Source: Gammaproteobacteria bacterium (GTDB taxonomy: Bacteria; Pseudomonadota; Gammaproteobacteria; JAJPIJ01). From it: a DNA stretch of 38,886 nucleotides. Of the stretch, positions 1 through 38,886 are shown piece after piece. The number at the start of each line of letters is the position of its first letter. The first letter of the stretch is position 1. Below the pieces are notes generated by a model that saw only the letters and a list, made by a program, of their open reading frames with translations, was not told the DNA's origin and did no database searches. A program made the translations under genes and the position numbers. Location: assembly GCA_022072255.1 (NCBI GenBank), contig JAJVHZ010000067.1, forward strand, positions 1 to 38,886. Direction: 5' to 3'.

Positions 1-19
1 GCCCGGACCCCCGCCGCCC

Positions 20-1123
20 TCAGCGGCAGAGCACCACCGCCGCCGGGCCGCTGCGCGTGTCGCGGGCGCAGGCCATCAGCAGGCGCATTTCGGATCGTGT
101 CAGTTTCAGGGTGGATGCGGTATTCAGGGCAGGGCGGGTCTGCTCGGCGATCGGTTGAGCCACGCGGGTTACCGGCGATAGCGCCGCGGCGGCATCGGTG
201 GCGGACCGGCGTGTTCCGCCCAGAGTGCTGTCGGCAGCCGCCAGGCGGGTCGGGATGAGCATCGCGTCGACAGGTTTGACCAGCTCGGACAGCCACTGTC
301 CGCCGTTTCGATCCTCGGCCAGGCCGACGATGATGTAGCGCCGGCCGTCGCGCTCGACGATGGCGCTGTCCGCGTGCCACTGCTCCCAGGTGCCCGACTT
401 GCGGAAGATGCGGCTGCCGGTGTCCTCCAGACCCTTCACGAACTTGTGGTGGATGCCGGGGTTCCCGAGGATCTCCTTCATCTGCCGGGCGAGCTCCGGC
501 TTCATGAGCTGTCCGGTTTCCAGCATGTAGTAGAAGCGCGCGACCTGCAGCGCCGTGGCGCCATGGGAGAGGTTGTGCAACGGATCGCGATGATACGCGG
601 GCGCATCCCCGTACTCCTTTCCGACCCACAATCCGCCGTTGTAGGCCGGGTCGTAGAGTCGGAATCGATCCGAGATGAGTATGCTTTCGAGATTCTGCTT
701 GCCGACGCGCCGCAGCATTGCCGTGGCCGCTTCATTGGACGATACGCGTATCATCTGCGTCAGCGTCTCACGGGTCTCCGCGTCGAGCTTCATGCGGCCA
801 CGCTCGATCTCCACGAACGCGCCGAGCAGTATGGCGATCTTCGGCAGGCTGGCCGCGTAAAGCATATCGTCGCCGTTGACGGCCGCGACGCGCGGGTGCT
901 TCAAGTCGCTGATATCGACGACCGATACCGCCAGATGCCTGGCGCGCACCGCCTCCGTGAGGCCCAGGCGCTCCAGGCTTCGTTCCAGGCCTTTCTGCAG
1001 GGCGCGATCATAGCTGTCGCGCAGATCGGGATAGTCAGTCGTTGCCGCCCCCTCGGGGGTCGCGTGCGCGCCGAACGCGAACGTCAGGCTCGCAAGCAGC
1101 AGTGCGCGGAGAACTCCGGTCAT
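20..1123 (-). CDS. Exported class A beta-lactamase-like serine hydrolase
   Basis: This 367-residue protein starts with a short hydrophobic segment (about residues 4-21, ending in AHA) that looks like a Sec signal peptide, so it should act in the periplasm. It carries the three landmarks of the penicillin-recognising serine hydrolases in the right order: SLPK with the nucleophile at Ser92 and Lys95, SSN at 128-130, and KSGT at 242-245. I see no ExxLN-type omega-loop glutamate between SSN and KSGT, where true class A beta-lactamases have Glu166-x-x-Asn170. It may therefore acylate without efficient hydrolysis, or act on a cell-wall peptide rather than on antibiotics. About 70 residues after the catalytic domain are low in complexity and probably disordered. 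The gene stands alone, divergent from the transporter genes to its right. Family membership is well supported. Resistance activity is not. Confidence 0.87.
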   Translation of the reverse strand: MTGVLRALLLASLTFAFGAHATPEGAATTDYPDLRDSYDRALQKGLERSLERLGLTEAVRARHLAVSVVDISDLKHPRVAAVNGDDMLYAASLPKIAILLGAFVEIERGRMKLDAETRETLTQMIRVSSNEAATAMLRRVGKQNLESILISDRFRLYDPAYNGGLWVGKEYGDAPAYHRDPLHNLSHGATALQVARFYYMLETGQLMKPELARQMKEILGNPGIHHKFVKGLEDTGSRIFRKSGTWEQWHADSAIVERDGRRYIIVGLAEDRNGGQWLSELVKPVDAMLIPTRLAAADSTLGGTRRSATDAAAALSPVTRVAQPIAEQTRPALNTASTLKLTRSEMRLLMACARDTRSGPAAVVLCR

Positions 1124-1403
1124 TCAGTACCTCCCATCGCCGTGCGACAATCCCCCCCTCGTAGTCCGTGTTCGGGCGTCGCATCGTGAGTCGAAGAATA
1201 AAGCCGCGTTGCGCGACCTCCGCGAATCCGCACATACTATGCCAAGCTGCGCAGATGATGGGTGTTCGGGATTCGAAAGCGCCGTGGAAATCCGCTTTAA
1301 AACATGGACATAACGCCTGCCGGCGAAAGTAGCCGCCCCGAATGTGACGGGAGTTTAACCCGAGCCAGCGCCCGTCCGCAAACCTTGCCGCCGGCGTCTT
1401 GAC

Positions 1404-2660
1404 ATGAACCCCAGCCCCACGGCCGCCAGTCCCGCGCTTGGTGAGACCCGCCGCGCGGCAATGCTGTTCTTCAATTTCGTCCTCATCATCCTCGGCTACT
1501 ACCAGATAAAGCCGGCGGCGCGCTCGCTGTTCATCGCCTACTGGTCGGCCGACATGCTTCCGTATGTCTGGATCACGACGGCGGCGGTGCTGGGACTCAT
1601 CATCGGCGCGTACCATCGCATCGTCGAGCGGTACGACCGTCTGCGGGTGGTGCTGGGCACGCTCGTCACCTTTGCGCTGGCGCTGGTCGTATTTCGGCTG
1701 TTGTTCCCGCTTGGAGGCGCCGCGGTCGCGGTCGTCTTTTATGTCTTCGTCGACATCTTCAGCGTCGTCCTGGTCGAGCAGTTCTGGAGCCTGGCGAATT
1801 CGGTCAACACCACGGCCTCCGGGCGCAGATGGTACGGCTTCGTCGCCATGGCCGGTCCGGTAGGCGGGATGCTGGGCGGCAAACTGGCTGCAGAGCTGGT
1901 GGCGAAGACGCCGCTCCGCACCGAGGATCTGCTGCTGGTCTCGGCGGCCATGCTCGGCCTGTTGTTTCTTCTGAACCTCATGCTCTCCAGGCAGGGCGTG
2001 TACACCGAGCAGCCCGCGGCGCATCGCCGGGTCGATGTCTCCGGCTGGCGCGATCTGATCGGCAACCGCTATCTGCGGCTCATCGCCGTGCTGCTGCTGC
2101 TGAGCCAGATCGTGGAGTCGCTGGTCGACTTCCAGTTCAGCAAGGCCATCGAAGCTGCGTACCCCGACACGGATCAGCGGACCGCGTTTCAGGGAAATTT
2201 CTACTTTCTCCTGAACGGGGTGGCCATCGGCGTGAACCTGGTCGTGACACCGCTGGTGCATCAGTACCTGGGCGTGATGAGCGGGCTGCTCGTGCAGCCG
2301 CTGCTGGTGACGCTCGGCGCCATTGCCTACATGCTCGGGCCGACGCTGCGCATGGCCGCGACGCTGAAGATCGCCGATCGCGGCATGTCCTATTCGATAA
2401 ACCGCGCCTCGAAGGAGATCCTTTACATACCGATCGATCCGGTTCGCACGTACCAGGCGAAGGCGTGGATCGACATGTTCGGCTACCGCCTGTTCAAGGT
2501 CATCGGCTCGGTGATGATCCTCGCGTTGACGCAGTGGTTCGCACTCGGCATCACCGTGGTGCACCTCGGGTACTTCGTCATCGCGGCGTCCGCTGCCTGG
2601 CTGTTCGTCATCATCGCCCTGGCGCCGGAGTACAGGGCGGTCCTCGTCAAGGCCGAGTAG
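1404..2660 (+). CDS. Npt/TLC-like nucleotide transporter family membrane protein
   Basis: A 418-residue polytopic membrane protein with about eleven or twelve hydrophobic segments and almost no soluble part. The stretch around residues 332-370 (SINRASKEILYIP, then an AKAWIDMFGYR segment) resembles the conserved part of the ATP/ADP translocase family (TLC, Npt1/Npt2), where a KE-x-x-YIP motif is followed by an invariant-looking K-x-x-ID-x-x-G-x-R. Chlamydial and rickettsial members exchange ATP for ADP or import nucleotides, but more distant relatives in free-living bacteria have unknown substrates, and this protein is about 80 residues shorter than the energy-parasite forms. A related gene starts 28 bases downstream, so the two are probably co-transcribed and may form a pair. 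No obvious Shine-Dalgarno sequence precedes the ATG. Membership in the superfamily is likely; nucleotide exchange is inference. Confidence 0.8.
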   Translation: MNPSPTAASPALGETRRAAMLFFNFVLIILGYYQIKPAARSLFIAYWSADMLPYVWITTAAVLGLIIGAYHRIVERYDRLRVVLGTLVTFALALVVFRLLFPLGGAAVAVVFYVFVDIFSVVLVEQFWSLANSVNTTASGRRWYGFVAMAGPVGGMLGGKLAAELVAKTPLRTEDLLLVSAAMLGLLFLLNLMLSRQGVYTEQPAAHRRVDVSGWRDLIGNRYLRLIAVLLLLSQIVESLVDFQFSKAIEAAYPDTDQRTAFQGNFYFLLNGVAIGVNLVVTPLVHQYLGVMSGLLVQPLLVTLGAIAYMLGPTLRMAATLKIADRGMSYSINRASKEILYIPIDPVRTYQAKAWIDMFGYRLFKVIGSVMILALTQWFALGITVVHLGYFVIAASAAWLFVIIALAPEYRAVLVKAE

Positions 2661-2688
2661 CCGTCGCCGGTTCGGCAGTCACGCAGGC

Positions 2689-4836
2689 ATGGAGCGGCGC
2701 GATCACCTGGCAGTGCGATTCTCGCTGCTCACCGCCATGGTGATGATCGCGCAGCAGGTGGCCGGCAAGGCGACCCGCGACGCGCTGTTCCTCTCGCAGT
2801 TCGACGTGCGTGAACTGCCCAAGCTAATGGTGGTTTCGGCGGCGTTGTCGGTGGTCGGCGTGCTCCTCATGTCGCGGCTGCTCGCCCTTTACGGTCCGAG
2901 CCGGCTGGTGCCGCGCGGGTTCGCGGTGAGTGCGGGACTGTTCCTCCTCGAGTGGTGGCTGCTCGCCCGGGCGCCGCACGCGGCGGTGGTCATGCTCTAC
3001 CTGCACATGGGCATCGTCGGCGTCCTGCTCATCAGCGGTTTCTGGTCGGTCATCAACGAGCGTTTCGACCCGCACACCGCCAAGCGCACGATCATCCGCA
3101 TCGGCGCGGCGGCCACCCTGGGGGGCATACTCGGGGGACTCATTGCCGAGCGTGTCGCCTCATATGCCGACCCGCGCGTGATGCTGCTGGTGCTGTCGGC
3201 GATGCACGCGATCTGCGTGTACGGCGTGCGCGGGATCGGCTCACTCGGGCCTGTCGCGAGTGCGGGCGACGGGATGGCGCCCATGCGCTGGGGCGTGACG
3301 CTGGTCGCGCGCAACCGATATCTGCTGCGGATGGCCAGCCTGATCCTGGTGTCGTCGGTCATAGCGGGTCTGCTCGATTACGCGCTGAAGGCGGAGACCT
3401 TCCTGCGCTACACCGACAAACCGGAGCTGCTGGGATTCTTCGCGACCTTCTACGCGGCCGTCGGCGTGGCGACCTTCCTGGTGCAGGTGAGCCTGGGGCC
3501 CCTGCTGCTCAATCGTTTCGGGCTGGGCGGGTCTATATTCCTGCTCCCCGGCTCCGTGATCCTGGGCGGTGCCGTCGCGGCGGGCGTCAACGAGTTCTGG
3601 GGATTCGTCTGCCTGCGCGCGATCGAATCGGTGTTCGCGAATTCGCTGTTCCGAAGCGGCTTCGAGGTGCTGTACACGCCGCTGGCACCCGACGAGAAGC
3701 GCCCCACCAAGACCATCATCGACGTCGGCGGAAATCGACTCGGCGACATGCTCGGTGGCGGCCTGCTGCTGCTGGTGTTGTTCCTGCTGCCGCAGATCCA
3801 GGCACGCTGGGTGGTCGTGCTGGCGGCCCTGGTCGCGGCCAGTTCGCTGTGGCTCATGGCCAGGCTCTATCGCGGCTACGTGTCGCGGCTCGCCGCCAAC
3901 CTGCGCGCCGGCGCATTCCCGCTGAACGCCGCATCGGTGCCCGATGCCACCACCCGCCGGATATTCGCCGAGACCACGGCAGCAGCGGAACGGGAGCTGC
4001 TGCTGGCACGGATCCGCGCCCTGGAGGGCCAGTCGAGGCTGACCGGGGTCGCCGCGGCGGCCGAGGCGCGACCAGACATCATCGCCGACCTGCATTCGAC
4101 GCAGATCGAGCGCATACGCCATGCCCTGCACAGCGCCGGGCTCGACGTCACGATGGTTCCTCATCTCATTCCGCTGCTCGCGCAGCAGGAGGTCGCCGAG
4201 GAGGTGCGCACGGAGCTGCGCTGGCAGGCCCCGCGCATCATCGGTCAGCTCTCCGACGCCATGCTCGATCCCGACACGCCGCTGCTGGCGCGCAGCCGAA
4301 TTCCCAGCGTCCTGGAGGTCGTCCATAGCGTTCGCGCCCGCGACGCCCTCGTGCTGGGCCTGACCGACGCGGAATTCTCGGTGCGCTACAGCAGTGCGCG
4401 GGCGCTGGTGCGATTGACTTCGCGCAGCACGGAGCTGCGCCTGAGCGAGGAGAGCGTGTACGATCTCGCCGGGCGCGAATTGCTGCTGGAGGACGGTGTG
4501 TGGCGCGCGCAGACCCACGTCACCGACGGCGGCGGAGGAATGTCCGGCAATGGGGACGGCGAGGAGGCGCTGATCCCGTCGCTGCAGCACGTCTTCACGC
4601 TGTTGTCCCTCGCGCTCGATCGCGACGCGCTGCTGCTGGCGATGCACGGTGTGACCAGCGACGATCCGGCCCAGCGCGGGACCGCGCTCGAGTACCTCGA
4701 GAACGTTCTGCCCGCAGATCTGCGCGCGAAACTCTGGGATCGCCTGGACGTCACCGAGCCCGTTCCGCATTCGCAGCGCAGCCCGACGGAACTGTTGAGC
4801 GACCTGTTGCGGCTGCGCCACGACCGGATGGCGTGA
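2689..4836 (+). CDS. Npt/TLC-like transporter fused to a C-terminal helical-repeat domain
   Basis: This 715-residue protein has two parts. Residues 1 to about 400 form a polytopic membrane domain related to the preceding gene: it has the same layout and a segment near residue 328 (VLYTPLAPDEK, then TIIDVGGNRLGD) matching the family's conserved YTPL...K...ID-x-x-G-x-R pattern. Residues from about 415 to the end are soluble, leucine- and arginine-rich, and arranged as successive helix pairs (for example around 480-600), consistent with HEAT or Armadillo-like repeats. Such repeats usually serve as protein-binding scaffolds, so the fusion suggests a transporter coupled to a cytoplasmic partner or regulatory domain. 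It follows the first transporter gene by 28 bases. The transported substrate is not evident. The repeat assignment is by eye and should be confirmed with a profile or structure prediction. Confidence 0.8.
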   Translation: MERRDHLAVRFSLLTAMVMIAQQVAGKATRDALFLSQFDVRELPKLMVVSAALSVVGVLLMSRLLALYGPSRLVPRGFAVSAGLFLLEWWLLARAPHAAVVMLYLHMGIVGVLLISGFWSVINERFDPHTAKRTIIRIGAAATLGGILGGLIAERVASYADPRVMLLVLSAMHAICVYGVRGIGSLGPVASAGDGMAPMRWGVTLVARNRYLLRMASLILVSSVIAGLLDYALKAETFLRYTDKPELLGFFATFYAAVGVATFLVQVSLGPLLLNRFGLGGSIFLLPGSVILGGAVAAGVNEFWGFVCLRAIESVFANSLFRSGFEVLYTPLAPDEKRPTKTIIDVGGNRLGDMLGGGLLLLVLFLLPQIQARWVVVLAALVAASSLWLMARLYRGYVSRLAANLRAGAFPLNAASVPDATTRRIFAETTAAAERELLLARIRALEGQSRLTGVAAAAEARPDIIADLHSTQIERIRHALHSAGLDVTMVPHLIPLLAQQEVAEEVRTELRWQAPRIIGQLSDAMLDPDTPLLARSRIPSVLEVVHSVRARDALVLGLTDAEFSVRYSSARALVRLTSRSTELRLSEESVYDLAGRELLLEDGVWRAQTHVTDGGGGMSGNGDGEEALIPSLQHVFTLLSLALDRDALLLAMHGVTSDDPAQRGTALEYLENVLPADLRAKLWDRLDVTEPVPHSQRSPTELLSDLLRLRHDRMA

Positions 4837-4852
4837 TCAGGTAACGCGCGTC

Positions 4853-4882
4853 CCGCCGCGGCTGCACACTGGCGCGCGGCGG
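4853..4882. repeat. GC-rich inverted repeat between transporter genes
   Basis: Arms CCGCCGCG (4853-4860) and CGCGGCGG (4875-4882) pair perfectly over 8 bp around a 14-base loop, in the 70-base gap between the helical-repeat transporter and the antiporter. No T-run follows, so it is not a convincing intrinsic terminator. It may attenuate transcription or stabilise mRNA between the two genes. Confidence 0.4.
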
Positions 4883-4906
4883 CCGTTTCATGGCAGCATC
4901 GCCACG

Positions 4907-6163
4907 ATGAACCCGACGACGATCGAGATAGTCGGCGCCGTGCTGTTCGCGCTCGCGCTGATTCACACCTTCTCCACCAAGTTCTTCGAGCATCTCGCGC
5001 ACACGCACCCGAGGCACGCGGGGCTCTGGCACCTGCTGGGCGAGGTCGAGGTCGTATTCGGGCTGTGGGCGATGGTGCTGATCGTATTCATGATGGTCTG
5101 GGCGGGCAAGGAGTTCGCGGTGGATTACATTCAAAGCCGCAACTTCACCGAGCCGCTTTTCGTGTTCGTGATCATGGTCATCGCCGGGACCAAACCGGTG
5201 CTTCAGCTGGCGCGGGACTCCGTTCTGGTGGTCGCGAGGCTGTTGCCGATGCCGCGGGCCATGGCGTCCTACTTCACGGCGTTGTCGCTGCTACCCCTGC
5301 TGGGCTCGCTCATCACCGAGCCGGCGGCGATGACGCTCGCGGCGCTGATGCTGAGCGACAGGCTGTTCTCGCGCAAGGTTTCCACACGCCTGAAATACGC
5401 GACGGTGGGCGTTTTGTTCGTCAACGTTTCGATAGGCGGCACCTTGACTTCCTATGCCGCGCCGCCGGTCCTCATGGTGGCATCGACATGGAACTGGGAC
5501 ACGTCCTTCATGTTCACGCACTTCGGGTGGCGGGCAGCGCTGGCGACCGTGGTGAACGCGCTGCTGTGCACCCTGCTGTTCCGAAAAGAGCTGAAGACGG
5601 TGCCGATGACGGGAGGGAGCCAGCGATCGGACGTTCCGATGTCCATCATCCTCGTGCATTTGGCGTTCCTGGGCGGGGTAGTGTATTTCGCGCACTACGC
5701 CCACGTGTTCATCGGTCTTTTCCTGTTCTTTCTCGGAGTTGCCGCGGCCTATTCGCAATACCAGGATCGGCTCATTCTGCGCGAGGGCCTGATGGTCGCG
5801 TTCTTCCTCGCCGGCCTGGTGGTCCTGGGGGGGCAGCAGCGCTGGTGGCTGCAGCCGGCGCTCATGAGCATGGACGCCAACACGGTTTATTCCGGCGCGA
5901 CCGCCCTGACGGCGATCACCGACAATGCGGCGTTGACCTATCTAGGCTCGCTCGTCGAGGGGTTGAGTGAGGAGTTCAAGTATGCGCTGGTGGCCGGCGC
6001 GGTCACCGGCGGCGGCCTCACCGTGATCGCCAACGCTCCAAACCCCGCCGGAATGTCGATACTCAAGGGCCATTTCGACGAAGAAACGATACATCCGGTG
6101 GGCCTGTTTCTTGCCGCACTGGGCCCGACGCTGGTTGCGATCGCTGCCTTCAGGTTGATTTGA
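4907..6163 (+). CDS. Putative Na+/H+ antiporter (PF07399-like)
   Basis: A 418-residue integral membrane protein with roughly eleven transmembrane segments. Its sequence resembles the family annotated as putative Na+/H+ antiporter (Pfam PF07399): an N-terminal helix ending in a histidine-containing FEHLAH segment, a FTEPLFVFVIM helix followed by AGTKPVL, a SLITEPAAMTLAALML segment, and near the C-terminus ITDNAALTYLGS and NAPNPAG, which look like the discontinuous, polar ion-pathway helices of ion-transporter (arsenite/NhaD-like) folds. It would use a cation or proton gradient in the inner membrane, but the substrate has not been shown for most members. It follows the transporter pair by 70 bases in the same direction. 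This family and the Npt-like family both occur in chlamydiae, which makes the neighbourhood noteworthy. Confidence 0.82.
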   Translation: MNPTTIEIVGAVLFALALIHTFSTKFFEHLAHTHPRHAGLWHLLGEVEVVFGLWAMVLIVFMMVWAGKEFAVDYIQSRNFTEPLFVFVIMVIAGTKPVLQLARDSVLVVARLLPMPRAMASYFTALSLLPLLGSLITEPAAMTLAALMLSDRLFSRKVSTRLKYATVGVLFVNVSIGGTLTSYAAPPVLMVASTWNWDTSFMFTHFGWRAALATVVNALLCTLLFRKELKTVPMTGGSQRSDVPMSIILVHLAFLGGVVYFAHYAHVFIGLFLFFLGVAAAYSQYQDRLILREGLMVAFFLAGLVVLGGQQRWWLQPALMSMDANTVYSGATALTAITDNAALTYLGSLVEGLSEEFKYALVAGAVTGGGLTVIANAPNPAGMSILKGHFDEETIHPVGLFLAALGPTLVAIAAFRLI

Positions 6164-6332
6164 AAGCATTGTCGCGGTGCATCACGAGTGCGCAAAGGCG
6201 AGCATCCGTGCCAGCCACGACCGTGGCGGTGTTTCGGTATATAGTGTCTGCGCCTCGGGCGGGCGTACGCGCATCGCAGGAGGCAAGCGGCAAACGACAG
6301 ACGACCATTCAGACCAAGAGGGGGGCGTGCTA

Positions 6333-6611
6333 ATGGAGAGCCAAATCGTCAATCTGATCATCAACCTTATCAGTGGCGGCATCGGCGGCAACATCGCCGG
6401 GGCCCTGTTCAGGAAACTGAGTCTCGGACTCATCGGCAATACCCTCGCGGGTGTCGTCGGCGGCGGCCTCGGCGGCCAGATCCTCGCGCAACTGGGCATG
6501 GGCGGTGGCGGGATGGCCGGCAGCATCGCCGGATCCGGCGTCGGTGGACTAGTCCTGATGGTGATCGTCGGCCTCATCAAGCAGGCCCTGTCGAAATCGC
6601 AGACGGCCTGA
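6333..6611 (+). CDS. Small glycine-rich membrane protein, unknown function
   Basis: A 92-residue protein that is nearly all hydrophobic and glycine. Alternating GG-x-GG and G-x-x-x-G spacings (around residues 15-27 and 41-66) form glycine-zipper-like helices that could pack tightly in a membrane. It has no signal-peptide cleavage site and no charged core. I chose the ATG at 6333 because an AGAGGGGG ribosome-binding sequence lies just upstream at 6318-6325; an in-frame GTG at 6327 falls too close to it. Conserved proteins of this kind occur in many bacteria as hypothetical genes, but I know of no established role. It stands alone, convergent with ssb. Confidence 0.7.
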
Positions 6612-6652
6612 GTATTCAACCGCCGGGAAGATTTGGTAGAGAGCTGTAATAC

Positions 6653-6675
6653 AACGGCGGCCATGGGCCGCCGTT
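6653..6675. terminator. Perfect hairpin between convergent genes
   Basis: AACGGCGGCC (6653-6662) and GGCCGCCGTT (6666-6675) form a perfect 10-bp stem around ATG. It lies in the 141-base gap between the small glycine-rich protein and ssb, which converge here, where a bidirectional terminator is expected. Neither side has a proper T-run, so termination efficiency is uncertain. Confidence 0.5.
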
Positions 6676-6752
6676 GCCGTTCTTGGCAGCGGTGGGCGCG
6701 CAGGGCCGTTCCGCAGGGGGTAGCCGCGCGGAGGCCGGGGCGCCTCACCCCG

Positions 6753-7247
6753 CTAGAACGGAATATCGTCGTCGAAGTCCTCGACCGCCGCAGTCGCCTT
6801 GCTGCCGCTGGCCCGCGTGGGGGCTGCCCGCGGTGCGGGCGCCTCGCCAGCGGCAGCGCGGTTGCTTTCCATGCCGGCACTGGCCATGCTGGCGCTGGCG
6901 GCGCCACCGCCTCGCCCGCCCAGCATCTGCATCTCGTTGGCGACGATCTCCGTCGTATAACGGTCCTGACCCTCTTTGTCCTGCCATTTCCGGGTCTGCA
7001 ACCGCCCCTCGACGTACACCTGTGAACCCTTCTTGAGGTATTCCCCGGCGATCTCGGCAAGCTTTCCGAAGAACACGACCCGGTGCCATTCGGTGCGCTC
7101 CTGGTTCTCGCCGGTGGTCTTGTCCTTCCAGTTCTCGGATGTGGCGATGGTCACGTTGGTCACGGCGCTGCCGCCGGCCGTGTACTTGACCTCGGGATCG
7201 CCACCGAGATTCCCGATCAGAATTACCTTGTTGATGCCTCTGGCCAT
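6753..7247 (-). CDS. ssb: Single-stranded DNA-binding protein
   Basis: The product is a 164-residue SSB. It binds single-stranded DNA as a tetramer during replication, recombination and repair. Residues 1-110 form the OB-fold and begin with the classic [14 protein letters not shown] start. They are followed by a flexible glycine/alanine-rich linker and end in the acidic tip DFDDDIPF, the docking peptide for partner proteins such as RecO, PriA and exonuclease I. I chose the ATG at 7247 because the conserved N-terminus begins there and a GAGGAG ribosome-binding sequence precedes it; the reading frame stays open for 55 codons upstream, but that extension has no SSB similarity. The linker is somewhat alanine-rich, otherwise the length is normal. 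The order ssb, MFS gene, uvrA is a common gammaproteobacterial arrangement. Confidence 0.97.
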
Positions 7248-7332
7248 CTTTAATCTCCTCTGACTTCCTGTTTGTGCCTGATTGAACTCCTTTTCCCGCA
7301 CGCCTTCCGGGCGACGGCATGCCCGACGGATT

Positions 7333-8718
7333 CTACCCTGTCGCGGCAGCGCCGGGGCGCAGTGCAGCCGGGTCAAAGATTTGCGGATCGACCTTAAGGT
7401 AAGCGACGCCATCCTCGGCCACGATCACGGCCTCGGCCACCCCGGGCAGGGCGCAGTAACGCGCCGCCAGTGCGGCGGCCTCCGCCCGCGAGACCGGACC
7501 GACGCTGTGCATGCGGCTGACCAGGTGCCTGGGCCTGGCCATACCTAGCGCCAGCAGACCCCAGATCGCGGCAATGACCGCGGCGAAGAGGAAAACCGCC
7601 TGCATGCCGTAGCGGCCGTGCAGCCACCCGCCGGCAGCGCCGCCGATGAAAATGCCCAGGAACTGCGCCGTCGAATACACGCCCATGGCGGTTCCCCGCC
7701 GGTCCGCGGGCGCGACACGCGAGATCAGAGTCGGCAGGCTCGCCTCGAGAAAATTGAAGGCGGTGAAGAAGAGCCACATGGAGACGCTCAGGGCCGGCAG
7801 GTGGCCATGGCCGTAGCGCAGGCCGAGCTCGGCGGCGACCAGCGAGAATACCGAGGCGCAGAACACGCGCTTGGCGCGTGTGCCGGTGCCCGCGGACAGC
7901 CTGAGCAGCGGTGCCAGCGCAATCACCGACAGCGCCAGGACCGGCAGGTAGACGTGCCAGTGCCTGGCCAGCTCCAGGCCGGCCGCATCGCGCAGCGCCA
8001 GGGGCATCACTACGAAGGTCGCCGTCATGATCGCGTGCAGCGTGAGCACCCCGAAATCCAGGCGCAGCAGGTCTCGGTCGAAAAGGATATTCAGAAACTG
8101 CGCCGGGATGACCTCGCAGTCGCGATGAAATGTGGTCCGCACCGGGGTCGGCACCCACAGCAGCAGGACGGCGATCGACGCCAGTCCCAGCAACGCGGCC
8201 AGCCAGAATACCGAGGGCGTGCCGAGATGCGCGCTGATGGCGGGACCGACAACGAAAGCGATCGGAAAGGCGAGTCCGATGGAGATGCCGATCATCGCCA
8301 TCACCTTGGAGCGATGGTCCTCGCGCGTGAGATCGGCCGCCAGCGCGAGCGTCGCCGATCCCACGGCGCCGGCTCCCTGCAGCGCGCGTCCCAGGGTCAC
8401 CCAGTAGATGTCGCGCCCGAGGGCGGCCAGGACGCTGCCGAGCACGAAGATGAGCAGGCCGGCGCCGATGACCCTCTTGCGCCCGATGCGGTCGGAGATC
8501 ATGCCGAACGGGATCTGGAACAAGGCCTGGGTGAGCCCGTAGATGCCGATGGCGATCCCGACCAGGCCGGCGGTCGCGCCGTGCAGGTGCTCCGCATAGA
8601 GCACGAAGACCGGAGTGATCATGAACAGTCCGGACATGCGCAGGAAGAAAATCATTGCCAGCGACGCGCCGGCCCGCAGTTCGGCTGCGGTCAGGCGCTC
8701 GGCAGGAATTTCGTTCAT
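7333..8718 (-). CDS. YajR-like MFS transporter with C-terminal ferredoxin-like domain
   Basis: A 461-residue inner-membrane transporter of the major facilitator superfamily. The first 390 residues hold twelve transmembrane segments, with the family signature DRIGRKRV in the loop between helices 2 and 3 (about residue 80) and a second-half counterpart near [13 protein letters not shown]. The last 60 residues form a small soluble domain ([21 protein letters not shown]) that matches the YAM domain of Escherichia coli YajR, a ferredoxin-like fold proposed to be regulatory. YajR's substrate is not settled, and neither is this one's. The gene lies between ssb, 85 bases downstream on the same strand, and uvrA, which is divergent. 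This matches the conserved uvrA-MFS-ssb neighbourhood, but no functional link to DNA repair is established. Confidence 0.9.
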
Positions 8719-8801
8719 GGCAGGGTTTTGCGTCGGGGATGGAGCAGCCCGTATAGTACCAGTTTGCCCTTCGGCCGTTGCGATGCAGCAGGCGAGAATC
8801 C

Positions 8802-11648
8802 ATGGATTTTATCCGCATACGTGGCGCGAGGACGCACAACCTGAAGAATGTCGATCTGGACCTGCCGCGTGATCGCCTGATCGTCATCACCGGCCTTTCC
8901 GGTTCGGGCAAGTCCTCACTCGCCTTCGACACCATCTATGCTGAGGGACAGAGGCGTTACGTCGAATCGCTGTCTGCCTATGCCCGGCAGTTCCTCTCGG
9001 TGATGGAAAAGCCGGATGTCGACCACATCGAGGGGCTTTCCCCCGCCATATCGATCGAGCAGAAATCCACGTCCCACAACCCGCGCTCGACGGTGGGTAC
9101 GATCACCGAGATCTACGACTACCTGCGGCTGCTGTATGCGCGCGTCGGCGAGCCGCGCTGCCCGGCTCACGGCGTCACACTCGCGGCCAAGACGGTCAGC
9201 CAGATGGTCGATGCCGTCCTTGCCGAACCGGAGGGTACCCGCGTGATGCTCCTGGCACCGGTCATTAGCGGCCGCAAGGGCGAGCACGCGCAGGTTTTCG
9301 ATCAGCTGCGCCGACAGGGGTTCCTGCGTGCGCGCGTCAACGGCGAGGTCGTCGAACTGGAAGGCGCCCCACCGCTCGACCTGAAGCGCAAACACGACCT
9401 CGAGGTGGTGATCGATCGCTTCAAGGTCCGCGCCGACATCAGGCAGCGGCTCGCCGAGAGTTTCGAGACGGCGCTGGCGATGTCGGAGGGCGTCGCGCGA
9501 ATCGCGTTCATGGACGAGCCGCAGCGGGCGGAGTCGCTCTTCTCGGCGAAATTCGCCTGCCCGCATTGCGGCTATGCCCTGTCCGAACTCGAACCGCGCA
9601 TGTTCTCCTTCAACAATCCGCACGGCGCGTGTCCGAGTTGCGACGGACTGGGCGTGGAGCAGTTCTTCGATCCCGCCAGGATCGTGCAGCACCCGGAGTT
9701 GAGCCTGCCGGGCGGCGCCATACGCGGCTGGGACCGCCGGAACGCCTACTATTTCCAGCTCATCCAGTCGCTCGCGCGGCACTACGATTTCGACATCGAC
9801 ACACCCTTCAGGGACCTCGCATCCGAGGTCCAGGATGTCATCCTGCACGGCAGCGGCCGGGAAGTCATCGAGTTCGTGTATTTTCACTCCGAGGGCAACC
9901 GCAGGAAGAAGCATCCCTTCGAGGGCGTACTGCCCAACATACGGCGGCGCTACAAGGAGACCGAATCCAACCTGCTGCGCGAGGAACTGGCAAAGTTCAT
10001 GTCGACGCGCGCCTGTCCGGCCTGCGGCGGCGGGCGCCTGGGGGAGGCGGGACGCAACGTGTTTCTCGGCGCATACACTCTGCCGCAGGTGACTGCCTGG
10101 CCGGTGAGCGAGACGCAAGCCTTCTTCACCTCGCTGCAGATCGCGGGGCAGCGCGGCGAGATCGCGGAAAAGATACTCAAGGAGGTCCGCGAGCGGCTGC
10201 AGTTCCTCATCAACGTCGGTCTGGACTACCTGACGCTGGAGCGTAGCGCGGAGACCCTTTCCGGCGGGGAGGCCCAGCGGATCAGGCTGGCGAGCCAGAT
10301 CGGCGCCGGCCTCGTCGGAGTCATGTATGTGCTCGACGAGCCGTCGATAGGGCTGCACCAGCGCGACAACAAGCGGCTGCTCGAAACGCTGTCGCGGTTG
10401 CGGGACCTCGGCAACACCGTGATCGTCGTGGAGCACGACCAGGATGCGATCCTGGCCGCCGATCATGTCGTCGACATCGGGCCGGGCGCGGGCGTGCACG
10501 GCGGGCGCGTGCTGGTGCATGGCAGACCGTCCGATGTTGCTGCGAGCCCGGATTCGATTACCGGTCAGTATCTATCGGGCCGCCGTGCGATCCCTGTTCC
10601 GGCGGCGCGGCGCACCTTCGAGCCCGGCAGGCTGCTGCGCATACGCGGCGCGCGCGGTAACAACCTCAAGGACGTTGACGTGGAGTTTCCCGTGGGCCTG
10701 ATGACCTGTGTCACGGGGGTATCGGGTTCCGGCAAGTCGACGCTGGTGAATGACACGCTGTATCGGCACGCCGCCCGGGTGCTCAACGATGCCGGCGAGG
10801 AGGCGGCCCCGTTCACCGCCATGGACGGCCTGGAGCAGTTCGACAAGGTCGTGGATATCGATCAGAGTCCGATCGGGCGGACGCCGCGCTCGAACCCCGC
10901 CACCTACACGGGGCTGTTCACGCCGCTGCGCGAGCTGTTCGCGACCACGCAGGAGGCGCGCGCGCGCGGCTACAATCCGGGCCGTTTCAGTTTCAACGTC
11001 AAGGGCGGGCGTTGCGAGGCGTGCCAGGGCGACGGCGTCATCAAGGTGGAGATGCATTTCCTGCCCGATGTCTATGTGCGCTGCGAGGTGTGCAGGGGCC
11101 GGCGTTACAATCGCGAGACGCTGGAGGTAATTTACAAGGGGCGCAGCATCAACGACGTACTCGACATGACCGTGGAGGAAGCGCGCGAGTTCTTCGATGC
11201 GGTGCCGGCGGTGGCCGGCAGGCTGCAGACGCTGATCGACGTGGGCCTCGCCTACATCCGCCTGGGTCAGAACGCCACCACCCTCTCCGGAGGCGAGGCG
11301 CAACGGGTGAAGCTGGCGCGCGAGCTGTCCAAGCGCGATACCGGGCATACGCTCTACATCCTGGACGAGCCGACGACGGGGCTGCACTTTTTCGACGTCG
11401 AGAAGCTGCTCGAGGTGCTGCACCGGCTGCGCGATCACGGCAATACGATCATCGTGATCGAACACAATCTCGAGGTCATCAAGACGGCGGACTGGGTGGT
11501 CGATCTTGGGCCCGAGGGTGGCCATCGCGGCGGCGAGATCATCGCCCGCGGCACGCCGGAGGAGATCTCCGCCGACCCGCGCTCGCACACGGGCCGGTAC
11601 CTCGCCCCGCTGCTGCAACTTCGCGTGGCCAGATCACCGGCCGCCTGA
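8802..11648 (+). CDS. uvrA: UvrABC excinuclease subunit A
   Basis: A 948-residue UvrA, the damage-recognising ATPase of nucleotide excision repair. It works as a dimer that loads UvrB onto damaged DNA. Both ABC-type nucleotide-binding modules are intact: Walker A GLSGSGKS at 31-38 and GVSGSGKS ending near 647, each with an LSGGEAQR signature and a LDEP Walker B motif. The CxxC zinc-finger pairs are present (CPHC...CPSC in the first half, CEAC...CEVC in the second). The protein is a few residues longer than the E. coli enzyme. I chose the ATG at 8802 over one eight codons upstream because [16 protein letters not shown] is the family's usual N-terminus. It is divergent from the MFS gene across an 83-base gap; I did not find a clear LexA box there. 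Confidence 0.98.
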
Positions 11649-11685
11649 TGGTCGGACCGGTGCGAATCCGAAAGAGGAGGAAGCC

Positions 11686-12873
11686 ATGAACATTGCGCTG
11701 AAGATCGCGAGCGGCGCCTGCTCGCTCTTGGCTATTGGGGTCGTTCTCGCACAGGATCTCCCCGTGAACTGGCAGGGTCTGCCGGAGCCCTACGCCACCC
11801 CATCGGCACGCAATCCGCCGCAGGTCGTCCCGCGTCCCGCGGGCGCGGAGCTCTCCCTGCCCGCCGGCTTCGCTATCAAGGACTGGGCGACGGGGCTCCA
11901 CGGCGGCCCGCGCGAGATGCTCCTTGGACCGGCCGGAGAGGTGATCGTCGCACAAATGGGCGGCGGCAGCGTTACCGTCATACGCGACGGCGAGCGCAAG
12001 GACGTGCTGCGAGGCCTGAACGGGCCGTTCGGACTCGCGATGAAAGAGGACCGATTGTATGTCTCGGACATCGACGCGGTAAGGCGCTACCGCTACGATG
12101 CCGCAGGCATGAGCGTAAGCGAGGCGGAGACGATCATCGACCTGCGAGCCGTCGGCGGCGGTCATGTCACCCGCGCGATTCTCATGGACCCGGCGCGCGA
12201 ACACCTGTATGTAAGTGTCGGATCGTTCTCCAATGTCGACGCCGGCGAACCGCCGATGCGCGCGGCGATCAGCCGCTACGACGTCAACGGGGGCGGCCAC
12301 AGCATCTTCGCCTCCGGAATACGCAATGCCGTCGGGATGGACTGGAATCCCGTGACCGGAGACCTCTGGGCGGGTTCGCAGGAGCGCGACGGCCTGGGTG
12401 ATGACCTCGTGCCCGACTATTTCACGCGCGTGCGGGAGGGTGGATTCTACGGATGGCCGTACGCGTACATCGGTCCGCACGAGGACCCCCGCCGTGCAGG
12501 CGAGGCCCCGGCGCTCGTTGCGAGCACGTTGTATCCCGATGTCCTGCTCGGCGGCCACGTCGGGGCGATGGACGTCCTCTTCTACACGGGTACACAGTTC
12601 CCCGAACGCTATCGCAATGGCGCATTTATCGCACTGCACGGCTCGTGGAATCGCGCCAGGAGGGCCGGATACAAGGTGGTCTTCGTGCCGTTCGCGAATG
12701 GTCGTGCGATGGCCGGGCCGGAGGATTTCCTGAGCGGCTGGATGCTGGGCGAGGGGCGCCGGGAAGTCTGGGGCCGGCCCGTCGGTCTGCTGCAGATGCC
12801 GGACGGTTCGTTGCTCATCTCCGATGACGGCTCCGGTACGATCTGGCGCGTGAGCTATGACGGACCACGCTGA
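11686..12873 (+). CDS. Exported sorbosone dehydrogenase-like beta-propeller (PQQ-type)
   Basis: A 395-residue protein with a signal peptide (hydrophobic residues 4-20, cleavage likely after VLA near residue 22), so it is periplasmic. The mature part has the repeated blade pattern of a six-bladed quinoprotein beta-propeller of the glucose/sorbosone dehydrogenase family: LNGPFGLA, ASGIRNAVGMDWNP, GGFYGWPYAYIG, HGSWNRARRAGYKVVFV and LLISDDGSGTIWRV. These proteins use PQQ to oxidise sugars or related alcohols and aldehydes, but many family members are untested. A strong AAAGAGGAGGAA ribosome-binding sequence at 11671-11681 fixes the ATG at 11686. It is 37 bases after uvrA, yet the change of function and the strong ribosome site suggest separate expression. 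Substrate is unknown, and no PQQ synthesis genes are in the window. Confidence 0.85.
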   Translation: MNIALKIASGACSLLAIGVVLAQDLPVNWQGLPEPYATPSARNPPQVVPRPAGAELSLPAGFAIKDWATGLHGGPREMLLGPAGEVIVAQMGGGSVTVIRDGERKDVLRGLNGPFGLAMKEDRLYVSDIDAVRRYRYDAAGMSVSEAETIIDLRAVGGGHVTRAILMDPAREHLYVSVGSFSNVDAGEPPMRAAISRYDVNGGGHSIFASGIRNAVGMDWNPVTGDLWAGSQERDGLGDDLVPDYFTRVREGGFYGWPYAYIGPHEDPRRAGEAPALVASTLYPDVLLGGHVGAMDVLFYTGTQFPERYRNGAFIALHGSWNRARRAGYKVVFVPFANGRAMAGPEDFLSGWMLGEGRREVWGRPVGLLQMPDGSLLISDDGSGTIWRVSYDGPR

Positions 12874-12882
12874 ACCCGCCTC

Positions 12883-13326
12883 ATGACATCGCCCGCGCAC
12901 CCCGGGGACATACACCTCGCGTCGAGCGACGAGGAGATCCTCGCCTGCTTTCCCGTAATGCGGCAACTCAGGCCGCACCTCGTGGAATCGCAGTTCCTCA
13001 CGCGGGTGCGCAGGCAGATGGCCGCCGGCTACCGGATCGCGTGGCTGGAGGCGGGAGGAAGGGTGGTGGCGGTTGCGGGTTACCGCTTCAAGGAGACCCT
13101 GTTCCTCGGCCGGTTCATGTACGTGGACGATCTGGTCACGGACGCGGAGCAACGCTCACGCGGGCATGGGCAGCGCCTGTTCGCCTGGCTCGTCGATCTG
13201 GCCCGGCGCGAGGACTGCAGCCATCTCGAGCTGGATTCCGGGATGCAGCGTGAGGACGCGCACCGTTTCTATCTTCGCCACGGAATGCGCGTCCGCTCGC
13301 ATCATTTCTCCCTGCCGTTACAATAG
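12883..13326 (+). CDS. GNAT-family N-acetyltransferase
   Basis: A 147-residue cytoplasmic acyltransferase of the GNAT fold. The acetyl-CoA-binding motif A is visible as VTDAEQRSRGHGQRLFAWL around residues 86-104, matching the R/Q-x-x-G-x-G/A pattern, preceded by the beta-strand FMYVDDL. A final HRFYLRHGMR segment matches the typical C-terminal motif in which a tyrosine follows the last helix. It begins nine bases after the propeller gene and is probably co-transcribed with it and with the kinase gene 32 bases further on. Its acceptor could be an amine on a small molecule or protein; the sequence does not say. Confidence 0.87.
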   Translation: MTSPAHPGDIHLASSDEEILACFPVMRQLRPHLVESQFLTRVRRQMAAGYRIAWLEAGGRVVAVAGYRFKETLFLGRFMYVDDLVTDAEQRSRGHGQRLFAWLVDLARREDCSHLELDSGMQREDAHRFYLRHGMRVRSHHFSLPLQ

Positions 13327-13358
13327 CGCGCTCCGGTTCCGATCGCAGAAAGACAACG

Positions 13359-14291
13359 ATGACAGCATTGATCTGCGGCTCTTTCGCGTACGACACCATC
13401 ATGGTGTTCCAGGACCGGTTCAAGCACCACATCCTCCCCGACAAGATCCACATACTGAACGTCTCATTCCTCGTTCCCGAAATGCGGCGCGAGTTCGGCG
13501 GCTGCGCGGGCAACATCGCCTACAACCTGAAGCTGCTCGGCGGCGAGCCGTTGCCCATGGGCACGGTGGGCAGCGACTTCGGACCGTACGCGCAGTGGAT
13601 GGATCAATGCGGAATCTCCCGCGCCCACATCAAGGAGATCCGCGGAGCCTACACCGGGCAGGCCTTCATCACCACCGATCTGGACGACAACCAGATCGCG
13701 GCATTCCATCCGGGGGCGATGAATCACGCGCACGAGAACAGGGTGAGCGACGCCACGGGAGTGAGGATCGGCATCCTCGCGCCTGACGGCAGGCAGGGCA
13801 TGATCGAGCACGCCGCGCAGTTCGTCGAGGCCGGTATACCGTTCATTTTCGACCCCGGTCAGGGAATGCCGATGTTCGATCGCGCGCTGTTGCGGCAGTT
13901 CACCGAACAGGCGCGGTGGGTCACGGTGAACGACTACGAATGGCAGTTGATGCAGGAGAAGACCGGCTGGGGCGTGCGCGAGGTGCTGGAGCGCGTCGAG
14001 GCGCTGATCGTCACGCGCGGAGCGAGCGGTTCCCTCGTCATGACACGCGGCGGCGAGGTCGCCATTCCGGTGGCCGTCCCACACGCGGTCCGGGATCCCA
14101 CGGGATGCGGGGACGCATACCGGGCGGGCCTGCTGTACGGCCTGCACAACGGGATGGACTGGCAGACCACCGGCCGCATCGCCTCGCTCATGGGCGCCAT
14201 CAAGATAGAATCCGCCGGTACCCAGAAACACCGGTTCTCGGCCGAAGAGTTCAGGGTCCGTTATCGCGAAAGCTTCGGCACCGACTTTTGA
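13359..14291 (+). CDS. PfkB-family carbohydrate/nucleoside kinase
   Basis: A 310-residue kinase of the ribokinase/PfkB family, which phosphorylates sugars or nucleosides with ATP. The N-terminal glycine motif GGCAGNIAYNLKLLGG lies near residues 47-62. The C-terminal signature DPTGCGDAYRAGLLYG carries the catalytic base Asp252 and the anion hole GCGD. The protein starts directly with the Rossmann-like strand LICGSFAYDTIM, which is common in the subgroup annotated as adenosine kinase-like or carbohydrate kinase in proteobacteria. It follows the acetyltransferase gene by 32 bases. Substrate specificity cannot be read from the sequence; adenosine or a hexose/pentose are the main options. Confidence 0.9.
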   Translation: MTALICGSFAYDTIMVFQDRFKHHILPDKIHILNVSFLVPEMRREFGGCAGNIAYNLKLLGGEPLPMGTVGSDFGPYAQWMDQCGISRAHIKEIRGAYTGQAFITTDLDDNQIAAFHPGAMNHAHENRVSDATGVRIGILAPDGRQGMIEHAAQFVEAGIPFIFDPGQGMPMFDRALLRQFTEQARWVTVNDYEWQLMQEKTGWGVREVLERVEALIVTRGASGSLVMTRGGEVAIPVAVPHAVRDPTGCGDAYRAGLLYGLHNGMDWQTTGRIASLMGAIKIESAGTQKHRFSAEEFRVRYRESFGTDF

Positions 14292-14626
14292 ACCCGCCCG
14301 CCCCCTTCAGCACCGTCGCCAGCTTGTGACGGCGTTGGCGGGATCTGGATCTCGACCCAGGACCGCATCCTTAATCCATATAAAATACAGTGAATTATAG
14401 TATATAATTCACTTGGATTATTGGATCTTGGTGTCATCGGGATGGCGGCGAACGAATGCGGTACAGGTAGCGTGCTCTGCGACCGGGCTGCGCCCGTGGA
14501 GGCCGCCGCGCGCCGCCGTCTCCTGTCTGAACTTCCGGAATTTCACCGACTCTCATCGCCATTGCACGCAGCGCCGGGCCGGTCTCCGCACGGATCGTGC
14601 GCCACGCGGGCCAGATAGGTCGCCGC
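14292..14626 (+). promoter_or_regulatory. Upstream region of pgaCD with AT-rich island
   Basis: This 335-base gap between the PfkB kinase and pgaC contains no gene I can support. Its left part has a weak hairpin (CCGTC at 14313-14317 with GACGG at 14328-14332). The centre (about 14369-14430) is strikingly AT-rich against a GC-rich genome and carries a nested palindrome, listed separately, with TATAAAAT inside its bulge as a possible -10 element. About 200 GC-rich bases then lead to pgaC. I looked for a riboswitch-like layout in this leader and did not recognise one. Confidence 0.5.
14372..14420. repeat. Nested AT-rich inverted repeat (candidate operator)
   Basis: The inner palindrome has perfect 11-bp arms, AGTGAATTATA (14389-14399) and TATAATTCACT (14403-14413), separated by GTA. 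Directly outside it, TAATCCA (14372-14378) pairs with TGGATTA (14414-14420), the left side being set off by ten extra bases, TATAAAATAC. No other place in the window combines such symmetry with such low GC. It resembles a repressor or activator operator overlapping a promoter, but could also be the scar of a small mobile repeat. Confidence 0.6.
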
Positions 14627-15901
14627 ATGCCCGGACTCATCTTCGACCGGCTGCTGGACTTCACGCTGTACTACCCCCTGTTCATGGCCTACCTCTGGAT
14701 GATCGGGGGTGCGTACTACTATTTTCACTGGGAGCGGCGCGAACCCAATTACGACACGCCTCCGGAGCTTCCCGCCTATCCCAAGGTCGCCATCATCGTT
14801 CCCTGCCACAACGAGGCGGCGAACATACGCGAGACGGTCGATTCACTCCTGCAGCAGAGCTACCCGGACTTCGAGGTCATCCTCGTGAACGACGGCAGTA
14901 CCGACAATACCCAGGCCATCCTCGATGATTTGGCCCGGACCCACGATTCGGTGCGCGTCCTGCATTTCGCGGACAACCAGGGCAAGGCGATGGCGTTGCG
15001 CATGGGAGCGATGATCACGCCATGCGAGTTCGTGGTGACGATCGATGGCGATGCCATCCTCGATCCGGGCGCGGTGACCTGGATCATGTATCACCTGGTG
15101 GGGGGGCCGCGCGTTGCGGCCGTGACCGGCAATCCGCGCATACGCACGCGCTCGACGCTGCTCGGCAAGATCCAGGTGGGCGAGTTCTCCTCGATCATCG
15201 GATTGCTGAAGCGCTGTCAGCGCATCTATGGCCGCGTGTTCACCATCTCGGGCGTGATCAGCGGCTTTCGCAAGACAGCGCTGCACCGTATCGGCTACTG
15301 GGATACGGACATGGTTACCGAGGACATAGACGTGAGCTGGAAGCTGCAGCTCGATCACTGGGACATTCGTTACGAACCGAATTGCCTCTGCTGGATATTG
15401 ATGCCGGAGACGCTGAAGGGGCTCTGGAGGCAGCGTCTGCGCTGGGCGGAGGGCGGTGTGGAAGTCCTGCTCAAGCATTTCAAGCCGCTGCTGCACTGGC
15501 GCAAACGCCGGATGTGGTGCGTGTATCTGGAGTTGCTGGCGAGCATGTTCTGGGCCTACGTGATGGCCTGCGTGATCGCCGTCTGGGGCGTGAGCCAGTT
15601 CTTCCCGCTGCCGGAGGGCGTCCGGGTGCCGGAGATGATCCCGGGTTGGGCCGGCGTGCTGCTGGGATTTACCTGCCTGCTGCAATTTCTCGTCAGCCTC
15701 ATGATTGACAGCCGCTACGAGAAGGAGATCGGGCGGTATTACTACTGGATGGTGTGGTACCCGCTCGTGTACTGGGTCATCAACGCCGCCACCACGGTCG
15801 TCGCGGTGCCTCGGGTGCTGGCCCGTGGGCGCGGCAGGCGCGCCGTGTGGACCAGTCCTGATCGCGGCATACGGGCAGAAACGCTGGCCGGCACGCCATG
15901 A
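14627..15901 (+). CDS. pgaC: PgaC-like poly-N-acetylglucosamine synthase (GT2)
   Basis: A 424-residue membrane-bound family 2 glycosyltransferase, close in length to E. coli PgaC (441). PgaC polymerises UDP-GlcNAc into beta-1,6-linked poly-GlcNAc, a biofilm polysaccharide, across the inner membrane. Residues 1-35 form an N-terminal membrane helix. The catalytic domain shows DGSTDNT (89-95), the metal-binding DGD (140-142), TED with the catalytic base Asp233, and QRLRW (269-273). Further membrane helices follow from about residue 295. An in-frame GTG lies ten codons upstream, but the ATG at 14627 places the first helix as in relatives and has an AGG eight bases upstream. The next gene overlaps by four bases (ATGA), and its product is PgaD-like. 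Activation by cyclic di-GMP through PgaC/PgaD is known in E. coli and is inferred here. Confidence 0.88.
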   Translation: MPGLIFDRLLDFTLYYPLFMAYLWMIGGAYYYFHWERREPNYDTPPELPAYPKVAIIVPCHNEAANIRETVDSLLQQSYPDFEVILVNDGSTDNTQAILDDLARTHDSVRVLHFADNQGKAMALRMGAMITPCEFVVTIDGDAILDPGAVTWIMYHLVGGPRVAAVTGNPRIRTRSTLLGKIQVGEFSSIIGLLKRCQRIYGRVFTISGVISGFRKTALHRIGYWDTDMVTEDIDVSWKLQLDHWDIRYEPNCLCWILMPETLKGLWRQRLRWAEGGVEVLLKHFKPLLHWRKRRMWCVYLELLASMFWAYVMACVIAVWGVSQFFPLPEGVRVPEMIPGWAGVLLGFTCLLQFLVSLMIDSRYEKEIGRYYYWMVWYPLVYWVINAATTVVAVPRVLARGRGRRAVWTSPDRGIRAETLAGTP

Positions 15902-16452
15902 GCGAAATGGAACTGGTCATCCACCGGCCCGACCTGCAGACGCTGCGTCAGCGGTATGGATACGGGATGGCGACACTGGTCCTCTGGCTCGCTTACATCT
16001 ACCTGTGGATGCCTCTGGCCACGCTCGGAGCGTGGGGCCTGGAGTTCGGGTTCATACATCGGCAGCTGACGACGCTGCAAAACGTCGAGGGCGTATATCG
16101 CCTGCTCGCCGCATATGCCGTCGTGGTGCTTGCCACCGGGCTGGTGCTCATCGGCTGGGCGCGCTTCAATCTCGAGAGATTCAGGGGCATGGATCGACGC
16201 AAGGCGCCCCTGCCCGTGACCACCCGCGAGGTCGCGAGCGCGTTTCACGTCTCCCCCTCGGTGCTGTCGTTCTGGTACCTGTCCAAGTCCATCACGATGC
16301 ATCATTCCGCGAACGGACAGGTGCTCGCCCCGCCAGACACGGATCATGCGATCCTCGAGGTGGCGCGCCTTTTCCGGACGGTGCCGCCATCCAACGACGC
16401 TCCGATGCCGGGCGACGACCGCGGCGGGCGGGTCGCGCCGCAGAGCGGCTGA
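15898..16452 (+). CDS. pgaD: PgaD-like accessory protein of poly-GlcNAc synthase
   Basis: A 184-residue protein with two transmembrane helices (about residues 24-42 and 69-90) and a cytoplasmic tail, the layout of PgaD. After the first helix comes a WG-x-E-containing segment, and after the second a GWARFNLERFRG segment, both typical of PgaD. In E. coli PgaD is needed with PgaC for polymerisation, and the complex is stabilised by cyclic di-GMP. The start overlaps the stop of pgaC by four bases, so translation is probably coupled. The tail (from about residue 105) is longer than usual and ends in a charged, probably disordered stretch. No pgaA (export porin) or pgaB (deacetylase) gene is adjacent. 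Confidence 0.83.
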   Translation: MSEMELVIHRPDLQTLRQRYGYGMATLVLWLAYIYLWMPLATLGAWGLEFGFIHRQLTTLQNVEGVYRLLAAYAVVVLATGLVLIGWARFNLERFRGMDRRKAPLPVTTREVASAFHVSPSVLSFWYLSKSITMHHSANGQVLAPPDTDHAILEVARLFRTVPPSNDAPMPGDDRGGRVAPQSG

Positions 16453-16453
16453 A

Positions 16454-18538
16454 TCAGCGCGCCAACGCTGCGACGAGCTCAGCCAGGGAATGCACGGGCA
16501 GCCGGCATTCCCCGCCCGTGCAGAGGTAGGCTACCGCGCGTCCCTGGGCGGAGCGGGTGGCCAGCAGGCCATCGAGGCGGGCGCCGGCGGGAATGGCGTA
16601 GACCATCCGGGTCGGGCGGAATTCCTGTTGCGCGCTCCGGCGCCAGAGCGCGAGAGTGTCAGTGTCATCCGCCCGGATGATCACGATCTCCGGCGGCTGC
16701 AGCCATTCCTCCAGGGCGCTCAGCATGGTGAGGTGGGCGGAAGGCTGATCGCGCATGACCGTGGCCGCCGCCCGCAGCGCGCGTTCCGAGGCCGCGAGGT
16801 AGCGGGGCTCGCCGAGCAGGTGTCCCAGCCGCGCGAGGCCGCGGGCCGCACTCCCGTTGCCGGCCGGCATTGCGTCGTCGGCAAAGCTCTTCACGCGCTG
16901 GATGAGGTGCTCGTGGGAGTGTGAGGTGAAATAGAAACCGCCATCAGCGCGATCCTCGAACTGAGCCAGCAGCGTGTCGGCCAGTTGCCGGGCGAATGCG
17001 AGGTCCTCATCGCGCCAGCACGATTCCAGCATTTCGAGGCAGGCCTCGATCAGAAACGCGTAATCGTCCAGGTAGGCGTCGTGCCTGGCCCGGCCGGCGC
17101 GGAAACTCGCCTGCAATTGTTCGCCGTCCCACATGCGGGTGCGGATGAAATCCAGCGCCCGGCGGGCGCTTTCGAGCATGTCCGGACGCTGCACGGTGCG
17201 ACCGGCGATCGCCATGCCCCGGATCATCAGGGCGTTCCACGAGGCAAGGATCTTGTCGTCCAGGCCCGGGGGTACGCGCCGTGCACGCACCGCCAGCAGC
17301 TTGCGGCGCGCCCCGTCGAGGAGGTCCCGGGCCTGTTCCGGCGACAGGCCGTGGGCCGCGGCGGCGTGCGGCAGCGGCACGGCGATGCGAAGGTGCCACC
17401 GTCCCTCGAAGTTGGGAGGACGGTCGAGACCGAAGTGTGCGGCGAAAACCGCATACTCGCGATCGCTCAGGTGCTGCCGCACCTCCTCGGGCGTCCAGAC
17501 GTAATACTTGCCTTCCTCGCCCTCGGAGTCGGCATCGAGTGCCGAGTAATAGCCGCCCTCCACCGACTGCATCTCGCGCATCACCCATTCCGCGGTCTCG
17601 ATTGCCGTGCGTCGGAAGTCCTCCTCGCCGCCGATCTGCCAATCCTGCACATACAGTCCGAGCAGCGGACCATTGTCGTAAAGCATCTTTTCGAAATGCG
17701 GAATCATCCACTCGGCGTCGACCGAGTACCGCGCGAATCCTCCGGCGAGGTGATCGTAGATGCCGCCCATGGCCATGCGTCGCATTGTCAGCGTGGCCAT
17801 GTGCAGCACGTTCCCGTCGGCGGCACCGGCGCGGCGAGTGGCGGCATAGTGGCGCAGCAGTCGCTCGAGTATCGGGGGGTGGGCGAACTTCGGCGCGCCG
17901 CCGAACCCGCCGAACTCCGGATCGAATGACTGCTCGATCTCGGCAACCGCCGTCAGCAGGGCGGCGGAATCGGCGATCGCCGTCGGCTCCGCACCCGCCG
18001 GAGCCGCGAGGCGCTCGAGCGCATCGCGCATGCTCACGTTCTGCCGGCGGATGTCGGGAAGCCGCTCGCGATAGACGTGTGCGACGTGCCGAAGCAGATC
18101 TTTGAAGGCTGGCATCCCCCAGCGGGGTTCGCGCGGGAAATAGGTTCCGCCGGCGAACGGCACGTGATCGTCATGGGTGAGGAACATCGTCAGCGGCCAG
18201 CCGCCGCTGCGCTGATTCAGAAGGTACTGCGCGGTCTGGTAGATCTTGTCGAGATCGGGGCGTTCCTCGCGATCCACCTTGATGTTCACGAACAGTTCGT
18301 TCATGAGCGCGGCGGTCTCGGGATCCTCGAACGACTCGTGCGCCATGACGTGGCACCAGTGGCAGGCCGAATAGCCGATCGACAGCAGTATCGGCTTGTC
18401 CGCGTCGCGCGCGAGCTCCAGCGCCTCGGCGCCCCACGGATACCACCGCACGGGGTTGCGCGCGTGCTGCAGGAGGTAGGGGCTGGTTTCCGACGCGAGC
18501 GCGTTGCGCCCCGGATCGCCGGCCGTGCTGCCGCTCAT
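16454..18538 (-). CDS. DUF255 thioredoxin-fold / glycosidase-like protein (YyaL type)
   Basis: A 694-residue protein of the widespread DUF255 family (bacterial YyaL, human SPATA20). Residues 10-165 form a thioredoxin-like domain with the characteristic [10 protein letters not shown] and NPV-x-WYPWG segments and a CHWC motif (Cys59-Cys62) followed by VMAHESF. The remainder is an alpha/alpha-toroid like that of glycoside hydrolases or N-acylglucosamine epimerases, with GG[15 protein letters not shown] and HFEKMLYDN blocks. The biochemical role of the family is not established; redox or sugar-related activity has been suggested from the folds. No signal peptide is seen. It lies 46 bases downstream of the cyclic-nucleotide-binding/rhodanese-like gene on the same strand and may be co-transcribed with it. 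It is convergent with pgaD, with one base between the two stop codons. Confidence 0.9.
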
Positions 18539-18584
18539 TGCAGTGCGCGGGGGATCGCCGGAGGTGCCCTCGGCGGCACGGGAG

Positions 18585-20162
18585 TTATCCGGCGCCCTCG
18601 ATGACGGTCGTATCAGCCTCCGCCACGGTCAGGCCGGTCCCGAGCATCTCGGCAAAGCTCTGCTGCGCGGCGTGGACCTCATCGATCTGCTGCTTCAGGC
18701 TGGAGGCCATGGCGAGCAGGCGCTCGTAGGACTTGCGCAATGTCTGCTCCCTGCGCGTGACCATGAGCTGGTAGCGGGTCTCGATCTCCACGGTGCGTCG
18801 CCGCAACTCCTCCTGCATGGCGTGATCGATGAGGCGTTGCTGGGCGGCCAGTTCGAGGTCCACGCGCTGCTTGAGGGCCGCGACCTGGGCGTCGATCTCG
18901 TGGTGGATGCGCTCGGCGATCTGCGCGAGCGTGGCAGGTGCCAGCGGCGATGGCGGTGCGGCATGCGCGGGCTCGACGTTGACGCTGGGTGTGGGGCTCA
19001 TTTCCTGGACGTCCTCCGTTGCGGCGCTGGGCTGAATCTCATCGGACGCAGCGACGGGTCGCGCCTGCGCCGGCGGTGTCGTCGTCTCGGCAGTCGGCGG
19101 CGGTGTCTCGGCGGGAGTCACGGCGGCCACCTCGGTCAGATAGCGACCGTCCAGACCGGCATCGAGCAGAATGAACACGCCCGCGCGGCTGGTGGCGGCA
19201 TTATCGGAAGTGACGATATACGGCACCTGGCGCGGCAGCCGATCCAGGCGGATACGCAGTTCGTTCAGAGGAATGTGCAGCGCATGGTCGCCCTTGATGT
19301 CGGCCGCCAGGTGTGCCGGGCGTACATCGAGCCACCGCGCGCGCTGGGATCGGACCAGCTCCCCTGCCTGCCGCAGCGGAATGGCCTGGATCGCGGGCTC
19401 AGCGATCAGGCGCAGGAAATCCTCGCGCGTGATCCGCACCAGCGAGCTGGTGGTCAGTGCGCGCACGCTCACGTCCAGCGGCCGCTCCGTCAGCAGCGCC
19501 TCGGCGCCGAAACAGTCGCCGGGACGCAGCTCGGCCACGGCAATCGCGGCTATTCCGTCCGGCGCCGTGCGGGCCATTGCCAGTTCGCCTTCCTGGACGA
19601 CATAGAGGTGATTGGGCTGGCTGCCTTCGGCGACCACGACCTCGCCTGCGGCGGCGTGCACGGTGGTGCCGTGCTCGAACAGCAGCATCAGGTTGCTCGG
19701 CGGCAGGCGCGCGAAGATGGGCGCCCGTGCGATGCGGGTCATCCAGTTGCCCGGATCGTCATGGGTTGCCTCGGCCGTTCCAGGGCTGGGCTCGGACTGC
19801 AGTTCGGCGAGCGAGGTGAGTTTCTCCAGCAGGGAACGCTTGATCTGCAACACGGTGGCGGAACCGACCGCGCGCGCCGAGCAGCGCCTCGGCTGCGAAG
19901 GGTCCAGCGCGCGCCGCGCCTCCGGCGAGGTGCTGTGCACTTCCTGCACGCTCGCGTCGTTTCCGATCAGCAGCACCATGCCGTCGATGAGGTAGAGCTG
20001 CGCGTCATCGGTGTCGCCGGCGCTGAACAGCACCTGCCCGTCGGCGCAACGCTGCACGCGAGCCTGGCTCAGCAGCTGCACCTGGTAAGGGGGAGGCAGG
20101 CGCTCTATGTCGGGCAGCCTGCGGAAGTCTATTCCCCCACCGGTGCCCCGGCTCGTCTCCAT
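18585..20162 (-). CDS. cNMP-binding / rhodanese-like / coiled-coil protein
   Basis: A 525-residue cytoplasmic protein with four parts. Residues about 21-115 look like a degenerate cyclic-nucleotide-binding fold. Residues 148-253 are a clear one ([10 protein letters not shown], the phosphate-binding-cassette-like [14 protein letters not shown], then [12 protein letters not shown]). Residues 265-345 match a rhodanese domain, with WLDVRP at 277-282 and the active loop near 317-326. The last 100 residues are a charged coiled coil after a proline/threonine-rich linker (350-425). At the position of the catalytic rhodanese cysteine there is Ser319 in [11 protein letters not shown], so sulfur transfer by this domain is unlikely. 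The ATG at 20162 has GAAGGAGAA upstream; the open frame before it shows no similarity. The protein probably senses a nucleotide or serves as a scaffold rather than acting as an enzyme. No DNA-binding domain is visible. Confidence 0.85.
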
Positions 20163-20466
20163 TGTTATTCTCCTTCGCGCGTTCGGTGTCGCTCGATCTG
20201 GTGGGGCGCCCCGCGCCAGGGAGCGGGGCACGCCCGTTGCCAAGACCCGCAAGGATGCGCCCGAAATACGATTGAACGAGATAATAACTAATGTGATCGA
20301 GCCGGCAAAAGCCAGTGTCAAAAACATGGCGGATCACCGGCCCTGCAGTTCCCGGCGGGAGCCGTGGGCGGATGCCGGATGGCGGTGCGGCGCAAAGTGG
20401 TTTCTCGCGTGCATTCAAGCTGTTGTCAGGTCGGCACGACAGTGCCGGAAGGTGACCTCGGGGGTC
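20163..20466. promoter_or_regulatory. Upstream region of the cNMP-rhodanese gene
   Basis: About 300 bases between the leftward cNMP-rhodanese gene and the GGDEF remnant. They contain a locally AT-rich patch (about 20270-20330) with a leftward TTGACA at 20321-20316, but no -10 element sits at a suitable 16-18 base spacing, so I do not call a promoter precisely. No gene is supported here. Confidence 0.3.
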
Positions 20467-20727
20467 GAGCGGCCGGACGGGCGGCCGCAGACCGCCAGCA
20501 TCGGTGTCGCCACCATCCTGCGATCGCTCGCGACCGGTGCGGGCGCGTTCGAGTTGCCGCCGCGCGTCGATCTGCGTACGCGGGTCGATCTGCGTACGCA
20601 GTTGCTGAAGCACGCGAACCGCACCCTCTACGCGGCCACGGGTCGCGGCAGAACCTGCGTGCAGGTGGTGGAGATGGCATCGTCGCCGCAGGGCCCCGTG
20701 GCACCCTGCGCAGCGTCCGGGGACTGA
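20467..20727 (+). pseudogene. C-terminal remnant of a GGDEF (diguanylate cyclase) domain
   Basis: Read in the frame that ends at the TGA of 20725-20727, this stretch gives TASIGVAT, then about 25 unrelated residues, then LLKHANRTLYAATGRGR and VQVVE. This is the ending pattern of GGDEF domains: the T-x-SIGVA strand, then the helix LL-x-x-AD-x-ALY-x-AK-x-x-GRN-x-V. The GGDEF/GGEEF catalytic loop, the metal-binding residues and everything before them are absent upstream in all frames I checked, and there is no plausible start or ribosome site. In the middle lies an 18-bp tandem duplication. It is best explained as the tail of a decayed diguanylate cyclase gene. Identification is by pattern; a profile search would settle it. 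Confidence 0.6.
20563..20598. repeat. 18-bp tandem duplication inside the GGDEF remnant
   Basis: CGCGTCGATCTGCGTACG (20563-20580) is followed immediately by the same 18 bases with one change (C to G at the third position, 20581-20598). In the remnant frame it duplicates VDLRTR. It looks like a slippage event in sequence no longer under selection. Confidence 0.85.
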
Positions 20728-20779
20728 CACCGCGCCCGGCACCCCGGCCTGATCGGCCTGTTACAATGCCGGGCAGGCC

Positions 20780-21577
20780 ATGCTTCCCTTCCCGAACATC
20801 GATCCCGTCGCCTTTCACATCGGCCCGCTGGCCGTGCGGTGGTACGGGATCTCCTATCTGGTGGGCATCGCGGTAGGCTGGTGGCTCATGCGGCGTCGTG
20901 CCCGCGCGCCGGACTCGGGATGGACTGCCGGTGAGGTGGGGGATTTCGTCTTCTATCTCGCGCTGGGCGCCGTGCTGGGCGGCCGCGTCGGTTACATACT
21001 CTTCTACAATTTTGGTGTCTACCTGCAGGACCCGCTGGCGATATTCCGGGTCTGGCAGGGAGGTATGTCCTTCCACGGAGGTCTCATCGGTCTGTTCGTC
21101 GCCAGCTGGTGGTGGGCTCGCAAGACCCGGCGCGGGTTCCTGGAGGTGTGCGACTTCGTCGTGCCCGCCGGCCCCCTTGCACTGTTCTTCGGGCGGATGG
21201 CGAACTTCATCAACGGCGAACTCTGGGGCGCTCCCACGCAGTTGCCGTGGGGTATGGTCTTTCCCGGTGGCGGACCGATGCCGCGCCATCCCTCGCAGCT
21301 CTACGAGGCGGTACTCGAGGGCGTGGTGCTGTTCGCGATAATCTGGTGGTATTCCGGCCACCGCCGCCCGAGGGGTTCGGTGACCGGTCTGTTCCTGATC
21401 GGATACGGCGTCGCACGCTCCCTGGTGGAGTTCGTCCGTGAGCCCGATGCGCAGATCGGCTACCTCGCGGGCGACTGGCTCACGATGGGGCAGGTCCTCT
21501 CGGTGCCGATGATTGCGCTCGGGCTCTGGCTGATGCTGCGCGCGAATCGATACGCGCCGCCCGGAGCGAGCCGGTGA
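20780..21577 (+). CDS. lgt: Prolipoprotein diacylglyceryl transferase
   Basis: The 265-residue inner-membrane enzyme Lgt transfers diacylglycerol from phosphatidylglycerol to the lipobox cysteine of prolipoproteins, the first step of lipoprotein maturation. The protein has seven membrane segments. The Lgt signature [13 protein letters not shown] lies at 138-150, with Arg139 (E. coli Arg143) and Glu147. SFHGGLIG holds His99, the counterpart of the functionally important His103, and the HPSQLYEA segment follows. Length is normal though slightly short of E. coli's 291. It opens a compact unit with thyA, overlapping its start by four bases (GTGA), followed by folA and a DMT permease. lgt-thyA adjacency is widely conserved in proteobacteria. 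Confidence 0.98.
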
Positions 21578-22368
21578 AGGAGTATCTCGACCTGTTGCGC
21601 CACGTGCGTACACATGGCGTTCGAAAGCACGACCGCACCGGCACGGGTACGCTCAGCGTCTTCGGCTACCAGATGCGCATCGATCTCGCGCGCGGGTTCC
21701 CGCTGCTCACGACCAAGAAGCTGCATCTGAAGTCGATCCTTCACGAGCAGCTCTGGTTCCTGCGCGGAGACACCAACGTGCGCTACCTGCAGGAGCGCGG
21801 TGTCACGATCTGGGACGAGTGGGCCGACGCGAACGGCGAGCTCGGCCCGGTCTACGGCAAGCAGTGGCGGCGCTGGGAGGCCGCCGACGGGCGGGTCATC
21901 GACCAGATCGCCGAGGTGATCGAGCGCATAACGCATGATCCGGACTCCAGGCGGCTCATCGTCAGCGCGTGGAATCCCGGGGAGATCGACCGTATGGCGC
22001 TGGCACCATGCCATGCGTTCTTCCAGTTCTACGTTGCCGGGGGCATGCTGTCCTGCCAGCTCTACCAGCGCAGCGCGGACATATTCCTCGGGGTGCCGTT
22101 CAATATCGCCTCCTATGCACTGCTGCTGCTGATGGTCGCGCACGTGACCGGTCTGCGACCTGGTGAATTCATTCACACCTTCGGCGACGCGCATATCTAC
22201 CTCAACCACCTCGAGCAGGTCGACATGCAGCTCTGCCGCGAGCCGCGTACCCTGCCGAGCATGCGTCTGCGCCGGGCGGTGAAATCCATCTTCGAGTTCC
22301 GCTACGAGGATTTCGAGCTGTGTGACTACGATCCGCACCCCGCCATCGCTGCGCCGATAGCGGTTTGA
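21574..22368 (+). CDS. thyA: Thymidylate synthase
   Basis: A 264-residue ThyA, exactly the length of the E. coli enzyme. It methylates dUMP to dTMP using 5,10-methylene-tetrahydrofolate and produces dihydrofolate, which the next gene's product recycles. The catalytic cysteine is Cys146 in [12 protein letters not shown]. Other signatures are [11 protein letters not shown], the WNPGEID segment, the [23 protein letters not shown] block and the HIYLNHLEQ segment. Translation starts with GTG at 21574 inside the stop of lgt (GTGA), giving the family's usual [11 protein letters not shown] start. Coupled expression of thyA and folA makes sense because they form the thymidylate cycle. Confidence 0.98.
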
Positions 22369-22375
22369 ATCAGGC

Positions 22376-22873
22376 ATGAGGCCTCCCGAGATCGCGATAG
22401 TGGTGGCGATGGACCGCAACCACGTCATCGGTCGCGAGGGCGGGCTGCCCTGGCACCTGCCCCGCGATCTGCAGCATTTCAGACGCCTGACCATGGGGCG
22501 ACCGATCATCATGGGGCGGCGGACTCACGCCTCGATCGGCCGGCCGCTGCCCGGCCGCGACAACTTCGTCGTCACCGGCAATCCGTCCTACGTCGCCCCC
22601 GGATGCCTGATCGCGCATTCGCTGGAGGAGGCGCTGGAACTGGCGGAAGACGCGCCGATGGCGTGCGTCATCGGGGGGGCGGCGCTTTTTGGCGAGGCGC
22701 TGCCGCTGGCCAGCCGGATCTACCTGACGGAAGTCCACGCCGACACCCACGGCGACGTGCGGTTTCCGCGCTTCGATCGTGCGCGTTGGTGCGAGGTGGC
22801 GCGCGAATTTCACCCGGCCGACGACCGCAACGCTTATGCGCACAGCTTCGTCGAGCTGGTGCGAACCGTCTGA
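22376..22873 (+). CDS. folA: Dihydrofolate reductase
   Basis: A 165-residue DHFR that reduces dihydrofolate to tetrahydrofolate with NADPH, replenishing the cofactor used by ThyA seven bases upstream. Landmarks are the first strand IAIVVAMDRNHVIGREGGLPWHLP, catalytic Asp31 in LPRDLQHFR, the NADPH-binding IIMGRRTHASIGRPLPGR block, and CVIGGAALFGEALP with the paired glycines. The length is close to E. coli's 159. It belongs to the lgt-thyA-folA unit. In E. coli folA is next to apaH; here they are 3.7 kb apart with a permease and a two-component pair between. Confidence 0.98.
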   Translation: MRPPEIAIVVAMDRNHVIGREGGLPWHLPRDLQHFRRLTMGRPIIMGRRTHASIGRPLPGRDNFVVTGNPSYVAPGCLIAHSLEEALELAEDAPMACVIGGAALFGEALPLASRIYLTEVHADTHGDVRFPRFDRARWCEVAREFHPADDRNAYAHSFVELVRTV

Positions 22874-22898
22874 CTGGCGGGACGGGAGGACTGCGCGC

Positions 22899-23795
22899 TT
22901 GTTCGACCTCAACGCGATCACGCGCAGCCACCGGGTGCCCGTCTTCTCCCTGCTCGCAGGCGCTTCGATGTGGGGACTCACGTGGTGGCCGATGCGCATG
23001 CTCCGCGACCTTGGCCTCAGCGGGACATGGCTCACGATCGTGAGCAGCGCGGCCGCCGCGTTGCTGCTCCTGCCGTGGGCGCTGCGGCAGCACCCGCGCT
23101 GGCAGGCGCACCATGCGGCACTGCTGGTGATCATGCTCGCCGGCGGCTATGCGAATCTCGCATACAACGCGGCGATGATCGGCGGCAATCCGCTGCGCGT
23201 CATGATGCTGTTCTATCTTGCGCCGATCTGGGCGTTGCTCGGGGCGCAGGTCTTTCTCGGTGAGCGTATCGATGCCGCGCGGGTCGCTGCCGTGGCGATC
23301 GCGGTGGCTGGCGCTTTATTGATCCTGGGCGGCCCGGAACTGCTCAAGAACCCGCCGGGACTGATCGATCTGCTGGCCATCAGCGCCGGGCTGGGCTACG
23401 CGATGAACAATCTTGCATATCGCAGCACGGAGTCCGTGCCGGTGGTGAGCAAGAATTTCATCATGCTGGTCGGGGCCGTGGTGCTCGCCGTGCCGTGCCT
23501 GTGGCTGTTCCCCGAGCGCGCGATCCCGGCCGCCGGCGGCTGGTGGGCGTGCGTCGTCTTCGGAGTCGTGTGGCTGATCCCCGCGGTCGGGTTGACCCAA
23601 TACGGTGTCGCCCACATGGCGGCGGGCCGTGCCGCGGTGCTCCTGACGCTCGAACTGCCGATCGCGGCGGCGACCGGCGCCATGTTCGGCGGCGTGGATC
23701 TGACCGCAATGGAATGGGCAGGTGGGGTGCTCATCCTGCTGGCCGCGATCATCGACTCCCGAGCCCATGGGAGCGCGGCCGCGGAGATGCGCTGA
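22899..23795 (+). CDS. DMT-family (EamA-like) permease
   Basis: A 298-residue inner-membrane protein with ten predicted transmembrane helices arranged as two EamA halves (about residues 11-140 and 150-290). This is the drug/metabolite transporter fold, usually exporting small metabolites or toxic compounds; the substrate is not evident. I start it at TTG (22899) because GGGAGGA at 22884-22890 lies at the ideal distance of eight bases. Earlier starts in this frame would extend into folA and add sequence without similarity. It follows folA by 25 bases in the same direction and is probably the last gene of the lgt-thyA-folA transcript. Confidence 0.87.
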   Translation: MFDLNAITRSHRVPVFSLLAGASMWGLTWWPMRMLRDLGLSGTWLTIVSSAAAALLLLPWALRQHPRWQAHHAALLVIMLAGGYANLAYNAAMIGGNPLRVMMLFYLAPIWALLGAQVFLGERIDAARVAAVAIAVAGALLILGGPELLKNPPGLIDLLAISAGLGYAMNNLAYRSTESVPVVSKNFIMLVGAVVLAVPCLWLFPERAIPAAGGWWACVVFGVVWLIPAVGLTQYGVAHMAAGRAAVLLTLELPIAAATGAMFGGVDLTAMEWAGGVLILLAAIIDSRAHGSAAAEMR

Positions 23796-24240
23796 GGCCG
23801 TCGGCCTGGATGCGCGCGTGGTGCGCAGCAACCGCCGTCCCCAACCTGCGGCAGGACGACCGCCAATCGTTTTTCTTTCTTTATTGAAATCAAATAGTTC
23901 AATCGTGGTATGGGATCTGGCGGGACGGATGTCGGCGCCGGTGATGCCGCGCGGGTCCTCTTGCGGTGCAGAGGCCCGGGACTCGCTGCCGGCGCCGCGC
24001 TTGTTTCCTTCCGCCATTTTCCGCGGCGCGGGTGTCGGCCGATCCCGCCGGACCCGACGTGCGATGCGGACAGACGAGCCGTATCGTCGCCCGTGGCCGG
24101 CAGTGCCGGCCGCCGCTTGCCGAGAATATTGGACCGGCCGGCGGCAGACCACTGCGGGGCGTGGCAAGTCGGCCACGATGCTTGGCATCCGGCAAGGCTG
24201 ATACACTAGTCCTCGATGACCAATCGGTAACCTCGCTGCC
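23796..24240. other. 445-base gap without a supported gene
   Basis: Between the DMT permease and the histidine kinase gene. Near its left end a 4-bp stem (GCGG 23848, CCGC 23860) is followed by TTTTTCTTTCTTT, a weak terminator-like arrangement. An AT-rich stretch with a short inverted repeat follows (listed separately). The rest is GC-rich; open frames crossing it have no recognisable similarity and no ribosome site. The kinase promoter should lie in its right part, but I cannot place it; GGTAACC just before the kinase ATG is not a good ribosome site. Confidence 0.4.
23883..23903. repeat. Short AT-rich inverted repeat
   Basis: ATTGAA (23883-23888) and TTCAAT (23898-23903) flank nine bases in a locally AT-rich stretch just after a T-rich run. 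It could be a small operator or part of a promoter region. Arms are short and chance occurrence is possible. Confidence 0.35.
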
Positions 24241-25986
24241 ATGCCCCAGCCGCAATTGCCCATCCTGCCGACCCCGGACCCCGCGGCGTCGTTGCTTGCG
24301 CGCGGGGAGGCGGCAGCAGCTCTGGCGCTGCGTCTGGTCGGGATCGGCACCTGGGAGGTCGTGCCCGACGGCATCGGCGACATCGATGCCTGGCCGATGC
24401 GCTGGTCGATGGAGACCTGCCGCCTGCTCGGATTCGAGCCTACCGAGGAGTTGCAGTCGCGTGGCGCACTGCGCCGCTCGATCGTCGCCGAAGACATGAT
24501 GGCCCGGGACGCCATCGCCGACCCCGCGTGGCGCCAGCGGCGTCCGTACACGGCCGAGTATCGCGTGCTGCGGCCGGACGGGGCTCTGCGCAATATCGTC
24601 GAACAGGCACATGTCTTCTGCGATCCGGTCGATGGTACGGAACGCATCTTTGGAATCCTGCAGGACATCACCGATCGACGCCAGGCAGACCAGGCGCTGC
24701 GCGGATACAATCTGCTGTTGCGCGGCATCACGCGCGCCCAGTCCCGTCTGATTGCGGGCCGCTCCCGGCAGGAAACCTTCGGCGAGCTGCTCACGTGCCT
24801 GCTCAGCTACACCGGCAGCGAGTTCGGATTCATCGGCGAGCGTCTCGGCGTCTTTGAGCGGGCCGAGCAGTTGCAGCTATGTGCGACCGCCGGCACGGGG
24901 TGGGATGCACCGATCCGGGACTATTACGCCGGCCGCGAGCAAAGCCGGATCACGCTCGGCGAGTGGGCCGGCGTGCTGGGGCTGAGGGACGGGCCGTTCA
25001 TCTGCAACACGCCCGATGCGGCAAACGGAACGAGCGACCTGCTTCCCGGCCATCCGCCGGTGAGGAACTACATGCTGATCCCGTTCGCGCACGACTATGG
25101 CGCCCGCGGTGTCATTGGGCTCGCCAACGCGCCATCCGGATACAGTCCGCGCCTGCCGGGGCGGCTCGATGCGGTATTGAACACCTGCGCCTCGCTGATC
25201 TGGGCATACGGCGCCAATGAGCGTCGCCAGCGGGCGGAGGCCGAGCTGGTATCGTTGAACGCTGAACTCGAGCAGCGCATTCGGCGGCGTACGGCGGAGC
25301 TCGAGGCGGCGAACGGCGAGCTGGAGAGCTTCAGCTACTCGGTGTCCCACGACCTGCGCGCCCCCCTGCGCGGTATCGACGGCTGGAGCCTTGCACTCAT
25401 CGAGGATTACGGGCCAAACCTGCCCGAGCAGGCGCAAGGCTACCTGAGACAGGTGAGGGAAGAGGTTCAGCAGATGGGACGCCTCATCGAGGATCTGCTG
25501 GAGATGTCGCGGGTCACGCGCGTGGATCTCGCTACCCAGCCTGTCGATCTCGCCGCGATGGCGGCGCAAATTGTCGAGGGATTGTGCCGCCGGTATCCGG
25601 ACAGGGACGTGGAATTCACCTCCGCGGCCGATCTGAAGGCGCACGGCGACCCGGGACTGCTGCGCGTGGTACTGCAGAATATCCTCGACAACGCCTGGAA
25701 GTTCACCGCCGGGCGATCTCCGGCGCGCGTGGAGCTCGGTGTCCGGGCGACGCTGAATGAAACCGTCTATTTCGTCGCGGACAACGGCGCCGGTTTCGAC
25801 ATGAACTACGCTGGCAAGCTGTTCAGCCCGTTCCGGCGCCTGCACCGGCAGAGCGAGTTTCCCGGGACCGGCGTAGGACTCGCGACGGTGCAGAGGATAG
25901 TGCGTCGTCACGGCGGCAGGATCTGGGCCGAGTCGGCGCCCGGCAAGGGGGCGACATTCTTTTTCACACTCGCGAGCGGCACGTGA
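24241..25986 (+). CDS. PAS-GAF sensor histidine kinase (phytochrome-like output)
   Basis: A 581-residue soluble kinase with no membrane helix. Residues 30-150 form a PAS domain with a PAC-like end (TAEYRVLRPDGALRNI then FGILQDITDRR). Residues 165-325 form a GAF-like domain of the type with a G-x-FICNTPDA segment. A short coiled coil (326-362) leads to the HisKA helix with the phospho-acceptor His370 in SVSHDLRAPLRG. The ATPase domain shows N box ILDNAWKFT, G1 DNGAGFDM, the F box FSPFRRLH and G2 GTGVGLAT. The HisKA/ATPase part is of the Cph1-like kind. Neither sensor domain has an obvious chromophore cysteine, so the signal may be cytoplasmic redox, a small ligand or none of these. The following response-regulator gene overlaps its stop, strongly implying a cognate pair. 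Confidence 0.93.
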   Translation: MPQPQLPILPTPDPAASLLARGEAAAALALRLVGIGTWEVVPDGIGDIDAWPMRWSMETCRLLGFEPTEELQSRGALRRSIVAEDMMARDAIADPAWRQRRPYTAEYRVLRPDGALRNIVEQAHVFCDPVDGTERIFGILQDITDRRQADQALRGYNLLLRGITRAQSRLIAGRSRQETFGELLTCLLSYTGSEFGFIGERLGVFERAEQLQLCATAGTGWDAPIRDYYAGREQSRITLGEWAGVLGLRDGPFICNTPDAANGTSDLLPGHPPVRNYMLIPFAHDYGARGVIGLANAPSGYSPRLPGRLDAVLNTCASLIWAYGANERRQRAEAELVSLNAELEQRIRRRTAELEAANGELESFSYSVSHDLRAPLRGIDGWSLALIEDYGPNLPEQAQGYLRQVREEVQQMGRLIEDLLEMSRVTRVDLATQPVDLAAMAAQIVEGLCRRYPDRDVEFTSAADLKAHGDPGLLRVVLQNILDNAWKFTAGRSPARVELGVRATLNETVYFVADNGAGFDMNYAGKLFSPFRRLHRQSEFPGTGVGLATVQRIVRRHGGRIWAESAPGKGATFFFTLASGT

Positions 25987-26435
25987 ACACGGGACGAACG
26001 ATCCTGCTGGTCGAGGACAACCCCAGCGACGTGGAACTGACGCGGCGGGCGCTGGCCCGCAAGCAGATCAGCAATTCCATGGTCGTCGCCAACGACGGCG
26101 AGGAGGCGCTCGAGATGCTGACGGCGCGTGAGTCCCACCGGCGCATCTACCCCGCAGTCATCCTGCTCGATCTGAATCTTCCGAAGGTGAGTGGCCTGGA
26201 AGTGCTGCGCCGTCTGCGTGCCGACACCCAGACCAGGCTGATCCCGGTGGTGGTGCTGACGACCTCCAACGAGGAACGCGACATCACGAGCAGCTACGCG
26301 CTCGGGGCCAACAGCTATATCCGCAAGTCCATCGACTTCGTGGCATTTGCCGATACCATCGCGCAGCTCGGCCGCTACTGGCTGACGATAAACGAACCGC
26401 CGCCCGCGCAGCCGGCCAACGGCGTTGTGAATTGA
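25983..26435 (+). CDS. Single-domain response regulator (Rcp1-like)
   Basis: A 150-residue receiver domain without an output domain. The acidic pair Glu11-Asp12, phospho-acceptor Asp63 in LLDLNLP, the switch threonine in VVLTTSN (93-94) and Lys115 are all present. The LDLNLPK-x-SGLEVL segment and the short tail resemble the Rcp1-type partners of phytochrome-like kinases. It starts with GTG (25983) inside the kinase stop codon (GTGA), so translation is coupled. Without an output domain it must act by protein-protein contact or as a phosphate relay or sink. The target is not visible in the window. Confidence 0.93.
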   Translation: MNTGRTILLVEDNPSDVELTRRALARKQISNSMVVANDGEEALEMLTARESHRRIYPAVILLDLNLPKVSGLEVLRRLRADTQTRLIPVVVLTTSNEERDITSSYALGANSYIRKSIDFVAFADTIAQLGRYWLTINEPPPAQPANGVVN

Positions 26436-26497
26436 TCCGCGGTGCCGGCAGGTGCCGCTGGCGCCGTGCCCGGCCATCCTCTAGGATTGAAGATGCT

Positions 26498-26562
26498 CGG
26501 GTGCCCCCTCATCCTCTTCCGGCGTCTTTACGTCGGGTACGACGATCCCAGGTTGGCACCCG
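26498..26562. repeat. Long-loop inverted repeat between convergent genes
   Basis: CGGGTGCC (26498-26505) pairs with GGCACCCG (26555-26562), perfect over 8 bp with a 49-base loop, in the 168-base gap between the response regulator and apaH, which converge. It may help end transcription from one or both sides, but no T-run accompanies it. Confidence 0.3.
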
Positions 26563-26603
26563 GGCTTCCCGGTCCTCGTCTACGATTGCGTATGCGGCGC
26601 ACT

Positions 26604-27443
26604 TCAGTCGCCGTTCGTCGCCTGCGTGTTGCTGGCGACGCAGAACAGCCGGCCATCATCCAGGCGCAATGCCGTCAATTGACCACCCCACACACAGCCG
26701 GTATCCAGGCCGACCACGTTGTGCTCACCGGTTCGCGCCGGCGCAAGGTGCAAGGTGGCCCAATGACCGAACAATACGCGCGTGCCACGGCTGGCGCGAC
26801 CGGGCACGGCGTACCAGGGCAGCAGCTTTCCCGCCTGCGTGCCGGGCGGACCTTTGGGCTTGAGATCCACGCGCCCGCGCTGGGTGCAATAGCGCATGCG
26901 CGTGAGGCTATTGGTAATGAATCGCAAGCGGTCGTTTCCGGCGAGATCGCTCGACCATTTATCGGGTTCATTGCCGTACATGTCGCGTAGGAACTCCGCG
27001 CAGCGTCCCCCCCGCAGAGCCTGCTCCAGCTCCGCTGCCCTGGCGAGCGCGTCATGCACGCTCCATTGCGGCGGCAGGCCGGCATGAACGAGCAGGGTGT
27101 TGCGGGCGGCGTCGTGGTGCAGCAGGGGGCGATGCCGCAGCCATTGCAGGAGCGGTTCGCGATCCGCCGCGTTCAGGATCTCGGCCAAGGTATCGTGGCG
27201 GTGCGGTTTGCGGCCGCCCCATGCACACGCCAGCAGGTGCAGATCGTGATTGCCCAGGACGGTGACGACGCGATCGTCCAGCGAATGCACGAACCGCAGC
27301 ACCGCGAGTGAATCGGGGCCGCGATTGACGAGATCGCCAGCGAACCAGAGCGTATCCACGGCCGGATCGAAGTGCACCGCCGCGAGCAGCCGCTGCAGCT
27401 CCTCGAAGCAGCCCTGCACGTCCCCGATGGCATAGGTCGCCAC
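26604..27443 (-). CDS. apaH: Symmetrical diadenosine tetraphosphatase
   Basis: A 279-residue ApaH, the metal-dependent phosphoesterase that splits Ap4A into two ADP and also removes Np4 caps from RNA. The calcineurin-type metal motifs are complete: GDVQGC (7-12), GDLVNRGPDS near 41-50, GNHDLHLLA near 64-72, LLVHAG in the middle and GHWA late in the protein. Length matches E. coli (280). It lies 28 bases after apaG on the same strand, the standard apaG-apaH order. The ksgA gene that often precedes apaG elsewhere is replaced here by a prohibitin-like gene. Confidence 0.98.
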   Translation of the reverse strand: MATYAIGDVQGCFEELQRLLAAVHFDPAVDTLWFAGDLVNRGPDSLAVLRFVHSLDDRVVTVLGNHDLHLLACAWGGRKPHRHDTLAEILNAADREPLLQWLRHRPLLHHDAARNTLLVHAGLPPQWSVHDALARAAELEQALRGGRCAEFLRDMYGNEPDKWSSDLAGNDRLRFITNSLTRMRYCTQRGRVDLKPKGPPGTQAGKLLPWYAVPGRASRGTRVLFGHWATLHLAPARTGEHNVVGLDTGCVWGGQLTALRLDDGRLFCVASNTQATNGD

Positions 27444-27471
27444 GCTTGGCCCCGAGGCATGGCCTTGCGGC

Positions 27472-27849
27472 CTAGTGGAAGACCTGGGACGCGGCCAGCC
27501 GGAACGGAGCGATCGGGGCGTCGAACGCCACGCCGTCGTCGCCGACCATCTGGTAGCTGCCGTGCATGGTCCCGACCGGCGTCCCTATGGCCGCCGCGCT
27601 CGTGTATCGGAATGCCTCACCGGGCGCGAGATGCGGGTGTTGCCCTACCACGCCCGGCCCGCGGACCTCTTCGATCCGGCCGTTGGCGTCCGTGATGACC
27701 CAGTGCCGCGACTGCAGGCGCGCCCGCACGGTTCCGGTATTGCGAATGGTGATGGTATAGGCGAATACGTACCGCCCGTCCTCCGGCGAGGACTGGTCCT
27801 CGACGTAGGTGGTCTCCACCGTGACCGACAATGCGTGCGCATCTCTCAT
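27472..27849 (-). CDS. apaG: ApaG family protein
   Basis: A 125-residue ApaG, exactly the E. coli length. It is an all-beta, fibronectin-III-like single domain with the typical FAYTITIRNTGT strand, LQSRHWVITDANG, VVGQHPHLAPGEAFRYTS and MHGSYQMVGDDG segments. Its biochemical role is still unclear; it is conserved beside apaH, and similar domains occur in eukaryotic F-box proteins. The gene starts 16 bases after the prohibitin-like gene ends and precedes apaH by 28 bases, so the three likely share a transcript. Confidence 0.97.
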   Translation of the reverse strand: MRDAHALSVTVETTYVEDQSSPEDGRYVFAYTITIRNTGTVRARLQSRHWVITDANGRIEEVRGPGVVGQHPHLAPGEAFRYTSAAAIGTPVGTMHGSYQMVGDDGVAFDAPIAPFRLAASQVFH

Positions 27850-27865
27850 GGGCCGGTGTCGGCGC

Positions 27866-28654
27866 CTACTGTCCGGGCTGCGACAGGTTGATGAGGGGCA
27901 TTGCGCCGCCCGTGACCTGAGGCATGTAGCCGTTCCATTTCTCTATCGCCTTGAGCTGCGCCTCGATGCGCCGCAACTCCACGAGCTCCGGCGTGACGTT
28001 CTCCTTCTGCAGTCTCAGCGACTCGGCTTCGGCGCGCGCCTGAGTGAGCTTCTGTTCGGCCTCGACCTTGATGCGCTCGAGGTCGCGCTGCGCCTTCAGC
28101 GCCAGCTGCTCGGCCGCCTGCTTGCCCTCGATCGCCGCGGTGAACTGCTCGGAGAAGCGGAAATTGACGATGGCGAAGTCGTCGACGACCACGTTGTACT
28201 GCATCAGGCGCGTGTGCAGGATGTCGCGGATCTCCTCGCGCACCTTCTCGCGCTGGGTGATGAGCTCGACCGCCGTGTACCGGGCAGTCACCGCCTTGAC
28301 CACCTCCTGCACGGTGGGATCGATGACGCGCTGCGTATACTCGTCCTTCAGGTTCTGATACACCCAGTTCGTCCTGGCCGGGTCGATGTGATAGTTGAGC
28401 GCCACGGTACTGTGGGTGTCCTGCAGGTCCTTCGAGGACGCGGCCGTTTCCGTCTGTTCCTTCTGGATGCGCACGTCCATCTTGACCACGGACTCCACGA
28501 ACGGGATGCGCAGGTGTATGCCCTCGCCCAGCACGCGATCGGAAACCGCTCCCAGCCGCACCACCACGCCGCGCTGACCGGGTCCGACGATGACGTAGGA
28601 GTTCAGCAGCAGGAGCACAACGATGATGACGGGAAGCAGCTTCAGGGCGCGCAT
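27866..28654 (-). CDS. Prohibitin-like SPFH-domain membrane protein
   Basis: A 262-residue protein with one N-terminal transmembrane helix (about residues 5-20) followed by an SPFH/prohibitin domain. VGPGQRGVVVRLG, LGEGIHLRIPFVESVVKMDVRIQ and the TSRYTAVELIT-like segment match the family, and a long charged coiled coil follows (about 165-240). These proteins form large ring-like membrane assemblies that organise membrane regions or hold proteases such as FtsH. I start it at the ATG of 28654 because GAGAGGGGA lies at a good distance and the helix then comes first; an earlier ATG 24 codons upstream adds polar sequence. It heads a unit with apaG and apaH. The closest relatives would be bacterial prohibitin homologues rather than HflK or HflC, since no partner gene is adjacent. 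Confidence 0.9.
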   Translation of the reverse strand: MRALKLLPVIIVVLLLLNSYVIVGPGQRGVVVRLGAVSDRVLGEGIHLRIPFVESVVKMDVRIQKEQTETAASSKDLQDTHSTVALNYHIDPARTNWVYQNLKDEYTQRVIDPTVQEVVKAVTARYTAVELITQREKVREEIRDILHTRLMQYNVVVDDFAIVNFRFSEQFTAAIEGKQAAEQLALKAQRDLERIKVEAEQKLTQARAEAESLRLQKENVTPELVELRRIEAQLKAIEKWNGYMPQVTGGAMPLINLSQPGQ

Positions 28655-28851
28655 CGCGTAATTTCCCCTCTCGGATCCGCCTGTCGGCGGCTGGCGAAAG
28701 ACGTCTCGGACTGCCCGTGGATTCATCGGTGCAAGTTAGCATAGCGGCCGCCCTGCTCAAAGGGCCGGGGTCCGGCGGGCAAGACGGTCATTGACGCTGC
28801 GGCCGGCGAAAAATCACTATCGGCGGACCGTCAGCTCCGGCGGAATCCACG

Positions 28852-29055
28852 ATGAAAACAAGCGCCATCCTGGAGATCAGCGGCGGGAAGGCCCACGCGG
28901 CTCCCGCGCATGCGCCGCTGAACGGGGTGCTGCGCGAAATGCTGGTGCTGCGCGTGGGATTGCTGGTCATCTCATGGCGCTGATGACCGAGCGTCGTATA
29001 CGTCATCTGCCGGTGCTCGGCGGGCGACGGCTGGCGGGCATGCTGTCCATTCACT
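28852..29055 (+). pseudogene. Broken CBS-domain protein gene
   Basis: The ATG at 28852 opens a frame starting MKTSAILE and continuing to a VGLLVIS segment, which matches the N-terminus and first half of small CBS-domain proteins (M-K-x-x-x-IL, then a VGALLV strand). It stops at a TGA (28981-28983). In another frame the sequence from 28971 reads LMALMTERRIRHLPVLGGRR followed by LAGMLSI, a textbook second CBS repeat. About 60 to 70 residues that should lie between the two are missing. The simplest reading is an intact tandem-CBS gene that lost an internal block and its frame. It is convergent with comM, whose stop codon lies 12 bases beyond. Confidence 0.75.
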
Positions 29056-29066
29056 GCCGTCAGGCC

Positions 29067-30578
29067 TCAGTCGGATCGCGCGTCGGCGCGCCGATAGGAG
29101 ATCGCCTCGGCGAGGTGGGAGGTGAGGATGCGGTCCTCCGCGGCGAGATCGGCAATGGTGCGGGCCACCTTCAACACCCGGTGGACCGAACGCGCCGACA
29201 ACCCCAGTCGGTCCACGGCGGTATGGAGCAGGCCCTGCTCGACCTGCCCGAGCACGCACAGGCGCTCGGCTTCCCTGTTGGACATGCAGGCATTGGCCGT
29301 GCCGATCCTTTCGATCTGCCGCAATCGCGCCACTTCCACGCGCGCACGCACGGTGGCGCTGTGTTCACCGGCCGGCGAGCCGGCAAACAGCTGTGCATGT
29401 TCGATACCCGGCACCTCGACCTGGATGTCGATGCGATCGAGCAGGGGCCCGGATATGCGCGAGCGGTAGCGCGCGACCTCGCCGGGCGTGCAGCGGCATC
29501 GCCCGTGCGGATCGCCGAGGTAGCCGCACGGGCAGGGATTCATCGCTGCGATCAGTTGCACCCGTGCCGGAAAGCTCGCCTGGCGCGCGGCGCGTGAAAT
29601 CGTGATACGGCCGCTCTCCAGCGGTTCCCGGAGCACCTCCAGTACGTGCCGTTCGAACTCGGGCAGCTCGTCCAGGAACAGCACGCCGTGGTGCGCCAGG
29701 GAGATCTCACCGGGCCGCGGGTCGCCGCCGCCTCCGACCAGTGCCACCGCCGAGGCGGTGTGATGTGGCTGGCGGAACGGCCGCTGCCGCCATTGTCGGG
29801 TGTCGAAACCGGAGTGGCTTACGGACGCCACCGCCGCCGACTCGACAGCCTCCGCGTCGGTCATCGGCGGCAACAGGGCCGGCAGGCGCGTGGCCAGCAT
29901 CGTCTTGCCTGATCCCGGAGGCCCGATCATGAGCATGTTGTGGGCGCCGGCCGCGGCGACCTCGAGGGCGCGCTTGGCATGGGCCTGGCCGCGTATGTCG
30001 CAGAGATCCGGCCCGTGACAGTGTGCGGCGGCTTCCTCGGGCTGCGCACGATGCGGCGTCAGCGGCTGCTCGCCGTTCAGGTGCGCGCAGACGTCGAGCA
30101 GGTGGCCGGCCGGAAGGACCTTCAGACCTCGCACCAGGGCGGCCTCCGTCGCGTTGGACGTCGGCACGATCAGTGCCCGCTGCGTCTTCGCCGCAGCGAT
30201 ACTGATGGGAAGGACACCCGGGACCGGGCGTAACTCACCCGTCAGCGCGAGTTCGCCGATGAACTCGCACTCAGCCAGCCGTTCGCTGCGGATCTGGCCC
30301 GATGCCGCCAGTATCCCCAGTGCAATCGGGAGGTCGAAGCGGCCGCTGTGCTTGGGCAGGTCGGCCGGTGCGAGATTGATGGTGAGGCGCCGATAGGGGA
30401 ACTCGAAGCGGCTGTTCAGCAGCGCGCTACGAACCCGATCCTTGCTCTCCCTCACGGCGGTTTCGGGCAGACCCACGATTGACAGGCTGGGCAGGCCATT
30501 GGACAGATGGACTTCGACGCTGACGGGCGGCGCGTCGATACCTTGCTGAGTCCTGCTGTGTACGGTTGCGATACTCAT
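29067..30578 (-). CDS. comM: ComM / YifB-family Mg-chelatase-like AAA+ helicase
   Basis: A 503-residue ComM (E. coli YifB, 506), a hexameric AAA+ helicase that drives branch migration when incoming DNA is integrated during natural transformation. The N-terminal Lon-like domain (GLPSLSIVGLPETAVRESKDRVRSAL and LPKHSGRFDLPIALGIL) is followed by the AAA+ core with Walker A GPPGSGKT (219-226) and Walker B FLDELPEF. A CPCGYLGDPHGRCRC cysteine block comes next, then the Mg-chelatase-like C-terminal domain. I use the ATG at 30578 because MSIATVHSRT is the family start; the frame is open further upstream without similarity. ubiK lies 22 bases upstream on the same strand. No other competence genes are in the window. 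Confidence 0.96.
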   Translation of the reverse strand: MSIATVHSRTQQGIDAPPVSVEVHLSNGLPSLSIVGLPETAVRESKDRVRSALLNSRFEFPYRRLTINLAPADLPKHSGRFDLPIALGILAASGQIRSERLAECEFIGELALTGELRPVPGVLPISIAAAKTQRALIVPTSNATEAALVRGLKVLPAGHLLDVCAHLNGEQPLTPHRAQPEEAAAHCHGPDLCDIRGQAHAKRALEVAAAGAHNMLMIGPPGSGKTMLATRLPALLPPMTDAEAVESAAVASVSHSGFDTRQWRQRPFRQPHHTASAVALVGGGGDPRPGEISLAHHGVLFLDELPEFERHVLEVLREPLESGRITISRAARQASFPARVQLIAAMNPCPCGYLGDPHGRCRCTPGEVARYRSRISGPLLDRIDIQVEVPGIEHAQLFAGSPAGEHSATVRARVEVARLRQIERIGTANACMSNREAERLCVLGQVEQGLLHTAVDRLGLSARSVHRVLKVARTIADLAAEDRILTSHLAEAISYRRADARSD

Positions 30579-30600
30579 CCCTGAGGACCATGGCGCGGTT

Positions 30601-30870
30601 CTAGCCGCCGGGTGGTGCGGGCGGTCGGCCAAGCGCCTGTTCGAGCGCAGCGACCTGCCTCTCCAGTTCCTCGAGCCGGGCGCGGGTGCGCGCGAGCACG
30701 GTGGTCTGTACATCGAACTCCTCGCGAGTGACCAGATCCATGCTGGCGAGCGCGCTGGTGAGCATGGCCCGCAGGTTCTTGCGCAGTTCGACGGCGGCAG
30801 GGCCGCTCATCCGCGGCAGCAGCCCCGCGATGCGCTCGATCAGGTTGTCCAGTCGGAGACTGTCGGTCAC
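30601..30870 (-). CDS. ubiK: UbiK accessory factor of ubiquinone biosynthesis
   Basis: An 89-residue protein of the UbiK/YqiC (BMFP) family. The first 50 residues form an amphipathic helix region (DSLRLDNLIERIAGLLP, then ELRKNLRAMLTSAL), and the last 40 form a coiled coil with the conserved LVTREEFDVQTTVLARTRARLEELE segment. UbiK trimerises and, with UbiJ, supports the aerobic ubiquinone-synthesis complex. I start it at GTG (30870), which gives the family's TDSLRLD beginning and has GAGG ten bases upstream. Beginning earlier would run through the glnK operator region. Its place between comM and the divergent glnK-amtB pair is the same in Pseudomonas and other gammaproteobacteria. Confidence 0.92.
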   Translation of the reverse strand: MTDSLRLDNLIERIAGLLPRMSGPAAVELRKNLRAMLTSALASMDLVTREEFDVQTTVLARTRARLEELERQVAALEQALGRPPAPPGG

Positions 30871-30944
30871 GGCATATGAGCCTCGATCACTCTGGCTGCA
30901 ACTCTCCGGCATGCCCGGTCTGCCGTCAATACCGGCGAGTGGGC

Positions 30945-30959
30945 GCCCCAGGATGGTGC
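30945..30959. promoter_or_regulatory. Putative NtrC operator 1
   Basis: GCCCC-AGGAT-GGTGC differs by one base from the NtrC half-site pattern GCACC-N5-GGTGC. Its centre is 30 bp from operator 2, about three helical turns, the arrangement used for cooperative NtrC binding upstream of sigma-54 promoters. Confidence 0.6.
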
Positions 30960-30974
30960 CCCGTGTATCAGTCA

Positions 30975-30989
30975 GCACCGTAGTGGTGC
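30975..30989. promoter_or_regulatory. Putative NtrC operator 2
   Basis: GCACC-GTAGT-GGTGC matches the NtrC pattern GCACC-N5-GGTGC exactly. It is centred 73 bp before the -24 GG element of the glnK promoter, or about 98 bp upstream of the expected transcription start, a normal enhancer position. Confidence 0.75.
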
Positions 30990-31053
30990 GTCGAGCCGGG
31001 GCCAGTTTGGACTCAATCATCGTAACCTGTTGGCGATTCATATTTTATCTGCC

Positions 31054-31069
31054 TGGCATGGCAGGTGCT
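31054..31069 (+). promoter_or_regulatory. Sigma-54 (RpoN) promoter of glnK-amtB
   Basis: TGGCATGGCAGGTGCT has the invariant GG (31055-31056) and GC (31067-31068) separated by ten bases, and TGGCA at -24 matches the consensus TGGCAC. With the two upstream NtrC sites this predicts nitrogen-limitation control of glnK-amtB, as established in enterobacteria and pseudomonads. Confidence 0.8.
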
Positions 31070-31141
31070 GATGGTGATGCGTGCACCCTTGGGACCCACA
31101 CGAGCCGATTCATGAAGTGGCGGGGTGACAAGCAGGAGTAG

Positions 31142-31585
<444 letters not shown>

Positions 31586-31620
31586 TAACCGTCCTGAATC
31601 ATCGAACCCTGGAGAATGTC

Positions 31621-33063
31621 ATGAAATCCCTGATTCGTTACGTTTTGCTCGTGCTCGCGCTGGGCATGGGCGGCACCGCACTCGCGCAGGACGTTGCCTC
31701 CCCGGAACCCGCCGCGGAGGTCGCGGCCGATCCGGCCGAGGCGGCTCCCGCGCCCGCAATCGACAAGGGCGACACCGCCTGGATGATCACCGCCACGGTG
31801 CTCGTGATCATGATGACAGTCCCCGGTCTGGCCCTGTTCTACGGCGGCATGGTGCGCGCCAAGAACATGCTGTCGGTCCTGATGCAGGTCTTCGCCACCT
31901 TCTCGCTGCTGGTCGTGCTCTGGGTGGTGTACGGCTACAGCGTCGCGTTCACCGAAGGCAACGCCTTCTTCGGCGGGTTGAGCAAGATGTTCCTCAGGGG
32001 TATAGACATCAGCACCGCGGCGGCGACCTGGAGCAAGGGCGTCTATATCCCCGAGTATATCTATGTGGCCTTCCAGGCAACCTTCGCGGGCATCACGCCG
32101 TGTCTCATCATCGGCGCGTTCGCCGAGCGCATGAAGTTCTCCGCCGTGCTGCTGTTCATGGTGTTGTGGTTCACCTTCTCGTACCTGCCGATGGCCCACA
32201 TGGTGTGGTACTGGGCCGGTCCGGATGCCTATACCGATGCCGCGGCTGCCGAAGCGGCGACTGCGACGGCGGGCTGGCTGTTCCAGAAGGGTGCGATGGA
32301 CTTCGCCGGCGGCACGGTGGTGCACATCAACGCCGGCATCGCCGGCCTGGTGGCCGCGATCGTCCTCGGGCGCCGGGTCGGCTACGGCCGCGAGGCGTTC
32401 ATGCCGCACAGCATGACCATGACCATGATCGGCGCCTCGCTGCTTTGGTGCGGATGGTTCGGGTTCAACGTCGGCTCCAATCTCGAATCGACCGGTCTTG
32501 CGGCGCTGGCCTTCATCAATACCTTCGTGGCGACCGCGATGGCGGCCATCTCCTGGATGTTCGTGGAATGGATCTTCCGCGGCAAACCCAGCATGTTGGG
32601 CGTCGCGTCCGGCGCGATCGCCGGCCTGGTGGCGATTACCCCGGCGTGCGGATTCGTCGGTCCCGTCGGCGCGATCATCCTCGGCCTCGTGGTGTCGCCC
32701 GTCTGTTACCTGTTCGTCTCCAAGGTCAAGGCCATGTTCCGCTACGACGACTCCCTGGACGTCTTCGGCGTGCACGCCATCGGTGGTATCGTCGGCGCGC
32801 TGGGCACCGGCATCTTCGGGGCGCCGTCCCTGGGCGGCCAGAGCTGGTACGACTACGTGGCGAACGCCGCCGGCGAATTCAGCATCTCCGGCCAGTTCAC
32901 GACGCAGCTCACCGCCGTGGTGGTGGCGATCCTCTGGTCTGCCGCGGTGGCGGCAATTGCGCTGCTCATCGTCAGGATGGTGGTCGGGCTGCGTGTGCCC
33001 GAGGATGTCGAGCGCGAGGGTCTCGACGTCGCCGAGCACGGCGAGCCGGCCTATCACATGTGA
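31621..33063 (+). CDS. amtB: Ammonium transporter AmtB
   Basis: A 480-residue ammonium channel with a cleavable signal peptide (cut likely after ALA, near residue 22), a 25-residue alanine/proline/glutamate-rich periplasmic extension, and eleven transmembrane helices. The twin pore histidines are His235 (GGTVVHINAG) and His385 (VFGVHAIGG). The C-terminal tail VEREGLDVAEHGEPAY is the segment contacted by GlnK. The extended N-terminus is longer than in E. coli. AmtB proteins pass ammonium and the analogue methylammonium, which matters here because the convergent operon encodes enzymes that act on ammonium or methylamine. It is co-transcribed with glnK and ends in a strong terminator. Confidence 0.98.
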   Translation: MKSLIRYVLLVLALGMGGTALAQDVASPEPAAEVAADPAEAAPAPAIDKGDTAWMITATVLVIMMTVPGLALFYGGMVRAKNMLSVLMQVFATFSLLVVLWVVYGYSVAFTEGNAFFGGLSKMFLRGIDISTAAATWSKGVYIPEYIYVAFQATFAGITPCLIIGAFAERMKFSAVLLFMVLWFTFSYLPMAHMVWYWAGPDAYTDAAAAEAATATAGWLFQKGAMDFAGGTVVHINAGIAGLVAAIVLGRRVGYGREAFMPHSMTMTMIGASLLWCGWFGFNVGSNLESTGLAALAFINTFVATAMAAISWMFVEWIFRGKPSMLGVASGAIAGLVAITPACGFVGPVGAIILGLVVSPVCYLFVSKVKAMFRYDDSLDVFGVHAIGGIVGALGTGIFGAPSLGGQSWYDYVANAAGEFSISGQFTTQLTAVVVAILWSAAVAAIALLIVRMVVGLRVPEDVEREGLDVAEHGEPAYHM

Positions 33064-33089
33064 TCCCCCTGACGTCTCCAGCCACCTTG

Positions 33090-33117
33090 CGGGCGCCCTC
33101 GGGCGCCCGTTTTTTTT
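33090..33117 (+). terminator. Intrinsic terminator of glnK-amtB
   Basis: CGGGCGCCC (33090-33098) pairs with GGGCGCCCG (33101-33109), giving at least an 8-bp GC stem with a tight loop, followed directly by eight T residues (33110-33117). This is a classic rho-independent terminator 27 bases after amtB. It shields the convergent regulator gene. Confidence 0.93.
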
Positions 33118-33155
33118 CAGTGTGACCGCCGACGATGCGGTGACTCGCGCTCGAG

Positions 33156-33797
33156 TCAGTCCGGGTTGCCACCGTACATGATGACCGAAAGCATCATGAT
33201 CGGCGTCTTGATGAGCTTCGCGGGACCGTGCGGGACCTCGCCGCGAAAGCTGAGGGAATCGCCGGGATTGAGCAGATACAACTCGGAGCCGTGGCGATAC
33301 TGGATCTTGCCCTTCAGCACATAGATGAACTCCGTGCCGGGGTGTTCGAAGGCGGGATAGACCTCGCTCGCGTCGTCCATGGTCACCAGGAAGGGTTCGA
33401 AGAGTGTCTGTGGGCCCTGATCGTAGGCGAGCAGATGGTAAGTGTGGCCGCGCCTGGTGCCGCGGCGCACCACCTCCATGCCGGCGCCGCTCCTGACAAG
33501 CTGTGCGCTTCCCGCCGGTACATCGTAGTACCGGAACAGGTGCGAGAGCGAAACGCCCAGGGCGCCGGCAATCTTGTTGAGCGTGTCCAGGCTGCAGGAG
33601 ACCTGGCCGTTCTCGATCTTCGACAGCATGCCGCGGCTGATGCCGGCCTGCTGCGCCACCTCGGCAATGGTCAGATGGTCGTGCCGACGCAGCTCGTGTA
33701 TCGCCCTGCCGAGAAACGCATCGAGCGAGCGCTCGCCCGTCCTGCCGGCGCCCTTCTTCTTCGAGCCGCGCGCACGCACGTCCTTGCGTGATTTCAT
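33156..33797 (-). CDS. XRE-family regulator with C-terminal cupin domain
   Basis: A 213-residue transcription factor. Residues 30-88 form an XRE/Cro-type helix-turn-helix (LTIAEVAQQAGISRGMLSKIENG as the core, then SLDTLNKIAGALGVSLSHLF). Residues about 130-205 form a small-molecule-binding cupin (HPGTEFIYVLKGKIQYRHG, then LNPGDSLSFRGEVPHGP), as in PuuR-type regulators of amine and amino-acid metabolism. The N-terminus is unusually lysine/arginine-rich and may add DNA contacts. It starts 31 bases after mgsC and is the last gene of the gmaS-mgsABC operon, so it is likely a local regulator of it, perhaps responding to a glutamate derivative. The direction of regulation is unknown. Confidence 0.93.
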   Translation of the reverse strand: MKSRKDVRARGSKKKGAGRTGERSLDAFLGRAIHELRRHDHLTIAEVAQQAGISRGMLSKIENGQVSCSLDTLNKIAGALGVSLSHLFRYYDVPAGSAQLVRSGAGMEVVRRGTRRGHTYHLLAYDQGPQTLFEPFLVTMDDASEVYPAFEHPGTEFIYVLKGKIQYRHGSELYLLNPGDSLSFRGEVPHGPAKLIKTPIMMLSVIMYGGNPD

Positions 33798-33828
33798 CCA
33801 CGCCCCCCCGCCGCGCCGCCGGTTTGCT

Positions 33829-35175
33829 TCAGCCGCTGTGCCCGGGGATCCAGCGCGTGCCGGCGAGCGGAACGCGAGCCATGGCGGCGGCCTCGACCGT
33901 CAGTGCGACCAGGTCCTCACGCTCGAGGTGGTGCACGTCGGACTTGCCGCATGCCCGAGCGATGGTGGTGAGCTCCATGTTCATCGTCTTCAGGTAGTTC
34001 TTTACGTGCTTGGCGCCGGTCTCGGGGGTGAGACGCTGCTCCAGCACCTCGTCCTGCGTCGTGATGCCGACCGGGCAGAGGCCGGTGTGGCAGTGGTGGC
34101 AGTAGCCCGGGGCCGTTCCCAGGGTCTCGTAGTCGGCAACCGCCGAGTGATGCTCGCCGCGCTGCAGATAGGTCTCGTTGTTGCAGCCCAGAGCGAAGAG
34201 GATACCCTGGCCGACGGAGACCGCATCGGCCCCCATCGCCAGTGCCTTGGCCGCATCGGCCCCGGTGCGGATGCCGCCGGAAACGATGAGCTGAACCTTG
34301 CCCTTCATGTTCATGTCTTCCAGCGCATCGACCGCCAGGCGGACCGCGGCCAGCGTCGGGATGCCGATGTGCTCGATGAACACGGTCTGCGTGGCGGCGG
34401 TGCCGCCCTGCATGCCGTCGACGACCACCACGTCCGCACCGGCGTGCACGCAGAGCTTTACGTCGTGGAAGGTGCGCGTGGCGCCGACCTTCGCGTAAAT
34501 GGGAACCTCCCAGTCGGTGATCTCGCGCAGTTCCTTGATCTTGATCGTGAGATCGTCCGGGCCGGTCCAGTCGGGATGGCGGCAGGCGGAGCGCTGATCC
34601 ACGCCTTCGGGTAGCGTGCGCATGCCGGCAACGCGTTTGTTGACCTTCTGACCGAGCAGCATGCCGCCGCCGCCGGGCTTGGCCCCCTGGCCGATGACGA
34701 CCTCGATGGCGTTGGCCTTGCGCACGTCGTCGGGATTGAAGCCGTAGCGCGAGGGCAGGCACTGGTACACGAGCGTCTTCGATGACTGCCGTTCCTCGGG
34801 CGTCATGCCGCCGTCGCCCGTCGTGGTCGACGTTCCGCATTCGGTCGCGGCGCGGCCGAGGGCCTCCTTCACGTTGGCCGACAGCGACCCGAAGCTCATC
34901 CCGGCGATGGTGATCGGGATATCGAGCTCGATCGGCTTTTTCGCGTAGCGGGTGCCCAGCACGGTCTTGGTCGCACACTTCTCGCGGTAGCCCTCCAGCG
35001 GATAACGTGTGATCGACCCGGCGAGAAACACCAGATCGTCGAAATGCGCCACCTTGCGCTTGGCGCCCAGCCCGCGGATCTCGTAAAGTCCGGTCGCCGC
35101 GGCACGCTGGATGTAGTCGATGGTCGACCGATCGAAAGTGTAATGATCTTCCTTCTGTATGCGTCGATGGCTCAC
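33829..35175 (-). CDS. mgsC: MgsC/GlxD-like glutamate-synthase FMN domain subunit
   Basis: A 448-residue protein equal to the FMN-binding central domain of the large subunit of glutamate synthase. FMN-site features are the GMSFGSLSANVKEALGRAA segment, the GQGAKPGGGGMLLGQKV loop, VVVDGMQGGTAAT, SGGIRTGADAAKALAMGAD and SVGQGILFALGC. A [3Fe-4S]-type cysteine set, CHHCHTGLCPVG, lies near residues 357-368. In split enzymes (MgsABC, or GlxBCD) this subunit receives ammonia or methylamine and makes glutamate or N-methylglutamate. It starts with GTG at 35175 after AGAGGA, 20 bases beyond mgsB; the frame is open much further upstream, but that part overlaps mgsB and mgsA and has no similarity. The symbol rests on context with gmaS; a plain glutamate-synthase-like role remains possible. 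Confidence 0.88.
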   Translation of the reverse strand: MSHRRIQKEDHYTFDRSTIDYIQRAAATGLYEIRGLGAKRKVAHFDDLVFLAGSITRYPLEGYREKCATKTVLGTRYAKKPIELDIPITIAGMSFGSLSANVKEALGRAATECGTSTTTGDGGMTPEERQSSKTLVYQCLPSRYGFNPDDVRKANAIEVVIGQGAKPGGGGMLLGQKVNKRVAGMRTLPEGVDQRSACRHPDWTGPDDLTIKIKELREITDWEVPIYAKVGATRTFHDVKLCVHAGADVVVVDGMQGGTAATQTVFIEHIGIPTLAAVRLAVDALEDMNMKGKVQLIVSGGIRTGADAAKALAMGADAVSVGQGILFALGCNNETYLQRGEHHSAVADYETLGTAPGYCHHCHTGLCPVGITTQDEVLEQRLTPETGAKHVKNYLKTMNMELTTIARACGKSDVHHLEREDLVALTVEAAAMARVPLAGTRWIPGHSG

Positions 35176-35195
35176 GGTTTGTGTCCTCTGCGAGA

Positions 35196-35879
35196 TCAGT
35201 ATTCCTGGTCCGCGTCGGCGTTCCAGTTGTAGAGCGTCTTCGCCGAGGCGATGCGCTTGAACTCCTTCGGCTTGTATTTCAGGCCCGCCCTGTCCAGCAG
35301 CTCGGCGAGTTTCTTCTCGTCGGCCTTGGTCATCGGTTCCTCGCGCGCGTCGGCGCCGAAGGACTTCACCTTGCCGCGCAGATAGATGACCGCCTCGTAC
35401 AGCGAATCGCCGAGATGGTCGCCGGCGTCGCCGCAGACGACCAGCGTGCCGGCCTGCGCCATGAAGGCGGAGAAATTGCCGACGTTGCCGCCGACGACGA
35501 TGTCTATGCCCTTCATGGAGATGCCGCAGCGCAGCGAGGCGTCGCCGTCGATGATGAGCGTGCCGCCATGCCCCGAGGCGCCGGCCGAGACCGACGCGAA
35601 CCCCTTCACGTGCACGACGCCGGACATCATGTTCTCGGCCACGCCAGGACCGGCATTGCCGTGCACGGTGATCTCCGCCTGCTTGTTCATGCCGGCACAG
35701 TAGTAACCGGTATGTCCGCGCACGTCGATCTTCACCGGCGCGTCGACGCCGACAGCGATGCTGTGGGCGCCGTCGGGGTTGATGATCTCGACCTGCTTGA
35801 TCTTCTTCTTCCTGACCTCGTGGTGCAGGAACTGGTTCAGATCGCGCAGCGGAGTTTTCGCGAGGTCTATGCGTTCCAT
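35196..35879 (-). CDS. mgsB: MgsB/GlxC-like GXGXG-domain subunit
   Basis: A 227-residue protein made of the right-handed beta-helix GXGXG domain that closes the C-terminus of the glutamate synthase large subunit. Repeated glycine turns are visible in GHTGYYCAGMNKQAEITVHGNAGPGVAENM, GASGHGGTLIIDGDASLRCG, GGNVGNFSAFM and CGDAGDHLGDSLYEA. As a free subunit it is typical of the MgsABC and GlxBCD split enzymes, where it is structural. It overlaps the end of mgsA by 13 bases and is followed by mgsC 20 bases on, so the three are translated together. Confidence 0.9.
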   Translation of the reverse strand: MERIDLAKTPLRDLNQFLHHEVRKKKIKQVEIINPDGAHSIAVGVDAPVKIDVRGHTGYYCAGMNKQAEITVHGNAGPGVAENMMSGVVHVKGFASVSAGASGHGGTLIIDGDASLRCGISMKGIDIVVGGNVGNFSAFMAQAGTLVVCGDAGDHLGDSLYEAVIYLRGKVKSFGADAREEPMTKADEKKLAELLDRAGLKYKPKEFKRIASAKTLYNWNADADQEY

Positions 35880-36763
35880 ACGTAAATCTGCTCCGGCTGG
35901 GGCTCGAAGATCCGGGCCTTGTTGACGTTGGGCAGGTGCGCCAGGGCGTGGAACTCCGAGGCGATGGCGACGTAATCGTCCGTTTCCGCGACCACGGCCG
36001 GCTTGCAGGCGAAGGCATCGCGAACCAGCGCGAGCTTGTCCTTGGTGCCCATGAGCAGGGTGTAAAACCCGTCGAGCTCCGCAAAGCCGTGCTGCAGCGC
36101 CTTCTCCAGGCTGTCGCCCTCACGCATGCGCCACTCCAGGAAACGGCAGACCGCCTCGGTGTCGTTGTCCGTATCGAAGTGGATCCCGCGCGGCTCCAGC
36201 ATGCGGCGGATGCTGTATGGATTGGAGACCGTGCCGTTGTGCACCAGGCAGAAATCCCGGCCGGCCGTGAAGGGGTGGGCCCGGTCGGGCGTAACCGCGG
36301 ATTCCGTCGCCATGCGCGTGTGCGCCACCACGTGCGAGCCTTCCAGGTCCTGGAAGTCGTACTTCTCGGCGATCGCCGTGGGCGTGCCGATGTCCTTGTA
36401 GACCTCCATCACCTTGCCAACGGAGAGCACGTGCACGCCCGGGAAGTGCTCGTGGAGCCAGGCGCGCACCTCTTCGGGCTCCAGATGCGTCGACAGCAAC
36501 GCGTGATTGTCCTGCACGGCGAGCTTGACCTTGGAGCCCAGGTTCTTCTTGAAGCTGGCCTCGAGCCTCTTCCAGTCGAAGTCAGGGTCGTCGGCATAAA
36601 GGCTGTACTTCAGGTTCTCGCCCTTGGCGCGGTCGGTGAATGCCGCCAGGCCGGCCGAATCCGGACCGCGTTCCGTCATGCCGATGAGGATGGGCACCAT
36701 CCAATCGCCCAACTGGCTGCGCAAGTCGGGCCTCTTGACCAGTAATCCGATTATTCCGCACAT
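35867..36763 (-). CDS. mgsA: MgsA/GlxB-like glutamine amidotransferase subunit
   Basis: A 298-residue class II glutamine amidotransferase. After removal of Met1 the nucleophile would be Cys2 of CGIIGLL. Other N-terminal-nucleophile signatures are GMTERGPDSAG, HTRMATES, HPFTAGRDFCLVHNGTVSN and the TDNDTEA segment. It would split glutamine or, in the methylamine pathway, gamma-glutamylmethylamide, passing the released amine to the FMN subunit. The ATG at 36763 overlaps the stop of the upstream ligase gene by one base (TAATG), tight coupling that links it to that enzyme's product. The frame is open 21 codons upstream, but Cys2 fixes the start. Confidence 0.92.
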   Translation of the reverse strand: MCGIIGLLVKRPDLRSQLGDWMVPILIGMTERGPDSAGLAAFTDRAKGENLKYSLYADDPDFDWKRLEASFKKNLGSKVKLAVQDNHALLSTHLEPEEVRAWLHEHFPGVHVLSVGKVMEVYKDIGTPTAIAEKYDFQDLEGSHVVAHTRMATESAVTPDRAHPFTAGRDFCLVHNGTVSNPYSIRRMLEPRGIHFDTDNDTEAVCRFLEWRMREGDSLEKALQHGFAELDGFYTLLMGTKDKLALVRDAFACKPAVVAETDDYVAIASEFHALAHLPNVNKARIFEPQPEQIYVWNA

Positions 36764-38097
36764 TAGAAGAACTCCAGGTAGCGATCGATTTCCCACTGTG
36801 AGACGTGGCGCTGGTACTCCACCCACTCCATGCGTTTGAGCCGGATGAATTCCTGCGCGACGTCATTGCCCAGCGCATTGCAGAGCACGCTGTCCTTTTC
36901 GAGCTCTTCGAGCGCCTCGTTGAGGTTCTGCGGCAGTATCCCAATCTTGCGCCTTTTCAGATCCTGCGCCGTGAACTCGTAGATGTTCTCGTTGACCGGC
37001 TCGCCCGGATCGAGCTTGCGCTCAACGCCGTCCAATCCCGCGGCGATGATCACGGCGGTGGCCAGGTAAGGGTTGGCCCCACCGTCGGCAAGGCGCAGCT
37101 CGATGCGGCCGTAGGGGATGCGCGCCATGCAGGTCCGGTTGTTGTCGCCATAGGAGATGTAGGCCGGGGCCCAGGTCGAGCCGGAGAGCGCCCGTCCCAC
37201 CACCAATCGCTTGTACGAGTTGACGGTGGGGGCCAGCACGGCGGTGAGGCCGCGCGCGTGCGCCAGCAGGCCGCCGAGAAAGTGGTAGGCGACCTGCGAC
37301 AGACCCAAATTCCTCTTGTCCTTGGGGTCGAAGAAGAGGTTCTTGGTCTTCTTGTCGCCGATGGACATGTGGAAGTGCGTGCCCGTGCCGGTGCGGTTGG
37401 CGAACGGCTTGGGCATGAAGGTGCAGATCATGCCGAGCTGGTTGGCGATCTCGCTGGCCGCCATCTTGAAATAGATATACTGATCCGCGCTTTTCAGACA
37501 GTCGCTGTAGTTGTAGTTGATCTCGAACTGGGCATTGCCATCTTCATGATCGATCTGAAACGGCTCCATGCCCACAGCGGCAAGGGACTCGAAGAGCCGC
37601 TCGAGGAAGACCGCGCTGCGCGAGAGGCCCTTGTAGTCGTAGCAGGGTTTCTCGAGCGAGTCGCTCCTGTCGAACGGACTGACGCTGCCGTCCTCGTTGC
37701 GGCGCAGAAGCATGAACTCGGGCTCGACGCCGGTGTACATCGTCCAGTCGCGAGCCCGGAGCCGATCGATCTGCTTCATCAGGATGTAGCGCGAATCGAA
37801 GGCGTAGGGTTTGCCGTGCACGTGGCCGACACAGACCAGGCGTGCGTAGCCCGGCATCCACGGGATGAGCGAGAGCGTGGAGAGGTCGCCCCTGCCCATG
37901 TAGTCCGGGCCGTGCGGACCCATGCCCATACCCCAGATCGCGAAGCCGGCGAAACCGGCGCCGTCGGTCAGGACGGCGTCGAGATGCGAGGTCGGCACCA
38001 CCTTGGTCTTGGCGGACCCGTGTATGTCGACGAACTGCGCAAGGATGAACCTTACCTTGTTGTCCTTCAGAAACTTCTTGGCCTCACTCGGTGTCAT
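36763..38097 (-). CDS. gmaS: Glutamine-synthetase-like ligase (GmaS/GlnT type)
   Basis: A 444-residue member of the glutamine synthetase family. It has the N-terminal beta-grasp domain ([20 protein letters not shown]) and the catalytic barrel with GVEPEFML, the [12 protein letters not shown] segment, HFHMSI, NSYKRL, and [16 protein letters not shown] at the glutamate site. The length fits gamma-glutamylmethylamide synthetase (GmaS) and rhizobial GlnT better than classical GlnA (about 470, with an adenylylation loop, which I do not see). GmaS joins glutamate and methylamine using ATP. It is the first gene of the operon and is followed without a gap by the three split glutamate-synthase-like subunits, as in N-methylglutamate pathway clusters. 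The ATG at 38097 follows GGGAGGGGAG. Ordinary glutamine formation remains an alternative. Confidence 0.88.
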
Positions 38098-38570
38098 CGC
38101 TCCCCTCCCGTGCGGTATTCGGTATTGATCTTGTTTCGTGTCCTGCCGGGCGTCTGCGCCGCCGGACGCCGTCCAGGCCGTTGCCGGCGGCGCGCATAAA
38201 CTCTGTATGCCAATGGCGTCGTCGCGCCGGACGTGCTGCGGTCGCACAACGGCGCGAATCCTCCTGCCGAAGGTAATTGTGTGCCAAGCGCTGGCGTTTA
38301 TCAACGAGAATAATTAGTGCACGGCAAGAAACCATGGTGCGGCGTTGGCGGGGGTTTTGCCGCGCCGCACAAGTTTCCTGCGGAGAATCAAAGTTAACTG
38401 CTGCTTGACAAGCGCGGCTGCAGATATGATGCTTGGATCGCCGCGCCGGGGCGATCGTGACCTGCATCGGCACTCGTGGAACCAGCGCCGGCGGAGAGCT
38501 CCCCGCCGGACACACATAAAATTTAAAATTTGATCGGGCACGCAAGCTTGCCCGCGATGGAGGTAACCTC
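38098..38570. promoter_or_regulatory. Divergent region between gmaS operon and membrane protein
   Basis: 473 bases without a supported gene. Leftward, TGGCAC at 38286-38281 resembles a -24 element, but the matching -12 GC is missing. Rightward, TTGACA (38405-38410) and TATGAT (38425-38430) are both good boxes but only 14 bases apart. Nearer the right-hand gene lie an AT-rich run (38515-38532) and a hairpin, CGGGCA (38535-38540) with TGCCCG (38549-38554), just before its GGAGGT ribosome site. I could not identify an NtrC site or the regulator's operator with confidence. Confidence 0.5.
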
Positions 38571-38855
38571 ATGCCTGATTCACTGCAGCAACGCATCGAC
38601 AAAATGTACGCGGGCGATCGCCTGTGGGCCATCTGTTTCATCGTCGGACTCTGGCTCGCGGTCGGATTGGTGTACTTCTCCGTGCGACACCTCGTCGAGA
38701 ACAGCGGCGTTGCACTGGCCCTGATAATCTCCGCCATTCTCATCGTCGGGTACAACACCGCATCGCTGATCGCCATGATCACCCATTACGGGCACGACAA
38801 GGAGTGGATCTACGGCATCGACATCAGGCATCTCGACGAACAGCGCAAGAAGTGA
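38571..38855 (+). CDS. Small two-helix membrane protein, unknown function
   Basis: A 94-residue protein with two predicted transmembrane helices (about residues 18-38 and 47-70), a short polar N-terminus (DSLQQRIDKMYAGDR) and a charged C-terminal tail (HYGHDKEWIYGIDIRHLDEQRKK). A strong GGAGGTAACC ribosome site lies eight bases before the ATG. I do not recognise the family. It is transcribed away from the gmaS operon, and the conserved-looking tail with alternating charged and aromatic residues suggests a cytoplasmic contact surface. The window ends 31 bases later, so what follows is not known. Confidence 0.8.
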   Translation: MPDSLQQRIDKMYAGDRLWAICFIVGLWLAVGLVYFSVRHLVENSGVALALIISAILIVGYNTASLIAMITHYGHDKEWIYGIDIRHLDEQRKK

Positions 38856-38886
38856 TCGGCGCCGGACTGGTCGCGATGCGAACGTC

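Follow-up and report, generated by a model that had tools for sequence, protein, structure and literature searches.

The window, a stretch of 38,886 nucleotides, carries glnK directly followed by amtB. In the interval 30600-31260 divergent ubiK lies leftmost; to its right come a pair of NtrC-type palindromes and then a -24/-12 element, after which glnK begins, with amtB lying beyond it (Table 1).

Table 1. Positions of the genes and control elements at the ubiK-glnK-amtB locus
Feature	Position	Strand	Remarks
ubiK (BMFP family), short form	30601-30870	-	GTG at 30870; divergent neighbour
Distal NtrC-type site GCCCCAGGATGGTGC	30945-30959	+	One mismatch to GCACC-N5-GGTGC; left arm weak
Proximal (promoter-proximal) NtrC-type site GCACCGTAGTGGTGC	30975-30989	+	Palindrome arms exact
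Sigma-54 -24/-12 element TGGCATGGCAGGTGC	31054-31068	+	GG-N10-GC
Predicted glnK leader, about 167 nt	31080-31246	+	From the predicted start near 31080
glnK, PII signal protein, 112 aa	31247-31585	+	NF007946, 185.9 bits (cut-off 181); PF00543
amtB, ammonium transporter, 480 aa	31621-33063	+	TIGR00836, 434 bits (cut-off 343.3); PF00909

Elements of the ubiK-glnK interval

The first-pass annotation of this DNA had claimed an exact GCACC-N5-GGTGC site, a second one with a single mismatch 30 bp away and a TGGCA...GG-N10-GC promoter in the right order and spacing, and all three were recovered at the positions it had given. The GG of the -24/-12 element occupies 31055-31056 and is followed by ten bases and by the GC at 31067-31068. 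Compared with the consensus TGGCACG-N4-TTGC quoted in PMC3224663, this element agrees at 9 of the 11 defined positions, and its -12 part reads GTGC, not TTGC. The 30 bp between the two palindromes correspond to about three helical turns, and the -24/-12 element begins 79 bp past the start of the proximal site. No match to a sigma-70-type promoter was obtained in 30600-31260 by a scan limited to the E. coli type of consensus, and no terminator was found in the gap between ubiK and glnK. The same annotation had described the module as complete; since the distal site is weak and carries two mismatches in the sister species, that description is owed chiefly to the proximal site.

IHF sites were scored with a consensus, and the window shows no good match between enhancer and promoter. 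Among 13 regions, an IHF-like match with at most one mismatch was present in three, a number reached by 34 of 300 shuffles, so that the result is overall not significant. In three loci of the window's own family (L003, L007 and L011) an IHF-like match with 0, 0 and 1 mismatch, respectively, is present on the minus strand, in each case at a distance of exactly 18 bp upstream of the -24 element, and the equivalent place in the window (about 31020-31036) holds no good match.

Regarding the genes downstream, amtB scores below the cut-off of the narrower AmtB model NF007947. The predicted glnK leader gave no Rfam match up to an E-value of 1, and its folding was no better than that of shuffled sequences (z-score +1.55); a riboswitch or small RNA in the leader was consequently dropped from consideration. 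Among the papers listed (ten of 33) by one literature search on TorF with glnK, amtB and porin, none named TorF.

Related genomes and the regulators of nitrogen control

DNA matches were obtained in 33 of the 56 genomes searched, and all of the 61 places concerned were examined. The sister species (G001), the only further member of the genus among the genomes searched, can be aligned with the window across the whole region. Its proximal site (GCCCCATTATGGTGC) has one mismatch and an unchanged place, its distal site (GCCCCGACACGGGGC) has two (GCCCC-N5-GGGGC), and its promoter (TGGCATGACAGCTGC) stands 78 bp from the proximal site as compared with 79 in the window. The module is thus partly conserved in the sister species: proximal site and promoter are retained, while two 20-bp tiles between them are only 45-55% identical between both species. 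A 20-base block at 30920-30939, between ubiK and the distal NtrC-type site, is identical in both species of the genus and may belong to the ubiK promoter or leader.

The comparison across related genomes proposed in the first-pass annotation revealed that the module recurs between ubiK and glnK in the majority of relatives with this gene order. In the stretch examined, a divergent ubiK lies upstream in 22 of the 61 loci, window included, and 19 of these 22 have an NtrC-like site 40-200 bp before a promoter, between ubiK and glnK. This site has at most one mismatch in 15 loci and two mismatches in 4; the remaining three (L012, L020 and L022) showed no module in the scanned gap between the two genes. 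When only the 16 divergent-ubiK loci with a gap shorter than 600 bp were considered, 9 with at most one mismatch and 4 with two were observed, compared with 0.015 and 0.085 per set of shuffled sequences; on the reverse strand none of the 16 had one. Some relatives have only one good NtrC-like site. Among the 39 loci with no ubiK in the stretch examined, a site-promoter pair within 450 bp was present in two (L010 and L069).

In six of the 22 loci (L004, L013, L017, L018, L019 and L025) the gap extends to about 1.0-1.3 kb and harbours, between module and glnK, a frame of 215-261 aa whose start resembles a signal peptide; the module thus stands before a unit of three genes. The frame of L017, the one of the six that was scanned, encodes a protein of the Gcw_chp family (PF09694, 137 bits); in the window's genome PF09694 has one match, on contig C16, away from glnK.

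The genome itself encodes the regulators that such a module calls for in the first-pass reading. The gene rpoN was found on contig C10 (PF04552, E-value 1.2e-70) and ntrC on contig C1 (734 bits, cut-off 558.6), where ntrB adjoins it (348.8 bits, cut-off 240) and glnA (656.3 bits, cut-off 429.15) ends about 2 kb before ntrC. The absence of rpoN or ntrC, named beforehand as evidence against the reading, is consequently excluded. Upstream of glnA stands a module similar to that of glnK, with an exact palindrome, a second one with two mismatches 31 bp further on and a -24/-12 element (TGGCACATTTTCTGC) 98 and 67 bp on from the two sites. Of the two sites, the one nearer the promoter is exact at glnK and the distal one at glnA, and the promoter has two mismatches at glnK as compared with one at glnA. 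In addition, the beginning of the ntrB frame has close to it an NtrC-type palindrome with one mismatch (contig C1, L049:3099-3113); the E. coli glnL promoter has a comparable palindrome, and the position of the site suggests autoregulation.

These data also bear on an alternative in which the promoter depends on sigma-54 and is served by an activator other than NtrC, or in which NtrC uses the proximal site only, the distal one being a relic. The weakness of the distal site, more pronounced in the sister species, and the single good site of some relatives are in line with it. Furthermore, 15 matches of at least 192 bits to the ntrC model were found in the genome, one of them above the cut-off; many other sigma-54 activators are thus encoded, one of which might in principle act here. 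On the other hand, the arms of the proximal site are exactly of the NtrC type, and the spacing of 30 bp agrees with the 30-32 bp seen at glnA and in several relatives. This alternative is considered unlikely.

Chance matches and the ubiK start

Single elements of the module are not rare. In the window, 8 NtrC-type sites with at most one mismatch were counted for 3.44 expected, and the 38 promoter-like matches with at most two mismatches are at chance level (42.7 expected); in the whole genome, 22 exact NtrC-type palindromes were present among the matches listed. Their combination, on the other hand, is rare. When the 450 bp before glnK (30797-31246) were submitted to 2000 dinucleotide shuffles, one site plus promoter arose twice and two sites plus promoter never. 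Across the 4,271,038 bases of the genome, the composite with an exact site, GCACCN5GGTGC-N60..90-TGGCAN7TGC, is present at two places, before glnA and here, compared with none for the reversed-pattern control, and no exact composite with a gap of 90-120 exists genome-wide. A half-site version (GGTGC plus promoter) was not enriched over the genome, with 7 matches as compared with 14 in the control. A looser scan of the window and loci, covering 618,422 strand-bases in which overlapping loci are counted more than once, gave 37 site-promoter pairs, at least 9 of them at places other than upstream of glnA or of a PII gene.

The sites could in principle be chance matches in G+C-rich DNA, the operon being driven by an unseen sigma-70-type promoter. 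This explanation draws on the chance-level frequency of promoter-like elements, on an excess of NtrC-type sites that is only about twofold and on the half-site count. It is opposed by the shuffles and the composite count, by the similar module at glnA, by the elements shared with the sister species and by the 19 of 22 divergent-ubiK loci, as well as by the negative sigma-70 scan, limited as it was to the E. coli consensus. Chance is a poor explanation of the combination, and we regard this alternative as very improbable.

The first-pass annotation had also favoured a short ubiK, and this was borne out independently by codon periodicity, present in the short form and missing from the extension. 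Against the sister species, the substitutions at first, second and third codon positions number 7, 7 and 26 in short ubiK (26 of 40 at the third position) and 3, 3 and 22 in glnK, taken as yardstick, whereas the extension 30871-31041 has 17, 16 and 15 (15 of 48 at the third position) together with a one-base gap. The family profiles start at residues 60-64 of the long frame: the UbiK profile aligns from its position 3 onwards, at residue 60, with a score of 74.6 bits that stays under the curated 100, and PF04380 scores 84.8 bits, over its cut-off of 37.2. The GTG at 30870 is the best reading of the ubiK start from these comparisons; with the ATG at 30912, likewise in frame, the NtrC sites would still fall outside the gene. 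A longer ubiK starting at the ATG at 31041 would have the sites within its coding part. This alternative has in its favour an open frame of 146 aa but is hardly credible given these substitution patterns and profile starts, and the long form was rejected.

Predicted control of glnK-amtB and known systems

Phosphorylated NtrC at paired palindromes reaches the sigma-54 polymerase through a DNA loop, and the promoter is opened. The enhancer with its two palindromes and the sigma-54 promoter of the window would, with little doubt, drive expression of glnK-amtB. Under nitrogen shortage, NtrB would phosphorylate NtrC, which would bind both sites as a higher-order oligomer and loop to the sigma-54 RNA polymerase at -24/-12; the NtrC ATPase would then open the promoter, leading to synthesis of GlnK and of the ammonium channel AmtB. 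Transcription of glnK presumably starts about 12 bases past the GC, near 31080. From homologous systems we infer NtrC binding, looping, a start near 31080 and induction of glnK-amtB under nitrogen limitation.

Two PII genes were found in the genome, each followed by an ammonium transporter gene. Both PII proteins pass NF007946 (PRK10665, the GlnK-type model), and both fall short of the curated cut-off of NF008111 (PRK10858, the GlnB-type model). Upstream regions of 450 bases were scanned for modules, except for the second PII gene (contig C43:367-698, L032; 366 bases) and for L075 (341 bases). No NtrC/sigma-54 module was present in the 366 bp before the second PII gene nor in the 450 bp before its sister-species counterpart (L053). 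A division of labour between the window's glnK-amtB, with its NtrC/sigma-54 module, and the C43 pair as a standing GlnB-like sensor, although its PII protein does not reach the GlnB-type cut-off, is a tentative proposal about which we are rather doubtful; with a genome 95.48% complete, a third PII gene could be missing.

Taken together, the presence of rpoN, ntrC, ntrB and glnA, the glnA module and the relatives support the earlier reading of a textbook enhancer-plus-RpoN layout. As judged from sequence, the module is real, correctly interpreted and ordinary, a further case of the NtrC/sigma-54 control of glnK-amtB known from E. coli and Pseudomonas, and its arrangement is common to many relatives. 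It places the operon firmly in the predicted nitrogen-limitation regulon of this organism, resolves where ubiK begins and distinguishes the genome's two PII-AmtB pairs from each other by how they are controlled, while leaving knowledge of NtrC or sigma-54 unchanged.

The operon, the activator (here read from the sequence) and the sigma factor are those of E. coli glnK-amtB; the divergent ubiK on the other side of the module is unlike E. coli, where the neighbourhood is a different one. In nitrogen-starved E. coli cells, an NtrC ChIP-seq peak lies at glnK-amtB according to PMC4066584. In Pseudomonas stutzeri A1501, PMC8443478 reports glnK expression at 0.14-fold in an ntrC mutant, an NtrC site in the glnK promoter, similar to the candidate site here, and cotranscription of amtB1-amtB2 with glnK; that strain has a single PII gene, whereas two are present here, each with its amtB. 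Finally, the sigma-54 promoter of Xylella fastidiosa glnA (TGGTATG-N4-TTGC), whose start was mapped by primer extension, matches 9 of 11 consensus bases (PMC3224663), exactly as many as the window element, although gene and organism differ.
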